A DNA stretch of 64,000 bases from Mycobacterium kubicae (GTDB lineage: Bacteria; Actinomycetota; Actinomycetes; Mycobacteriales; Mycobacteriaceae), in NCBI RefSeq assembly GCF_015689175.1, contig NZ_CP065047.1, positions 4,154,001-4,218,000 on the forward strand. Direction: 5' to 3'. Below, one piece after another: positions 1 to 64,000 of this stretch. The stretch's first letter is position 1, and every line of letters begins with the position of its first letter. The notes below the pieces were generated by a model, which worked only from the letters and a program-made list of their open reading frames with translations, was not told where the DNA came from and made no database searches. The translations under genes and the position numbers were made by a program.

Positions 1-90
1 GAAAACTCCGCGCGGATCGCACACAAGGGGAAGTCCTACGCCGCGAGCTTTGATCGCTTCCACCGAGCATCAGCGCCGAATACCTACAAC

Positions 91-120
91 GTAGCCAACG
101 TGTGCCGGCCTTCAAGTCGG
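91..120. promoter_or_regulatory. Decayed copy of the TetR operator motif
   Basis: This stretch resembles the operator upstream of the SDR gene (2457-2487). Both contain GTAG, CCAAC, TGTG, GGCC and TCAAGT in the same order and nearly the same spacing, but here the second half of the palindrome has changed (CCGG instead of TTGG). It lies just past the end of the tetR gene. It may be a weak third operator serving a gene left of the window, or a remnant of a duplicated promoter. The rest of 1-154 shows no gene. Confidence 0.3.
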
Positions 121-154
121 CGTGCTCGGGAAAGTGCTCAGCCGGTCGGAGTCC

Positions 155-784
155 TCACCGGGAACGCCCTGCCGTTGATGCCTTGCCGCGTTTAGCGGCG
201 GTCGCGTCCACCGGTCCCGAGAGGTCTCCGGTGAGGTAGTGCTGCAGCACTGGACCCAAAGTGTTGGCCAGTGTCTCGCCGTCGAGTTCGGTGACCGCGG
301 GCAGCTCTAGTATGTACCGGCAGTAAGCCACGCCCAGGACCTGCGAGCTGACCATCGCGGCGCGCCGGCGGGCCAACTGTCCCCGGCCGGCGATCCCTTG
401 GACGAACTTGAGCAGCTGACGTTCGAAAATCAGCCGAAACTGCTCTGCTGCAGCACTATTCGTTCCGGCCGAACGCAGCAGCAAGGTGATGAACTCATCA
501 GATAGTGCACCTTCCCAGCGCGAGATGACGTGATGGGCCAGAACGTTGCCGATGTTGTCGGCCGGTAGTGCCGACGGATCGGGTAGTTGCAGGTCGACGT
601 CGACCGCGGCGGCGAATAGCCCTTGCTTATTTCCGTAGTAGCGCATCACCATCGATGGGTCGATGCCGGCCGCCGCGGCCACGGCTCTGATGGTCGTGGC
701 TTCATACCCGCGGCTGGCCAGCATCTGTCGCGCTGCGGTGAGGATCGCGGTTCGCGTGTTCTCAGACCGTTGTGTGAAAGCCAT
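155..784 (-). CDS. TetR/AcrR family transcriptional regulator
   Basis: A 209-residue repressor. An N-terminal helix-turn-helix DNA-binding domain covers about residues 10-57, with the typical TetR pattern (TRTAILTAARQMLASRGYE, then TTIRAVAAAAGI and RYYGNKQGLF). The all-helical C-terminal half would form the dimer and ligand pocket. The tail (GRSR end) is basic. The start codon sits 7 nt downstream of a TACATT -10 box and there is no ribosome binding site, so the mRNA is probably leaderless. The promoter carries the palindrome CCAACaccGTTGG that is also found before the SDR-CMD operon. Inference: the protein represses itself and the adjacent operon. Its inducer is unknown, but is likely a substrate of the SDR or carboxymuconolactone decarboxylase enzymes. 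Confidence 0.9.
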   Translation of the reverse strand: MAFTQRSENTRTAILTAARQMLASRGYEATTIRAVAAAAGIDPSMVMRYYGNKQGLFAAAVDVDLQLPDPSALPADNIGNVLAHHVISRWEGALSDEFITLLLRSAGTNSAAAEQFRLIFERQLLKFVQGIAGRGQLARRRAAMVSSQVLGVAYCRYILELPAVTELDGETLANTLGPVLQHYLTGDLSGPVDATAAKRGKASTAGRSR

Positions 785-812
785 GCGAACAAATGTAGGC
801 CAACACCGTTGG
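785..812 (-). promoter_or_regulatory. Leaderless promoter with TetR-type operator (tetR)
   Basis: On the minus strand a TACATT -10 hexamer (positions 797-792) lies exactly 7 nt before the ATG of tetR. It is preceded by the inverted repeat CCAAC-ACC-GTTGG (800-812). The 18-base string AACAAATGTAGGCCAACA (788-805, plus strand) recurs with one change at 2449-2466, at the same 3-nt distance from the next start codon. The geometry implies transcription starting at or beside the A of the ATG, and an operator that blocks the promoter. Confidence 0.65.
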
Positions 813-838
813 CATTGTTGCCGGTTCCGCCGATAGCT

Positions 839-1504
839 CTATGCGGCCGAGGCAGCCAGGATTTCGTTCAACGCGTTGAAAGCGCGCCACGCCTTGTCGA
901 TAGCGAATTCCGATACCTGCAAAACGACCGCACGAATCTGTTCTTCTCCTGCACCGTTGTTCAACGCGAGGCGCACATGTAGGCGCAGCGAGTCCTCCAG
1001 GGTGCTGTTGAGCACGTCGGTGGCGATGGTTGCCAATGCCCGCTCTCGCACAGTGAGTTCCGAACGCCCCCACCGGGAGTTGAACTGGTCGCGGTAGAAC
1101 GTGGCGAAGCGGTCATCGAGATGGGCGATCGCCAGGACGGTGTCTTCGTCGAGCTCGACCGGTGAGTTTTCAGCCGGCGACGACGAAGCGGATCCCTGCG
1201 GCTGCTCAATGTTGGCGAGCGCCATCAGCGCCTCAGCCGCGGTCGGGTATCCCACGTAGGGAGCAAGATGCCGGACTGCCTCGCGCAGCGCGGGCATGTC
1301 GACCCCTTGAGACACGGCCATCTGCGCATGGGTCTGCAGCGGGAAGCCGAGGCAGTGCGTGCACAGGTCGGCGGCGAGGAAGACGAATGCCTTCTCTCGC
1401 ATCGTGAGTTCTGGCAGCCCCCAGGCGTGTTGGCCGACTTCGACGGCCATCGTCGCGAAGTCGGCGTCGAGGTCGGCGACGGCGTCTTGATTGGTCAGTT
1501 TCAT
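839..1504 (-). CDS. Carboxymuconolactone decarboxylase (AhpD-like) family protein
   Basis: A 221-residue all-helical protein with two CMD-type repeats. The N-terminal repeat (about residues 10-90) carries the AhpD-type redox pair in LCTHCLGF followed by a histidine. The C-terminal repeat (about 105-215) has the same helical pattern without cysteines. Family members are peroxidases, decarboxylases or gamma-carboxymuconolactone decarboxylases, and the CxxC favours a thiol redox role here. The ATG overlaps the stop codon of the upstream SDR gene (ATGA, 1504-1501), so the two are translationally coupled. The substrate is unknown. The pairing with an SDR and a TetR regulator suggests a small detoxification or degradation operon. 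Confidence 0.85.
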   Translation of the reverse strand: MKLTNQDAVADLDADFATMAVEVGQHAWGLPELTMREKAFVFLAADLCTHCLGFPLQTHAQMAVSQGVDMPALREAVRHLAPYVGYPTAAEALMALANIEQPQGSASSSPAENSPVELDEDTVLAIAHLDDRFATFYRDQFNSRWGRSELTVRERALATIATDVLNSTLEDSLRLHVRLALNNGAGEEQIRAVVLQVSEFAIDKAWRAFNALNEILAASAA

Positions 1505-2445
1505 CGAGCAACTCCGTTAACTGGTTGGGCGGCCGCACCGAACTTCTTCGGCAGGCCGAACAGGCGAACACGCATGGCATCGAAGAGTCGGTCGGGGGCC
1601 CATCCGGCCAAGAAGGCCAGCAGTCGGCCATCCTTGCCGACGACGTAGCGCGTGCGTGGCCGCTTCTTTCTCGCTGCGTGCAGCACCGCCCGGGCGACGA
1701 CATCGGGATCGCTGCCCGAACTCGCGCGCTCGATCGCCTTTCGGGTCATCGCTTGGTAGGTCTCGCCGTACAACTCGAGGTCGGCGGGGGTCATCTTGCT
1801 CATCACCCGTTCTGCGTCCTCCTTGACTTTCTTCACCGCGTCCGTTTGGATCGTGGCCGGCTCAATGAGGACGACATGAATTCCCCACGGCCGCAACTCC
1901 ATCCGCAGCGATTCGGTGATCGACGCGAAGGCCCACTTCGATGAGACCAACGGTGCGCCAAAGGGCAAGCTGAGCCGGTCACCAATCGATCCGACATTCA
2001 CCACGCGGCCCGCGCACGCGCGGATCAGAGGCAAGAACGCCTGGGTGACCGCGACTTGCCCAAACACATTCACCTCGTAGATGTGGCGCAGGTCCGCGAG
2101 GGGTACGGCTTCGACCGGCCAGGTCATCCCGATGCCGGCGTTATTGACTAGCACGGCCACTCCGGCGTCGCCTACTGAGTCGGCCACCTCGGCGGCCGCC
2201 GTGCGGATCGACGCCTCATCGGTGACGTCCAGGATCACCGGTGTCAATTGGCCGCCGTTTCGGCTGGCTTCCTGCACGAGAGCCTGTCCATGTTGTCTGC
2301 GCCGTACGCCGGCGAAGACGTGATAACCCTCGCCTGCCAGGCGCAAGGCGCATGCTCGGCCTATCCCGCTGGAGGTGCCTGTCACCACCGCCGCCGGCCG
2401 CCGAGCCGGTTTGAGTGTGGGTTTCATCCTCGCTGAAGTGCTCAT
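1501..2445 (-). CDS. Short-chain dehydrogenase/reductase (SDR)
   Basis: A 314-residue classical SDR. The nucleotide-binding motif is TGTSSGIG near residue 21. NNAG follows in the second strand region, and the catalytic Ser-Tyr-Lys region is atypical: after VVNVGSIGDRLSLP the usual YxxxK position reads VSSKWAF. The lysine is therefore kept but the tyrosine appears replaced by serine, which is worth checking for activity. The open frame extends upstream to 2634, but the start at 2445 is chosen because a TACATT -10 box lies 7 nt before it (leaderless) and because homologues begin about here. It is the first gene of the SDR-CMD operon. Confidence 0.85.
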   Translation of the reverse strand: MSTSARMKPTLKPARRPAAVVTGTSSGIGRACALRLAGEGYHVFAGVRRRQHGQALVQEASRNGGQLTPVILDVTDEASIRTAAAEVADSVGDAGVAVLVNNAGIGMTWPVEAVPLADLRHIYEVNVFGQVAVTQAFLPLIRACAGRVVNVGSIGDRLSLPFGAPLVSSKWAFASITESLRMELRPWGIHVVLIEPATIQTDAVKKVKEDAERVMSKMTPADLELYGETYQAMTRKAIERASSGSDPDVVARAVLHAARKKRPRTRYVVGKDGRLLAFLAGWAPDRLFDAMRVRLFGLPKKFGAAAQPVNGVAR

Positions 2446-2474
2446 GCCAACAAATGTAGACCAACATGTGTTGG
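2446..2474 (-). promoter_or_regulatory. Leaderless promoter with TetR-type operator (SDR-CMD operon)
   Basis: A TACATT -10 box (2458-2453, minus strand) is 7 nt upstream of the SDR ATG. It is overlapped by the inverted repeat CCAACA-TG-TGTTGG (2461-2474), with a further half site GTGTTGG at 2482-2488. The motif matches the one before tetR in sequence and distance from the start codon. This is consistent with co-repression by the TetR protein at 155-784. Confidence 0.65.
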
Positions 2475-3131
2475 CCATCAAGTGTTGGCAATTGCACTTC
2501 GGCCGCCAGCTGCCGCGGCTCATAGAACCAAGGCCAAACGCCTTTATCAGCCAAAAGGGTTGGCCGACGTTTCGCTGATTCCCTGTGACTCGGTCGGGCC
2601 ACCGTGAATCAAATTGCGCCCCAGTCAATTTCATACACCTTGAAATACCAGGCGGCTGGTTGATCTGTGACGGATCGATTCGGATGGATGAGAAGGACGC
2701 TTAGGCCAACCCTCACGCTGCCCCGCCCTACACCTGTGCGTCGAGTTGTTGAAGGAATCGCGCGGCTCGTCGGTAAGAAGGACCGTTCAAGATAAGGCGG
2801 CAGCGCCAGGCCTTTCTTCGCCCGACGCCCAACGCGAAGTCTGGGATGGGCTCACAGTCAGCCCCAGGATCGTCGCCGGCGACACGGCTGTCCACGCAGT
2901 CCCAGCCGTGACCGTCTTCCTGGTTCGCCCGCTTCATCGGAGGTGTGACGGCGACCCTTCTTCGTTTTCGTGGCCGCGAAATCACTCCCAACGCCCCGCG
3001 CTGCGCTGCGCCCGACCACCACATCACCGCGCTTTGAACCGACGGGGTGCCTAGCTCGTGAATTAGACGCAATGTGAGTTGAAACGACAGCCACGGCTGC
3101 CACTTCGCGTCGCTGCGTCTGAGAGTTGCCT
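2475..3131. other. Gene-poor interval, no recognised gene
   Basis: About 650 bases between the SDR promoter and the secreted-protein gene. A 114-codon open frame on the minus strand (2728-3072) and an overlapping one on the plus strand (2746-3054) exist. Neither has a recognisable domain, a convincing ribosome binding site or normal mycobacterial protein composition. The interval may hold the remains of a decayed gene. I see no RNA gene here. Confidence 0.4.
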
Positions 3132-3206
3132 ATGAGCGAGCTGGAAAAGGGCATTGATCTGGGATTACGCAAGTTAGGCTGTGCGTTGTTGCGGATACGC
3201 AACTAA
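3132..3206 (+). CDS. Possible 24-residue micro-ORF
   Basis: ATG to TAA encodes MSELEKGIDLGLRKLGCALL plus four residues, an amphipathic, lysine- and arginine-containing peptide. It ends 22 nt before the secreted-protein gene at 3229. The inverted repeat GGGATTA (3161-3167) / TAATCCC (3204-3210) brackets its 3' half, and TACGCAA occurs twice inside. There is no strong ribosome binding site. It could equally be a structured leader region, so coding status is unproven. Confidence 0.25.
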   Translation: MSELEKGIDLGLRKLGCALLRIRN

Positions 3207-3228
3207 TCCCGTCCCTTGAGGGGGAACC

Positions 3229-3669
3229 ATGAAGCCGTACGCACTCTGCTTGACTCTTGCGCTATCATTCGCCCTTTTCATCGCTGGAGCACCGCTAGCC
3301 AACGCCGAGGTCCACCCCGCGGACGGGGTGTTCACCTATACAGATGACGACGGCACCCAAGGGACCTGGACGATCAGAACCACGTGCGCGCCGCAGTGCG
3401 TCGCCCATGTGACGACCGGGCCCGGGCAGAGTTTTGCCGCGCCCCTGATCAACGGCCGGCACACCGTCACACGGACCGTTCCGCAGGGGGTGAAGTGTCC
3501 GCTGTACGCATTCGCCGACTCGCTATGGGGCGGCGGCACCTATCCGGCCACCATCGACCAATCGTGGAGTCCGCAGACGCTGACCGGCGACGTCAACTAC
3601 CTGCAGAGCTCAGCGCCGTGCAGTATCGCCGACCTGCATGACACCTTCAGGCTCTCCAGAATCGGCTAA
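3229..3669 (+). CDS. Small exported protein with four cysteines
   Basis: A 146-residue protein. A cleavable signal peptide covers residues 1 to about 26 (positive start, hydrophobic LTLALSFALFIAGAPLANA, AxA-type site). The mature part has four cysteines (TTCAPQC, VKCPLY, APCSI) that probably form two disulfides, and Trp/Thr-rich strands. A ribosome binding site (GAGGGGGA) precedes the ATG. The pattern resembles a group of small secreted mycobacterial proteins of unknown function. The exported protein at 11,321-11,824 shares the TTCA..C..A.TxGP motif and the PC near the C terminus. No enzymatic motif is visible. Confidence 0.75.
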   Translation: MKPYALCLTLALSFALFIAGAPLANAEVHPADGVFTYTDDDGTQGTWTIRTTCAPQCVAHVTTGPGQSFAAPLINGRHTVTRTVPQGVKCPLYAFADSLWGGGTYPATIDQSWSPQTLTGDVNYLQSSAPCSIADLHDTFRLSRIG

Positions 3670-3871
3670 CGAGCCACCTCGAGACCTTTGCAGCGTGCGT
3701 CTGCACGTCTGAGGAAGGCGGCCGCCTAGGACATTGCCGGCTTCGCCAGCACGAACCCTCTCAATAGCAGCAATCCCCGCGTAAGATTCGCCAGAAATCT
3801 GCAAGATCGATCTTTGCTGAGCGACGACGTTGTGGCAAGGCACCGCACCGCCGAGGAGGGGACTGCACACC

Positions 3872-5047
3872 ATGGGCATGCGGGACATGATCCGGGGCGA
3901 GTTCGTCGACATCATCGAATGGCTCGACGATACGAACACGACCTTGGCGTGGCGGTTCCCGCGCTACGACAACGAGATCAAAAACGGCGCGCAGCTGATC
4001 GTCCGCGAAGGCCAGCGCGCCATGTTTGTCTATCGCGGCCAGTTGGCCGATCAGTTCAACCCCGGTCACTACACGCTGACCAGTGAGAACATGCCGATCT
4101 TGGGCACGCTGCAAGGTTGGAAGTACGGATTCAACAGCCCCTTCCGGTCCGAGGTGTACTACGTCAACACCCGTCCCTATCCCGATTTGCGTTGGGGCAC
4201 ACCGCAACCCGTCACCGTTCGGGACCCAGATTTCAAGATGGTGCAAGTCCGGGCCAACGGCACCACAGTCGTCAGAGTCACCGACCCCACCGCGTTCCTG
4301 CGTCAGGTCCTCGGCACCCAAAGCGTCGTCGACATGGAGCAGATCACCGAGTTGATCCGGCGCAACATCGCCCTGGCGTTCAACGACATGGTGATGGGCA
4401 GCGGCCTCGGCGCGATCGATCTGCAGGGCCGCCAGGTCGAGTTGTCGGACAAGCTGCGCGAGTTCGTCGCCCAGCGTGTACAGGCGTTCGGTCTGGGGAT
4501 CGACGCCGTCACCATGACGATCTCGCTGCCCGAAGAGATCCAGCAGGCGATGACCCGCGGTGTGGCGCGTGGCCTCGAGGAGAGCAGCTTTCTCAATAAC
4601 GTCGGCGACCTCGACCGCTACACCCAAGCACGACGAGCCGACGCGATGTTGGCCGCGGCGCAGAACGAGGGCGGGGGTGCCGCCGGATCGGCGATCCAGG
4701 CCGGCCTGGGTGTGGCACTGGGCAGTCAGATGGCCAACGCGGCCCAGGGCGGTTACGGCCAACCTCAGCAATTCGGCAACCAGCAGCCGCCGATGCAAGG
4801 GGCGCCACCTCCGTTGCCGCCGCAGCAACTGTTCCATTTCGAGCAGGCCGGCCAGCCCGCCGGTCCTTACCCGGTCAATGCACTGCGGCAATTCGTTTCC
4901 AGCGGTCAATTGACTCGCGACACCGTGGTGTGGACCGAGGGGATGCCCAACTGGGCCCCCGCGTCGACCGTGCCCGCGCTGCAACCGTTGTTCAGCGCGC
5001 CGCCCCCGTTGCCGGGCACGCCGCCGCCGCTCCCGCCGCAGCAATGA
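3872..5047 (+). CDS. SPFH/Band 7 domain protein with C-terminal GYF_2 domain
   Basis: A 391-residue protein. An SPFH (stomatin/prohibitin-like) domain of the COG4260, virion-core-like class covers about residues 20-270. An Ala/Gly/Gln/Pro-rich linker follows, then a GYF_2 (DUF4339) domain near residues 310-370 with GPYPVNALRQFV and WTEGMPNW. There is no N-terminal membrane segment. The ATG at 3872 is chosen over the upstream in-frame GTG because GAGGAGGGGA lies 9 nt before it. The stop overlaps the next gene's ATG (ATGA). SPFH proteins assemble into membrane-associated scaffolds. The next two genes encode membrane proteins, so this one probably oligomerises at the membrane with them. Confidence 0.88.
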   Translation: MGMRDMIRGEFVDIIEWLDDTNTTLAWRFPRYDNEIKNGAQLIVREGQRAMFVYRGQLADQFNPGHYTLTSENMPILGTLQGWKYGFNSPFRSEVYYVNTRPYPDLRWGTPQPVTVRDPDFKMVQVRANGTTVVRVTDPTAFLRQVLGTQSVVDMEQITELIRRNIALAFNDMVMGSGLGAIDLQGRQVELSDKLREFVAQRVQAFGLGIDAVTMTISLPEEIQQAMTRGVARGLEESSFLNNVGDLDRYTQARRADAMLAAAQNEGGGAAGSAIQAGLGVALGSQMANAAQGGYGQPQQFGNQQPPMQGAPPPLPPQQLFHFEQAGQPAGPYPVNALRQFVSSGQLTRDTVVWTEGMPNWAPASTVPALQPLFSAPPPLPGTPPPLPPQQ

Positions 5048-6462
5048 GCTACCCGCCAGGGGATCCCGGATGGGGCCCGGGGCGTTCCCAGCCTCCGCCG
5101 TTGCCTCCCCGCCCGACCGGCCCACCGCCGCTGCCTCGGCCGCCAGCCGGCCCGCCGCCCCTGCCGCGACGGCAACCAGGTCCGCCACCGTTACCCCGAC
5201 CGCCCGGCCCACCGCCGCTGCCCCGAGCGCAGGCGGGTCCCCCATCGGCTGCCCCGCCTCCCCCGCTGCGTCCCTACGCGGAACCGCCGAGCGCGCCCGC
5301 GATGTTTCACCAGACCGAGCGCACCCGCACCTACCCGTGCACATCATGCGGCGGACAGCTCAACTTCGACATCGCCAGCCAGAAATTGCGCTGCCCCAGT
5401 TGTGGGAATTACTACGACATCACCGCGCCGAATACCCCGGTCCGTTCGCGCGAATTACACAGCGCCATGCGGCAACTGCGAGAGCTACAACAACGCCAGG
5501 CCGGGCCGAACGTCACCGGCATGCGCGAGGTTGCATGTCAAAACTGCGGCGGCACAACCGAATTCGTCGGCAGTCTGACAGCCACCAAATGCCCCTACTG
5601 CGCCACCCCCATCCAACGCGACGACGTGCACAACGCGCCGGCTCGGCTGCCGGTGGACGGACTGGTGCCTTTTCGCATCGATGAGAAACAAGCTCGTCAG
5701 CTCATCGAGAAGTGGATCACCAAGCGCTGGTTCGCACCCACCGACTTCAAGAAGTACCGCGAGATCGGCGCCTTCTCCAGCCTGTACACCGCGTACTTCA
5801 CCTATGACGCCAACACCCAAACGGTCTACGACGGTGAACGCGGCGAAGATCACCGCGTTCGAGTCGGTACCGACAATGACGGCAACGCAATATACGAAAC
5901 TCAAACACGTTGGTACCGGGTGTCGGGTCAGGTCAGCAACGACTTCGCCGACCTGCCGGTCCTGGCCAATGACAGCGAAAACCTCAATCGCAAGCGGATC
6001 AAGACACTCGAGCCCTGGCCGGTCGAGCAGGCCAGGACCTATTCGCCGGAATTCGTAGCCGGTCACCTGTGTCGCACCTACGACAAAGACGCCGAGCAGG
6101 CGCTGCCCGAAGCCAAACAGGAGATGGAGAGCGCCGTCGAACGGACGGTGCGTTCCGACATCGGTGGGGACCGCCAGCGGGTCCACAGCCTGCGGACGTC
6201 GTGGAATTACCTCGGTTTCAAGCACATCCTGCTGCCGATCTGGCTACTGACCGTGCTCTACAGCAACCGGCCGTTCCAGGTCTGTATCAACGGCCTCACC
6301 GGCGAGGTGGCCGGCGAGCGGCCCTGGAGCAAGGTGAAGTTGGCGATCGCGATCGCCATTGCACTGCTGGTCGTGATCGCGGCCATCTCGATCTACTTCT
6401 ACTTCCATTCCCACGGGCATCATTCGACTAGATCGCCGCACCGCAACATTCATAGGAAGTAG
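5044..6462 (+). CDS. Proline-rich zinc-ribbon protein with C-terminal membrane anchor
   Basis: A 472-residue protein. Residues 1-85 are a Pro-rich tract built of PPPLPRPPxGPPPLPR-like units. Two zinc-ribbon pairs follow (CTSCGG / CPSCGNYYD, then CQNCGG / CPYCATP, about residues 100-190). A globular part follows, rich in Tyr and Trp, and then one transmembrane helix near residues 435-460 (VKLAIAIAIALLVVIAAISI) with a His-rich tail. The start is set by the ATGA overlap with the SPFH gene, not by the longer frame from 4930. Similar TFIIB-like zinc-ribbon proteins are found beside COG4260 SPFH genes in other bacteria. The Pro-rich arm is a natural ligand for the partner's GYF domain. Confidence 0.8.
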   Translation: MSYPPGDPGWGPGRSQPPPLPPRPTGPPPLPRPPAGPPPLPRRQPGPPPLPRPPGPPPLPRAQAGPPSAAPPPPLRPYAEPPSAPAMFHQTERTRTYPCTSCGGQLNFDIASQKLRCPSCGNYYDITAPNTPVRSRELHSAMRQLRELQQRQAGPNVTGMREVACQNCGGTTEFVGSLTATKCPYCATPIQRDDVHNAPARLPVDGLVPFRIDEKQARQLIEKWITKRWFAPTDFKKYREIGAFSSLYTAYFTYDANTQTVYDGERGEDHRVRVGTDNDGNAIYETQTRWYRVSGQVSNDFADLPVLANDSENLNRKRIKTLEPWPVEQARTYSPEFVAGHLCRTYDKDAEQALPEAKQEMESAVERTVRSDIGGDRQRVHSLRTSWNYLGFKHILLPIWLLTVLYSNRPFQVCINGLTGEVAGERPWSKVKLAIAIAIALLVVIAAISIYFYFHSHGHHSTRSPHRNIHRK

Positions 6463-6464
6463 CC

Positions 6465-6971
6465 GTGGAAATCGTCCTCGGGGTCGTCCTCGTGCTCGCT
6501 TTCGTGGTCGGTCTGACGGTCGCCGTCATCGCGATGGTCCATCACACTCAGCAGCGAGCCATCACTCGGGACAATCAGCTGATCCCCGGCCGCCCGACCC
6601 GTGCTCCGCGTGCCTGGGCCCGATCGCACGACCCGGAAGCTCGGCTGCACCGCCGGTTACGCGATGCGTTGAGGGCCCTACACGCCGTGGACGCCCTCGA
6701 TACGGGCTCAACCGTTGTGCTTCGGGCCGATCTGGAACAGACCGCGTTCGAGGTCGATGACCACCTGGTCGCGATTTCCCAGCTGTCACCAGTGCACAAA
6801 GGGGAATTGCTCGGATCGATCACGGCAACCGTCGACGCCATCGAAGCTGCCGTCGCGCGGTATGCGACCGCGGCGACCGGGCCGGACACGTCCGCTCTCG
6901 AGGCCGACCTGGCAACCGTGCAGAACCAGTTCGACATCACCAAGGAACTGCAAAGAAGGCTCGTGGACTGA
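6465..6971 (+). CDS. Small membrane-anchored protein of the SPFH operon
   Basis: A 168-residue protein with a GTG start 2 nt after the zinc-ribbon gene and an AGGAAG ribosome binding site. A single N-terminal transmembrane helix (residues 3-25, VLGVVLVLAFVVGLTVAVIA) is followed by a basic stretch and then about 110 helical residues with heptad-like Leu/Ala spacing, suggesting a coiled coil (residues 65-168). No family was recognised. The tight spacing makes it the third gene of the SPFH-GYF / zinc-ribbon / membrane set. Confidence 0.7.
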   Translation: MEIVLGVVLVLAFVVGLTVAVIAMVHHTQQRAITRDNQLIPGRPTRAPRAWARSHDPEARLHRRLRDALRALHAVDALDTGSTVVLRADLEQTAFEVDDHLVAISQLSPVHKGELLGSITATVDAIEAAVARYATAATGPDTSALEADLATVQNQFDITKELQRRLVD

Positions 6972-6993
6972 TCGCGACCAATCACGGTGGTGG

Positions 6994-7022
6994 TTCAAGG
7001 AGTCTCCAAGAAACTTTCAAGG
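6994..7022. promoter_or_regulatory. Paired TTCAAGG repeats upstream of hydrolase gene
   Basis: TTCAAGG occurs at 6994-7000 and 7016-7022, 22 bp apart (two helical turns), with CCAAGAA between them. A similar pair 11 bp apart precedes the DUF732 gene at 41,226. Phased direct repeats are typical of OmpR-type response-regulator sites. The regulator is unknown. Confidence 0.35.
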
Positions 7023-7091
7023 TCGTCCCCCCAAGCTTCTCTGCAACACCCCGCTTCGGCGGGAGGAGACGCATACCAGGGAGGGACTGCC

Positions 7092-8081
7092 ATGCCGAAC
7101 CGTCCACACCGCCACCTGCGGCCCGTACGGGATGTCACCGCACCGAAGCTGCAATTCCGCACGATCCACGGCCACCGCCGCGCCTTCCGTATCGCGGGGA
7201 CTGGCCCGGTCGTGGTGCTGCTGCACGGCGTCGGTGACAACTCCACGACCTGGCAGCCCGTGCATGCCAAGCTCGCTCAGCGATTCACCGTCATCGCTCC
7301 CGACCTGCTGGGCCACGGTGAGTCGGACAAGCCGCGCGCCGACTACTCCTTGGCGTCGTTCGCCAACGGCCTGCGCGACCTGCTCACCGTGCTGGAGATC
7401 GACCGCGTCACCTTGGTCGGGCATTCTCTGGGCGGCGGTGTGGCGGCTCAATTCGCCTACCAGTACCCGGAATTCGTTGAGCGCGTCGTGCTGGTGAGCG
7501 CCGGCGGGGTGACCAAGGACGTCAGCATCGCACTGCGCCTGGCGGCGATGCCGTTGGGCGCCGAGGCGCTGTCAATGTTGCGGGTACCGGGCGCCGTCTC
7601 GGCACTGGATCTCGCCAGCCGCGCCGTCGGAAACGTCGTCGGCTCCACCCGGTTCACCCGCGATGTGGCCAGCTTGCCGCGTCTGGTCCGCGGGTTGAGC
7701 AAGCCCGGCGCCGTGGCCGCCTTCGCACGCACGCTGCGCGGCGTGGTCGACACCCACGGCCAGTTCGTCACGATGCTCGATCGCAGCTACCTGATGCACG
7801 GCCTTCCGGTGCAGATCATCTGGGGCGAGGACGACCTGATCATCCCGGTGAGCCACGCTCGGCTGGCCCACGAGCAGATTCCCGGTTCGCGTTTGGAGAT
7901 CCTGGAGAATTCCGGGCACATGCCGCACGGCGATCACCCGGACCGCTTCGTGCAGATCGTGCACCAATTCATCGACTCGACCGAACCGTATGAGTACGAC
8001 CCGCAGATGGTGCGGACGGCGCTGCAGACCGGCGAGCGTCAGTACTTGGACGATGCGGCGGCCGACAGCGACCTTGCTTAG
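7092..8081 (+). CDS. Alpha/beta hydrolase, Rv2715-like
   Basis: A 329-residue alpha/beta hydrolase. The oxyanion loop is LLHGVGDNSTTW, the nucleophile elbow is VGHSLGGGVA (Ser at the GHSLGG centre), the acidic residue lies in IIWGEDDLIIP, and the catalytic His is in ENSGHMPHGDHP near the C terminus. All triad members are present. The ATG at 7092 follows GGGAGGGAC. The upstream frame from 6987 lacks a binding site. It resembles M. tuberculosis Rv2715 in sequence, though the M. tuberculosis neighbours (Rv2714, Rv2716) are absent here. The substrate is unknown. Members of this group hydrolyse esters or C-C bonds. Confidence 0.85.
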   Translation: MPNRPHRHLRPVRDVTAPKLQFRTIHGHRRAFRIAGTGPVVVLLHGVGDNSTTWQPVHAKLAQRFTVIAPDLLGHGESDKPRADYSLASFANGLRDLLTVLEIDRVTLVGHSLGGGVAAQFAYQYPEFVERVVLVSAGGVTKDVSIALRLAAMPLGAEALSMLRVPGAVSALDLASRAVGNVVGSTRFTRDVASLPRLVRGLSKPGAVAAFARTLRGVVDTHGQFVTMLDRSYLMHGLPVQIIWGEDDLIIPVSHARLAHEQIPGSRLEILENSGHMPHGDHPDRFVQIVHQFIDSTEPYEYDPQMVRTALQTGERQYLDDAAADSDLA

Positions 8082-8159
8082 TGGATGACGTGGGATCGGT
8101 GACGCGCGCAACTATCAGGAACAGCCTCCCGGGGCCAACGGGCACGGCATTATGTCCTC

Positions 8160-8897
8160 ATGGCCGTCCCGCAGCGCCCTGACTTGGTGCCGGCCACTGC
8201 CGGGAAGCCCAGGTCGCTATATCCGGTGCTGCGCTGGGTCGCGGTGGTAGGTGCCGCAGCCGGTGCCATCCTCTATTCCAACTGGGTCCTCGAGATCGTT
8301 TTCACCCGCACGTTGCCCGACCCAGACCACTACATCAGTGAGCTCGCCGCTGCGGACCAGCCGTACGGCGAGTGGTTCCGGGCCGGTGATCTGGGTGCGG
8401 CGGGTGTCCTTGTCGTCGCGGCCGCCGCTGCCCTGGTGGGCGTGCGGGGTAGCCAGTGGAGTAGCAGGGGATGGTGGGCAGTCGGGGTATTCGCCGGGGC
8501 CACGGTCTTGGACAACACGGTGTGGAAGTTGGTGTGCGCGCCTAGTTCGAATCCCGCCTGTGCGGCCCGCGAGTCCTCCGGAGCTGTGCCGATAGGCCAC
8601 CAGCTGCATTGGTTCAGCAGTGGAATCGTCCTGGTAGCCGCCGTCGCGTCGTTGCTTGCTTTCGTCATAGCCGACGTACGTGAGGGCGCCCCGGCCCGGG
8701 TGCAACGCGTCGGGCTCTTCATGTTGGCGGCGCTGATCACAACAGCGATATTGACCGGCGTGGCGATCATCATCGACAGCGCCGACGTCATCGGCGTGGT
8801 GGGAGTCGCCCAGCGCGCGGAGTTGGCCGCGTTCGCCGGTTGGCTGGTCTATGTTGCGCTGCGCACCGCGCGCGTCCGAGTCGACGCCAACCCATGA
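8160..8897 (+). CDS. DUF998 family multi-pass membrane protein
   Basis: A 245-residue protein with about six hydrophobic helices: near residues 23-45, 80-98, 107-120, 150-172, 185-205 and 218-238. The DUF998 pattern is recognisable in the first extracytoplasmic loop (DPDHYISELAAADQPYGEWF). No ribosome binding site is visible. A CATTAT hexamer lies 6 nt before the ATG, so the transcript may be leaderless. The stop overlaps the next ATG (ATGA), tying it to the hydrolase downstream. The function of DUF998 proteins is unknown. Confidence 0.75.
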   Translation: MAVPQRPDLVPATAGKPRSLYPVLRWVAVVGAAAGAILYSNWVLEIVFTRTLPDPDHYISELAAADQPYGEWFRAGDLGAAGVLVVAAAAALVGVRGSQWSSRGWWAVGVFAGATVLDNTVWKLVCAPSSNPACAARESSGAVPIGHQLHWFSSGIVLVAAVASLLAFVIADVREGAPARVQRVGLFMLAALITTAILTGVAIIIDSADVIGVVGVAQRAELAAFAGWLVYVALRTARVRVDANP

Positions 8898-9778
8898 CTG
8901 ACCGCCTCGATGTCGAGATCGGCGGATATCGGGTGCACATCCTCGTCGACGGGAACAGCGGTCCCGTCGTGGTGTTGTGCAGCGGACTAGGGGGGCGGGC
9001 GGTGCACTGGAGTGACACGGTTGCCGCCCTTGCCCATGACCACATCGTCGTGCGATTCGACCGGCCGGGCAGGCCGACGTCCACCAACCGAGCATCGGCC
9101 GGTCGCACGGTCCGAGGTGAGGCGGACCGGATCGCCGCCGTGCTGGACGCCGTGCACCGGCCGGATGCGGTGGTGGTGGGGCATTCGGTGGGCGGCTTCT
9201 ACGCCGAAGGATTCGCCCGCCTCTACCCACACCGCACCCGCGCGCTGCTGCTCCTCGATTCGAGCATCGCTCCCGACCACCGGCGGCTCCCCGCACTGCC
9301 GACGCGAGCCAAGCTCACCGCGGCCGCGGCGGCCGCCACACTGGTCGACAAGCTGCACCTGCAGACTCCATTGGGCCGCGCCGGGCTGGCGCTGATCCAG
9401 CGCCGACGTCCCGGTGGGCTCGACGCCAGGATGCGCGTTGAAATCCGCGCCAGCGCGGCCGAACCCGGATTGGTGAGCGCGCTGCTCACCGAATACGCCG
9501 GTTACCACGAACTGGCTGCCGAATTGTGCGAGCTGCGGGCGGTGCACCCGCTACCGCCGGTGCCACGCATGGTGGCCACCGCTCACACGGGTTGGCGCAC
9601 CCGTCGCTGGCGCACCGAGCAGATCCGACTGGCCCACGCACTCGGTGCCGAACACATCACCATCGCTCCCGCCGGGCATTTCGTCATGATCGAAAAGCCG
9701 GCCAGAACCGCCGACCTCATCCGCAGCATCGGTGGAAAATATTCGGTTAATCGCATGTTTAATAGTCGGTGTCTTTAG
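8894..9778 (+). CDS. Alpha/beta hydrolase
   Basis: A 294-residue alpha/beta hydrolase. The oxyanion segment is CSGLGGRAVHW, the nucleophile elbow is VGHSVGGFYA, and a C-terminal His lies in APAGHFVMIE. The start at the ATGA overlap with the DUF998 gene is preferred to the longer frame from 8840, which would run through the neighbour. Translational coupling with an integral membrane protein suggests a shared, membrane-proximal task. The substrate is unknown. Confidence 0.82.
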   Translation: MTDRLDVEIGGYRVHILVDGNSGPVVVLCSGLGGRAVHWSDTVAALAHDHIVVRFDRPGRPTSTNRASAGRTVRGEADRIAAVLDAVHRPDAVVVGHSVGGFYAEGFARLYPHRTRALLLLDSSIAPDHRRLPALPTRAKLTAAAAAATLVDKLHLQTPLGRAGLALIQRRRPGGLDARMRVEIRASAAEPGLVSALLTEYAGYHELAAELCELRAVHPLPPVPRMVATAHTGWRTRRWRTEQIRLAHALGAEHITIAPAGHFVMIEKPARTADLIRSIGGKYSVNRMFNSRCL

Positions 9779-9838
9779 CCTATCTTTGAATGAGCGATTG
9801 CCGCTTGGTCGTTTGGCATGGGGTCGAGGGAGATAGCT

Positions 9839-11326
9839 ATGTCATTTGTCATTGCGCCAGAGGTGGTACAGGCTGCGGCCACGGATTTGGCGGGCATCCG
9901 TTCGGCGATACTCGAAGCCTCGCAATCCATTGCGGCTTCGACCACCGCTGTAGCTCCGGCGGCCGCGGACGAAATCTCCGAAGCCATCGCCGCCATGTTC
10001 GGCGGGCTGGGTCAGGAATTCCAAGTGCTCAGCGCCCAGGCGCAGGCGTTCCACGCCGAGTTCGTCAAAGTACTGAATTCGGGTGTGGGCGCCTACGTGC
10101 AAACCGAGATCGCCAACGCCGAACAGGCTCTCGCGAACGCCTTCGCGCCGCCGGCAGCGAGTGTCGCGCCGGCGGCTTCCGTTTTGGACGGCCTGCTCGG
10201 GGGCGGCGGCGGCGTGTTGGGGACCGGCGGCGGATTGCTGGGCGGCACTGGCGGCGGATTGCTCGGCGGGTTGCTGGGCGGCACCGGCGGCGGATTGCTC
10301 GACACCGGCGCCCTGGGCGGCATTCTTGGCGGCTTGACGAACGGCAGTGCGCTTTCCGGGCTGACCAGTCAACTCGGGCAGCTTGGCGCCGGCTTGCAAG
10401 GTCTGCTGGGTGGCACCAACCTGCTGCCTGCGTTGCAAGGTCTCCTGCCCGGTTTGTTCGGCACCGGCGCCCCACCGGACTTCTTCGCCGCCGTCGCCGC
10501 GCCGTATCAAGCACTGTTCAACAACACGATCGCCAATCTGCAGAACCTGGGCAACGCCTTTGCGGCGAATCCGTTCCCGTTCTTGCATCAGTTCATCAGC
10601 AACCAGAGCGGCTATGGGCAGATAATCGCCTCCTCCTTCTCGCAATTCGCCGCGACCGGCGCCGTCAACGACCTGCTGCCCATCTTCTCCATCCCCGGCC
10701 GAATCGGGCAGAACGCACTCAACGTGTTCCGGACACTGACCGACTTCTCCTACTCGGTTGGCGTCAGTACGGCGAATGGCGCGGTGAGCATCGGGCCGGC
10801 ATTCTTCGGCCTACCCATAGCGTTGGGTATCGACGCGATCGGTTCGCCGATCACCACTGCGAACGCCATGGCTTCCAGCGCGGCGGCGTTCATGAGTGCC
10901 GTGCAGCACGGGGACGGGTTCGGGGCTGCGGTTGCGGCCCTCACCGCTCCTGCCGTCGTCGCCAACGGGTTCTTGAACGGGCAGGTGACGCTCGCCCTGT
11001 CGGTGCCCCCGATCAATCTGCCCGTCCTCGGCACGCTCGGGTCCATCACGGTGCCCCTGTCGGCCAACGTCCCGTTCGGCGGAATCCTGACGCCACTATC
11101 CAGCCCCACCATCAACGTCGGACCAGTCGTTTTGGGCGGCGTACAAGTGTTCCCGCAGCTACTGGCCGTTCCGCTCGGCGGTACGCCGACTGGCGGGATA
11201 CTGCCCGGAATGCTGCTCTACCTGCCTCAGCAGCTGGCGCAGGCCATTGGCGCCCCGCCGCTGATCCCGCCGCTGCTCGCGGTACTACCGGGGATCACGC
11301 TGCCGCTGACATTGCCGGTGTTATAG
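9839..11326 (+). CDS. PE family protein
   Basis: A 495-residue protein. Residues 1-95 form a classical PE domain (MSFVIAPEVVQAAATDLAGI, continuing to YVQTEIANAEQAL), a helical hairpin that pairs with PPE partners and directs ESX/type VII secretion. The region 115-165 is Gly-rich (repeated GGGLLGG blocks). From about residue 205 there is a long unique domain (PPDFFAAVAAPYQALFNNTI) ending with strands and a GGTPTGGILPG motif near residue 450. It is not a PE_PGRS protein, because the Gly-rich part is short. The ATG at 9839 follows GAGGGAG. No PPE gene or ESX component is adjacent. The last 6 bases overlap the convergent gene at 11,321. Confidence 0.92.
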   Translation: MSFVIAPEVVQAAATDLAGIRSAILEASQSIAASTTAVAPAAADEISEAIAAMFGGLGQEFQVLSAQAQAFHAEFVKVLNSGVGAYVQTEIANAEQALANAFAPPAASVAPAASVLDGLLGGGGGVLGTGGGLLGGTGGGLLGGLLGGTGGGLLDTGALGGILGGLTNGSALSGLTSQLGQLGAGLQGLLGGTNLLPALQGLLPGLFGTGAPPDFFAAVAAPYQALFNNTIANLQNLGNAFAANPFPFLHQFISNQSGYGQIIASSFSQFAATGAVNDLLPIFSIPGRIGQNALNVFRTLTDFSYSVGVSTANGAVSIGPAFFGLPIALGIDAIGSPITTANAMASSAAAFMSAVQHGDGFGAAVAALTAPAVVANGFLNGQVTLALSVPPINLPVLGTLGSITVPLSANVPFGGILTPLSSPTINVGPVVLGGVQVFPQLLAVPLGGTPTGGILPGMLLYLPQQLAQAIGAPPLIPPLLAVLPGITLPLTLPVL

Positions 11327-11824
11327 GCGCAACGCCGCCACGGGCATTTCCACACTGCCGCGACAGGGGCCGCTAAGGATGTCGGTGTGCCAGGTGCCGC
11401 GCAAGGTCCCGTCGGCCTGCGGCGTATAGAAGGCCCAGGACTGGGCGGGTGCCCAGGCTTTTGGGACTCCGTCGCCCATGAAGCAGTCCCACTGAAAGTC
11501 GAAGTGTTCCACCCATTTCGACCCGTCCCATACATAGTGTGAGGGCTGCGGCAACGTCGGGTTCTCGGGCGTCGGTCCGTTGGTGGCAGTGGCTATGCAT
11601 TGGCTCGACGCGCACGTCGTCGTGAAGACGTAGTCGGCGCTGAACGTGGGTTCGGCTTGGCCGGCGGCCTTACTGGTGCCCGTCTTGTCGACGGCGTATC
11701 TCACCAGCGAGTATTTGCCGTTCCACGCCGGCGTCACCGCGTGTCCCGTCCCAGCGGGTGTTGCGAGCAGGGCAGCAACCAGTCCGGCTACAGCAACGGT
11801 GAAAGATGGTCGCACCACCACCAT
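11321..11824 (-). CDS. Exported Cys-rich protein
   Basis: A 167-residue protein from the chosen start. It has a signal peptide (FTVAVAGLVAALLATPAGTG then HAV, about residues 8-29) and a mature domain with four cysteines (TTCASSQC, WDCFMG, GPCRGS) and many Trp/Tyr residues. The C-terminal part reads AFYTPQADGTLRGTWHTD, a motif common in small exported mycobacterial proteins and kinase ectodomains of unknown function. A GTG at 11,887 would add 21 residues. Neither start has a good ribosome binding site. It is convergent with the PE gene (6-base overlap). Confidence 0.7.
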   Translation of the reverse strand: MVVVRPSFTVAVAGLVAALLATPAGTGHAVTPAWNGKYSLVRYAVDKTGTSKAAGQAEPTFSADYVFTTTCASSQCIATATNGPTPENPTLPQPSHYVWDGSKWVEHFDFQWDCFMGDGVPKAWAPAQSWAFYTPQADGTLRGTWHTDILSGPCRGSVEMPVAALRL

Positions 11825-11913
11825 GGTGGGAGACCCACGACGCGAGCCGGTCTCGGCTCCATCACGAACTTCCTGCGCCCGTGACACGTGGTGCCTGCTG
11901 CCGAGCGCAGAAG

Positions 11914-12450
11914 CTATCGCCCGTCCAGAAGGAACAAGGCGTAGGCGGCGATGGATTGGGCGTCGGCGATCACCCCAGAACGCATCATCTGCTCGACCTC
12001 ATCGCGAGAGAACCAGTCGCTGCGCATGTCCTGCTCCTCGTGTTCATGCTCGGAGTCGCCCTCGGAAATCCCGGTGGCCAGAAACACCCATCCGCGCTGG
12101 CTGCTCATGCCCGGCGCCACGTCGAGCTGACCGAGCGCCTCGAACGTCGTCGCCCGCAGTCCGGTTTCCTCGCGCAGCTCGCGCCGCGCCAGCTCGACTG
12201 GTTCGGCGTCCGCCAGATCCGGAGCCGTGCCTTGCGGGAACTCCCAGCGCCGCGCGCCGACGGGATACCGGAACTGCTCGACCAGCCGGAAACGCCGACC
12301 GTCGTAGGGCATTACCAGCGCATATGTCGGCTTGTCCACGACGGCATAGATGCCGGGGCTGCCGTCGGGTCGTCGGATGTCGTCTTCTCGGAGCACCATC
12401 CACGGGTTTCGATAGACCTCACGGGACGCGACGGGTTCGATGAAGGGCAC
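11914..12450 (-). CDS. Nudix hydrolase
   Basis: A 178-residue protein. The Nudix box is clear (about residues 75-97): GTAPDLADAEPVELARRELR then EETG, with the RRELREETG core that binds Mg2+. The N-terminal strands (VYRNPWMVLREDDIRRPDG) resemble ADP-ribose pyrophosphatase-type members that cleave nucleoside diphosphates linked to sugars. It is divergent from the VOC gene at 12,512 with 61 bases between. Confidence 0.88.
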   Translation of the reverse strand: MPFIEPVASREVYRNPWMVLREDDIRRPDGSPGIYAVVDKPTYALVMPYDGRRFRLVEQFRYPVGARRWEFPQGTAPDLADAEPVELARRELREETGLRATTFEALGQLDVAPGMSSQRGWVFLATGISEGDSEHEHEEQDMRSDWFSRDEVEQMMRSGVIADAQSIAAYALFLLDGR

Positions 12451-12511
12451 GCCGACAGTATCGATGCGGCGACCCGGAAGGCGACGATGAGGTGGGAAAG
12501 GAGCTCAAGAC

Positions 12512-12859
12512 ATGACGCTGAGGTTCGACGAGATCTGTATCGATGCGGGCGATCCGAGCGCCCTGGGGCAGTGGTGGTCCCGTGCGCTGGGTTGGCCGCA
12601 CGACGTCGACGCCGACGGTGACGTTCGGCTGACCGCACCTGCCGGGGCAGGGCCGAACTGGCTTTTCCTCCAAGTCGATGACGAGCGAATAGTCAAGAAT
12701 CGCATACACTTTGACTTCCGCCCCGACGACCAGGACGCCGAAGTCGAGCGGTTGCTGCAGTTGGGCGCGCGTCACGTCGATATCGGGCAGGGTGAGCAGA
12801 GTTGGGTGGTGCTGGCCGATCCGGAGGGCAACGAGTTCTGCGTGCTGGCGGCGGACTAG
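12512..12859 (+). CDS. VOC superfamily (glyoxalase-like) protein
   Basis: A 115-residue single-domain protein of the Glyoxalase_6 type. It starts FDEICIDAGDPSALGQWWSR (one beta-alpha unit), contains IHFDF, and ends with VVLADPEGNEFCVL. The central Glu in GNEFCV and the His in IHFDF are the likely metal ligands. An AAGGAG site lies 6-7 nt before the ATG. It is followed 3 nt later by the glycosyltransferase gene, so the two are co-transcribed. The substrate is unknown. Confidence 0.82.
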   Translation: MTLRFDEICIDAGDPSALGQWWSRALGWPHDVDADGDVRLTAPAGAGPNWLFLQVDDERIVKNRIHFDFRPDDQDAEVERLLQLGARHVDIGQGEQSWVVLADPEGNEFCVLAAD

Positions 12860-12862
12860 GGC

Positions 12863-14350
12863 ATGACACCGGCTCGGCGCGACAAGCTGGTCTTGGTTGC
12901 GCTTCTGGTGCTCGCGGCAACGCTCCGGCTGATCGGTCTGCCGGGACGCGGGGAATGGGACGACGATCAGGGCATCGAGATGCTGGCGATGCTGTCGTGG
13001 GTTCGCGACGGCCAGATCCCAGCGCTGGGGCCGGTGAGCTCGACCCTCACGGTCCATCACGGTGTCGGCTTCTACTGGATCCTGGCGCCGGCGGCATTTC
13101 TCACCGACGCCCACCCGGTGGCAGCCGCTGTCACCCTGGCGCTCTTGGGCATCGCCGGGGTCGCAGCGGTGTGGTGGCTCGGCGCTACCGTCGGCGGCCC
13201 CCTCGCCGGTCACCTCGCCGCGCTGCTGATGGCGCTCAGCCCGTCGGCGATCACCGCGTCGACTTTCGTCTGGAACGCCAACATCGTTGCGCCTGGAGCG
13301 GCGCTGGCAGCCGCCGCCGCGTGGCATGCGTGGCGGACCCAGCACGCCCGCTGGTGGCTGCTGTCGGCGGCCGGCGCGGTGGTAACGCTCAACGGACATC
13401 TGCTGGCGGCGCTCGCGGTGCCGTCGTTCGTGGTGTTGCTCGTCGCCGATGTGCTGCGGCGCGATCGCGCGCAGCGGGTGCGGATGCTGGTGCCGATACT
13501 GGGTGCGACGGTGATCATGGCGGTCGGATACCTGTCCGCCTTGAGTCACGAGTTCGGTGGTATCGCCGCTTATTTCAGCGCCGAGGAGCACGGTGGACCG
13601 GCGATGCTGACTCGGCTGCGCATCATCGGTCTTCGGGTGTTGGCCTGGCCGCTGACCGGTTTCGCGGAGAAGCCGACAGTGCAGTCCGTGGCGGCGGCCT
13701 TGCTCACCGTGCTGGCGTTGGGCTTCGCATGTTTCGCCGGGCCCGGAACCACGCGGCAATTCGGCTGGTGGACAACCGCGACGGCAATATGGGCGGTGCT
13801 GGCGTTGAGTGTCATCGCGCCCACCCTTGCCATCCCCTTCGTCGGACTGCCGACCGACCAGTATCACACCTGGTTGGACCCAATCCTGTTCGCGGCCATC
13901 GGCGTTGCCGGTGGGCGCCTCTGCGCGCCAGGCATGGCGCTGACTCGCAAAGCCGCCGGTGGTGTACTCGTCGGCGGCTGCGTTGCCTTGACGGTCACCT
14001 GCCTGCCACCACTGGCATCGCCCGACGGAGGGTGGCCTCGCGCCGCCGAAACGGCCACCCGCATCCGCGCCCTTACCGGTGATCACTCGATCGCCGTGAC
14101 AGGGGTCGAAAAGTCCGGCGCTGCAATCGAATTGCCACTGCGCCGGCAATGGGTTCCGATCGCCCCGCCGGCGACGGCGGATTTTCTCGTTGTCACCTGC
14201 GACCCGTTGTTCTTCCACAGCACGGTTCTCACCTGCGGCGGACCGGCCGAGGCGGCGTACGCCCGCTGGATCGGGTTTCCGACTGCGCGGGTGGTGAGTC
14301 GCTTCGCCGATGGGCCGCGGCGCGTGATCAGCCTGTTCGCGAGTCATTGA
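12863..14350 (+). CDS. Glycosyltransferase family 39-like (PMT/ArnT type) membrane protein
   Basis: A 495-residue polytopic membrane protein with about 10-12 transmembrane helices. The first extracytoplasmic loop carries the acidic motif EWDDDQG (residues 31-37), in the position of the catalytic Asp of polyprenyl-phosphate-sugar dependent GT39/GT83 enzymes. It is followed by the HHGVGFYW segment. Such enzymes transfer a lipid-linked sugar on the outer face of the membrane. The C-terminal 100 residues are extracytoplasmic with cysteines in VVTCDPLFF and LTCGG. The next gene encodes an exported Pro-Thr-rich protein, so O-mannosylation or a similar modification of that neighbour is an attractive inference. 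The acceptor is not proven. Confidence 0.8.
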   Translation: MTPARRDKLVLVALLVLAATLRLIGLPGRGEWDDDQGIEMLAMLSWVRDGQIPALGPVSSTLTVHHGVGFYWILAPAAFLTDAHPVAAAVTLALLGIAGVAAVWWLGATVGGPLAGHLAALLMALSPSAITASTFVWNANIVAPGAALAAAAAWHAWRTQHARWWLLSAAGAVVTLNGHLLAALAVPSFVVLLVADVLRRDRAQRVRMLVPILGATVIMAVGYLSALSHEFGGIAAYFSAEEHGGPAMLTRLRIIGLRVLAWPLTGFAEKPTVQSVAAALLTVLALGFACFAGPGTTRQFGWWTTATAIWAVLALSVIAPTLAIPFVGLPTDQYHTWLDPILFAAIGVAGGRLCAPGMALTRKAAGGVLVGGCVALTVTCLPPLASPDGGWPRAAETATRIRALTGDHSIAVTGVEKSGAAIELPLRRQWVPIAPPATADFLVVTCDPLFFHSTVLTCGGPAEAAYARWIGFPTARVVSRFADGPRRVISLFASH

Positions 14351-14423
14351 CCCCGAGCGGCGCGCGTGTGAGTTTGCTACGTTATTTCGCAGCAATCGGG
14401 TGACAGCTCTCGGGGAGCAATTG

Positions 14424-14447
14424 ATGGGCAACGGGCTGCAGCGATGA
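14424..14447 (+). CDS. Seven-codon leader ORF coupled to the DUF6777 gene
   Basis: ATG (14424-14426) to TGA (14445-14447) encodes MGNGLQR. It has the only good ribosome binding site in the leader (GGGGAG, 14412-14417). Its stop overlaps the ATG of the DUF6777 gene in an ATGA. The main gene has no binding site of its own, so it would be translated by termination-reinitiation. Confidence 0.4.
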   Translation: MGNGLQR

Positions 14448-15832
14448 CATCTCAGCGCGCTTTTCCGGTGATTGCCCGACGACCACTACCAAGACATGGC
14501 GTCCGACCTGAGCGCCCAACTGTGCAGCAAACTCTGGTGGCGCTGGTACTGGCTCTTGCAGTTACGTCCGTGTTATTCGGCTCCGCTAGCTGCTCGAGTG
14601 AGAAGAAAGCGGTGCAGCGCGAGGTGGTGTTGCAGTCCGCGAATGCACCGGGCGCGCACCCGTGGACCAGTGACCTCACCACCGTCACCCTGCCCACCGA
14701 AGAGGCAACCGGAGTGGTTGCGCCGTCGACTGGCGATGAGACTCCCCTCGATGTGACCGGCACGCAGCCGGAGCTCTACGGCGGCGTGCCCGGCACCCAG
14801 GTTTTGGATCGGGACCGGTTGTTGTCGGACCTCGACGGGGACCCGCCGATGGCCGCCGCGTGGCGCAGCGCGGCCGGAACCTCAGACGTCGACGGGTATG
14901 TGCACTCCCTGACACCGGTGGTTCTGCTCCACGACACGCGGGTGACCGACTCCTATTACCAAAACGGCGCCGCGACGCGGTTCCAATCGGTATTGCAGGC
15001 CGGCACGCCAGTTCTGGTAGACGACAGGGGCGTTCCGCGCGTGCGAGGCACCTCGGGCAGCCCCCTGAGCGAGCCGGAGCGCGACGTTGCTCCCGCCTTC
15101 ACCGGCAAGGCGTGGAAGACGTTCTCGCAGGAGTCAGTGGTTGCCGTGCAGCCCGCGCCAGCACCCGCCAAGCAGATGCAGCTGCTCACCGTGGTGCCGG
15201 TCGGAGAGTCTGCGGCCGATCCGTTCCAGCCCGACATCGTCGTGGGCCAAACGGTCCCCGTTCAGTCCACCAGAACGGCTCCCCCACCGCCCAAGGGCTC
15301 GCTACCCCTTGCGCCCTTGCCGACCAGAGCACAGCCCAAGCCGACGAGCGGCTCCCCGCCGACCGGTCGGCCGCTGCCGACGGCCACCCCGTTACCGACT
15401 GCAACGCCGCTGCCGACCGCGACTCCCCAACCGACGGGCGAGCCGTGGCCCACGGGAAGACCCCGTCCCACGGGAACACCGGCACCGACCGGCACGCCTT
15501 GGCCGACCGGAACCCCGATGCCGACCGGCACGACCTGGCCAACCGGAACCCCTATGCCGACCGGCACACCGATGCCGACCGGCACGCCTTGGCCGACGGG
15601 CGTCCCGGAGCCCACCGGGACGCCAGAACCCACGGGTGTGCCGGAACCCACCGGCGTACCGCAACCCACGGGCGTGCCCAAGCCCACCGGCGCCCCGCAA
15701 CCCACCGGTGCGCCGAGGCCCACCGGCGCCGCGCAACCCACCGCCGTCCCGCAACCTACGGCCCCACCGAAGCCGACCGGCGTCCCGCAACCGACCGGCA
15801 TGCCGAGACAGACCGGCCCGAGACCGACGTAG
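14444..15832 (+). CDS. Exported DUF6777-type protein with Pro-Thr-Gly repeat tail
   Basis: A 462-residue protein. The N-terminal export signal is a long basic n-region, then LVALVLALAVTSVLF and CSS; the Cys at about 50 lacks a standard lipobox. A domain of about 190 residues follows (LYGGVPGTQVLDRDRL, YVHSLTPVVLLHDTRVTD, SVLQAGTPVLVDDRGVPRVR) that I recognise as DUF6777, a family known from actinobacteria and often attached to kinase ectodomains. From about residue 310 the tail is a repeat of PTG-x-P units up to the C terminus. It contains several dozen Thr residues next to Pro and only occasional charges, an ideal O-glycosylation substrate or wall-spanning stalk. It lies directly after the GT39-like gene. 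Confidence 0.75.
   Translation: MTSQRAFPVIARRPLPRHGVRPERPTVQQTLVALVLALAVTSVLFGSASCSSEKKAVQREVVLQSANAPGAHPWTSDLTTVTLPTEEATGVVAPSTGDETPLDVTGTQPELYGGVPGTQVLDRDRLLSDLDGDPPMAAAWRSAAGTSDVDGYVHSLTPVVLLHDTRVTDSYYQNGAATRFQSVLQAGTPVLVDDRGVPRVRGTSGSPLSEPERDVAPAFTGKAWKTFSQESVVAVQPAPAPAKQMQLLTVVPVGESAADPFQPDIVVGQTVPVQSTRTAPPPPKGSLPLAPLPTRAQPKPTSGSPPTGRPLPTATPLPTATPLPTATPQPTGEPWPTGRPRPTGTPAPTGTPWPTGTPMPTGTTWPTGTPMPTGTPMPTGTPWPTGVPEPTGTPEPTGVPEPTGVPQPTGVPKPTGAPQPTGAPRPTGAAQPTAVPQPTAPPKPTGVPQPTGMPRQTGPRPT
15375..15830 (+). repeat. Tandem repeat encoding (P-x-PTG) units
   Basis: A coding tandem array with a basic 15-nt period (five codons, PTGxP) and higher-order 30-nt copies such as CCGACCGGCACGCC. Units vary at one or two codons (TP, VP, AP; W, M, E, Q, K, R before P). 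The array is degenerate but in frame throughout, so length change by recombination would keep the reading frame. Confidence 0.85.
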
Positions 15833-15861
15833 CACCGATACCGCCTCGCGACGGGTTGCCG

Positions 15862-16749
15862 TCAGAAGTCGGCGGCCACCTCGGCCGCTCGCCGCAACTG
15901 TTCGATGTCCGACGACGTGGGAATCAGCTGCACCTCGTCGGTGCCGATTTCGGCGAACTTCCGCAACACCGCGGCGAGTTCTTCCTGACTGCCGGCCCAG
16001 CCGGTCGTCGGCGCCATCGCGTCGACATACTCGGCCGGAATCCAGTTCATGTAGCGCCGCAAGTGCCGGTGCACCTGCGCCCGGGCGTCCTCCGATGACA
16101 ACGCGAACCAGAACGATGTCGCGAGATGGGGCGCGGACTTGCCGGCCTGTGCCCACGCGCTGCGCGCCACGTCGAACAACTCGTTCTGCTTGGCCACGTC
16201 CAAGTCCAGCGTGGTGCCGGCCAGCCCCTCGGCCCACCCGGCGGCGCTGCGGACGGTCTTGGGCCCGATCGTGCCGACCAGTAAGGGCGGTCCACCGGCT
16301 TGCACCGGCGCGGGCCCGACCGGCCGCACGGAATCGGTGACCTTCTCCCCTGCCCACACCCGCTTCATCACCGCGACCCGGTCGGCCATGCCACGCATCG
16401 TCTGGCTTTCGGGATCCGCACCGACGGCTTGATAGTCCTCGTGCCTGCCGCCCACCCCGACACCGACCGTCAGACGCCCCTGACACAGCATGTCTCCGCT
16501 GGCCAGAGCCTTCGCCAGCATGACCGGATCGTGCAGTTGCGGGACCAGCACCGTGGTCACCAGCCGAACCCGCTCCGTCCACGCGGCCAGCGCGCCGAGC
16601 AACGTCAGGCTGTCCGGATTGTCGAACGCGATCCGCTCCCCCCAGCACAGCGACGAGAACGGGCCTTCGTCGATCGCCTGCGCCCAGTCCCTGAGCACCG
16701 TCGCATCGAGATCGGGTTCCATCACCGGCATCGTCATCCCTATTTGCAC
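15862..16749 (-). CDS. LLM class F420-dependent oxidoreductase
   Basis: A 295-residue luciferase-like TIM-barrel protein. The GTG start at 16,749 gives an N terminus MQIGMTMPVMEPDLD typical of F420-dependent members. Further landmarks are SLCWGERIAF, the GRLTVGVGVGGRHEDY loop that binds the cofactor phosphate, and PLLVGTIGPKT. Its closest relatives use coenzyme F420 to oxidise or reduce small alcohols and ketones. The true substrate cannot be told. It is divergent from the VOC gene at 16,776 with only 26 bp between starts, so their promoters overlap. Confidence 0.82.
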   Translation of the reverse strand: MQIGMTMPVMEPDLDATVLRDWAQAIDEGPFSSLCWGERIAFDNPDSLTLLGALAAWTERVRLVTTVLVPQLHDPVMLAKALASGDMLCQGRLTVGVGVGGRHEDYQAVGADPESQTMRGMADRVAVMKRVWAGEKVTDSVRPVGPAPVQAGGPPLLVGTIGPKTVRSAAGWAEGLAGTTLDLDVAKQNELFDVARSAWAQAGKSAPHLATSFWFALSSEDARAQVHRHLRRYMNWIPAEYVDAMAPTTGWAGSQEELAAVLRKFAEIGTDEVQLIPTSSDIEQLRRAAEVAADF

Positions 16750-16775
16750 GTAGGCGATTCTGGCAGCATGGCTAA

Positions 16776-17189
16776 GTGGCCTTAACCAACACGTCCATCG
16801 CGCACGTCCGGTTGACCGTGACCGACATCGAGAGGTCCCGGCAGTTCTACGAGAGCGTGTTCGGCTGGCCGGTGCTGTTCGAGATCCCCGAAAACGCGAA
16901 TGAAGCGACGCGCAGCCAACTGGCGTTCTTGTTCGGCGGCGTCGTGTACGACCTCGGGGGCGCCTTGCTGGGTCTGCGGCCGGTCGCCAACGACAGGTTC
17001 GACGAGAATCGCACCGGCCTGGACCACATCGCCTTCCGCCTGACCAATAGGGCCGAACTAGACTCGGCGGCAGCACATCTGGACGAACTTGGCATCCGGC
17101 ACGAGCCGGTCAAAGACATTGGGCCGTCTTACATATTGGAGTTTCGCGACCCGGACAATATTGCTCTGGAGCTCACCGCGCCGAAGTGA
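16776..17189 (+). CDS. VOC superfamily (glyoxalase/dioxygenase) protein
   Basis: A 137-residue protein with two beta-alpha-beta-beta-beta units: AHVRLTVTDIERSRQFYESV (unit 1) and LDHIAFRLTNRAELDSAAAH (unit 2), ending in FRDPDNIALEL. Putative metal ligands are His10, His in LDHIAF, and the Glu in IALEL. A GTG start is used. It resembles glyoxalase I / fosfomycin-resistance fold proteins that act on small electrophiles. It is probably a detoxifying isomerase or thiol transferase, but the substrate is not evident. Confidence 0.82.
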   Translation: MALTNTSIAHVRLTVTDIERSRQFYESVFGWPVLFEIPENANEATRSQLAFLFGGVVYDLGGALLGLRPVANDRFDENRTGLDHIAFRLTNRAELDSAAAHLDELGIRHEPVKDIGPSYILEFRDPDNIALELTAPK

Positions 17190-17273
17190 CGTGTCGGCGA
17201 GGGTGCGCAGAATGACCGGTGTGGCGGCGTGTCGGCGTACCGACACGCACGCTCGCGGGAGAGGAAGGAAGCC

Positions 17274-17654
17274 ATGACGATCAGTTTCAACCACACCATC
17301 GTCGCGTCCCACGACAAACGGCAAGCAGCGGAGTTTCTCACCGAATTGTTCGGCCTGCCCAGCCCGACGGAGTTCGGTCCGTTCATGGTTGTCGCGCTCG
17401 AGCACGGCGCCTCGCTCGATTACGCCGAGGTGCCCGAAGGTGAGGAGATCCGGCCCCAGCATTACGCGTTCCTGGTCTCCGAGGAGGACTTCGACGCCAT
17501 CTACGGTTCGCGCGGCTTGCCACACTGGGCCGACCCACGCGGTCAGCGACCCGGCGAGATCAACCAAAGGGACGGCGGGCGCGGCGTGTATTTCCAAGAC
17601 CCGGCCGGGCATTACCTCGAGATACTGACGCGACCGTACGGATCGGGCGGTTAG
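17274..17654 (+). CDS. VOC superfamily protein
   Basis: A 126-residue protein. [20 protein letters not shown] begins the first unit; [16 protein letters not shown] and [14 protein letters not shown] mark the second. His in FNHTIV, His in QHYAF and Glu in HYLEIL form the expected metal triad. A strong ribosome binding site (GAGAGGAAGG) fixes the ATG at 17,274. It is a second VOC gene in tandem with the one above. It overlaps the convergent Rrf2 gene by 4 bases. Confidence 0.85.
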
Positions 17655-18130
17655 CTGCGCGCGGCGCCGTGCCGCTTGCTCTCCTGATCCCGGTAGTCGT
17701 CGGCCAGTCGGGCGACATGCCGGGGCAAAGAGCCGGTGGCGACATCGGCCAGCGTGGTTTCTTCCAACACCGAGCGCATGCTGGCCCGCAATGCCCGCCA
17801 GACGTCGGTCAAGGACACCGTCGGCCCGGAGTAGGGCAGGTCGCCAAGTCCGATGTCCCGCACGCTGGCCAGCGGGCCGTCGATGCTGCGCAGCACGTCG
17901 GCGATGCTGATTTCGGTTGCGGGACGCGCCAGTTCATATCCGCCGTCGCGGCCGCGGTGACTGCGCACCAGCCGGTCGGCGCGCAGATTGCTCAGGATGT
18001 CGACGAGAAATTGCGGCGGTATGCCCTGGGCCTGGGCCAAGTCGTCGGTCTTGACCAAAGCGCCGCTGTCGACCGCGGCCAGCTGGATCATGGCCCGCAC
18101 GGCATACTCCGCCTTGGCCGACATCCGCAT
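17651..18130 (-). CDS. Rrf2 family regulator beside cysN (Rv1287-like)
   Basis: A 159-residue winged-helix regulator. It opens [18 protein letters not shown], with the recognition region [16 protein letters not shown] and the wing [12 protein letters not shown], the hallmark of Rrf2. It contains no cysteine at all, so unlike IscR, NsrR or RsrR it cannot hold an Fe-S cluster. In this it resembles CymR, the Rrf2 regulator of cysteine metabolism in firmicutes. It is placed 46 nt after cysN and on the same strand, as Rv1287 is in M. tuberculosis. It probably senses sulfur status and controls cysDN. The start at 18,130 is chosen by family alignment. Confidence 0.88.
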
Positions 18131-18176
18131 GTTCACCGATTGTGCCACCCGTCCCTGCGGAGTCGCCGGGTCGCCG

Positions 18177-20030
18177 CTAGTGCCGCGAGCCCAGCAGGTC
18201 GATGATGGCCTGCGCCTGCTCGTCGAGGCTGCGTTCCGGGGTGATCCGCAAATCCGGGTTCTTCGGGCGCTGATACGGGCTGTCGATTCCGGTGAAGTGG
18301 GTGATCTCGCCCGCTCGCGCTTTGGCGTACAAGCCCTTGGGGTCACGCCGCTCGCACTCCACCAGCGGGGTGTCGCAGAACACCTCGAAAAACTCAAATC
18401 CCGCGTCGGCGTGCACTTTCCGCGCCATCTCGCGGTGTTCGGCCAGCGGGCTGATGGCCGGTACCAGCACGATCTGCCCGGAGTCGGCGAGCAACGTGGC
18501 GACGTGCGCCAGTCGGCGCAGGTTCTCGGCGCGGTCGGCCATGCTGAACCCCAGATCCGCGTTCAGGCCATGCCGCAGGTTGTCACCGTCGAGAACGTAA
18601 GCAGGGGTGCCGCTTTGCAGCAGCTTCTGCTCGACCAGCATGGCCACCGACGACTTGCCGGCGCCCGAAAGCCCGGTCAGCCATACCGTTCTCCCCCGGC
18701 AGGCCCGGTCCTGCGCGGTGACCAAGGACTTGTGGCGCACCGTGTTCGGACTCGCCGTGCGGGCCGACCCGTCACGCAACACCATGCCGGCCGCCACCGT
18801 GTTGTTGGTGTTGGGGTCGATCAGGATGAACGACCCGGTGCTGGCGTTGCGGGTGTACTCGTCGAGCAGCAGCGGCACCTGAGTGCGCAGGGAGATCCGG
18901 CCAAGCTCGTTGAGCTTCAGTGCGGTTGCCGTCTTGTCGCGGTGCAAGGTGTTCACGTCGAGGCGGTAGTCCAGCGCGGTGACCCGCGCCCGGGTGGTCC
19001 GCGTGGTGTGCTTGATGACGTAGTCGCGCCCGGGCTCCAGCGCCGAGGCATCCGCCATCCAGCACACCGTCGCGTCGAACTCCTGCGCGATACGGGGTTG
19101 GTTGTTGGCGCGAGCGATCATGTCACCGCGCGAGATGTCGATCTGGTCGGCCAGACTTATCGAGACGGCCATCGGCGGAAACGCTTCCGTCACAGGCCCA
19201 TTGGGGCCCTCGATCGCGGTGATCCGCGTGGTCTTGCCGACCGGCAGCACCACCACCTCGTCGCCGGGCCGCATGACCCCGCTGGCCACGGTGCCGGCGT
19301 AGGAACGGTGGTCCTGGTGATCCAGGGTGTGCGGCCGGATGACGTACTGCACCGGGAAGCGCACGTCGACCAGGTTGCGGTCACCGGCGATGTAGACCTC
19401 TTCCAGATGCGACAACAGCGCGGGCCCCTCGTACCACGGCGCTCGGTCGGATTTGGTGACGACGTTGTCGCCGTTGAGGGCGGAGATCGGAATGGAGGTC
19501 ACGTCCTGCACGTCAAGACGCGCGGCGAACGCGTGGAACTCGTCGCGGATCAATTCGAACTTCTCTTGATCCCAATCGATGAGGTCCATCTTATTGACCG
19601 CGAGCACCAGATGCCGGATGCCCAACAGGGAGGCGAGGAAGGCGTGCCGACGGGACTGCTCGAGCAGGCCGTGGCGCGCGTCGACCAGCACGATCACCAG
19701 TTGGGCGGTGGAGGCCCCGGTGACCATGTTGCGGGTGTACTGGATGTGGCCCGGGGTGTCGGCGATGATGAATTTCCGCTTGGGCGTAGCGAAGTAGCGG
19801 TACGCGACATCGATGGTGATGCCTTGTTCGCGTTCGGCGCGCAGGCCGTCGGTGACCAACGCCAGGTCGGTGTAGTCGTGGCCGCGTTCCTTGGACGTGC
19901 GTTCCACCGAGGCCCACTGGTCCTCCATGACCGCCTTGGAGTCGTAGAGCAGGCGCCCGATCAGCGTGGACTTGCCGTCGTCGACCGAACCGGCCGTGGC
20001 GATGCGCAGCAGCGTGGTGGGGGTGGACAT
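18177..20030 (-). CDS. cysN: Bifunctional sulfate adenylyltransferase GTPase subunit / APS kinase
   Basis: A 617-residue fusion. The N-terminal half (about 1-440) is an EF-Tu-like GTPase with [23 protein letters not shown] and NKMDL, which drives ATP sulfurylase. The C-terminal half (about 445-617) is a CysC-type APS kinase with [15 protein letters not shown] and the [10 protein letters not shown] motif. Together with CysD it converts sulfate to APS and then PAPS, feeding cysteine synthesis and sulfolipid sulfation. The ATG overlaps the cysD stop (ATGA), and the two subunits form the complex. The M. tuberculosis counterpart is Rv1286. Confidence 0.96.
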
Positions 20031-20959
20031 CAGAAGTAACCCTGCCGTTTGCGGTCTTCCATACCGGCTTCGGAGATCCGGTCGTCGGCGCGGGTGGCGC
20101 CGCGTTCGGTCAGCCGGGACACCGCGGTCTCGGCGATCACCTCCGACACGGTGGCGGCCTCCGATTCGACACAGCCGGTGCAGGTGACGTCACCGACGGT
20201 GCGGAACCTAACAGAAGTCTCGAACACGCGCTCGTCGGCGCGCGGCTGCAGGTACCGGTGCACCGCGAGCAGCATGCCGTCGCGCTGAAAAACCTTGCGC
20301 CGGTGCGCGAAATAGATCGAGGGCAGGGTGACCTTCTCCGCCCCGATGTAGGACCAGATGTCGAACTCGGTCCAATTGGACAACGGGAAGACCCTGATGT
20401 GCTCGCCCTTGTGGTGCCGCCCGTTGTACAGGTTCCACAGCTCGGGACGTTGCGCCTTGGGATCCCACTGCCCGAACTCGTCGCGGAAGCTGAACACCCG
20501 CTCCTTGGCCCGCGCCTTCTCCTCGTCGCGACGGGCTCCGCCGAACGCCGCGTCGAACTTGTTCTCCCGGATGGCCCGCAGCAGCGTCACCGTCTGGATC
20601 GGATTACGCGAGGGAATGGTCTCGACCACTCGGCCGGCGTCGATGTCGTCTTGCACCGACGCCACCACCAACCGCACCCCGTGCTCGGCGACGAGTTGAT
20701 CACGGGTCGCGATGACCTCGTCGAAGTTGTGGCCGGTGTCGACATGCATCACGGGGAACGGCAACCGGCCGGGGCGAAACGCCTTCAGCGCCAGGTGCAA
20801 CATGACGATCGAGTCCTTGCCGCCGGAGAACAGCAGCACCGGCCGCTCGAATTCGGCGGCGACCTCGCGGATGATGTGGATCGCCTCCGCCTCCAGCGAG
20901 CGCAAATGGCTCAATTCGTACTGGCCGGCGGCGGGGGCCGCCTTCACAGCGTTCGTCAT
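20030..20959 (-). CDS. cysD: Sulfate adenylyltransferase subunit 2
   Basis: A 309-residue ATP sulfurylase catalytic subunit of the PP-loop family. The PP-loop is FSGGKDSIVMLHLALK. GGARRDEEKARAKERVFSFR and NWTEFDIWSYI are diagnostic for CysD. The ATG at 20,959 is chosen because AGGAAG lies 6-7 nt upstream. The open frame runs to 21,013 but would pass through the putative operator. It works with the CysN subunit encoded just downstream. The M. tuberculosis counterpart is Rv1285. Confidence 0.95.
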   Translation of the reverse strand: MTNAVKAAPAAGQYELSHLRSLEAEAIHIIREVAAEFERPVLLFSGGKDSIVMLHLALKAFRPGRLPFPVMHVDTGHNFDEVIATRDQLVAEHGVRLVVASVQDDIDAGRVVETIPSRNPIQTVTLLRAIRENKFDAAFGGARRDEEKARAKERVFSFRDEFGQWDPKAQRPELWNLYNGRHHKGEHIRVFPLSNWTEFDIWSYIGAEKVTLPSIYFAHRRKVFQRDGMLLAVHRYLQPRADERVFETSVRFRTVGDVTCTGCVESEAATVSEVIAETAVSRLTERGATRADDRISEAGMEDRKRQGYF

Positions 20960-20970
20960 CGTCGACTTCC

Positions 20971-21018
20971 TACTTAAGTTGGTAGAAATGATCAAGTTTG
21001 TTTGATTTACCAAGTATG
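20971..21018 (-). promoter_or_regulatory. Candidate operator upstream of cysDN
   Basis: An AT-rich island in GC-rich surroundings with the inverted repeat TTGGTA (20979-20984) / TACCAA (21008-21013). It contains nested partly symmetric inner arms (AAATGATCAAG, TTTGATTT). It starts 11 nt upstream of the cysD start codon, covering the expected promoter. It is the natural binding site for the Rrf2 protein at 17,651, by analogy with CymR boxes. Confidence 0.5.
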
Positions 21019-21108
21019 AAACCAGCCGGTTCTGCCGATGTCAACGGTTCCGGATCGGATTCGGCGGCCGGCCTTCCGGCGCTGCGGCCGGTGCGAAACC
21101 ATGAGCGG

Positions 21109-21534
21109 ATGTCGACTCAACCCGAATCAGCCAGCGGCCGCGACGTCATCGCGGCGTTCCTCCCGCAGTCCCCGTTCGTCACCAAATTGGGTGTCGTGGT
21201 CGAGCAATTGGGCGACGAGGAAGTTCGGCTGCGGCTGCCGTGGGATCCGACGAACGCCACCGTCGCGGACATGGTGCACGGCGGGGCGATTGCGACGCTG
21301 GCCGATCTGGCCGTCATGGCGGCGGCTTGGTGCGGCCGAGAGGCTCCGCCGCAATTGCGCGGGGTGACGGTGTCGTTGGCGCTCGACTTCATGGCACCGG
21401 CCCGGGCCACCGACGTGATCGCCGTCGGCCGGGCGCTGCGGCGCGGCCGCTCGTTGGTCAACTGCGAAGCCGAGATCTTTGATGCCGAAGGCACCCTGCT
21501 CGCCAAGGCCCTGGCGACCTACAAGGTCGGCTGA
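21109..21534 (+). CDS. PaaI-type hotdog-fold thioesterase
   Basis: A 141-residue hotdog-domain protein. The motif MVHGGAIATLADLAVMAAAW carries the HGG and downstream Asp expected of PaaI/YbgC-like acyl-CoA thioesterases, and the central strand LRGVTVSLALDFMAPA is typical. The start at 21,109 removes a low-complexity extension. A longer start at 20,998 would read through the cysD operator. It ends 8 nt before the convergent carbonic anhydrase gene. The acyl substrate is unknown. Confidence 0.78.
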   Translation: MSTQPESASGRDVIAAFLPQSPFVTKLGVVVEQLGDEEVRLRLPWDPTNATVADMVHGGAIATLADLAVMAAAWCGREAPPQLRGVTVSLALDFMAPARATDVIAVGRALRRGRSLVNCEAEIFDAEGTLLAKALATYKVG

Positions 21535-21541
21535 GACCCCG

Positions 21542-22033
21542 CTACGGCGAGACCTCGTTCAGTTGGCCGCTGGCGACGTCGAAGATGAAGCCGCGCAACG
21601 ACACATGCTTGGTCACAAACGGGCTGTTCTCGATACGCCGCAACGATTGCCGGACGTCTTCCTCCAGATCGGGGAAGGCTTCGGCCGCCCAGGGTGGCTT
21701 GACGCCGGTTTCCCGCTGGATGTCGCGCTTGAAGTCGTCGTCGGTGAAGGTGAGCATGCCGCAGTCGGTGTGATGGATCAGAATGATCTCTTCGGTCCCA
21801 AGCAGCCGCTGACTGATGGCCAGCGACCGAATCACGTCATCGGTGACCACCCCACCCGCGTTGCGGATGACGTGGGCTTCGCCTTCGTTGATACCCAGCA
21901 CCCGGTAGACGTCCAGCCGCGCGTCCATGCACGCCACCACCGCGACGTGCTTGCTGGGCGGCAGGGGTAGCGGACCGTTGAAGGCGCTTGCGTACTTGGC
22001 GTTGTTGGCCAGGTAGTCGTCGGTAACCGTCAC
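21542..22033 (-). CDS. canA: Beta-class carbonic anhydrase
   Basis: A 163-residue enzyme, the same length as Rv1284. Zinc ligands Cys35, His88 and Cys91 and the Asp37-Arg39 dyad are present (CMDARLD, HHTDCGM). It interconverts CO2 and bicarbonate. The GTG start at 22,033 is fixed by a GAGGAGG site 6 nt upstream and by the family N terminus MTVTDDYLANN. It is divergent from oppB with 175 bp between them, as in M. tuberculosis. Confidence 0.94.
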   Translation of the reverse strand: MTVTDDYLANNAKYASAFNGPLPLPPSKHVAVVACMDARLDVYRVLGINEGEAHVIRNAGGVVTDDVIRSLAISQRLLGTEEIILIHHTDCGMLTFTDDDFKRDIQRETGVKPPWAAEAFPDLEEDVRQSLRRIENSPFVTKHVSLRGFIFDVASGQLNEVSP

Positions 22034-22208
22034 GCAAGCCTCCTCGGGTATGGGATTTGCTGGGCAGACTGACGTCGCGGTGGATCCTAGCAATCGAACG
22101 GTTCGATATCACTGGTCAAAATCAGCCCGAGAGCAACGGCCGGGGAGGAAGTACGTCGTTGCCGCCGGTGGCTCGCTACCCTGTCCAAGTGCGATGTGGT
22201 GGGCGGGC

Positions 22209-23186
22209 ATGACTCGCTTTCTGGCGCGCCGGTTGCTCAACTACCTCATCTTGTTGGCGCTCGCCTCATTCTTGACCTACCTGCTGACCTCGGTCGCATT
22301 CTCGCCGCTGGAAAGCCTGATGCAGCGCAGCCCGCGCCCTCCGCAGGCCGCGATCGACGCCAAGGCGCACGATCTGGGCTTGGACAAGCCCATTCCGATC
22401 CGCTACGCCAACTGGGTTTCCCACGCCGTCCGCGGTGACTTCGGCAAGACCATCACCGGCCAGCCGGTCGGTACAGAGCTGGGCCGCCGCATCGGGGTGA
22501 GCCTGCGGCTGCTGGTCATCGGGTCGGTGGTCGGCACGGTGCTGGGCGTGGCGCTCGGCGCGTGGGGCGCCATCCGTCAGTACCGACTCAGTGACCGCGT
22601 CGTCACCGTGCTGGCGTTGCTCCTGCTCAGCACGCCCACCTTCGTCATCGCTAACCTGTTGATCCTGAGCGCCCTGCGGGTCAATTGGACCCTGGGCGTT
22701 CAGCTCTTCGACTACACCGGCGAGACCTCGCCGGGCGTGACCGGCGGAACGTGGGACAACCTGGGCGACCGCCTGCAGCATCTGGTCTTGCCCTCGCTCA
22801 CCTTGGCGCTCGCCGCCGCCGCCGGGTTCAGCCGGTATCAGCGCAACGCGATGCTCGATGTCTTGGGCCAGGACTTCATTCGTACCGCCCGGGCAAAGGG
22901 ACTGACCCGACGACGCGCCCTGATCAAGCACGGGTTGCGCACCGCGCTGATCCCCATGGCCACGTTGTTCGCCTACAGCGTGGCCGGGCTGGTCACCGGA
23001 GCGGTCTTCGTGGAGAAGATCTTCGGCTGGCACGGCATGGGTGAATGGGCGGTGCGGGGCATCGCGACTCAGGACACCAACATCGTCGCGGCAATCACCC
23101 TGTTCTCCGGAGCGGTCGTCTTGCTGGCCGGCCTGCTCTCCGATGTCATCTACGCCGCCCTCGATCCGCGGGTGCGGGTGACATGA
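22209..23186 (+). CDS. oppB: Oligopeptide ABC transporter permease OppB
   Basis: A 325-residue inner-membrane permease with six predicted helices. The cytoplasmic EAA-type loop reads DFIRTARAKGLTRRRALIKH. It starts MTRFLARRLLNYLILLALAS. It is the first gene of oppBCDA, with an ATGA overlap with oppC. In M. tuberculosis the system (Rv1283c-Rv1280c) imports peptides such as glutathione and bradykinin. The length is identical to Rv1283c. Confidence 0.95.
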   Translation: MTRFLARRLLNYLILLALASFLTYLLTSVAFSPLESLMQRSPRPPQAAIDAKAHDLGLDKPIPIRYANWVSHAVRGDFGKTITGQPVGTELGRRIGVSLRLLVIGSVVGTVLGVALGAWGAIRQYRLSDRVVTVLALLLLSTPTFVIANLLILSALRVNWTLGVQLFDYTGETSPGVTGGTWDNLGDRLQHLVLPSLTLALAAAAGFSRYQRNAMLDVLGQDFIRTARAKGLTRRRALIKHGLRTALIPMATLFAYSVAGLVTGAVFVEKIFGWHGMGEWAVRGIATQDTNIVAAITLFSGAVVLLAGLLSDVIYAALDPRVRVT

Positions 23187-24082
23187 CCGCCGTGACGCCC
23201 TCCGACACAGCAGAATTCGCCTCGCGACGCACCCTGGTGTTGCGGCGGTTCGCGCGCAACCGCTTGGCGGTGGCCGCCTTGGCGGCCCTGGTGCTGTTGT
23301 TCATCGGCTGTTACGCGCTGCCCGGGCTGTTGCCGTATTCCTATCAGGACCTGGACTTCGATGCGCTGCTGCAGCCGCCGAACACCCGACACTGGTTGGG
23401 CACCAACGCATTGGGCCAGGACCTGTTGGCGCAGATCCTGCGCGGCATGCAGAAGTCGATGTTGATCGGTGTGTGCGTCGCGTTCGTCTCCACCGGCATC
23501 GCCGCCACGGTCGGGTCCGTCGCCGGATACTTCGGGGGTTGGCGGGACCGGGCGCTGATGTGGCTGGTGGATCTGCTGCTGGTGGTGCCGTCGTTCATCT
23601 TGATCGCCATCGTCACGCCGCGCACCAAGAATTCGTCGAACATCTTGTCATTGGTGCTGCTGTTGGCCGGCTTTGGTTGGATGATCAGCTCGCGGATGGT
23701 GCGCGGCATGACAATGAGCCTTCGGGAACGCGAATTCATTCGCGCGGCACGGTTCATGGGTGTGTCCAGCCGACGGATCATCGTCGGCCACGTGGTGCCC
23801 AATGTGGCATCGATCCTCATCATCGACGCCGCGCTGAACATCGCGTCCGCCATCCTGGCCGAAACGGGCCTGGGCTTCCTGGGTTTCGGCGTCCAACCCC
23901 CAGACGTGTCGTTGGGGACTTTGATCGCCGACGGCACCCAGTCCGCCACCACCTTCCCCTGGGTGTTCTTGTTCCCGGCCGGGGTGTTGGTGCTGATTCT
24001 GGTGTGCGCGAACCTGACCGGTGACGGCTTGCGCGACGCGCTGGACCCCGGCAGCCGGACTTTGCGGCGGGGTGATCGATGA
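23183..24082 (+). CDS. oppC: Oligopeptide ABC transporter permease OppC
   Basis: A 299-residue permease with an N-terminal OppC_N segment ([20 protein letters not shown]), a periplasmic domain, then five helices and the EAA loop [20 protein letters not shown]. It pairs with OppB to form the translocation channel. It overlaps oppB and oppD by ATGA at both ends, so the operon is translated as a coupled unit. Confidence 0.94.
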
Positions 24083-25917
24083 GTGCGTTGCTCGAGGTGA
24101 CCGATCTGGCCGTCACCTTCCCGACCGACGCCGAGCCGGTGACGGCGGTCCGCGGCATCAGCTACCAGGTGAATCCCGGTGAAGTGGTGGCGATGGTGGG
24201 CGAGTCGGGTTCGGGCAAGTCCGCGGCGGCGATGGCGGTGGTGGGCCTGTTGCCCGAGTATGCGCAGGTGCGCGGATCGGTGCGGCTGCACGGGACCGAA
24301 CTGGTCGGGCTGGCCGACGGCGCGCTGTCGCGTTTTCGCGGCAAGGCGATCGGCACGGTGTTTCAGGACCCGATGTCCGCACTCACCCCGGTCTACACCG
24401 TCGGCGACCAGATCGCCGAGGCGATCGAAGTGCACCAGCCCCGGGTCGGCAAGAAGGCGGCCCGTGCCCGCGCGGTGGAACTGCTTGACCTGGTGGGCAT
24501 TTCGCAGCCGGAGCGACGCGCGCGGGCGTTTCCGCATGAGCTCTCCGGCGGGGAACGGCAACGCGTGGTGATCGCCATCGCGATCGCCAACGATCCCGAC
24601 CTGTTGATCTGCGACGAACCCACCACCGCCCTGGATGTGACCGTACAGGCGCAGATCCTCGACGTGCTCAAGACCGCACGCGATGTCACCGGCGCCGGGG
24701 TGCTGATCATCACCCACGATCTGGGCGTGGTCGCCGAGTTCGCCGACCGGGCGCTGGTGATGTATGCCGGCCGGGTGGTCGAATCGGCAGGCGTGCACGA
24801 TCTTTACCGCGACCGGCAAATGCCCTACACGGTAGGGCTGTTGGGCTCGGTTCCCCGCTTGGACGCCGCGCAGGGCACCCGGCTGGTTCCCATCCCCGGT
24901 GCGCCGCCGGCGTTGACGGGACTGAAACCGGAATGCCCGTTCGCTCCACGCTGTCCGCTGGCGATCGACGAATGCCGCGCCGACGAACCGGCGTTGCTGG
25001 AGGTCGGCGTGGGACACCGAGCCGCCTGCATCCGCACCGAGCACGTCGTGGGCCGCAGCGCCGCCGACATCTATGGCGTGAATACCGAGACGAATGAGTC
25101 GGCACCCAGCGACGGCTCCGTCGTCGTGCGAGTGCGCGATCTGGTCAAGACTTACCCACTGACCAAAGGCGTTGTCCTGCGCCGCAACATCGGTGAGGTG
25201 CGAGCGGTCGACGGTATCAGCTTCGAACTGCAGCAGGGCCGCACCTTGGGGATCGTCGGTGAATCCGGATCGGGTAAGTCGACAACGTTGCATCAGATTC
25301 TGGAGCTTGCTGCGCCACAATCGGGTTCGATCGAAGTGCTCGGCACTGACGTGACGGATCTGACCAAGGCGAGCCGACGCGCATTGCGGCGCGATATCCA
25401 GGTCGTGTTCCAGGATCCGGTGGCGTCCCTGGACCCGCGACTGCCCGTTTTCGACCTGGTCGCCGAGCCGTTGCAGGCCAACGGATTCAGCAAGAGCGAT
25501 ATCCAGGCGCGGGTGGGCGAACTGTTGGGCATCGTAGGGTTGCGCCGCGCCGATGCCAGCCGGTACCCGGCCGAATTCTCCGGCGGGCAGAAGCAACGCA
25601 TCGGTATCGCGCGGGCACTGGCGCTGCAACCCAAGATTCTGGCGCTGGACGAGCCGGTGTCGGCGTTGGACGTTTCCATCCAGGCAGGCATCATCAACCT
25701 GCTGCTCGACCTGCAGGAGCGTTTCTCGCTGTCGTATCTGTTTGTCTCACATGACCTTTCGGTGGTCAAGCATCTCGCCCACCGGGTGGTGGTGATGCTG
25801 CGCGGAACGGTGGTCGAGCAGGGCGACAGCCAGCAGGTGTTCAGCAATCCGCAACATGAGTACACGCGCCGGTTGCTGGGTGCGGTGCCACAACCCGAGG
25901 CGGGACTTCGTGGCTAG
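24079..25917 (+). CDS. oppD: Oligopeptide ABC transporter ATPase OppD (fused OppD-OppF)
   Basis: A 612-residue protein made of two complete ABC ATPase domains. Domain 1: Walker [13 protein letters not shown], signature LSGGERQRV, Walker [14 protein letters not shown]. Domain 2: Walker [13 protein letters not shown], signature FSGGQKQRI, Walker [14 protein letters not shown]. The oligopeptide/dipeptide C-terminal Fe-S-like cysteine motif follows domain 1 ([14 protein letters not shown]). It powers import through OppBC. Length equals Rv1281c. Confidence 0.95.
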
Positions 25918-27574
25918 CCGCGCCCGCGCCGTCCTGGGTGTGCTGGTTGCCGTCCTGATGCTGTCGGGGTGCTCGGCCGGTAGCCAGATCGCCCCGTCCA
26001 CGGGTACCGGTGAGATCGGCACCAGCAGTGACATCAACCCGCGCAACCCCGCCACCCTGCAGGACGGCGGCAACCTGCGGCTTGCGCTCAGCGAATTCCC
26101 GTCCAACTTCAACATTCTGCACATCGACGGCAACAGCGCGGAAACCTCGGCGATGCTCAAAGCGACCTTGCCGAGCGCATTCATCATCGGCGCGGACGGT
26201 TCCACGACGGTGAACACCGACTACTTCACCAGCGTGGAACTCACCGGCACCAACCCGCAGGTCATCACCTACACGATCAACCCGAAAGCGACGTGGTCGG
26301 ACGGAACGCCGATCACCTGGCGCGACATCGCCAGTCAGATCCATGCCACCAGTGGCGCCGACAAGGCCTTCGAGATCGCGGCCAGCAACGGCGCCGAGCG
26401 CGTGGCGTCGGTGACCCGGGGTGTCGACGATCGGCAGGCCGTCATGACCTTCGCCAAGCCCTACGCCGAATGGCGCGGCATGTTCGCCGGAAACGGCATG
26501 CTGCTGCCCGCCAGCGTGACCGCCACACCCGAGGCGTTCAACACCGGGTGGCTGAACGGGCCGGGCGCATCGGCCGGGCCGTTCATCGTGACCAAACTGG
26601 ACCGGGCAACGCAGCGAATCACGTTGCACCGCAACCCGGACTGGTGGGGTAAGCGCCCTCGACTGGACTCGATCACCTTCCTGGTGCTCGACCCCGCGGC
26701 GTCGTTGCCGGCATTGCAGAACAACGCGATCGACGCCACCGGTGTCGGTTCCCTCGACCAACTGATCATCGCCGAGCGCACCAAGGGCATCTCCATCCGG
26801 CGGGCGCCGGCGCCGACCTGGACTCACTTCACCATGAACGGCGCCAACGGTTCGATTCTGGCCGACCCGCAACTGCGGCTGGCGGTCTGCGCGGGGATCG
26901 ACCGACGAACCATCGCCAAAGTAGCGCTGCACGGTCTCACCGGTGACCCGGCGCCGTTGAACAACCATGTCTACGTCGCCGGACAAAAGGGATACCAGGA
27001 CAACAGCACCCCCTACGACCCCGAGCGGGCCAATCGCGAGCTCGACCGGTTGGGTTGGCGGCGCAACGGCGAGTTCCGGGAGCGCAACGGTCAGCAACTC
27101 GTCGTCCGCCTGCTGTTCTACGAATCACCGAACGCCAAGGTGTTCACGCAGATCGCGCAACACAGCCTGGCCGAGATCGGGGTCAAACTCGACCTGCAAG
27201 CACGTTCTGGCAGTGGCTTTTTCAGCAACTACGTCAACGTCGGCGCGTTCGATATCGCACTGTTCAGCTGGCAAGGTGACGCGTTCCCGCTGTCCGGGCT
27301 CACCCAGATCTACGCATCGGACGGTGAAAGCAACTTCGGCAAGATCGGCAGCCCGGAGATAGACGCCGCTATTCAGCGGACTCTGGAAGAACTCGACCCC
27401 GGGAAGGCCCGAGACCTGGCCAACGAGGTCGACAAACTGTTGTGGGCGCAGGGATTCAGCCTGCCGCTGACCCAGTCCCCCGGCACCACCGCTGTGCGCA
27501 GCACGTTGGCCAATTTCGGCGCGCGCGGCCTGGCTGACTTGGATTACACCGCTATCGGGTTCATGCGCGATTGA
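25910..27574 (+). CDS. oppA: Oligopeptide-binding lipoprotein OppA
   Basis: A 554-residue SBP_bac_5 family binding protein. The GTG start overlaps the end of oppD by 8 bases. The signal peptide ends in a lipobox LSGC (Cys about residue 22), so it is anchored to the membrane outside the cell. Typical family segments are [13 protein letters not shown] and [14 protein letters not shown]. It captures peptides for OppBCD. It is convergent with the hydrolase gene, overlapping by 14 bases. Confidence 0.93.
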
Positions 27575-28850
27575 TCGCGCGCCGCCGCAGGACTGGGCAC
27601 CACCGCGGGAGTGGGCGACGCCACAGCACCGGTAATCTCGGCAGCGCGTGTTCGGCTCGCGCCAGTACGTCGAGCGCATTCCAGAGCAGGCGAATGGTCA
27701 GTGGTGGTGCCAGCGCATCGAGTTCGGTTACTTTCTCAGGGAGCGCGTCGATATCGCCGCGGGAGACGGCAGCGGCGATCTGCAGCGCGGCGGGCTCGCG
27801 GAAGTCGAGCGCACTGTGCGCCATGGTGGGCAGGATCAGCAGCGTCGCACCCGGGACCAACGACGCCACCCGCTCGGCCACTGCCGGGGGTGTGACGAGG
27901 TCGCGGCCACCGGCCACCACCACCGTGGGCCATCCGAATTTTGGGAGCTCGTGCACCAGGTCGTACGGTTCGGCCTCGAATTGGTCAGTCGCATCGAGGG
28001 TTTCGCTCATGGCGACGGCGGGGTCGAGGGGCAGACCGTCGGGTTCGGCGGCATAGTCAAGCTCGCGGATTGCGATGCGGTTGACCAGGTCGGGCTCGTG
28101 GCGGTACGGCACCGTGCGGGTGACGATGTAGCTGACTTTGGACAGCGCACGCCACAGCAGCGTCCGGCCGGCGAGCAGCAGATCGAGATGGCGCTCGAGT
28201 AGTTCTGGGCCGCCATAGCCGTAGACCGTCGCGGCGACCTGGCCGTCCGACGGGGTCATCATCCCTATCTCGACCAGGTGCCGGACCTTGGGAGCCAGCC
28301 TGGCGGTTTCGGCGCTGTCCCCCTTGAGCAATGCCGCGCGAATGGCGTCGCGCACGAGCGCGATGTCGTGGCGAGACAGCACGGGCCCATCGAGGATCAT
28401 GGCGTGCACCAGGTGGGGGTGGCGGACGCCGAGGACGGCCGCCAGGTAGGTGCCGTAGGAGATGCCGTAGATGATGGCCGAGTCGACATGGGCGTCGGCC
28501 AGGACCGCGGCGATGTCGTCGACCGCCTGGTTGATGGTGATGGCCTCGGGTGGCAGGTCGGCGCCCGAGTCATCGTGCCGCGACATTCCCACGCCGCGGT
28601 GTTCGACCATGATGACGTCGAGGCCGGCGGCAGCGGCTCGCCGGCGAAATGCCCTGTAGGCGAGTATCGAGGCCATTCCCGGTCCGCCGGGGATGATGAC
28701 CAGCGGGTGCGCGGACTTGCGGCCGGTGCGCACGTAGTAGACGTCGAATTCCTCGTTGCTATCCGGCGATACCGGGCGACGCACCGCTCGAACCCCCGGC
28801 AGCTTGGCCAATCTCTGCTGCGTTGGCCGCCGCATCACGTTCATGGTCAT
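27561..28850 (-). CDS. S33-type alpha/beta hydrolase (prolyl aminopeptidase-like)
   Basis: A 429-residue protein. The PGGPG-type oxyanion loop (IIPGGPGMASIL), HRGVGMS, the nucleophile elbow YGISYGTYLA (Ser in the GxSxG), Asp in AGGRDLVTPP and His in PTMAHSALDF complete the S33 triad. There is no obvious signal peptide. In M. tuberculosis the GMC oxidoreductase Rv1279 occupies this place beside oppA, so this gene is a replacement or insertion at the edge of the opp block. A peptidase next to a peptide importer suggests peptide use, but this is inference. Confidence 0.82.
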   Translation of the reverse strand: MTMNVMRRPTQQRLAKLPGVRAVRRPVSPDSNEEFDVYYVRTGRKSAHPLVIIPGGPGMASILAYRAFRRRAAAAGLDVIMVEHRGVGMSRHDDSGADLPPEAITINQAVDDIAAVLADAHVDSAIIYGISYGTYLAAVLGVRHPHLVHAMILDGPVLSRHDIALVRDAIRAALLKGDSAETARLAPKVRHLVEIGMMTPSDGQVAATVYGYGGPELLERHLDLLLAGRTLLWRALSKVSYIVTRTVPYRHEPDLVNRIAIRELDYAAEPDGLPLDPAVAMSETLDATDQFEAEPYDLVHELPKFGWPTVVVAGGRDLVTPPAVAERVASLVPGATLLILPTMAHSALDFREPAALQIAAAVSRGDIDALPEKVTELDALAPPLTIRLLWNALDVLARAEHALPRLPVLWRRPLPRWCPVLRRRAINRA

Positions 28851-28926
28851 CGCTGTGGGTCCGCCATAGGTCCATTCTGCCCAGGCGGTTTCGCGCCGGC
28901 ACCCTCGGTGGGTGACGCGGTGTTGT

Positions 28927-31542
28927 TTAGGAGGTCAAGTCGATTCGCTGCGCCCCCTTCACACCGTCGTAGCGGGACGGACTGCAGGTCAGCACAATCA
29001 CCTGCCCATGTGCCGCAATGGTGTCGAACACTTCACCCATCTTGGCCAACCGGTCAGGGTCGGTGAAGCCCAGTGCGTCGTCGACCAGCACCGGCACGGT
29101 GTCCTCCTTGGCGACGAGGGCCGCGCAAGCCAGTCGCGCCAGAATGCCCAGTTGTTCTTTGGCTCCACCGGACAGGGATTCGTATGGCACCGTGACGTTG
29201 TCTATGGTGCGGCTGCAGATGCGTAGGTCGCTGTCGACGTCGATTTCGAAGGTGGGCCCGAACACCGGGCGGCCGAGCCGTTGCAGTTCGGCGCGGTAGG
29301 GCTCGACGTAACGCTGACGTGTGGTGTCGCGGTGGCGCCCCATCACCGTTCGCAGCAATTGGGCGGCGTGCGCTCTGCGCCCGACGCTGGCGTGGTGGCT
29401 GAGCGCGTGTTCGCGTTCGGTTTCGGCGGCGTCGAGTTTGCCTTTGCGGCCTTCGCTGCCGATCACCGACAGTTCGATACTGACCTCGCGCAGCGCGCGC
29501 ACGGCGGCGTCGTGTCGATCGCCCAGCGCCTGAGCCACTTTGGTCGCTTCGGTGAGTTCGGCTGTTATCGCCTGGGGTTCTCGGGCGTTCAGGGCTGCGG
29601 TCAGTTCTGCTACCCGGCGTTCGGCGTGCTGCACCGCCTGTAATTCGGCGTCGGCCTTGCGTGCCAGCTCCTCGTCGCTGAGCGCGGCCTGTTCTTGAGC
29701 TAATCGCGCTTTCGCCGCCTCCACCGCGGTGCGCTGCGTAAGTACTGTGTTCTGCAGAACCGTTGACTTGGTTGTTGTTTCGGCAAGTCGCTGACTGGCC
29801 GCCGCCGCGCTGTGCCGCGTGGTCTCGCAATTTGTCTGTGCGGCTTTGCGAGCCGTCTCGGCCGCATCGAGTTCGGCGCGGGCGGTGGCAGCGTCGGTGG
29901 TGATCGATTCCGTGGAGTGTGCGGCCTGTAGTTGCGCGAGTTTGGCTTTGAGTTGGCCGACTTGCTCGTCGCCGCATACGCCCGCCAGGGTGGCGGCCAG
30001 CTGGTCACGAGTGCTTGTTAATTCCCGGCGCCGCTGATTCAGCGATCGCGCTGCGGGGAGATTCGCAACGGCGGCGGCCATGAGAACGCGCTGCAGTTGT
30101 TCTTGTGCGGCAACGTGTTCGGTTTGGATGTCGAGCGCCGTGGCGCCTGGTGTGATGCGGGCAGTCAGGATGCCGGGGATTCGCACCTCGGTGGGACCGG
30201 TAGCCGGGGCGGACCAGGTTTGCCCGGCCGGCACCGATACGCAGTCGTCGCCAACGGCCAGTTCGAGGTCAGCTTCAGCGGTGAACTCCACTACCGCGGA
30301 AAGCAACTGAAGCTGGCAGCCGGTGCGATCCACGGCAGCGGCGGCGTCTTCAATGCGACGGAGCAGGTCGTCGGTGAGGGAGTTGGCGGATAGTTCTGCG
30401 TCCACTTCTTCGCGGCGTCGCTGGATCTCGTCGATTCTGGCTAGCCGGGTGCTCAATCGGCCAGCTTCGTCGCGGGCGGCCACCTGGTCCAGAATGCGCC
30501 GGGCTGATTCGGCGCACTGTTGGGCGACGGTCAAGCGACGCTCGGCTTGCTCGACGGCGGCCTCGCATGCTTGGGCTTCGGTCCTTGCGGTGGCCAGTTC
30601 GGCCGCGGCTTGTTGGGCTTCTTGCTCCACGGCGGCGAGAGTGGTTGCGCCGGCGTGGATTTCGGTGCGTAACGCTTCGCGCGTGGACATTGCGGTCTGC
30701 GAGGTGGCACTGGTTGCGGCCGCGGCGGCAGCGATGAGTTTCGCTTCGTGCAGTTGCTTGTTGAGTGCGTCGATGTGGGCTGCCGCTGCTTGTGCGGCGG
30801 CAAGCCGCGGAGTGGCCTCACGCAGTTGCTGGGACAGGCTGGCCACCTGCTGGGTGAGATCGGCGTGCCGACCAATGCGATCGTCGACTTCAGCGACGGC
30901 CGCCGCGCACTCGGCCACCGCCTTTTCGGCGGCGGTCAGTCGGTTGATCGCGGCGGCCCATTCCCCTGTCGGGCGCCCAGTGGCCGTGAAGTAGCGCGCG
31001 TACTCACCGTCGATGCGCTCGATGAGCAACGGCTCGGTGCCCGAGAGCGTGGCATTGTCACCGGCAGCGATGTCGAGTGCTCGTGACAAGGCATCGCAGC
31101 AGGAAAGGTCGACGGCGGCGGTGGACGCCGCCTGCAGTACCCGTTGAGCGCGCCACAGTTCGGCGTCCACCGTCTCGGCGAGCATCGCGCGGACCCGTTC
31201 GTGGGCTTCGTCGCCGGTCAACTGCTCACGGCGCGGAGCCAGCACCGTCAACGCCGTCTCACACTTCTTGTGGAAACGCTTGCGATAGAGGAAACGATAA
31301 GGGCCGGTGCTGATTTCGGCGGTTACTTCGGAGCCGGCATCGGCGTTGGTCGGCTTGACCTGCTTGACTTCCTTCTTGGTCGACCGGTCCTTGAATTCCA
31401 GCAGGAGGTCTAGAGCCTCGATCATGGACGACTTGCCGATCTCGTTGGCGCCGCACACAACGACTACGCCTTGTTCGGGGAACTGGATATCCCGGTGTGC
31501 GACGCCGCGGTAATTGCTCAGGGTGAGCCGGTGCAGTTTCAT
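28927..31542 (-). CDS. SbcC/Rad50-like ATPase (Rv1278-like)
   Basis: An 871-residue SMC-like protein. It has an N-terminal Walker A (VVCGANEIGKSS, about 28-39), a long coiled coil rich in Ala/Glu/Gln/Arg (about 180-780) interrupted by a small beta domain near 420-500, and a C-terminal signature YESLSGGAKEQLG and Walker B VPVLVDDALGFTD. There is no CxxC zinc hook in the middle of the coil, and it is shorter than standard SbcC. It would act with the nuclease encoded just upstream (ATGA overlap, 31,542-31,539) in processing DNA ends or hairpins. Its length is close to Rv1278. Confidence 0.9.
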   Translation of the reverse strand: MKLHRLTLSNYRGVAHRDIQFPEQGVVVVCGANEIGKSSMIEALDLLLEFKDRSTKKEVKQVKPTNADAGSEVTAEISTGPYRFLYRKRFHKKCETALTVLAPRREQLTGDEAHERVRAMLAETVDAELWRAQRVLQAASTAAVDLSCCDALSRALDIAAGDNATLSGTEPLLIERIDGEYARYFTATGRPTGEWAAAINRLTAAEKAVAECAAAVAEVDDRIGRHADLTQQVASLSQQLREATPRLAAAQAAAAHIDALNKQLHEAKLIAAAAAATSATSQTAMSTREALRTEIHAGATTLAAVEQEAQQAAAELATARTEAQACEAAVEQAERRLTVAQQCAESARRILDQVAARDEAGRLSTRLARIDEIQRRREEVDAELSANSLTDDLLRRIEDAAAAVDRTGCQLQLLSAVVEFTAEADLELAVGDDCVSVPAGQTWSAPATGPTEVRIPGILTARITPGATALDIQTEHVAAQEQLQRVLMAAAVANLPAARSLNQRRRELTSTRDQLAATLAGVCGDEQVGQLKAKLAQLQAAHSTESITTDAATARAELDAAETARKAAQTNCETTRHSAAAASQRLAETTTKSTVLQNTVLTQRTAVEAAKARLAQEQAALSDEELARKADAELQAVQHAERRVAELTAALNAREPQAITAELTEATKVAQALGDRHDAAVRALREVSIELSVIGSEGRKGKLDAAETEREHALSHHASVGRRAHAAQLLRTVMGRHRDTTRQRYVEPYRAELQRLGRPVFGPTFEIDVDSDLRICSRTIDNVTVPYESLSGGAKEQLGILARLACAALVAKEDTVPVLVDDALGFTDPDRLAKMGEVFDTIAAHGQVIVLTCSPSRYDGVKGAQRIDLTS

Positions 31543-32690
31543 GCCACGCCCCGATCGGAGAGTCGCAGCAGAAGAGCCAGCGCGGCTTGCGCGTTGAGCG
31601 CCGACTCGGCGTCGCCGGTACGCGCCGTTTCGACCAATTCGTCGACCGCGGCGGCGGCGAAGCCACCCAGGCCGAGGTCGCTGAATTCGCCGTCCGCGGG
31701 CATGACCGCCAAGTCGGTGTGGCGCTCCCAGATGCCGAGCCAGGCGAATAGTCGCGCGTACCTGTCCAGGCACGCGTCGAGAGCGGCGCGGTCGGTGACC
31801 GTCAAGGTACCGGTCAGCGCGAGCCGCACGACGGTGCGTTCTTTATCCGTCAGTTGATCCAGATTCATGTCCAGGTCGGCGATTTCACGGTTGGTTTCCA
31901 CGTGCCGGTGCAGGGTGAGGAAGCGCCAGCGGCCGATATGGCGGGCTTCGACGGTTGTTGGGCGCCGGGGGTCGCTCTCGTCGATGTCGACCACCAGGAC
32001 GTGACCCGGATCGGACTCGATGTCGTCGAAATTGGTGACTTCCGGCGAGCCGGCATACCAGATGCGGCCGCTGTTTCCGACCTGGGTGAGTGAGTGCTTA
32101 TCTCCTAGCGCTACATAGTGAATCGCACCGGCTGCTATGGCCGCGTCGACGGATGCCAGGCCGATGAGCGACGGCTTGTCCGGGTCTGGGTCGAGCACAT
32201 CGACGCCACCGTGCGCGACGAGCACTCGAGTGACATCGTCTGCGCCCAGGTCTTTCAATACTTCGGCGACCAGATCGGCGGTGGGCGCCTTGGACCGCCA
32301 CGGCGCCGCGACGATTTCCAGTCCCGGCCGAACCTCGTGTATGCCGGCGCGGTCGAGCACCACAACGTTGTCGGGGCGCTCGGCTGTGAACAAAGGGCAG
32401 GTGTAGACCGACGAAGCGTCCAGCGGGTCATGGTTGCCGGGCAACAGATATACCGGTATGCCGATGGCGCGCATGGCTTCTAGCGACTGACCGATGACCT
32501 GCGGCGCGAGCTGGTTGTGCTCGAACACGTCGCCCGAGACGACGACGAATTCCGCGCCCACCTCTGCTGCCACCGCTCCCAACGCTGCGACTGCGTCACG
32601 GCGAGCCGCCGAATAGCGAGGCTGGGCGTCACCGGCAAGGAAGTGTCGGGTCATGCCCAGTTGCCAATCGGCGGTATGCAGGAATTTCAC
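31539..32690 (-). CDS. SbcD/Mre11-like metallophosphoesterase (Rv1277-like)
   Basis: A 383-residue calcineurin-like nuclease. Motifs: HTADWQLG (motif I; the usual His of DWHLG is Gln), VVSGDVFEHN (II), PGNHDPLD (III), VAHGGVD and YVALGDKH (IV-V). The second half is a capping domain. The motif I Gln is also present in my memory of Rv1277, so it is a subfamily trait. It forms a nuclease-ATPase pair with the SbcC-like protein downstream. It is divergent from the 13E12 HNH gene, with the 190-bp interval 32,691-32,880 between. Confidence 0.9.
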   Translation of the reverse strand: MKFLHTADWQLGMTRHFLAGDAQPRYSAARRDAVAALGAVAAEVGAEFVVVSGDVFEHNQLAPQVIGQSLEAMRAIGIPVYLLPGNHDPLDASSVYTCPLFTAERPDNVVVLDRAGIHEVRPGLEIVAAPWRSKAPTADLVAEVLKDLGADDVTRVLVAHGGVDVLDPDPDKPSLIGLASVDAAIAAGAIHYVALGDKHSLTQVGNSGRIWYAGSPEVTNFDDIESDPGHVLVVDIDESDPRRPTTVEARHIGRWRFLTLHRHVETNREIADLDMNLDQLTDKERTVVRLALTGTLTVTDRAALDACLDRYARLFAWLGIWERHTDLAVMPADGEFSDLGLGGFAAAAVDELVETARTGDAESALNAQAALALLLRLSDRGVA

Positions 32691-32880
32691 GCCGGTGACC
32701 CCCTTTCCGAAACGTCGTGTCTTTCAAGGCAACGCGAGCATAAAAGGGGGCACCGACAACTCCGGGGACCTGACCCGGCACGTCTACGAGTGGGACAATC
32801 CCTTAAGTCACCTTTGAAACAGCGATCACTCTGGCCTCAAGGCGGCGTATTTTGTCGGTGGTGCGACGTATGGTTCGAAC

Positions 32881-34206
32881 ATGCGTTCGGATCGGGAGAG
32901 TGTGGTCGGGGTGCTGGACCGGCTCGATGCTGTCACCGACGACCTGCTGGACCTGTCGTGTGCGGAGCTGACGATTCCGGAGTTGATGCGGGTGGCGCTG
33001 CGCCTGGAGCGAGTCGCGCGCCGACTGCCCGCAGCACAGCACGCGGTGCTCAATCTGCTTGCCGAACAAGCCGATCCAGCCCAGCTGGGCGGCCGACTGC
33101 CCTCGGTCTTGGCCAACCGACTGCACCTCACCCGCGCCGAAGCCAACCGCCGCCTGGCAGAAGCCGCCGACCTCGGCGAGCGCCACACCCTGACCGGACA
33201 AACCCTGGCGCCCTACCTCAGCGCCACCGCCCAAGCCCAACGCGCCGGCCACATCGGCGACGGACACGTGCGGGTCATCCGCGACTTCGTCAAACACCTG
33301 CCCGCCCACGTGGACATCGAGACCCAGGAGAAAGCCGAAGAACATCTCGCGAAGTTGGCGGCCCAGTATCGGCCAGACCAGTTGGCCAAACTCGCCGAGC
33401 GGTTGATGGACTGCCTACATCCCGACGGGAATTACACCGACGACGACCGCGCCCGCCGGCGCGGGCTGAGCCTAGGTAAGCAGGACGTCGACGGCATGTC
33501 GCGGCTGACCGGCTACCTGACCCCCGAAGCCCGCGCCACCCTAGAAGCGGTACTGGCCAAGCTGGCCGCACCGGGCATGTGCAACCCCGACGACGACACC
33601 CCGTGTGTCGGGGGGACGCCGTCGGAAGACGCGGTCCGCCACGATCTGCGCTCGGCCGCCCAACGCAACCACGACGGGATGCTGGCGGCGTGCCGGGCGC
33701 TGCTGTGCAGCGGTGAGCTCGGCCAGCACAACGGCCTACCCGCCTCCATCATCGTCACCACCACCCTGAAAGACCTCGAAGCCGCCGCGGGCAAAGGCTT
33801 GACCGGCGGGGGCACCCTGCTGCCCATGTCCGACGTCATCCGGATGTCCCGCCACGCCCATCACTACCTGGCCATCTTCGACCGCGGCAACGCCCTGGCG
33901 CTGTATCACACCAAACGCCTAGCCTCCCCCGCCCAGCGCATCGTGCTGTACGCCAAAGACCGCGGCTGCACCGCACCCGGCTGCGACGTCACCGGCTACT
34001 ACTGCGAAGTCCACCACGTCATCCCCTACGCCCAGACCCGCACCACCGACATCAACCAACTCACCCTGGCCTGCGGCGGCCACCACCCCCTCGCCGAACA
34101 GGGCTACACCACCCGCACCAACACCCAAGGCGACACCGAATGGATCCCCCCACCACACCTGGACCACGGCCAACCCCGCACCAACACCTACCACCAACTT
34201 GTCTAA
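32881..34206 (+). CDS. HNH endonuclease, DUF222 / 13E12 repeat family
   Basis: A 441-residue protein. The N-terminal DUF222 domain covers residues about 10-330. The C-terminal HNH nuclease covers residues about 350-400 ([20 protein letters not shown] then [10 protein letters not shown]), with a CxxC...C...C zinc site and the catalytic HH. These 13E12 proteins occur in many copies in mycobacteria and are linked to mobile DNA. Phage and plasmid-like elements use 13E12 loci as integration sites. A TATGGT box 6 nt before the ATG suggests a leaderless transcript. This gene interrupts the Rv1276c-Rv1277 neighbourhood. Confidence 0.92.
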
Positions 34207-34239
34207 TGCGTGCAGGGAATCAGGTCTGCAGCCATGATT

Positions 34240-34425
34240 CCTAGGTGATGACCGGTCAAGGCTCGACCTTCCACTGTCGCCTGCTGGCTGACTCCGGGGT
34301 GGCTTGCCGGCCGGTCACCACCGCCTCAGGCAAGGAGTGGCTGAAGAGAGGCCTGCGTAGCCGAAAGTTGGTGTGCCCTCCTTGCTTCCAAATTGAGTTC
34401 ATGAAGAAGGGTTGGTGCTCTTTCG
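34240..34425 (+). ncRNA. Candidate bridge RNA region of the IS110 element
   Basis: For IS110-group elements the non-coding segment upstream of the transposase encodes the bridge RNA that pairs with donor and target. Here the segment shows hairpin potential: GGTC...GACC (about 34,254-34,268) and GGTGG (34,298-34,302) / CCACC (34,318-34,322). The assignment rests on position and family, not on a recognised RNA model. Confidence 0.35.
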
Positions 34426-35523
34426 GTGACGACAAATACTCACCTCCGCCGGGTAGTGATTGCCGTTGATCCTCACAAGGGGTCATGGACCGCTGCCGCT
34501 GTCGATGCCGCTTTGGTTCCTTTGGCCACCATTCGCGTCCCAGTTAGCCGCGATGGTTACCGGACGCTGCGGCGTTTTGCTCGTCGATGGCCCCACGCAG
34601 ACTGGGCTATCGAAGGAGCCCCTGGTCTCGGGGCGCCGCTGACCACGCGGCTGCACGCAGAGGGCATCGAGGTCCTTGACGTGCCAGCCAAGCTCGCTGC
34701 ACGGGTCCGGCTGCTGTCGAGCGGCCACGGCCGCAAAAATGACAATGCCGACGCACTATCAGTGGGTATCGCGGCGCTCACATCGCACGCGCTCAACAGC
34801 GCCCAGAACACCGCGGAGACCACGGCACTGCGTGCGATCGTCGAGCATCGCGATGACCTGGTCAAGGTTCGCACTCAGACCATCAACCGACTCCACGTCG
34901 TACTGACAAAGCTGGTTCTCGCCGGCGCCGGGCGCAACCTGACCGCAGACCAGGCTGCTGGACTCCTGCGCGCTGCTCGACCTCGCCACCCCGCCTCGAA
35001 AGCGTTGCGTAACCTGGCGCTCGATCTGATCAGCGAGGTGCGTCAGCTCGATCGCCGGATCACCAAAGCCACCAATGACATTGATGGCGCAGTCACCGCC
35101 ACCGGCACCAACCTGACTCAACTAGCAGGCATCGGAGCCCTCACCGCAGGCAAAATCCTCGCGCGGGTTGGAGACATTACCCGTTTCCGCTCGGCGGCCG
35201 CCTTCGCCAGCTACACCGGCACCGCTCCCATCGAAGCCTCCTCCGGCGATGTGGTCCGCCACCGGCTATCCCGGGCAGGCGACCGCCAGCTCAACTACTG
35301 CCTGCACGTCATGGCGTTGACCCAGATCCGGCGCCCATCCCCAGGCAAGACCTACTACCTGCGCAAACGTTCGGAAGGAAAAAGCCGCAAAGAAGCCATG
35401 CGCTGCCTCAAACGGCGCCTATCTGACGTTGTCTACCGCCAATTACAGCGCGAAGCTCCCAGATTCAGGGCTGACCCGGCGGGACACATGGGGGCGGCTC
35501 AGAAGTCCCGCGCGGCCGGCTAA
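34426..35523 (+). CDS. IS110-family transposase (DEDD recombinase)
   Basis: A 365-residue transposase. The RuvC-like N-terminal domain has the acidic tetrad Asp15 (AVDPHK), Glu63 (AIEGAPG), Asp106 and Asp109 (RKNDNADA). The C-terminal Transposase_20 domain has the IGALTAGKILA helix-hairpin-helix and the catalytic serine region YTGTAPIEASSGD (Ser272/273). All catalytic residues are present and the frame is intact, so it may be active. A GTG start is used. The basic C-terminal tail is typical. Confidence 0.93.
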   Translation: MTTNTHLRRVVIAVDPHKGSWTAAAVDAALVPLATIRVPVSRDGYRTLRRFARRWPHADWAIEGAPGLGAPLTTRLHAEGIEVLDVPAKLAARVRLLSSGHGRKNDNADALSVGIAALTSHALNSAQNTAETTALRAIVEHRDDLVKVRTQTINRLHVVLTKLVLAGAGRNLTADQAAGLLRAARPRHPASKALRNLALDLISEVRQLDRRITKATNDIDGAVTATGTNLTQLAGIGALTAGKILARVGDITRFRSAAAFASYTGTAPIEASSGDVVRHRLSRAGDRQLNYCLHVMALTQIRRPSPGKTYYLRKRSEGKSRKEAMRCLKRRLSDVVYRQLQREAPRFRADPAGHMGAAQKSRAAG

Positions 35524-35705
35524 AACCCCAACACCGACGCTTCGGACTAAGTCACTCAACCGGGCCAGCTAACAACCACCATATAACCGAACCACCACAC
35601 CATTGACACAGAGAGGCGCCACCCCGAGAAACTCTTGATGGACGGAGACGACGATGAGGATGCGACATAACGGCCGCGGTTGCACCGTGGATTAACGTGG
35701 GGCCG

Positions 35706-36209
35706 ATGGAAGAGCACCGGACTCTCGTGCTGATGAGGCATGCCAAGTCGGCATACCCGGACGGCGTTGGGGACCATGCCCGACCGTTGGCAGGGCGAGG
35801 GATCCGGGAGGCCGGCCTGGCCGGCGAGTGGCTGCGCGTCAACCTGCCGCCGATCGACGGCGTGCTGTGCTCCACCGCCACCCGCACCCGGGAGACGCTG
35901 GCGCGCACCGGCATTCAGGCTCCGGTGCGCTATACCGACCGACTCTACGGCGCGACCCCTGGTCTCGTGATCGAAGAGATCAACCAAGTCGCCGACGACG
36001 TGTCAACATTGCTCGTCGTCGGACACGAGCCGACCACATCCTCCCTGGCGCTCATCCTGTGCGGCCGCGACGGGTCGAACCTGGAAGCGGCAGAACGGAT
36101 ATCGCAGAAGTTCCCGACATCGGGCCTTGCGGTGTTACGCGTGCCGGGGCGCTGGCAAGACGTTGAGCCCGACGGTGCGGCGCTCATCGACTTTCACGTG
36201 CCGCGCTAG
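35706..36209 (+). CDS. SixA-type phosphohistidine phosphatase (Rv1276c-like)
   Basis: A 167-residue histidine-phosphatase superfamily protein. The catalytic motif is LMRHAKS (His12 forms the phospho-enzyme), the phosphate pocket is completed by CSTATRTRET and VVGHEPTT. The small size and the AKS after RH are characteristic of SixA. It is predicted to remove phosphate from phosphohistidine on phosphotransfer proteins. The ATG at 35,706 is preferred; a GTG at 35,697 would add three residues. It is convergent with lprC, overlapping by 4 bases. Confidence 0.87.
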   Translation: MEEHRTLVLMRHAKSAYPDGVGDHARPLAGRGIREAGLAGEWLRVNLPPIDGVLCSTATRTRETLARTGIQAPVRYTDRLYGATPGLVIEEINQVADDVSTLLVVGHEPTTSSLALILCGRDGSNLEAAERISQKFPTSGLAVLRVPGRWQDVEPDGAALIDFHVPR

Positions 36210-36763
36210 GCGTTGGTGGCCAGCGTCAATTCCATCAACTTGATCGCCTGCCCACACGCGTCGATACCGGGCGCCTGAGGGTTGACCCACCAGCCGACCA
36301 CGCCCGCCGCATCGCTGGCGACGCCGCAGGACCCGTTGGGATCGTTCGGCCGCATCACGATCGAGTCGATGCCCTGAATCTGGCGGTTCTCCACCTGATA
36401 CTTCAGGTTCTCAGCCACCTTGCGCTCGTTGCCGAGGCTGCCCTGTTCGAACCAGAACCGGCTGATGTCGATCAGACCGGCCGGGTTCGCCGCTTGCCAC
36501 CGGCAAATCGCGCCGACGAAGGTGCTTTGAATGTCCTGCGGGTCGGCGCCGACGGTCTTGGCCAGCACGTCGGTGGTCAACACCTCACATTCCTTGAGCA
36601 GGTTGGGATACTGCTTCTCGGAATTGTCATTGCGCGGGACACCGCCCCCACCGGCCTTGACCGCGGTGCCGGAAACCGACCTCGAACAACCGGTCAACAT
36701 CACCAGCACTGCCATCAATGCGGCGATCGCGACCAGAACGGGCCGCCCTGTTTCGCGCCTCAT
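36206..36763 (-). CDS. lprC: Lipoprotein LprC
   Basis: A 185-residue lipoprotein of the DUF3558 type. The signal peptide VAIAALMAVLVMLTGC has a lipobox LTGC. The mature part has the DUF3558 features KECEVLT, AICRWQA and two later cysteines (GSCGVA, IDACGQ). It matches M. tuberculosis Rv1275 closely at the C terminus (GQAIKLMELTLATNA). The start overlaps the lprB stop (ATGA). It is exposed outside the cell membrane. Its role is unknown. Confidence 0.92.
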   Translation of the reverse strand: MRRETGRPVLVAIAALMAVLVMLTGCSRSVSGTAVKAGGGGVPRNDNSEKQYPNLLKECEVLTTDVLAKTVGADPQDIQSTFVGAICRWQAANPAGLIDISRFWFEQGSLGNERKVAENLKYQVENRQIQGIDSIVMRPNDPNGSCGVASDAAGVVGWWVNPQAPGIDACGQAIKLMELTLATNA

Positions 36764-37317
36764 TTTGAATTCGCAATCGATTGACGGGCCAATTCTTTGG
36801 CGATATCGCACGGCGGCGGGAACGGCTTCTGACTGAAGCTGATCGACCATTCAATGAAGTCGTCCTGCAACTGAATCCCGACCTCACACAGCGAATCACC
36901 CAAGGTGGGCTCGTTGCCGACGGCGATGAAACCACCATGACCGTTGATGTTGATGTCCTCGACACTCGCCCGCGACAGCTCCTCGGTCTTACGTTCGCGG
37001 CCTATCGGACTGCCGCGATACCAAGAGAAGGAGAAGTGCGGGCCCAAGATGCCCCCGCCGGCCAGCCACTGGCAACCGACCGAGTTCTTGGCCGTATTGA
37101 TCAGCCCGGTGATCCTGGTCAGCTGCGTGACCGTCTCGTCGCTGACACCACCGCACTGCGGGAACATCGGCCCGTGCCGGCCCTCTGAGCCGCCAGCCGT
37201 CGACGAAGCAGTCGCCCCGGGCTTGTTGTCGCCGGAATTGGAGCACCCTGCGACGGCCGGGCTGAACGCCACCAACGCCGACACCGCCACAGCCAGCGTC
37301 GTCACACTACGCCGCAC
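36760..37317 (-). CDS. lprB: Lipoprotein LprB
   Basis: A 185-residue DUF3558-type lipoprotein. The signal peptide runs from VRRSVTTLAVAVSALVAF and ends in VAGC. The mature protein has QCGGVSD, VGCQWLAGG, SLCEVGI and PPCDIAKEL, the four-cysteine pattern shared with LprC. The GTG at 37,317 is chosen because GGAAGAGG lies just upstream and spans the alternative ATG at 37,332. It is first in the lprB-lprC pair and divergent from the ABC exporter. The counterpart is Rv1274. Confidence 0.9.
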   Translation of the reverse strand: MRRSVTTLAVAVSALVAFSPAVAGCSNSGDNKPGATASSTAGGSEGRHGPMFPQCGGVSDETVTQLTRITGLINTAKNSVGCQWLAGGGILGPHFSFSWYRGSPIGRERKTEELSRASVEDININGHGGFIAVGNEPTLGDSLCEVGIQLQDDFIEWSISFSQKPFPPPCDIAKELARQSIANSK

Positions 37318-37480
37318 CGCTACCTCTTCCATTGCTGGTCACACGATGCACTGTAGCGGCAGCCTTCCCCCTCAACCACCGACACGCCACCTGAGCAGGC
37401 ATTTCAGGCATGCGGACCTACCCGGCGCGCCTGCCGAGCTACCGGCGACTGACCCGGCCGCGGTGTGCGACAGTTACCCA

Positions 37481-39220
37481 ATGCTCCTGGCCCTGCTGCG
37501 CCAGTACATCCGGCCATACCGATGGCTGGTCGCGGTGCTGTTGGTGCTGCAGCTCATCAGTACCTTGGCGTCGCTCTACCTGCCCACGGTCAACGCGGCG
37601 ATCATCGACCAAGGCGTCGCCAAGGGCGACACCCAGACCATCACCCGCCTGGGTGTGCTGATGCTCGCGGTCACCGGACTACAGGTGCTCTGCGCCGTGG
37701 GCGCCACCTACTTCGGCGCGCGCACCGGCACCGGCTTCGGCCGCGACCTGCGCGCCGCCATGTTCGAACACGTCATCACCTTCTCCGAACAGGAGACCGC
37801 CCGCTTCGGCGCGCCGACCTTGCTGACCCGGACCACCAACGACGTCCGCCAGATCGTGTTCCTGGTGCAGACGACGGCCACGGTCTTGGTCACCGCGCCC
37901 ATCATGTGCGTCGGCGGGGTCGTCATGGCCATCCACCAAGAAGCGGCGCTCACCTGGCTGCTGCTGGTCAGCGTGCCCGTCATGGGCTTGGCCAACTACT
38001 GGGTCATGTCGCACATGCTGCCCCTGTTCCGCAACATGCAGCGGCTGATCGACGGCATCAACCGGGTGCTGCGCGACCAACTCTCCGGTGTCCGCGTGGT
38101 CCGCGCCTTCACCCGGGAACGGTTCGAGCAGGAGAAGTTCGCCAACGCCAACACCGCGCTGTCGAACACCGCCCTGGCCGCCGGCAACTGGCAAGCGCTG
38201 ATGCTGCCGGTGACCACCCTGACCATCAACGTCTCCAGCGTGGCGCTGATCTGGTTCGGCGGGCTGCGCATCGATCGCGGCCAGATGCAGGTGGGCTCGT
38301 TGATCGCCTTCCTGTCCTACTTCGCCCAGATCCTGATGGCGGTGCTGATGGCGACCATGACGCTGGTGGTGCTGCCCCGCGCCTCCGTCTGCGCCGACCG
38401 CATCACCGAAGTGCTGCACACGCCCGCCGCGGTCACCAGCCCGGCCGAACCAAGATTTCCCCCCGGCGGACTCAACGGCGTCATCGAGTTGCACGCGGTG
38501 ACGTTCACCTATCCCGGCGCCGATTCCCCGGTGCTACAGAACATTTCCTTCACTGCGCGACCGGGCACCACAACGGCGGTCGTGGGCAGCACCGGCTCGG
38601 GCAAGTCGACACTGGTGTCACTGATCTGCCGCCTCTACGACGCCACCGACGGCGCCGTCCTGATCGACGGCATCGACGTCCGTGACTACCACACCGAGCG
38701 GCTGTGGTCGGCGATCGGGCTCATCCCCCAGCGCGGCTTCTTGTTCTCCGGCACTGTGGCCGACAACCTGCGCTACGGCAAGCCCGACGCCACCGACGAG
38801 GAGATGTGGGAAGCGTTGGCGGTGGCTGCGGCCGACGACTTCGTGCGGGCCCACGGGTTGCAGATGCGCATTGCCCAGGGCGGCGTCAACGTCTCCGGCG
38901 GCCAGCGCCAGCGCCTGGCGATCGCCCGCGCCGTCATCCGGCGGCCGCCCATCTATCTGTTCGACGACGCGTTCTCGGCGCTGGATGTGCACACCGACGC
39001 CCGGGTGCGCGCCTCGTTGCGCGCTGTCGCCAGGGACGCCACCGTCGTGGTTGTCACGCAACGTGTTTCGACCGCCGCGCAAGCCGATCAGGTGATCGTC
39101 GTCGACAACGGCGAACTCGTCGGTGCGGGCACTCACGAAACGCTGCTCGCCGAGTGCCCGACCTACGCCGAGTTCGCCGCCTCACAATCGGTGGGCGTAG
39201 GCGTCGGAGGCGCCCGGTGA
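37481..39220 (+). CDS. ABC exporter half-transporter, Rv1273c-like
   Basis: A 579-residue half-transporter. Six transmembrane helices (residues 1 to about 310) are followed by an ATPase domain with Walker [15 protein letters not shown], signature [11 protein letters not shown] and Walker [13 protein letters not shown]. In Walker B the residue after the second Asp is Ala in place of the catalytic Glu, and the H-loop His is Gln in VVVTQRVS, so this is the degenerate-site partner of a heterodimer. The M. tuberculosis Rv1272c/Rv1273c pair is implicated in lipid transport. The stop overlaps the next start (GTGA). Confidence 0.93.
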
Positions 39221-41124
39221 GCGCCCCCATGAACGCCCGGGCCCGCGGGGCGGCTCCGGCGCCGCCGCACATGCGGTCACGCGATTTCCGGGGTTCGGCG
39301 GCCAGGCTCGTCAAACGGCTTGCGCCGCAACGCCGGTTGAGCTTGGCCGTCATCACCCTCGGCGTCACCGGCACCGCGATCGGGGTGGTCGTGCCGCGGA
39401 TACTCGGCCACGCCACCGACCTGTTGTTCAACGGCGTGGTCGGCCGTCAATTACCGGCCGGCATCACCAAGGCACAAGCCGTCGCGGCCGCTCGCGCCCG
39501 CGGCGACAACGCCTTCGCCGACTTGTTGTCCGGGATGAATGTGGTGCCCGGCCGCGGTGTGGACTTCGACGGGGTGCTGCGGACGCTGGCTCTGGCGCTG
39601 CTGCTGTATGTCGTTGCGGCAGGTCTTATTTGGGCGCAGGCGCGGCTACTCAACCTCACCGTGCAGAGAACCATCACCGCGCTGCGTGCCGACGTCGAGG
39701 ACAAGCTGCACCGGCTTCCGCTGTCGTCGTTCGACCGGCGCCAACGCGGTGAGCTGCTCAGCCGGGTCACCAATGACATCGACAACATGCAGTCGTCGCT
39801 GTCGATGACGATCAGCCAACTCGTCACCGCGGTTCTCACCGTGTTCTCCGTACTGGCCATGATGCTGTGGATCTCGCCGCTGCTCGCCCTGATCACCGTG
39901 CTGACGGTGCCGCTGTCGCTGCTGGTGACGCGCGCGATCACGCGCCGCTCCCAGCCGCTGTTCGCCGCGCACTGGGCCAGCACCGGTCGGCTCAACGCCC
40001 ACATCGAAGAGACGTACAGCGGTTTCACCGTGGTCAAGACTTTCGGCCACCAGGCGGCCGCGCGAGATCAGTTCCGCGAACTCAACGACGACGTCTACCA
40101 CGCCAGCTTCGGCGCGCAGTTCTTCTCCGGCCTGGTGGCGCCGGCGACGTCGTTCATCGGCAACCTCGGCTACGTCGCGGTGGCCGTGCTGGGCGGACTG
40201 CAAGTGGCCACCGGGCAGATCACCCTCGGCAGCATCCAGGCGTTCATCCAGTACGTTCGCCAGTTCAATACGCCGCTGGGTCAGGTCGCCGGGATGTACA
40301 ACACCTTGCAGTCCGGAGTGGCCAGTGCCGAGCGGGTCTTCGATCTGCTCGACGAGCCCGAAGAGTCACCGGACCCCCCGCCGGCTCCACAGCAAGACCG
40401 AGAGACTGCCGGGCGCGTCGAGTTCGTGCACGTGACTTTCGGATATCACCGCGACCACCCGGTCATCCATGACCTGTCCCTGGTGGCCGAACCGGGCAGC
40501 ACGGTGGCGATCGTGGGCCCGACCGGCGCGGGAAAGACGACGCTGGTCAATCTGCTCATGCGGTTCTACGACGTCGACTCCGGCCGCATCCTGCTCGACG
40601 GCGTCGATATCGCATCGCTGAGCAGACACGCGGTGCGCTCCCGAATCGGCATGGTGCTGCAAGACACTTGGCTGTTCGACGGCACCATCGAAGAGAACAT
40701 CGCCTACGGACGACCCGACGCCAGTCACGACGAGATCGTGCAAGCCGCCAAGGCCGCCTATGTCGACCGATTCGTGCACAGCCTGCCCGCCGGGTATCAG
40801 ACGCGGATCAGCGGCGACGGCGGCAACGTCAGCGCCGGGGAGAAGCAACTCATCACGATCGCGCGGGCATTCCTGGCTCGCCCGCAGTTGCTGATCCTCG
40901 ATGAAGCCACCAGTTCGGTCGACACCCGCACCGAGGCACTGATTCAGCGTGCGATGTGCGAATTGCGCCGGGACCGGACGAGTTTCATTATCGCGCACCG
41001 GCTTTCAACAATCCACGAGGCCGACCGCATCCTGGTGGTGCAGGCCGGCAGAATCGTCGAGCAGGGCAGCCACACCGAGCTGCTGGCCCGTCGCGGCGCC
41101 TACTACGAGATGACCCGTGCCTAG
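39217..41124 (+). CDS. ABC exporter half-transporter, Rv1272c-like
   Basis: A 635-residue partner of the gene above. It has an N-terminal basic tail, six helices with a large insertion after helix 1 ([20 protein letters not shown]), then an ATPase with Walker [15 protein letters not shown], signature [11 protein letters not shown], Walker [13 protein letters not shown] and H-loop IIAHRLS. The catalytic Glu and His are intact here. Together the two form an asymmetric exporter with one active site. A GTG start at the GTGA overlap is used. Confidence 0.94.
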
Positions 41125-41146
41125 CGCGCCGGACCAGGCACCAAGA

Positions 41147-41168
41147 ATCCTTCAAGGATCGTTCAAGG
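41147..41168. promoter_or_regulatory. TTCAAGG direct repeat / small palindrome before the DUF732 gene
   Basis: ATCCTTcAAGGAT (41,147-41,159) is a perfect palindrome around one base. TTCAAGG at 41,151-41,157 repeats at 41,162-41,168, an 11-bp period. The arrangement resembles response-regulator boxes. A related pair is at 6,994-7,022. Confidence 0.4.
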
Positions 41169-41225
41169 GAACCGCCCGAACCTGAGCTTGTCCACCGACA
41201 AGCGACAAAACAAAGGATCAGGGCA

Positions 41226-41558
41226 ATGTTCTCTCCCCGCATCACCGCAACCATCACCACCGCACTCGGCGCGGCCGCCATCGGCCTTGCCGTCGCGTCC
41301 GCCGGTTCTGCTGGGGCCAGCACCACCGACGACGCGTTCATCGCCCGGATGAAGGCCGTCGGCGTCACGTTCTCCTCAACCGAGGCCGCCGCCCGCGATG
41401 GCCGCCACGTCTGCAGCGAATTGGCCAGCGGCAAGTCCGGAACCCAGGTCGCCACGGAGGTGCTCAACCAGACCGATCTGACCTCCAAGCAGGCCGCCTA
41501 CCTGGTGGTCAACGCGACCAACGCGTACTGCCCGGAGTACGCCAGCCAGCTGACCTGA
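41226..41558 (+). CDS. Secreted DUF732 protein (Rv1271c-like)
   Basis: A 110-residue exported protein. The signal peptide TTALGAAAIGLAVASAGSAG ends with an ASA-type cleavage site. The DUF732 domain follows: DDAFIARMKAVGVTF, HVCSEL and NAYCPEYASQL, with two cysteines that likely form one disulfide. It matches Rv1271c in size and position. Its function is unknown. The start is at the ATG in GGGCAATG, with AAAGGATC 7-8 nt upstream. Confidence 0.88.
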   Translation: MFSPRITATITTALGAAAIGLAVASAGSAGASTTDDAFIARMKAVGVTFSSTEAAARDGRHVCSELASGKSGTQVATEVLNQTDLTSKQAAYLVVNATNAYCPEYASQLT

Positions 41559-41573
41559 CCATCCCACCAAGCG

Positions 41574-41603
41574 TGCGGGGATCCCGATATCGGGATCCCC
41601 GCA
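41574..41603. terminator. Perfect 30-bp palindrome, probable terminator
   Basis: Positions 41,574-41,588 are the exact reverse complement of 41,589-41,603, centred on GATATC with GGGATCCC-like arms on each side. As RNA it folds to a GC-rich stem of about 13 bp with a 4-nt loop. It lies 15 nt after the DUF732 stop and has no T tract, as is common for mycobacterial terminators. It would act on both strands. Confidence 0.6.
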
Positions 41604-41682
41604 TTGCGTCGCGGAGTGCCCCCGATCGACACCGGAGGGCTCACTAAGCTCGGGATTCGTCGACCAACCTAAGGAGATGTCG

Positions 41683-42414
41683 ATGAAGCTTCGAACCCTC
41701 CTCACCAGCCTGGCCGCCGCCTTTGCTGTGGTTGTCGCCGTCGGCGGTTGCGGCACCCCCGGGCCGACGGCCACCAAGTCGTCCGGCGCCACCACCAGCG
41801 CCACCAGCGGCGAGGCGGCGACGTTGCTCAAGCAGGCCGCCGACGTCATGCGCAAGGTCACCGGAATGCACGTCAGCCTCACTGTGCAGGGCGACGTCGC
41901 CAACCTTCGGGTGACCAAACTCGACGGCGACATCTCCAGCACACCGCAGACCGTTGCCACCGGCGTCGCGACGGTGCTCGTCGGCAGCAAGAGCGAGGAC
42001 GCGAAATTCGTCTTCGTCGACGGCCATCTCTACTCCGATCTCGGACAACCCGGCTCCTACACCGACTTCGGCAACGGCGCCTCCATTTACAACGTGTCCG
42101 TCCTGCTCGACCCCAACAAGGGACTGGCCAACCTGCTCACCAACCTCAAGAACGGATCCGTGGCGGGCAGCCAGCAGGTGAACGGCGTCGCCACCACCAA
42201 GATCACCGGAGACTCGTCCGCTGACGACATTGCGACGCTCGCCGGTTCGCGCCTGACCGACCAGAGCGTCACCACGGTGCCCACCACCATATGGACCGCT
42301 TCGGACGGTTCCTCGCACCTTGTCCAGATCCAGATCGTCCCCAGCGCAGACACTTCGGTGACGCTGACGATGTCCGATTGGGGCAAGCAGGTCACCGCCA
42401 CCAAACCGGTCTAG
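41683..42414 (+). CDS. lprA: Lipoprotein LprA (LppX_LprAFG family)
   Basis: A 243-residue lipoprotein. Signal LLTSLAAAFAVVVAVGGC has the lipobox VGGC. The mature part has the LppX/LprAFG fold signature: AATLLKQAADVMRKVTGMHV, GDISSTPQTVATG, DGHLYSDLG and LTMSDWGKQVTATKPV. These proteins bind triacylated lipids in a hydrophobic cavity, and LprA of M. tuberculosis is a TLR2 agonist. The start at 41,683 is chosen over 41,677 since AAGGAG (41,671-41,676) then has 6-nt spacing. The counterpart is Rv1270c. Confidence 0.94.
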   Translation: MKLRTLLTSLAAAFAVVVAVGGCGTPGPTATKSSGATTSATSGEAATLLKQAADVMRKVTGMHVSLTVQGDVANLRVTKLDGDISSTPQTVATGVATVLVGSKSEDAKFVFVDGHLYSDLGQPGSYTDFGNGASIYNVSVLLDPNKGLANLLTNLKNGSVAGSQQVNGVATTKITGDSSADDIATLAGSRLTDQSVTTVPTTIWTASDGSSHLVQIQIVPSADTSVTLTMSDWGKQVTATKPV

Positions 42415-42438
42415 CTGGCACACGGAAAGGACTTACCA

Positions 42439-42807
42439 ATGACGACGATGACGACCCGCCGGCGCTTGGCGATGTCCGTCGCCCGCCTGGCCTGCGTCAC
42501 CGTGCTTGCCGTCGCGCCGGCTCCCGCGGCCCATGCCGCGGACAACTATGGCGCAATCGCCTACTCGGGCAACGGATCCTGGGGCCGGTCCTACGCCTAC
42601 CCGACCCGGGCGGCCGCCGAAGCAACTGCCGTCAAGTCGTGCGGGTACTCCGACTGCAAAGTGCTGACCACCTTCACCGCGTGTGGCGCCGTCGCGGCCA
42701 AAGATCACGACTACAAGGGCGGCACCGGCGCCGACCTGAGCGCCGCCATGAAGGACGCGTTGAGCAAGCTCAGTGGCGGTTACATCGACACCTGGGCGTG
42801 CAACTGA
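42439..42807 (+). CDS. Secreted DUF4189 protein (Rv1269c-like)
   Basis: A 122-residue exported protein. Signal peptide LACVTVLAVAPAPAAHAA, then a DUF4189 domain with NYGAIAYSGNGSWGRSY, four cysteines (KSCGYSDC, TACGAV, WACN) and repeated Ala-Lys helices. It lies 24 nt after lprA with GGAAAGGA in between, so it is probably co-transcribed with it. Proteins of this group are small exported proteins of unknown role. Confidence 0.87.
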   Translation: MTTMTTRRRLAMSVARLACVTVLAVAPAPAAHAADNYGAIAYSGNGSWGRSYAYPTRAAAEATAVKSCGYSDCKVLTTFTACGAVAAKDHDYKGGTGADLSAAMKDALSKLSGGYIDTWACN

Positions 42808-42812
42808 GAGTC

Positions 42813-42826
42813 GCGTCAACTGACGC
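42813..42826. terminator. Hairpin after the DUF4189 gene
   Basis: GCGTCA-AC-TGACGC is a perfect 6-bp inverted repeat 5 nt after the stop codon, followed by C-rich sequence and no T tract. It is a plausible weak terminator between the lprA unit and embR. Confidence 0.4.
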
Positions 42827-42952
42827 CCGCCCGCACGGTTGCTACCCAATTCGCGCGGTTGCCCCCACAATGATCGACAATGGCAAAGACCACAGGGCAC
42901 CAAAGCCGACGCTTTGCTGGCACCTGGGCACCCGACGCCGCGGAGGACCCGA

Positions 42953-44113
42953 ATGTCTAGTAGCGCGATGGTGGACAAACGTCTGCAATTCGGACTGCTC
43001 GGACCGCTGGAAATGACCATCGACGGACACTTCGTGCCCCTGGGCACCCCCAAACAGCGGGCGGTGCTGGCCATGCTGGTCATCAACCGCAATCGACCGG
43101 TCGGGGTCGATGCGCTCATCACCGCGCTATGGGAGGAATGGCCGCCGGCGGGCGCACGAGCCAGCATCCACTCCTACGTGTCCAATCTCCGTAAGCTGCT
43201 CGGCGGCGGGGGAATTGACCCCCGCGTCGTGCTGGCTGCCGCGCCGCCGGGATACCGGCTCAGCATCGCCGACGAAACGTGCGACCTCGGCCGGTTCATC
43301 GCGGCCAAGAATGCGGGCACGCACGCGGCCGCCGCCGGCCGGTTCGACGAAGCCAGCAGGCACCTGTCGGCAGCGCTGCGGGAATGGCGCGGCCCGGTAC
43401 TGGATGATCTGCGCGATTTTCAATTCGTCAACTCTTTCGCCACCGCCCTCGTCGAGGACAAGATCCTGGTCCACACCGCCAAAGCCGAAGCCGAGATCGC
43501 CTGCGGACGAGCGTCCGGCGTCATCACCGAACTAGAAGCGCTGACCGTCGAGCACCCCTACCGCGAACCGTTGTGGGCGCAGTTGATCACCGCCTACTAC
43601 CTCACCGACCGCCAGTCCGACGCGTTGAACGCCTATCGGCGCGTCAAGACCACGCTGGCCGAAGACCTGGGCATCGATCCCGGCCCCACGTTGCGCACTC
43701 TGAACGAACGGATCTTGCGGCAGGAACCGTTGGATGCCAAGCACAACGCGAAAGTCACCGCCGTCGGAACGGTCACCGCACTAGACCTGCGCACCATGGC
43801 GCCCGGCCAGAAGGTCGTCGCCTACCTGCATGACATCGCCACCGGCAGGGGCTACGCGCTGGCGCAGGCGTCGACGCGCATCGGGCGCCTCAGTGACAAC
43901 GACATCGTCCTGGACAGCCCCAACGTCAGCCGCCACCACGCCGTCATCGTCGACACCGGGACCAACTACATCATCAACGACCTCCGCTCTTCCAACGGTG
44001 TCCATGTGCAGCATCAGCGCATCCGCGCGGCGGCCACCCTCAACGACGGCGACCATATCCGCATCTGTGACCACGAATTCACTTTTCGGATCACCGCCGA
44101 GGCGCAAGGCTGA
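42953..44113 (+). CDS. embR: Transcriptional regulator EmbR (SARP-type with FHA domain)
   Basis: A 386-residue regulator. Residues about 8-105 form an OmpR/SARP winged-helix (LGPLEMTIDGHFVPLGTPKQ), residues 112-270 are the bacterial transcriptional activator domain, and residues 290-386 are an FHA domain with the phospho-Thr pocket GRLSDND, SRHHAV and SSNGVHV. In M. tuberculosis EmbR is phosphorylated by PknH and activates embCAB, which makes arabinan. The FHA pocket residues are intact. The ATG at 42,953 follows GGAGG. The kinase genes follow on the same strand. Confidence 0.95.
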   Translation: MSSSAMVDKRLQFGLLGPLEMTIDGHFVPLGTPKQRAVLAMLVINRNRPVGVDALITALWEEWPPAGARASIHSYVSNLRKLLGGGGIDPRVVLAAAPPGYRLSIADETCDLGRFIAAKNAGTHAAAAGRFDEASRHLSAALREWRGPVLDDLRDFQFVNSFATALVEDKILVHTAKAEAEIACGRASGVITELEALTVEHPYREPLWAQLITAYYLTDRQSDALNAYRRVKTTLAEDLGIDPGPTLRTLNERILRQEPLDAKHNAKVTAVGTVTALDLRTMAPGQKVVAYLHDIATGRGYALAQASTRIGRLSDNDIVLDSPNVSRHHAVIVDTGTNYIINDLRSSNGVHVQHQRIRAAATLNDGDHIRICDHEFTFRITAEAQG

Positions 44114-44228
44114 TCCGGCACCCAAGCGACGCACCGCAATTCAGCCACCCGACGGTGCGGCTGCGGTACTGCTCAGCCGACGGCGCGCGGTCGACTCAGT
44201 CGGTTGCTGTGCGGGACCGGATCCGGCG

Positions 44229-44247
44229 AATATGGTGCGGCCATATT
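44229..44247. terminator. Inverted repeat between embR and the first kinase
   Basis: AATATGG (44,229-44,235) and CCATATT (44,241-44,247) form a perfect 7-bp stem with a 5-nt loop, 115 nt after the embR stop. It may end the embR transcript or be an operator. The interval 44,114-44,368 otherwise contains only the kinase promoter element. Confidence 0.35.
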
Positions 44248-44324
44248 GGCAAGCGCTTACCGTCACGGTTACGGTCATGGTTGCTGGACCCGGTCGTTGC
44301 CTTCGATGCGATAGTTTGCGGCGA

Positions 44325-44340
44325 TTGATAGTGTCGGCGG
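44325..44340 (+). promoter_or_regulatory. 16-bp element shared by two kinase promoters (copy 1)
   Basis: TTGATAGTGTCGGCGG lies 28 nt before the start codon. The identical 16 bases occur at 50,391-50,406, again 28 nt before the pknH start. GATAGTGT-like sequence is suitable for a -10 region. The exact sequence and distance imply a common promoter or duplicated upstream region. Confidence 0.55.
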
Positions 44341-44368
44341 ATTCGGGTTGGTATGAGGAGGGTCAACG

Positions 44369-46150
44369 ATGAGTGAGGGGCCGGACTCGCGAGTGGGGTC
44401 GATGTTTGGCCCTTACCACCTCAAACGGCTCCTGGGTCGCGGCGGGATGGGCGAGGTCTACGAGGCCGAACACACCGTCAAGGAGTGGACCGTCGCGGTC
44501 AAGCTGATGACCGCGGAGTTCAGCAAGGACCCGGTGTTTCGGGAGCGGATGAAGCGCGAGGCGCGCATTGCTGGCCGCCTGCAGGAGCCGCACGTGGTGC
44601 CGATCCACGACTACGGCGAAATCGACGGACAGATGTACCTCGAGATGCGCCTGGTCGAGGGCACCGACCTCGACAGCGTCCTCAAGCGGTACGGCCCGCT
44701 CACCCCGCCCCGCGCGGTCGCCATCATCACCCAGATCGCGTCGGCGTTGGACGCCGCACACGCCGCCGGCGTCATGCACCGCGACGTCAAGCCACCCAAC
44801 GTCCTGGTCACCCGCGACGACTTCGCGTACCTGGTGGACTTCGGGATCGCCAGCGCCACCACCGACGAGAAGCTGACCCAATTGGGCACTGCGGTCGGAA
44901 CGTGGAAATACATGGCGCCCGAACGCTTTTCGAACGACGAGGTGACCTACCGGGCCGACATCTACGCGTTGGCCTGCGTGCTGTACGAGTGCCTGACCGG
45001 CAGCCCGCCCTTCCGCGCCGACAGCGCAACGACGTTGGTCACCGCGCACCTGATGGACCCCGTCCCACAAGTCAGCGCGGCCCGGGCGGGCATCCCCAAG
45101 GCGTTCGACGGGGTCATCGCTCGGGGCATGGCGAAGAAACCCGAAGAGCGCTTCGCCAGCGCCGGCGACTTCGCGCGGGCCGCCCATAAAGCGCTCAGCG
45201 ACCCGGACCAGGATCACGCCGAGGACATCCTGCGCCGCAGCCAGGAATCCACCCTGCCCGGAACCGCTGTGGCCGCCCCGCCGCAACTGGCCCATTCAGG
45301 CGGCACCCCGCCCCCTGCCGGGCCATCACCTCCGCAACCGGGTTACGGCGGCGACCCGCTCAGTTCCGGTCCGCTCCAGCGTCAGGCACCGGCGGGTCAG
45401 CCGGCGTGGGCCAGCGGCCCCGTACCGAGTCAGCCGACGCAGACCCCGCAGTTCTATCAAGGCAGCGGCTGGGGTGGCCCGCCGCCGGGCGGCCCGCCCG
45501 GGTGGAACCAGGGCAACCAACCCGCTCCCAAGCGCAACCCCTGGCCCATCGTGGCCGGCGCGGCGGCGCTGGTCATCGTGCTGGTCGCCGCCGGCATCGG
45601 CATCTGGCTGGCCACCAAAGGCGGCGGTGGCGACAACGACGGCAAGGACACCACCACCCCGGTGCCCACGCCGAGTTCGACCACATCCAGCACGCCGTCC
45701 TCCACGACTCCTGCCGGTGACCCGCAGAGCCGCCTGCTCAGCAGCCTGCCGGCGGGCTACCCCGCCGGCACCTGCAAACCCACCACCCCCAAACCCGACA
45801 GCGTCTGGACCGGTGCGTTGGCGATGCTGGACTGCGGGCAGAACACGAATCAGGGCGGCCCGACCCGTGCGGTGTACGGACTGTTCCCCGACGTCGACAC
45901 GTTGCGGCAAGCCTTCAAGGACGACATCGCCGCCGTCGACCTGCTGGACTGTCCGGGCAGCGGAAAATCCCCGCAGGGCTGGCACTACGACAAACAACCC
46001 ACCGTCACCGTCGGCCAACTCGCCTGCGGCACATACAAAGGTCACCCGAACGTGATCTGGAGCAACGAGACCAAGCTGACGCTCAGCGACACCTTCGGTG
46101 ACCCCGTCACCTTGGAAGACCTGCACACCTGGTGGGGTAAGTACGGCTGA
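44369..46150 (+). CDS. Ser/Thr protein kinase, PknH paralogue with 4-Cys ectodomain (kinase 1)
   Basis: A 593-residue receptor kinase. The kinase domain covers residues 15-275: LGRGGMGEVYE loop, VAVKLM lysine, HRDVKPPNVLV catalytic loop, DFG, and activation loop TQLGTAVGTWKYMAPE with the Thr pair matching PknH T170/T174. A Pro/Gln-rich juxtamembrane linker spans about 290-388. One transmembrane helix is at about 391-413. The external domain of about 145 residues has four cysteines (GTCKP, LDCGQN, DCPGSG, LACGTYKG) and ends HTWWGKYG. This ectodomain is not the PknH sensor but is shared with kinase 2. The gene has no counterpart between embR and pknH in M. tuberculosis. Confidence 0.9.
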   Translation: MSEGPDSRVGSMFGPYHLKRLLGRGGMGEVYEAEHTVKEWTVAVKLMTAEFSKDPVFRERMKREARIAGRLQEPHVVPIHDYGEIDGQMYLEMRLVEGTDLDSVLKRYGPLTPPRAVAIITQIASALDAAHAAGVMHRDVKPPNVLVTRDDFAYLVDFGIASATTDEKLTQLGTAVGTWKYMAPERFSNDEVTYRADIYALACVLYECLTGSPPFRADSATTLVTAHLMDPVPQVSAARAGIPKAFDGVIARGMAKKPEERFASAGDFARAAHKALSDPDQDHAEDILRRSQESTLPGTAVAAPPQLAHSGGTPPPAGPSPPQPGYGGDPLSSGPLQRQAPAGQPAWASGPVPSQPTQTPQFYQGSGWGGPPPGGPPGWNQGNQPAPKRNPWPIVAGAAALVIVLVAAGIGIWLATKGGGGDNDGKDTTTPVPTPSSTTSSTPSSTTPAGDPQSRLLSSLPAGYPAGTCKPTTPKPDSVWTGALAMLDCGQNTNQGGPTRAVYGLFPDVDTLRQAFKDDIAAVDLLDCPGSGKSPQGWHYDKQPTVTVGQLACGTYKGHPNVIWSNETKLTLSDTFGDPVTLEDLHTWWGKYG

Positions 46151-46277
46151 TCTCGCGGCGTCACACACAGTGAAATCACTTGGCACGCTCGGCAATTGAG
46201 ACCGTGCCAGACGGTGCCGATCCCGGCGATGCGGATGGCCAACCGTTGGTGATGCGGCTATCTGGGGAGGGTTAGCG

Positions 46278-47989
<1,712 letters not shown>

Positions 47990-47993
<4 letters not shown>

Positions 47994-50338
47994 GCACCGA
48001 CGACCCGACCGATCCGGTGCGGCTGGAGTTGCGCGCTGACGGCCGGTCCTGGCGCCCCACCGCCAACCGCGCTTGGACCATCGGCCGGGCCAGCCAATCC
48101 GACACCTGTCTGGACAACCCGAGAGTGTCGCGCAACCACGCGGTGCTCGAGCCGTCCCCGGACGGGTGGACGCTGGTCAATCGCAGCAGCAACGGCATGT
48201 TCGTCGACGGCCAGCGGGTGGAGCGTCTACCCATCCGCGGTCCGATCCAGGTGCTGCTGGGTTCGGTGTCGTCGGGGCAGGTGGTCGAGATAATCCCGGT
48301 CGGCGACTCGGTGACACCGGCGCCCTCACCCGACGGGCAGGTCGAGACGACGGCCTCGCGCTCGCCGTCGGCGGTGCACGCCATCGACCAGGTGGTGGTC
48401 ATGATCGGTCGCGCACCCGACAACCATGTGGTGCTCAACGACCTGCTGGTGTCGCGCCGGCACGCCATCCTGCGGCGCCGGGACGACCAGTGGGAACTCG
48501 TCGACAACCACAGCGCCAACGGCACCTATGTCAACGGCAACCGGATCAGCCGGGCGGTCATCGGACCGCACGACATTGTCGGCATCGGCCACCAACTGCT
48601 GCACCTGTCCGGCGACCGGCTCGTCGAATACGTCGACACCGGCGATGTGTCCTACGAGGCGGCCAACCTGCGGGTGGTCTCGAAAACCGGCCGCGTGCTG
48701 CTCTCCGACGTGAGTTTCGTTCTGCCGCAACGCAGTTTGTTGGCAGTGGTGGGCCCCAGCGGTGCGGGCAAGTCGACCCTGCTAGGCGCGTTGACCGGCT
48801 TCCGGCCGGCCGGCAGCGGCACCGTGCGCTACGACGACCGCGACCTCTACGACAACTACGCCGAGTTGCGGCACCGGATCGGGTTCGTGCCGCAGGACGA
48901 CATCCTGCATGCCCCGCTGACCGTGCGCCGGGCGCTCAATTATGCTGCGCGTCTGCGCTTTCCGCAGGACGTCTCGGCCAGTGAACGCAAGCAGCGCATC
49001 GAGGAAGTGCTCACCGAACTCGGGCTAGCCACCCAGGCCGATCAGCGCATCGACAGTTTGTCCGGCGGACAGCGCAAGCGCACCAGCGTCGCGCTCGAGT
49101 TACTGACCAAGCCCTCGCTGTTGTTCTTGGACGAACCCACCTCCGGGCTGGACCCCGGCTATGAGAAGTCGGTGATGCAGACCTTGCGCACCCTGGCCGA
49201 TGACGGCCGCTCGGTGGTGGTGGTGACCCACAACGTCGCCCACCTGAACATGTGCGACCGCTTGCTCATCCTGGCTCCCGGCGGCCGGTTGGCTTATTTC
49301 GGTCCGCCGCAGCAGGCGCTCAGTTACCTCAACTGCGGCGACTTCGCCGATTTGTTCATTCTTCTCGAACATGACACGACCACCGACTGGACCGCAAAGT
49401 TCAACGCCTCACCGCTGCGCGCGGCCAGCACTGCCCGCCTGAAGGAGCGTCCCGCGCAACAAGGTCCGGGACCGGCGACCAAACCGGTGGCACAGCAGAG
49501 CGCATTCGCCCAATTCGCCATCTTGTCCCGGCGGTATCTGGCGGTCATCGCCGCCGACCGGCAATACTCGGTGTTCTTGCTGGTGCTGCCGCTGCTGCTC
49601 AGCCTGTTCGCCCATGCGGTTCCTGGTAAGGCGGGGCTATCGCTGACCAAGGCGATCGAGCAGCAGTCGACACAACCTTCGCAATTGTTGGTGCTGCTGA
49701 TCATCGGTGGTGCCCTGATGGGCTGTGCGGCATCCATCCGCGAAATCGTCAAGGAACAGGCGATCTATCGCCGCGAACACGGCATCGGCCTGTCCGGCGG
49801 CGCTTATCTGGCTTCCAAACTGGTGGTCCTCACCGTGCTGACCACCGGCCAGGGACTGATCCTCGGTTTCCTCGGCCCGGCCTTTCTGCCTCCTCCCGAC
49901 CAGTCGGTGGTAGTGCCCTGGCCGACCCTCGAAATAGCCGTCGCCGTGGTCGCGGTCACCGTCGTCTCGATGATCATCGGACTGCTGATCTCGGCCTGGA
50001 TCGGCAATGCCGACCGCGGCATGCCACTGCTGGTGCTGGTGGTCATGGCCGAGCTCGTGCTGTGCGGCGGCATGTTCGGGGTCAGGGGCCGCATTCCGCT
50101 CGAGCAGCTGGCGTGGTTGTCCCCGTCGCGGTGGGCGTTTGCGATGAGCGCGTCCACCGTCGACCTCAACGACTTACGCAGGACCATCCCGGGCGGAGAA
50201 CAAGATCCGTTGTGGGACTACAAGGTCAGCAGCTGGGTGTGGGCCGCGGTGGCATGTGCGGTGCAGGCGCTGGTTCTGATGCTGCTGATCGCGCTGCGCC
50301 TGCGCCAGCTCGACCCGCAACGCAAAGCGCGTATCTGA
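47990..50338 (+). CDS. FHA-domain ABC transporter, Rv1747-like
   Basis: A 782-residue full ABC-2 exporter with regulatory FHA domains. FHA1 covers residues about 8-100 (IGRASQSDTC, SRNHAV, RSSNGMFV). A short Ser/Thr-rich linker (100-125) follows. FHA2 covers about 130-210 (IGRAPDNHVV, SRRHAI, HSANGTYVNG). The ATPase covers about 225-460 (GPSGAGKSTLLGAL, LSGGQRKRTSV, LLFLDEPTSGLD, H-loop VVTHN). Six transmembrane helices follow to the end. FHA domains bind phospho-Thr, in Rv1747 on its own linker after phosphorylation by PknF. The coupled upstream kinase is the probable partner. The substrate is likely a cell-wall lipid or glycolipid. Confidence 0.92.
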
Positions 50339-50390
50339 GGTTCGGCGTCATCAGCGACGACCGAAACGTCGCGGGAATTGCTGAATGTTG

Positions 50391-50406
50391 TTGATAGTGT
50401 CGGCGG
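50391..50406 (+). promoter_or_regulatory. 16-bp element shared by two kinase promoters (copy 2)
   Basis: The same sequence as at 44,325-44,340 lies 28 nt before the pknH ATG, with a GGGAGG ribosome binding site between. The sequence just downstream (GCGGGTTGATTGGGAGGATCA) is also alike in both copies. Confidence 0.55.
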
Positions 50407-50434
50407 CACTGCGGGTTGATTGGGAGGATCAGCG

Positions 50435-52366
50435 ATGAGCGACGCGCAAACCTCGCGCGTGGGGTCGACGTTCGGGCCCTACCGCCTGACACGGTTGCTG
50501 GGTCGCGGCGGCATGGGCGAGGTCTACGAGGCCGAGCACACCGTCAAAGAGTGGACCGTGGCGCTCAAACTGATGTCCACCGAGTTCAGCAAGGACCCGA
50601 TCTTCCGGGAGCGGATGAAGCGCGAGGCTCGCATCGCCGGTCGGCTGCAAGAACCTCACGTGGTACCGATCCACGACTACGGCGAATTCGACGGCCAACT
50701 GTTCCTGGAGATGCGATTGGTCGAGGGCACCGACCTGGACAGCGTGCTCAAGCGGTTCGGTCCGCTGACGCCACCGCGCGCGGTTGCCATCGTCACCCAG
50801 ATCGCCTCGGCGTTGGACGCCGCCCACGCCGCCGGGGTGATGCACCGCGACGTCAAACCGCAGAACATTCTGGTCACCCGCGAGGATTTCGCGTATCTGG
50901 TGGACTTCGGCATCGCCAGCGCCACCACCGACGAGAAGCTGACGCAGTTGGGCACCGCGGTCGGCACGTGGAAATACATGGCGCCAGAACGGTTTTCGAA
51001 CGACGAAGTCACCTACCGCGCCGACATCTATGCGTTGGGCTGCGTGCTGCACGAGTGCTTGACCGGAGCTCCGCCATACCGCGCGGACAGCGCTGGAACG
51101 CTGGTCACCGCGCACCTGATGGACCCGATTCCGCGCCCCAGCGCGGCGCGCGCCGGCATTCCCAAAGCTTTCGACGCCGTCATCGCCCGCGCCATGGCCA
51201 AGAAGCCCGAGGACCGCTACGCCAGCGCCGGTGATCTGGCCCTGGCCGCCCACGAGGCGCTCAGCGATCCCGACCAGGATCACGCGGCCGACATCCTGCG
51301 CCGCAGCCAGGAGGCGACGGTCAACCAGCCCCCAACCGATGGTCCCAACGCCACCCTGCCGGCCACTGCGCTGGCGCCTCCCCCGCGACAAACTCCGATC
51401 ACCCCGCCGCCGGCGCCGCGGGTGCAGCAACCGCCGTTTGCCGGCGCGGTCGGTTCCGGGCGCTCCGGCCCGGCCGGGCCGTCGGGGCCGATTCCGCAGC
51501 AGCCGCCCGCGCCCGGTGGCCAGCCGGGGTGGACCCCGCCGAGCGGCCCCGTCCCCATGCCTGGCCAACCCATCGGTGCTCCGCCGTACTACCAGGGACC
51601 CGGCTGGGGTGGTACGCCGCCACAGCAACCCGGCGGTCCCCCGCATTGGGGCCAAGGGCATCCGCTGCCACCGGCCCGCAAGCGCAACCCGTGGCCGGCA
51701 GTCGCGGCCGTCGTCATCGTGTTGGTACTAATCGTGGGCGGGGTCGGTATCTGGCTGGTCACCCGGCCCGACCCGAAGCCGCCGCCCAAGCCCATCGCCG
51801 AGGACCGGTTGAGTTCGCTGCTGTTGTCGCCGCCGGAAGTGAACTCGGTGATGGGTTCGTCGAACATGCAACCCGGCAAACCGATTACGTCGATGGATGC
51901 CTCGACCGTCACAGTGTCCTTGCCCGACTGCCAGGGCGTGCTGTACACCAGCCAGACTCCGGCCTACGCCGGGTCGGGTTACACCGGCATCAGTGGGCTG
52001 GTGTCCTCCGAACCGGGCGACAACTACGACCACTGGGTCAATCAAGCCGCGGTCGCCTTCCCCTCAGCCGACAAGGCCCGCGCGTACCTGCAGACCTCGG
52101 CGTCCCGGTGGAAGAACTGCGCCGGCAAGACGGTCACCGTCACCAACAAGGGCAAGACCTATCGGTGGAGCTTTGCTGACGTCAAAGGCAGTCCGCCCAA
52201 GATCACCGTGGTGGACACCCAGGAGGGCGCCGACGGCTGGGAGTGTCAGCGGGCGATGAGTGTGGCCAACAATGTCATCGTGGACGTCAATGCGTGCGGC
52301 TATCACGTCATCGACCAGGGTTCACAGATCGCCGACAAGATCGTCGCCAAGGTCAACAAGGGCTGA
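50435..52366 (+). CDS. pknH: Ser/Thr protein kinase PknH
   Basis: A 643-residue receptor kinase. The kinase domain covers residues 12-275 (LGRGGMGEVYE, VALKLM lysine, HRDVKPQNILV, DFG, TQLGTAVGTWKYMAPE). A long Pro/Gly-rich linker (285-412) precedes a transmembrane helix at about 420-440. The PknH_C sensor domain (about 450-643) has four cysteines (PDCQGV, KNCAGK, WECQRA, NACGYH), matching the two disulfides of the M. tuberculosis sensor. It phosphorylates EmbR and so links an outside signal to arabinan synthesis. It is the orthologue of Rv1266c because of the sensor type and because the Rv1265 homologue is next door. Confidence 0.94.
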   Translation: MSDAQTSRVGSTFGPYRLTRLLGRGGMGEVYEAEHTVKEWTVALKLMSTEFSKDPIFRERMKREARIAGRLQEPHVVPIHDYGEFDGQLFLEMRLVEGTDLDSVLKRFGPLTPPRAVAIVTQIASALDAAHAAGVMHRDVKPQNILVTREDFAYLVDFGIASATTDEKLTQLGTAVGTWKYMAPERFSNDEVTYRADIYALGCVLHECLTGAPPYRADSAGTLVTAHLMDPIPRPSAARAGIPKAFDAVIARAMAKKPEDRYASAGDLALAAHEALSDPDQDHAADILRRSQEATVNQPPTDGPNATLPATALAPPPRQTPITPPPAPRVQQPPFAGAVGSGRSGPAGPSGPIPQQPPAPGGQPGWTPPSGPVPMPGQPIGAPPYYQGPGWGGTPPQQPGGPPHWGQGHPLPPARKRNPWPAVAAVVIVLVLIVGGVGIWLVTRPDPKPPPKPIAEDRLSSLLLSPPEVNSVMGSSNMQPGKPITSMDASTVTVSLPDCQGVLYTSQTPAYAGSGYTGISGLVSSEPGDNYDHWVNQAAVAFPSADKARAYLQTSASRWKNCAGKTVTVTNKGKTYRWSFADVKGSPPKITVVDTQEGADGWECQRAMSVANNVIVDVNACGYHVIDQGSQIADKIVAKVNKG

Positions 52367-52383
52367 CCGGCTAGACCCGGCGG

Positions 52384-52965
52384 TCAGCTTTGCAGATCGG
52401 GCCCTTGCGCACGCAGGTCGTCGACCGCTGACATGGCGCCGCGCAATTTGGCCAGCCATTCCTCGGCGTGCTCGCCCACCAGCTTGACCGACCAGGCCAG
52501 GGCATCGGCGCGCGAACGCGCGACGCCGGCATCGACGAGGGTGTCCAGGACCTGGCGTTCCGGTTGCTTTAACCGCGTCATGACCGGAACGGCGATGTGG
52601 GTGAACAGGATTCGCTTGACGCCGCCTTCGGACGGAACGTCGACGCCCCAGGAAACGGTGCGGCCGTAGCGGGCTTGCGCTTCGTCAGCGATGTTCATCC
52701 GCTCGCTGCGCGTCTCTTCGCGGAACCGTGAGGCTCTGCCTTCGGCGTGGGCGGAGCTTGCTTCTCCCGCGGCGTCCGAGTCGGGCAACTTGCCGATGAC
52801 GGTGATTTCCTCCCGGTCGACGATGACGGCGGGATCACCGTCGAACCACTCGTCCGGGAGGCGTCCGGCGAACCATTCGGCCGCGCCGCTGGCATCGGGT
52901 TGCTGCGCCTGCTGCCACCCTCCCGAGCGGCCGTACCGGCGTCCATGCATGTGCTGGCGTGTCAT
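52384..52965 (-). CDS. Rv1265-like conserved protein
   Basis: A 193-residue hydrophilic protein, somewhat shorter than Rv1265. It starts with Gly/Gln/Arg-rich sequence, then a beta segment (AVIVDREEITVIGKLP) and a helical C-terminal half (MNIADEAQARYGRTVSWGVD, then LKQPERQVLDTLVDAGVARS). M. tuberculosis Rv1265 is a cAMP-responsive, macrophage-induced gene next to the cyclase Rv1264. The neighbourhood is kept here. An 8-bp tandem repeat CATGATTA covers the start codon (52,963-52,978). The biochemical function is not settled. Confidence 0.83.
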   Translation of the reverse strand: MTRQHMHGRRYGRSGGWQQAQQPDASGAAEWFAGRLPDEWFDGDPAVIVDREEITVIGKLPDSDAAGEASSAHAEGRASRFREETRSERMNIADEAQARYGRTVSWGVDVPSEGGVKRILFTHIAVPVMTRLKQPERQVLDTLVDAGVARSRADALAWSVKLVGEHAEEWLAKLRGAMSAVDDLRAQGPDLQS

Positions 52966-53212
52966 GATTACATGATTACACCGTTACACGCCTAACAAAA
53001 GACCGTTCACTGTGGGTGAAATGGTGACCGGATCGGCAAGGCTCCCGGGGATTGCCAAAACCGTTGCTCGCATACTGGTGGCGTTGTATTTTGTTAGCGA
53101 AGCAGGCCCGGAAGTGACCAAATCGAAGTGCCGGGGAACGGGGTGAGAGCCGGCCGCGTCGACCCGCATCTGACGGAGTCAGTACGCCCCCTCAGAGTCC
53201 TCCGGGCCTGCC

Positions 53213-53827
53213 CTATGTCGCTTGCCGCCCTTGCGAAGTGCCTTCACCGCGCCGAACGCGGAAGACTTTGGTCTCACCCTTGATGCCTTTGAACCGCCGG
53301 CCGCCGGCGAAGGACCAGCCGTAGCCGGCGCCATCGCCCACGTGCTCCCACACCGAATCCGCTGCGAGCACGGTGCCCGGTCGTGCCACCGCGGTGACCC
53401 GGCTCGCGACGTTCACCGGACTGCCGAACCAGTCGCCGGCTCGACAGACCGCCATGCCGCAGGCCACTCCGGCGCGAAGCCGGGGGAAGTCGTTGTCGGT
53501 GTCGACGACTTCGACCAACTTGAGCACGGTGTCCAGCAACGCCACCGGGTCCGGACTGACCAGCATCACCGCGTCCCCGATCGTCTTGATGAATCGCACC
53601 GGCGGGTCGGTCAAATCGCGGGCGAGATCGGCCAGCCGATTGGCGAGCTGGCCGAGTTCTTCGGGCGACACCAGCTCACCCAGCTTCGTGAAACCGACCA
53701 GGTCGGCGAACGCGACACTGACCTGACGCGCTCCCGGCAGTGGCTTTCCGGCGGCTCGCTCGCCGGCATTGACCGCTTCGGTTTCCATCATGTGCCGCAG
53801 CTGCAGCATCAGCATGTCTTGGATCAT
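53213..53827 (-). CDS. Adenylyl cyclase catalytic half (class III), after frameshift
   Basis: A 204-residue open frame holding the whole class III cyclase domain of the Rv1264 type. Metal-binding Asp in [12 protein letters not shown] and in IKTIGDAVM, substrate Lys in FIKTIGD, and the transition-state Asn and Arg in SPVNVASRV are all present. Its first codon is an internal Met of the normal protein ([20 protein letters not shown]), part of the linker helix. The ATG overlaps the stop of the N-terminal frame as ATGA (53,827-53,824). It could therefore be made as a separate, unregulated cyclase by coupled reinitiation. Confidence 0.7.
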
Positions 53828-54396
53828 CGGGCCGAGCAGCGGCGCGATCTCGCTGACCAGCGCCTTGGATGCCTGGCGATCTGCAGCTCGGTCAGTCCGG
53901 GACGCATGATCGCCGACAACGCGGTGTAACGCATGACCTCGGCCGCCTTCGCCAAGCCCTCGGCCAAGGTGCGCACCACCTGCACCACCTGGTCGGCGTC
54001 CAGCCCCGCGTCGACGAAATGCTGTGCGCGCGCGGCGGTCTCACCATCGGCGCGCATGTGGACGGCGGCGTCCGGGTCCTCTACCCGGACCAGCCCGATG
54101 GCGCGCTGCACGCGCTGCAGCAGTTCGAGGTCGACGCCGTGGCGTTCGCTGATCTCGCGGGTCGAGACATACGTGCCGTCATCGCCGATCAAATGGCGCG
54201 TAGCCAACAGCAGCGGCGGATTGGTGGCGCGGATCTCCTCAGCGGTGATGCCCTGCTCGAGCAGCCACCTCACGAGTTCGGCTCGCTCGGCGCGCGCGTT
54301 GCCGTCCAGTCCGTCGAGTAACCCGTCGATGTCGGCCGTCCCGTCCACGTGGTCCAGGTTCGCACACCGGCCGTGCCCGCGCGGCGATGGAACCAA
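53824..54396 (-). CDS. Adenylyl cyclase regulatory half (Rv1264 N-terminal domain)
   Basis: A 190-residue frame encoding the all-helical pH-sensing, autoinhibitory domain of the Rv1264 family. Segments such as [37 protein letters not shown] and [16 protein letters not shown] are near-identical to Rv1264. After residue Ala in LQIA the frame shifts and ends with an unrelated Arg-rich tail ([15 protein letters not shown]). It would still fold, but would no longer be covalently attached to the catalytic domain. Confidence 0.65.
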
Positions 54397-54435
54397 ACAG
54401 CTTGCCGGGCAATTACGTTGGGTTGATGGCCCGGT

Positions 54436-55827
54436 TCAGGACACCGGCGGCCGGCGATGCGCCCACGGCCTGGCCTGCTCGATCTGCGCGGACAGGGACA
54501 GCAGCGTCGCCTCGTCGTAGGGCCGGCCGACGAGTTGCACCGCCATGGGCAACCCGTCGTCGTCGAAGTCCCACGGCACGACCGCGGCGGGTTGTCCGGT
54601 CATGTTCCACACCTGCAGATACGGCACGCGCTGACCGACCAACAGCAACGTCGACAGGGCGCCGCAGCGCTGGTAGGCGCCGATGCGGGACGGCCCGGCC
54701 GCCGTGGCCGGGGTGATGACGACGTCGACGTCGTCGAAGATCGATTGGATCCGGGCGCTCACGGCGGGCTCGGCGGCACGCACGGCCGCCATGCGCCGAT
54801 CGGAGAAGACCGAACCCATGCGGGCCATGTTGCGGGTGCGGGGTTCCAGGCGTTCCGGGTGGGCCTGCCCGTCCGCCTCGTCGCTGATGCCGCGCAGATA
54901 GCGCGGCAGGAAGTTGGCATAGATCTGCGCGGTCGGGTACTGCGGATCGCGCACGACGACCTCGTGACCGAGTTCGCGCAGTAGCGCGCCGGCCTGGTGC
55001 ACGGCCGTCAATTGAGCATTGCCGCACTTGATGGGAAACGGTGTCGGGGTCTTGGTGCTCAACGCGATTCGCAGCCGCCCCGGATCGCGTTGGGCCGCCG
55101 CGACGAACTCTCCCTCCGCTCCGGGCAGCGTCGTAGTCGCATCGAGGAAGAGCGCGGCATCCACCACCGACCGCGCGATCGGCCCGTTGACGCTCAGCCC
55201 GTACCAGGCATCGTCGTGCGGCTCCAACGAAACCCGATCCCGTTGCGGCTTCAGCCCGAACAGCCCACACCAGGCTGACGGAATGCGGATGGAGCCGCCA
55301 CCGTCGGACCCCAACGCCAGGGCCGCCAACCCCGCCGCGACCGCGGCAGCGCTACCGCCGCTACTGCCGCCCGGGGTGCGGCCCGGATGCCACGGATTAC
55401 GGGTCGCGCCGAACGTCAGCGACTCGGTGTAGGGCATCATCATCAGCTCGGGCACATTGGTTTTGCCGATGATGACCGCACCGGCCGCGCGCAACCGGCG
55501 GACCACCGCGGCGTCGGCCGTGACGGCCGGACCATGCCCGCCGCTGCCGTAGGTCGTCACCTCGCCGGCGATGTCGACGTCGTCCTTGATGGCGATCGGG
55601 ACGCCGAGCAGCGGCCGGCGCTCACCGGCGTCGAGGCGCTGCTGGGCCTCCTCGGCCTGTTGGCGGGCGCCGTCGTAGAGCACGACGCGGTAGGCGCGCA
55701 GCTCGCTGTCCAACCGCTCGATGCGTTCCAGATAGACCTCGAGCAACATCGGTGCGGTGATTTCGCCCTCGGCCAGCAGTTCCGCCTGTGCGGCGGCACC
55801 GACGAAGGCCAGCTCGCTAGCGTCCAC
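54436..55827 (-). CDS. amiB2: Amidase AmiB2 (amidase signature family)
   Basis: A 463-residue amidase signature enzyme. The Lys of the Ser-cisSer-Lys triad lies in IAIKDDVDIAG. The signature loop is GGSSGGSAAAVAAGLAALAL followed by GSDGGGSIRIPSAWCGLFGLKP, holding both serines. It hydrolyses a carboxylic amide to acid plus ammonia; the natural substrate is unknown. Length and neighbours match Rv1263. It is divergent from the HIT gene with 41 bp between. Confidence 0.93.
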   Translation of the reverse strand: MDASELAFVGAAAQAELLAEGEITAPMLLEVYLERIERLDSELRAYRVVLYDGARQQAEEAQQRLDAGERRPLLGVPIAIKDDVDIAGEVTTYGSGGHGPAVTADAAVVRRLRAAGAVIIGKTNVPELMMMPYTESLTFGATRNPWHPGRTPGGSSGGSAAAVAAGLAALALGSDGGGSIRIPSAWCGLFGLKPQRDRVSLEPHDDAWYGLSVNGPIARSVVDAALFLDATTTLPGAEGEFVAAAQRDPGRLRIALSTKTPTPFPIKCGNAQLTAVHQAGALLRELGHEVVVRDPQYPTAQIYANFLPRYLRGISDEADGQAHPERLEPRTRNMARMGSVFSDRRMAAVRAAEPAVSARIQSIFDDVDVVITPATAAGPSRIGAYQRCGALSTLLLVGQRVPYLQVWNMTGQPAAVVPWDFDDDGLPMAVQLVGRPYDEATLLSLSAQIEQARPWAHRRPPVS

Positions 55828-55868
55828 CGCCGCAGCGTATCGGGTCCGGGCTCGGCTACCGTGACGCT

Positions 55869-56297
55869 ATGTCCTGCGTGTTCTGTGCGATCGCCGCCGG
55901 TGCGGCACCGGCCATCCGGGTCTTCGAAGACGACGGCTATCTGGCGATCCTCGACATCCGCCCGTTCACCCGGGGCCACACGCTGGTGATACCGAAACGG
56001 CACACCGTGGACCTCACCGACACACCGGCGCAGACGCTGGCCGACATGATCACCATCGGCCAACGTGTCGCGCGCGCGGCCCGCTCGACGGAACTGGCCG
56101 ACGCCACCAACATCGGCATCAACGACGGCCGCGCGGCCTTTCAGACGGTCAACCACATTCACTTGCACGTGCTGCCCCGGCGCAACGGCGACAAGCTGAC
56201 GGTCGCCAAGGGCCTGCTGGTGCGCCGGGATCCGGACCGGGAAGCCACCGGCCAGTTGCTGCGCGACGCGCTGGCCCGCATCGACGCCAATCCGTAA
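55869..56297 (+). CDS. HIT family protein (Rv1262c-like)
   Basis: A 142-residue histidine-triad nucleotide-binding protein. Its motif HIHLHV holds His96, His98 and His100, the last of the triad acting as nucleophile. An N-terminal CVFC contributes a zinc site with later His residues. Such proteins hydrolyse AMP-amino or AMP-lysine conjugates and dinucleotides. It is 10 nt upstream of the deazaflavin-dependent gene and probably co-transcribed. Confidence 0.92.
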   Translation: MSCVFCAIAAGAAPAIRVFEDDGYLAILDIRPFTRGHTLVIPKRHTVDLTDTPAQTLADMITIGQRVARAARSTELADATNIGINDGRAAFQTVNHIHLHVLPRRNGDKLTVAKGLLVRRDPDREATGQLLRDALARIDANP

Positions 56298-56307
56298 GAC
56301 TGAGTGG

Positions 56308-56757
56308 ATGAGCAATCTGAATCGGTTCGAGCAATGGGTCGGTATCCCGCTGTTGCGGCTGCACGACACGCTGTATCAGAAGACCAATGGCCGCGTCGGG
56401 CACAAATTTCCCGGCGTGCCGCCCAGCCTGCTGCTACATACCGTCGGCGCCAAAACCGGCCAGCCTCGCACCACTTCGCTGACCTACGCCCGCGACGGCG
56501 ACGCCTACCTGATCGTCGCGTCCAACGGCGGGGATGACCGCTACCCGGGCTGGTACCACAACCTGCGCAAGCATCCGGACTGCGAGATCAACGTCGGCCC
56601 GCAGCGCCTGGCGGTCCGTGCCCGGCGCGTCACCGCAGAGGATGCCGACTACGCGCGCCTTTGGCAGGTCGTCAACAAGAACAACTTCGACCGCTACAGC
56701 AACTATCAGCGCCGGACGTCGCGGCCCATCCCGATCTTTGCGTTGACGCCTCGGTAA
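56308..56757 (+). CDS. Deazaflavin (F420)-dependent nitroreductase-family protein (Rv1261c-like)
   Basis: A 149-residue split-beta-barrel protein of the DDN/FDR family. Typical elements: VGHKFPGVPPSLLLHTVGAK then TGQPRTTSLTY, YLIVASNGGDDRYPGWYHNL and ADYARLWQVVNKNNFDRY. Members bind F420H2 and reduce quinones or nitroimidazoles. It matches Rv1261c in length and place. Confidence 0.92.
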   Translation: MSNLNRFEQWVGIPLLRLHDTLYQKTNGRVGHKFPGVPPSLLLHTVGAKTGQPRTTSLTYARDGDAYLIVASNGGDDRYPGWYHNLRKHPDCEINVGPQRLAVRARRVTAEDADYARLWQVVNKNNFDRYSNYQRRTSRPIPIFALTPR

Positions 56758-56800
56758 GCCAGCCACGACGGGCGCGCGCAGCTTATCCTGCTACCGCGCG

Positions 56801-59800
56801 GTGCAGCACCGCAGCGCGCCAACCGCTGGAGCAACCTTGACACCCTGGACGGGAAATCCCTGGCAACGCTTCGGGCTGCGCGCGCCCGTCGGTTGGCTGG
56901 TCGCCGGGCTGTACGGTGCCGGGTTGCTCGTGGTGGCCGCCGCACCGATCTTCTGCGGTGCGGATGGACGGCGGCCCGTCGACGAAGTGGTCACGGTGCT
57001 CGGCTTGCTCTTCGCCGCGGCATGTGCCGGTTATGCGGCTCGCTGTGCGGTCGACCGGCGCCGGCAGCTCGGCTGGCTGGCATTGCTGACGGCGCTGCTG
57101 GGCTGGGCGGCCGGCGAGGTCATCTGGGCGGTCTATGACGTGCGCCCTGAAATGGATCACGCCAGGCACCCGGCGGCCGGCGAAGTGGTGCTGCTGCTCT
57201 ACCCGGTCGGCGCGATGGCGGCGCTGGTGTTGTTGTCCAACTTGTCTCGGCACAGTCCTCGTCGGGTGGTACTGGACGGGCTGATCGTCGCGACGTCGCT
57301 GTTCGTGGTGTCGTGGGTGTTCGTCTTGGACAAACAACTGCGCGAAGACAGCGGTGCACAACCCGCGACGCTGGTCCAGGTGTTCGCCGACGTGGTGTTG
57401 TTGACGACGGCGATTCTGATGTTGTCGCGGGTACGTCCGGGCGACCTGCCGAGCCGAAGCCTGGTTTCCGGGGGAGTCACCGCCGTCGCCGTCGCCGACA
57501 TCGTGCTGGTGTTCCAGACCGGTGTGGGCAGCTATCACCTCGGCGATTTCGCCGACTCCGGCCGAGTGGCGGGCCTGGGCATGTTCGCGCTGGCCGCGCT
57601 GTCCAGCGTCCACGAGTCGCCCACCCGGTCCTCCTGGGAACACATCGTGTTCCGCAGCCGCCTCTGGCTGCCCTACTTGCCGCTGGTGCTGGCCTGTGCC
57701 GTCGGGCTGGGCCAGGCGGTCGGTCACACGCTGCACGGCCCGTTGCCGGCCGCGCTGGGCATCATGGCGGCAGCAGTGCTGGCCCGACAGTTCGTCGTGC
57801 TCGTCGAGAATCAGGAGCTGTTGAGCGAAGTCGCGCGAGAAGCCTTCCGGGACAGCTTGACCGGTCTGGCCAATCGCGCTCACTTCCTGCATCGACTGGA
57901 AGAGGCCGTCGCCGAGCAACGCCAGAACACCGCGCCGATCGCGGTGTTGTGTCTGGATTTGGACAATTTCAAGTCGGTCAACGACGCTTTGGGGCATCCC
58001 GCCGGCGACGAACTTCTCATCAGGGTCGCCGGACGTCTCACCGCCGCGGTCGGTGACACCGGCATCGTCGCCCGCCTCGGCGGTGACGAATTCGCCGTGC
58101 TGCTGCAAGGTTCCGTCGAGCAATCACAAGCCGCCGCCCACCGGGTGCTCGACGCCTTCACCGCCGCGATCGTCATCGATGGGGTGCCGCTCAACATCCG
58201 CCCCAGCATCGGCTTCACCGTGGCCGCCGTCGCGTCGGGCTGCACGGTCGACGAGCTGCTGCGGCACGCCGACCTGGCCATGTACGCCGCCAAACGCGAA
58301 GGGGGACAATGCATTCGTAGCTTCGTGCCGGATGCGCCGTTCCCGTATGCCTTGCCGCAGCCGGCCGGCGGGGCGACGACTCTGAGCGGTAACCTGCTGC
58401 CGGTCAGCGGTTCTCACACCGCGGCGGCGCTCACCCGAACCCTAGCCCCCCTGGCGGGGGTGACCACGTCCGCCGGTGGGAGAACGACCGAACCGGCCGC
58501 CGGCGTGCGGTGGCCCCCGATGACGATCCGGCTGGCGATCGCCGCGCTGGGCCTCGGCGTCCTGGCCTTCACCGCGTCGAGCGTCCTCAACGACCATGCC
58601 CGGTATGAAGGGTTTTTCGTCGACATCCTCTACCCGATCTTGAACGCAGCGGCGGCCGCACTGGTGGCCGTTCGCGCCGGCCGCGTTGCCGCCGACCGGT
58701 TGGCGTGGAGCGTCATCGCGGCCGCGCTGGCCATTTCGGCGCTGGGTGACGTCGTCTACACCCTGTGGGTGCCGGACGGCCAGTCACCGTCCGCGGCCGA
58801 CCCGCTGTATCTGGCGTTCTACCCATTGGCCTACGTCGGCTTGCTGCTGCTGATGCGGGCGCGCCTGCACGGGGTGCCCGCCCCGATCCAGCTCGATTCG
58901 CTGGTGTGCGGGTTGACGATGGCGGCGGTGGCCGCCGCCGTGGCGGCCGGACCGGTGCACGCGGCGGCAATGCGGGCACCGGCAACAGTTCTGGTGGGTC
59001 TGGTCTACCCCTGGGGCGATCTGGTGCTGCTGGCGCTGGCCGCGGGGATGCTGCCCATCCTGGGCTGGCGCCACGAACTGCGGTGGGGCGTACTGTCTTT
59101 CGCGTTCATCTTGGTCGCGGTCGCCGACGCACGGTATCTGTTCGAGACATCCGCCGGTGACTATCGGGCCGGGACCCTACTCGATGTCGGGTGGCCGCTG
59201 TCCGCACTGCTGGTGGCGATGGCCAGCTGGGCGCCGCGGTCCGCGATTGCCCAGCCCACCAAACGAGGGCTCGGCGCGTACGCCACGCCGGTCGCGTGCA
59301 CCGTGGTAGCGCTTGGCGTCACGGTCGTGGGCCCGAGCTCCCGGCTGGCCGGCACGCTGGCGGCGTTGAGCCTGATCGCCGTTGCGGCACGCTTTTCGGT
59401 GACCTTCCGCGACGTCAGCGTCTTGGCCGAAAGCCACAAACACGCCATGACCGACGAGTTGACCGCGCTGCCCAATCGGCGCTCGCTGGCCACCGCACTG
59501 ACAGCAGCGACCAGCAATGCGCCGGTGGGGCCGTCGTTGTCTTCCCGAACACCATCGCGGCGGGCGCTGTTGCTGCTGGAGCTGTACGAATTCCAGGAGA
59601 TCAGCGACTCGATAGGCCACCACTACAGCGACGAATTGTTGTGTCATATCGCAAAACGGCTGTCCGACAACGTCCGTCGCGAAGATTTCCTGGCGCGCCC
59701 AGGTGATGACGCGTTCGCGATAGTGCTGACCGAAGGGGCCGACCTGGTCGCCGCACGCGCGCAGGCCGGGCGACTCCTCGAGGCGCTGAGTGAACCGTTC

Positions 59801-60784
59801 GCCCTGGACCCGATCACCGTGCAGGTCGATGCGCGCATCGCCATCGCGTTGTGCCCCGACCACTGCGATCACCCGCAGGAGTTACTGAGTCGGGCCGAAA
59901 CCGCGTTGCCCCATGCCAAGTCGGTGAGCAGCAAGATCGCGGTGTACGACTCGACCTTCGAGTTGTACCGCGACAACGACCCCAACCTCATCGAGGAACT
60001 GCGCGCCGCGCTGTCCAGCGGTGATGAGCTGACGTGTCACTACCAGCCCAAGATCAACGCGCGCGACGGCAGCGTGCACAGCGTCGAGGCGCTGTTGCGC
60101 TGGCACCACCCCACCCGCGGCTTGCTGCTGCCCGAGGAATTCCTGCCTGCCGCCGAACGCGCCGGACTCATGCGCAAGGTCGCCTACCGCACGATGAGCC
60201 TGGTGCTGGCCGAAGCCGAATCATGGCGAGCTGACGGCATGCCGCTGACGGTGGCGGTGAACCTGTCGACGACGAATCTGCTCGACCTCGATCTGGTCGG
60301 CACCATCGAGCGGTTGCTGCGCGACCACGGCCTGCCCGCCAATACGCTGATCATCGAGATCACCGAGAGCACGTTGGTCGACTCGGTGCGCTCGCGCAAC
60401 ACCGTGGCGGCGTTGCAGCGCTTGGGAGTTCGCATTTCGCTCGACGACTACGGCACCGGCTGGTCGTCGCTGGCGCGCCTGCAGGATGTTTCGGTCGACG
60501 AACTCAAACTCGACCGCATATTCGTCGGACGGCTGGCTCGAGACCCCCGCTCGGTCGCGATCGTGCGGTCCACGGTGGCGCTGGCGCGCAGCCTGGGCGC
60601 CGACCTGGTGGCCGAAGGCGTCGAAGACGAGGTGACGTTGAGCAAGCTGCGACAGTACGGCTGCACCATCACCCAAGGCTTCGTGCACAGCCCGCCGCTG
60701 CCGGCCAAGGACTTACGCGAATGGGTCGCCAACCGTTGCGCGCCGGCCCCCGGGCGTCAGGCACCGCAGGCGGTGTCCGAGTGA
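56801..60784 (+). CDS. Giant membrane cyclic-di-GMP enzyme: (10TM-GGDEF)-(10TM-GGDEF*-EAL)
   Basis: A 1327-residue protein with a doubled layout. Half 1: about ten transmembrane helices (residues 28-340) and an intact GGDEF domain (GGDEF at 427-431, DNFKSVND substrate loop). Half 2: about ten further helices (residues 570-865), a second cyclase domain with a changed motif GDDAF (968-972) and a C-terminal EAL domain with EAL at 1096-1098, VAVNLST, IEITES, SLDDYGTGWSS, LKLDRIF and AEGVED, all phosphodiesterase residues present. It may both make and break c-di-GMP. The two membrane parts are related, as both have the LGDVVYTLW-like and YLAFYPLAY-like segments. It is absent from the M. tuberculosis order. 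The GTG at 56,801 is the longest plausible start. Confidence 0.9.
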   Translation: MQHRSAPTAGATLTPWTGNPWQRFGLRAPVGWLVAGLYGAGLLVVAAAPIFCGADGRRPVDEVVTVLGLLFAAACAGYAARCAVDRRRQLGWLALLTALLGWAAGEVIWAVYDVRPEMDHARHPAAGEVVLLLYPVGAMAALVLLSNLSRHSPRRVVLDGLIVATSLFVVSWVFVLDKQLREDSGAQPATLVQVFADVVLLTTAILMLSRVRPGDLPSRSLVSGGVTAVAVADIVLVFQTGVGSYHLGDFADSGRVAGLGMFALAALSSVHESPTRSSWEHIVFRSRLWLPYLPLVLACAVGLGQAVGHTLHGPLPAALGIMAAAVLARQFVVLVENQELLSEVAREAFRDSLTGLANRAHFLHRLEEAVAEQRQNTAPIAVLCLDLDNFKSVNDALGHPAGDELLIRVAGRLTAAVGDTGIVARLGGDEFAVLLQGSVEQSQAAAHRVLDAFTAAIVIDGVPLNIRPSIGFTVAAVASGCTVDELLRHADLAMYAAKREGGQCIRSFVPDAPFPYALPQPAGGATTLSGNLLPVSGSHTAAALTRTLAPLAGVTTSAGGRTTEPAAGVRWPPMTIRLAIAALGLGVLAFTASSVLNDHARYEGFFVDILYPILNAAAAALVAVRAGRVAADRLAWSVIAAALAISALGDVVYTLWVPDGQSPSAADPLYLAFYPLAYVGLLLLMRARLHGVPAPIQLDSLVCGLTMAAVAAAVAAGPVHAAAMRAPATVLVGLVYPWGDLVLLALAAGMLPILGWRHELRWGVLSFAFILVAVADARYLFETSAGDYRAGTLLDVGWPLSALLVAMASWAPRSAIAQPTKRGLGAYATPVACTVVALGVTVVGPSSRLAGTLAALSLIAVAARFSVTFRDVSVLAESHKHAMTDELTALPNRRSLATALTAATSNAPVGPSLSSRTPSRRALLLLELYEFQEISDSIGHHYSDELLCHIAKRLSDNVRREDFLARPGDDAFAIVLTEGADLVAARAQAGRLLEALSEPFALDPITVQVDARIAIALCPDHCDHPQELLSRAETALPHAKSVSSKIAVYDSTFELYRDNDPNLIEELRAALSSGDELTCHYQPKINARDGSVHSVEALLRWHHPTRGLLLPEEFLPAAERAGLMRKVAYRTMSLVLAEAESWRADGMPLTVAVNLSTTNLLDLDLVGTIERLLRDHGLPANTLIIEITESTLVDSVRSRNTVAALQRLGVRISLDDYGTGWSSLARLQDVSVDELKLDRIFVGRLARDPRSVAIVRSTVALARSLGADLVAEGVEDEVTLSKLRQYGCTITQGFVHSPPLPAKDLREWVANRCAPAPGRQAPQAVSE

Positions 60785-60791
60785 GGGCGGC

Positions 60792-61823
60792 TCAGAACAG
60801 CTCCTTGGCCAGCAACTCGAGCGTGGCAATGCGCGCGGGCGCGGTCGCGGGGTCGGCGCCGCGGTGCGCCGAGGCCACCGGATGCACCATGACCTCGTCG
60901 ACGCCGAACCTTGCGGCCAGCTCGTGCAGCTGTTCGGCGGCCTCGGCGGGTGAGCCGACGACGGCGCGCCGCAGACCGCCCTCGACGATGCGCTGCTGCT
61001 CCGGGGTCAGCTGGTCACCGTCGACCTCCTCCACCAGCTGCACCGGCCCCAGCGGTTGTCCGGTGCGCAACCGCGCCATCATGTGCAGGTTGGGCAGCAT
61101 CAACGCCGTTGCCTCTTCTCGTGTTTCGGCCACGGCGGCGTTCACCGTCAAGAAGGTCACCGGCTCGGCGGCCAGCTTGCTCGGCTGAAATTCCGATCGG
61201 TACACCGCGAGCGCCTCTTCGGTGCCCCGGCCGGAGAAGTGATGAGCGAATACATAGGGCAACCCCTTGGCCGCGGCCAGATGCGCCGAATACATCGAGG
61301 AACCGAGCAGCCACAGTCGCGGCTCGCTGCTCGCCGCCGGCGTGGCTTTCAAGGTGTAATTCCCCGAGCGCAGCGGTACCCGCACGCCGCGGGCACCCAT
61401 CAGGGCCGCCACGTCGTCGAGGTATTCCGGGAAGTGCTCGATGTCGCGGTCGTCGCGGCCGCCGCGCAGCGCATAGGACGTCACCGGGTCCGAACCGGGC
61501 GCGCGGCCGATGCCCAGGTCAATGCGGCCCGGTGCGGCCGCCTCCAGCAGGGCGAATTGTTCGGCCACCGCCAGCGGGGCATGGTTGGGCAGCATGACCC
61601 CACCCGAACCCAGGCGCACCTGGGAGGTCTGCGCGGCCAGGTAAGCGATCAGCACCGGCGGGCTGGTAGCTCCCACCGATGGCATGTTGTGGTGTTCGGC
61701 GACCCAGTACCGGGTGAAGCCCAGGCGGTCGGCGGTCTGCGCCAGCGCCACCGTGGCCGCCAGTGCATCGCTGGTCGACTGGTCGCTGCGCACGGGCACC
61801 AGATCAAGAACGGAAAGTCGCAC
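60792..61823 (-). CDS. LLM class flavin-dependent oxidoreductase
   Basis: A 343-residue luciferase-like monooxygenase of the YhbW/alkanal type. Landmarks: MRLSVLDLVPVRSDQ, YWVAEHHNMPSVG (the EHH motif), RLGSGGVMLPNHAPLAVAEQ and GRIDLGIGRAPG. The ATG at 61,823 is the only good start. It is convergent with the c-di-GMP gene (7-bp gap) and 55 bp downstream of the FAD monooxygenase on the same strand. It is an insertion relative to the M. tuberculosis Rv1260-Rv1261c order. Substrate unknown. Confidence 0.88.
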   Translation of the reverse strand: MRLSVLDLVPVRSDQSTSDALAATVALAQTADRLGFTRYWVAEHHNMPSVGATSPPVLIAYLAAQTSQVRLGSGGVMLPNHAPLAVAEQFALLEAAAPGRIDLGIGRAPGSDPVTSYALRGGRDDRDIEHFPEYLDDVAALMGARGVRVPLRSGNYTLKATPAASSEPRLWLLGSSMYSAHLAAAKGLPYVFAHHFSGRGTEEALAVYRSEFQPSKLAAEPVTFLTVNAAVAETREEATALMLPNLHMMARLRTGQPLGPVQLVEEVDGDQLTPEQQRIVEGGLRRAVVGSPAEAAEQLHELAARFGVDEVMVHPVASAHRGADPATAPARIATLELLAKELF

Positions 61824-61878
61824 GTTGGCGTCAACGCATCTGGCCGGGCGAACGTTCCCGGGCGGCCTTCGGGCTTCG

Positions 61879-62997
61879 TCAGTAGTTCATCGGCGTGATC
61901 GAGTTGACGATCAACTCGAACTGCTCCTGGGAGATCGGCGCACCGCCCGGGATGTTGTCGGTAGCCAGGAATTGAGTGCGCTCGGTGTAGGCGTGGAACC
62001 GCTTGAAGTAGTTCGCGAACCCGAGTCCGTGGTCGTCACCGGCGATCTTGAGTTCGCCGGCGAGGACGTACGCACCGAGCAGCGCGACGCTGGTGCCTTG
62101 CCCGGCCAGCGGCGAACAGCAGTACGCCGCGTCGCCCACCAGCGCCACCCGCCCGATCGACCAGTGGTCCATCACGATCTGTGACATCTCGTCGAAATAG
62201 AAATCCGGCGCAGATCGCATGTAACGCAGCAACTCCGGACGCACCCAGCCGTCGTCGGCCATCCGCCGTTCCACTTCGGCGAACTGGGCCTCGGTGTCGC
62301 GGTAGTCGATCCGCAAATCGGGGTCCATGAAGCCCAGCATGGCGCGGGCTTCGGTGTTGTCGCGGGCACTGTAGACACCGGCCATGCTGTAGTCCCCGTA
62401 GTGCCACATCTGCCAGTGGTCCAGATGCAGGAAGTTGGGAACGGTGAAGATGGCCGCGTAGGTGCCCAGTCTCTTGACGAAGCGCTCCTCGGGCCCGAAC
62501 ACCAGGCTGCGCACATTGGAGTGCAGGCCGTCGGCGCCGATCACCAAGTCGAAGCTGCGCGGCGGCGCGTTCTGGAACGTCACGTCGACGGCGGGCCCTC
62601 GGTTGGTCAACGTGGCGATGCTGTCGTCGAAGAGGAATTGGGTGTTGGTTTGGGTTGCGCCGTAGAGCAATTCGACGAGATCGTCGCGCAGCAACTCGAT
62701 GTCGGGGCTGTCGATCGGACCGCCCGTCGGCGTGGATTCGGTGTCGCGTGACAGCTCGTTGCCGTCACGGTCGACGACCGAGGCCCCGCGGATGCCGGTC
62801 CTGCGCTCCTGCGCGGCAGCCAGTAAGCCCATGCGGTCCAGCACCGTCAGCGCCGGCCCGCGCACGTCGATCGCCTGACCACCGGGCCGCAGCCCCGGGT
62901 GACGCTCCACCACTGTGACCGAATAGCCATGCCGGCCAAGCCAATACGCCAGCGCCGTACCGGCGACGCTGGCGCCGGACACCAAAACGTCTCTCAC
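61879..62997 (-). CDS. FAD-dependent monooxygenase (Rv1260-like)
   Basis: A 372-residue flavoprotein of the PHBH type. The dinucleotide fold is [15 protein letters not shown] (first Gly pair partly replaced by Ser), the DG motif is [13 protein letters not shown] and the GD motif is [20 protein letters not shown]. It should hydroxylate an aromatic or polyketide-like compound using NAD(P)H and O2. The start overlaps the udgB stop (ATGA), as with Rv1259-Rv1260 in M. tuberculosis. Confidence 0.92.
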
Positions 62998-63806
62998 TTG
63001 ATCCCTGCCAGCTTCTTCGCGTTACTGAAAACGTCGTCGAGCATTACCGGAGTCAACCTACCGGTGAACATATTCTGTTGGCTCGGGTGGTAGCAGCCCA
63101 GCAAACGCACCCCGGAGGCGAGCGGGGCGACGACTCCGTGGCCGAACCGCGGCTTGGGCAGCCCGGCCGCCGGCGGCAGCCGTAGCGCCACCTGCCAGCC
63201 GAATCCGCCCAGGGCGACGATCACCCGCACGTGTTCGGCGATCAGGCCCCACTCGGCCTCGAGCCAGGGCGAGCACGTGACCCGCTCCTGCGGTGTCGGC
63301 GCGTTGGCCGGCGGGGCGCAGCGCACCGGTGCGGTGATCCGAACCTGATTGGCCCGCAAACCATCGGCAGCGTGCACGCTGGTGGGCTGGTTGACCAGCC
63401 CGGCGCGATGCAGTGCCGCATAGAGCTGATCGCCCGAGCGGTCCCCGGTGAACATGCGCCCGGTGCGGTTGGCGCCGTGCGCGGCGGGAGCCAGGCCGAC
63501 GATCAACAGTCGCGGCCGGTCCGATCCCCAGCCTGGCACCGGCCGTCCCCAATACGGTTGGTCGAGGAAGGCACGGCGTTTGACCACCGCGACCTCCTCG
63601 CGCCAGGTGACCAGCCGCGGGCAGGCCCGGCAGACGCTGACCGCCGCGTCGAGTTCCGGGATCGAGCCGACCGCGCCGGCCAGCGCCGTGACTGCGGCCG
63701 CGTCGGCGGCCACCGGTGTCTGCGGCGTCGCCAGATCACCCGGCCACCCGGTGCCGGGCGCAACCGGCGAACCGAACTCCTGACCGGTGGCGGGATGCTT
63801 GAGCAC
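62994..63806 (-). CDS. udgB: Family 5 uracil-DNA glycosylase UdgB
   Basis: A 270-residue DNA repair enzyme. Four cysteines (59, 62, 163, 178) bind a 4Fe-4S cluster. Motif 1 is [19 protein letters not shown] and motif 3 is HPSQQN (240-245). It removes uracil, ethenocytosine and hypoxanthine from DNA; loss raises mutation rates. It is somewhat shorter at the N terminus than M. tuberculosis Rv1259 (299 residues), so an upstream start is possible. Confidence 0.93.
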
Positions 63807-63860
63807 AGCAACATCCTGCCCGCCGGGGAAAATTCGGTGGTTCGGGTTGCCGGTTTGGCG

Positions 63861-63866
63861 TTAGAT
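63861..63866 (+). promoter_or_regulatory. Candidate -10 box for tap
   Basis: TTAGAT lies 15 nt before the tap ATG. An A/T-rich patch (AAAATT at 63,829-63,834) occurs upstream. In M. tuberculosis tap belongs to the WhiB7 regulon, whose promoters carry an AT-rich patch before the -35. The -35 is not clear here. Confidence 0.3.
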
Positions 63867-63881
63867 TCAGCCGCGATCCCC

Positions 63882-64000
63882 ATGAGCAACAGCAGCCGCG
63901 GCCCGGCGTTTCTGGTCCTTTTCGCCACCCTGATGGCGTGCGCGGGCGACGGCATCTCGATAGTCGCGTTCCCGTGGCTGGTGTTGCAGCGCCAGGGCAG
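63882..64000 (+). CDS. tap: MFS multidrug efflux transporter Tap, 5' part only
   Basis: The window ends 39 codons into this gene. The translated start (MSNSSRGPAFLVLFATLMAC, then AGDGISIVAFPWLVLQRQG) is near-identical to M. tuberculosis Rv1258c, the Tap pump that exports tetracycline, aminoglycosides and spectinomycin. The first transmembrane helix and the conserved AGDG motif are visible. It is divergent from udgB with 75 bp between starts, as in M. tuberculosis. Confidence 0.88.
   Translation, partial: MSNSSRGPAFLVLFATLMACAGDGISIVAFPWLVLQRQG

What the first reader, a model, noticed from the sequence alone, without database searches (positions are those of the whole stretch)
42953..52366. 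Expanded EmbR/PknH signalling island with two extra kinases and an FHA-ABC exporter
In M. tuberculosis embR is adjacent to pknH. Here kinase 1, kinase 2 and an Rv1747-like FHA-ABC transporter are inserted between them, all on one strand. Three FHA modules (one in EmbR, two in the transporter) and three nearly identical kinase domains sit side by side, so kinases could cross-phosphorylate several FHA partners. Three ectodomains of two types would let different outside signals converge on the same outputs (arabinan synthesis and export).
Basis: partly seen in the sequence, partly recalled or inferred. Interest (0 to 1): 0.75.

Follow-up and report, generated by a model that had tools for sequence, protein, structure and literature searches.

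The report
Three-kinase RD900-type embR–pknH locus
A mycobacterial cluster of three sensor kinases, a gene regulator and a kinase-linked exporter turns out to be a fuller version of a locus already known as RD900, which tuberculosis bacteria and other mycobacteria have repeatedly trimmed down.

Summary
The genes are real: embR, two Ser/Thr kinases sharing an unclassified ectodomain, a two-FHA ABC exporter and a PknH-type kinase, on one strand. But nothing was inserted relative to M. tuberculosis. This is the RD900 locus (embR–pknH2–tbd2/maf1–pknH1) of M. africanum, M. canettii and M. kansasii, plus the extra kinase reported for M. marinum (pknH3), here contiguous; H37Rv's single pknH is a recombination product of such a locus (PMC3289620, PMC7785237). 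The exporter is not the Rv1747 orthologue. Among 116 distinct embR loci, 61 reach the far flank: 9 have three kinases plus exporter, 17 have PknH alone, in four separate clades; kinase-2 catalytic domains form one clade. Not described in the papers and passages I saw: catalytic domains of kinase 1 and PknH are homogenised within some genomes (own copies closer than any orthologue in 9 of 28, two by rounding; not in the window's genome), and one PknH-only gene is a kinase-1/PknH chimera with an interrupted frame. Activation loops are near-identical and FHA residues intact, so shared outputs are plausible but untested. Arabinan control by EmbR is disputed; lipid and hypoxia roles are reported (PMC9239209 abstract).

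The parts
41677..42414 (+). LprA-type lipoprotein (LppX_LprAFG), upstream flank; a diverged second copy sits inside the locus in 6 relatives
   Evidence: Pfam 2.6e-62; flank seen in relatives; lprA2 clade
42439..42807 (+). DUF4189 protein, upstream flank
   Evidence: Pfam 4.4e-17
42953..44113 (+). EmbR (DNA-binding, BTAD, FHA domains)
   Evidence: matches PDB 2fez over residues 1-385
44369..46150 (+). Kinase 1: Ser/Thr kinase, proline-rich linker, apparent TM, four-Cys ectodomain; position of pknH3 in the published M. marinum layout
   Evidence: TM read by eye
46278..47993 (+). Kinase 2: Ser/Thr kinase with the same ectodomain family; position of pknH2
47990..50338 (+). Two-FHA ABC exporter at the tbd2/maf1 position; overlaps kinase 2 by 4 bp
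50435..52366 (+). PknH-type kinase with PknH_C sensor (position of pknH1)
   Evidence: PDB 4esq 4e-103 and 2h34 4.6e-132
52384..52965 (-). AbmR regulator (Rv1265, by recall), downstream flank
   Evidence: NCBIfam NF058631 265 bits against cut-off 160

Best explanation
This is a full, compact RD900-type locus: a multi-sensor Ser/Thr kinase hub. Three membrane kinases with related catalytic domains and two kinds of ectodomain autophosphorylate on an almost identical activation loop; the phospho-loop docks the FHA domains of EmbR (transcription) and of the Tbd2/Maf1-position exporter (transport), which are then phosphorylated. Kinase 2 is the likeliest partner of the exporter here, as the genes overlap by 4 bp. 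The direct repeats formed by the kinase domains make the locus unstable: crossover collapses it (RD900 deletions, PknH-only loci), and gene conversion homogenises kinase-1 and PknH catalytic halves in some lineages while the sensor halves stay apart. Shown: anatomy, shared layout, PknH-only state in four separate clades, one chimera, homogenisation in relatives. Inferred: phosphorylation, docking, signal convergence, exporter gating.
For: Gene content and intact motifs. Published RD900 locus with the same order, lost repeatedly in the M. tuberculosis complex by recombination between kinase genes, and an extra pknH3 in M. marinum. Kinase-2 catalytic domains form one clade (98, FastTree) across distant lineages; kinase-1 and PknH domains intermix, with two own-genome pairs (L146, L106) at 98. 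61 loci read to AbmR: PknH only 17, kinase 1+ABC+PknH 13, kinase 2+PknH 9, full set 7, kinase 1 only 6, six with a second lprA cassette, three others; the PknH-only label needs 5 changes on starred branches, four clades plus one further loss in L133. 18 of 21 outgroup loci have embR plus a kinase of the kinase-1/2 ectodomain family. Own kinase 1-PknH fourfold-site identity exceeds every orthologue in 9 of 28 genomes, up to 0.95 against 0.80. L121 is closer to kinase 1 of L114 in 11 of 12 windows up to nucleotide 800 and to PknH in 11 of 11 afterwards. The window's kinase-1 and PknH activation segment is identical and is shared by 33 of 38 kinase-1 and 43 of 54 PknH domains.
Against: No functional test. 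The window's own genome shows no recent homogenisation: own kinase 1-PknH 0.62, below the nearest orthologues (0.72 and 0.71). Of the 9 of 28, two (L136, L101) exceed only by rounding. The 4-bp overlap of kinase 2 and exporter was found in the window and L085 only, of 16 loci listed. The window's kinase-2 loop differs by two residues from the other two. EmbR phosphorylation was not seen in M. tuberculosis under normal growth (PMC9239209), only under certain conditions. No M. tuberculosis-complex genome was recognised in the collections used, so pknH1/2/3 are assigned by position. L121's kinase frame is interrupted, so that chimera is not evidence of a working product.
Confidence: 0.72

Rival explanations
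1. Insulated pairs rather than a shared hub: PknH (or kinase 1) serves EmbR, and kinase 2 serves only the exporter, as PknF serves Rv1747; the genes are neighbours because they arose by local duplication.
For: Kinase 2 overlaps the exporter by 4 bp in the window and L085; the kinase-2 catalytic clade stays separate from the intermixed kinase-1/PknH domains; the window's kinase-2 loop differs; Rv1747 and pknF form a two-gene operon (abstract start of PMC3908365 in a listing).
Against: Kinase 2 occurs without an intact exporter in 9 kinase 2+PknH loci and in L145, and the exporter occurs without kinase 2 in 13 loci plus four with a second lprA, so the pair is not obligate.
Confidence: 0.3
2. Recent expansion in the window's lineage by insertion between embR and pknH.
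For: H37Rv has embR next to a single pknH (PMC7785237 passages); outgroup loci have a single kinase, so an expansion did happen, but before the lineages compared here split.
Against: The layout is published as ancestral; kinase 2 is one clade shared by distant lineages; exporter fragments remain in the L115 locus.
Confidence: 0.04
3. The high own-genome identity of kinase domains reflects recent duplication of whole kinase genes, not gene conversion.
For: Own pairs are closer than orthologues in 9 of 28 genomes.
Against: Identity falls at the end of the kinase domain, and no relation between the two ectodomain families was found, each being shared across species.
Confidence: 0.08

Closest known systems
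RD900 locus (embR–pknH2–tbd2/maf1–pknH1) of M. africanum, M. canettii, M. kansasii
   Same: Same order, strand and domain types as described in PMC3289620; recombination between kinase genes deletes the middle
   Different: The window has one more kinase; exporter identity to MAF12860 could not be measured
M. marinum pknH3–13.8 kb–pknH2–maf1–pknH1 (PMC3289620)
   Same: Three kinases and the exporter behind embR
PknF–Rv1747
   Same: Kinase gene beside a two-FHA ABC exporter
   Different: FHA-1 of the window's exporter matches Rv1747 FHA-1 (6ccd) only at 1.3e-4, while L172 and L175 of the same genome match at 1.1e-53 and 2.7e-45
PknH–EmbR of M. tuberculosis H37Rv
   Same: EmbR and PknH_C kinase families
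   Different: H37Rv has the collapsed single-kinase form (PMC3289620, PMC7785237)

Membership tests
RD900-type locus | embR, then kinase, FHA-ABC exporter and PknH_C kinase on one strand | tested here: met
RD900-type locus | flanks: lprA/DUF4189 upstream, Rv1265-, Rv1264- and amidase-type genes downstream | tested here: met
   the M. tuberculosis gene order itself is recalled
RD900-type locus | exporter orthologous by sequence to MAF12860 (tbd2/maf1) | not testable with these tools
RD900-type locus | collapse by recombination inside kinase genes in relatives | tested here: met
   (chimera L121); PknH-only in four clades
Rv1747 orthologue | FHA-1 matching 6ccd as an orthologue would | tested here: not met
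EmbR | winged-helix, BTAD and FHA domains, full-length match to 2fez | tested here: met
EmbR | phosphosites T22, T164, T198, T209, T275 (PMC9239209 passage) | tested here: inconclusive
   4 of 5 kept; position 209, one of the PknB-only sites, is Ala in the window
PknH | PknH_C sensor behind a kinase domain of the PknE/F/H kind | tested here: met
PknH | phosphorylates EmbR | not testable with these tools
   bench work
pThr-binding FHA | conserved Gly-Arg, Ser..His, Asn-Gly | tested here: met
   EmbR 72 of 75 rows by pattern; of the three misses L134 has the residues, L136 and L137 are partial rows. Exporter: 30 of 32 rows with both FHA domains, the two misses (L146, L148) being rows that start after FHA-1

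The most novel reading that the evidence does not exclude
The locus is a sensor-exchange device: gene conversion keeps the catalytic and activation-loop halves of the neighbouring kinases interchangeable so that different ectodomains feed the same FHA outputs, while crossover between the same repeats repeatedly yields new promoter/kinase/sensor chimeras. The RD900 deletions of the tuberculosis bacilli would be one case of a genus-wide process.
Probability: 0.4. Interest if true: 0.62.

Novelty: new member of a known kind. Interest (0 to 1): 0.42.

Why it matters
It corrects an H37Rv-centred view: the embR–pknH pair is a remnant. The older wiring probably had two more sensors and a dedicated exporter, and other mycobacteria supply natural replicates (full, partial and collapsed loci) for asking what each kinase senses and which FHA partner it serves. 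The kinase-1/2 ectodomain has no PDB match, and the window's copy no Pfam match.

Tried and rejected
Insertion relative to M. tuberculosis: rejected on literature and trees. Exporter as Rv1747 orthologue: rejected. Shared origin of the two ectodomain types: no support. A known family for the kinase-1/2 ectodomain: no Pfam match for the window's kinase-1 copy, and three families with one member each, best E 0.049, among 50 members; none in the PDB. The second lprA-DUF4189 cassette: lprA2 is one clade (97), but adjacency to the exporter may just reflect an old tandem duplication, so I make no functional claim. Searches for earlier print; the three papers holding 'gene conversion', 'pknH' and 'mycobacterium' do not describe it for pknH in the passages shown. 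Most subscription papers are outside that library.

Limits of the counts: one search found 205 relatives and kept the best 80; with the regions I had 151 loci with embR, 116 of distinct EmbR DNA; 61 reach AbmR. Dropped before the count: L001-L004, L157, L158 (the last holds a 64% EmbR-like gene of G060), and L092 and L135, which lack embR. I set kinase 2 as present by hand for L088 and L093 (second catalytic domain in the kinase-2 clade, ectodomain not scored), and the exporter as present for L095, L137 and L146 (broken or split hits); fragments in L115 count as absent. Of the 18 outgroup loci with a kinase, L069 has a further catalytic fragment. Fourfold comparisons use only ungapped 840-nt domains (28 genomes). 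Trees are quick or FastTree searches. Parsimony counts do not give polarity. Controls are not perfect: L153 kinase 1 is closer to PknH in 2 of 23 windows, and L153 PknH has 1 contrary window and 1 tie of 23.
Full report
Observation. The third kinase most likely starts at the ATG at 50435, not the TTG at 50420. Gaps: 255 bp embR to kinase 1, 127 bp kinase 1 to 2, 4-bp overlap kinase 2 to exporter, 96 bp exporter to PknH (coordinates). Against kinase 1, the catalytic domains of kinase 2 and PknH are 83% and 88% identical in protein. The ectodomains of kinases 1 and 2 are one family (47% identity between the window's two, four invariant Cys among 50 members) with no PDB match and no Pfam match for the window's kinase-1 copy. 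In a family-level search 7 of 101 genomes, in 3 of 31 genera, have a match to it, several in frames of 177-276 aa, too short to hold a kinase as well. The third ectodomain is PknH_C.

What it is. The premise that genes were inserted between embR and pknH is reversed. Bentley et al. 2012 (PMC3289620, section 15 read in full) describe RD900: in M. africanum two co-directional kinase genes (pknH2 upstream, pknH1 downstream) flank maf1, an FHA-ABC transporter, and the single pknH of M. tuberculosis H37Rv and M. bovis is a composite formed by recombination. They report an equivalent arrangement in M. kansasii, an additional kinase (pknH3) 13.8 kb away in M. marinum, simple RD900 deletions in M. avium, and suggest the M. 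marinum arrangement as ancestral. Mata et al. 2020 (PMC7785237, abstract and passages) find repeated independent RD900 losses in the tuberculosis complex, with M. canettii retaining it, call the exporter gene tbd2, and suggest that Tbd2 could be phosphorylated by PknH. A 2021 study (PMC8245516, passages) reports variable loss within lineage 1. The window therefore holds the pknH3-pknH2-tbd2-pknH1 set in contiguous form; this naming is by position, since no tuberculosis-complex genome was recognised in the collections. One point differs from Bentley et al.: they read M. smegmatis as a convergent deletion, whereas 18 of 21 outgroup loci here (EmbR at 70% identity or less) have embR followed by a kinase with a kinase-1/2-type ectodomain, two have none within 10 kb and one is cut, so a single kinase may be the state before the expansion.

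Distribution. Scanning named genomes with EmbR gave 80 loci; searches of 248 and 396 genus members (overlapping samples) gave further regions. After removing duplicates 116 loci remain, 61 running through to AbmR. States of the 61: PknH only 17; kinase 1+exporter+PknH 13; kinase 2+PknH 9 (one, L115, with exporter fragments); full set 7; kinase 1 only 6; kinase 1+exporter+PknH with a second lprA-DUF4189 cassette 4; full set with that cassette 2; kinase 1+2+PknH 1; kinase 1+PknH 1; no kinase 1. On an EmbR/AbmR/AmiB2 tree the PknH-only state sits in four separate clades (3, 1, 2 and 11 rows), and the label needs 5 changes, one of them the further loss in L133. Kinase-2 catalytic domains form one clade (98) spanning distant lineages. 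The exporter of this locus is a distinct subfamily: 30 long hits at 67-88% identity to the window's, against 35-44% for the next relatives listed. Together this favours an old full locus with repeated losses, as Bentley et al. proposed from fewer genomes; parsimony counts alone do not give polarity.

Recombination. Where kinase 1 and PknH both survive (28 genomes with ungapped domains), their own catalytic domains are closer at fourfold sites than either is to any orthologue in 9 of 28 (L103 0.95 against 0.80; L106 0.91 against 0.70; L099 0.90 against 0.80; L136 and L101 by rounding only), although the ectodomain families differ and each is shared between species. In L093 (one of the nine) and L097 (not among them, as a near relative is held) near-identity of 0.97-1.00 covers about nucleotides 75-600 and then drops to 0.80-0.89. 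I read this as gene conversion. The window's genome does not show it (0.62 against 0.72); its highest kinase 1-PknH similarity (0.92, 0.91) is at nucleotides 450-600, which hold the activation segment. In L121, whose EmbR DNA is identical to that of the named M. genavense record L036, the single PknH gene and its upstream region are closer to kinase 1 of L114 in 11 of 12 windows up to nucleotide 800 (the exception is 400-500) and to PknH in 11 of 11 windows afterwards; the two controls from L153 follow their own parent in 21 of 23 windows each. Its kinase frame is interrupted. This is a further RD900-type collapse outside the tuberculosis complex, with the crossover near the end of the kinase domain.

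How it probably works. The window's kinase-1 and PknH activation segments are identical, and the same segment occurs in 33 of 38 kinase-1 and 43 of 54 PknH domains examined; kinase 2 is more variable and in the window differs by two residues. FHA residues are intact in EmbR and in both exporter FHA domains. EmbR keeps four of the five phosphosites reported for M. tuberculosis (T22, T164, T198, T275; position 209 is Ala; sites from PMC9239209 passages). In vitro EmbR is a substrate of several kinases, so promiscuity is expected. PMC9239209 (abstract) reports no phosphorylation under normal growth and no action through embCAB, but condition-specific phosphorylation and effects on lipids and the hypoxic response. 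The exporter's cargo is unknown; Rv1747, a distant relative, is linked to phosphatidylinositol mannosides (PMC5549992, passages). I found no support for 'arabinan export'; a lipid cargo is the more natural guess.

Verdict. Ordinary in kind, richer in detail than the published accounts I saw: a new member of the RD900 locus type, with evidence for conversion and collapse across the genus as the part worth following.

Noticed in passing
window 53213-54426 (-): The Rv1264-type adenylate cyclase (1y10, 3.8e-97 for the downstream half) reads in two overlapping frames here, while 10 of 10 relatives looked at have an open frame of 370 aa or more in this interval; apparently interrupted, or a sequencing error. 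Described only.
   Followed up: partly
L095, L097, L099, L100, L101, L102: A second, diverged lprA-DUF4189 cassette lies inside the locus; 5 of the 6 also have a second exporter copy (in fragments in L095). lprA2 is one clade (97), and the two exporter copies of L101 are nearly identical.
   Followed up: partly
   Followed up: no
L098 and L157 (G045): embR of 84% identity with no hit to the locus kinases in the next 35 kb.
   Followed up: no
G017:C9:62303-63849: Three tandem stretches matching the kinase-1/2 ectodomain family in short frames (177-241 aa).
   Followed up: no
whole genome G000: 26 Pkinase stretches over the Pfam cut-off, 17 FHA stretches and 10 PknH_C stretches: a large Ser/Thr kinase set.
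   Followed up: no
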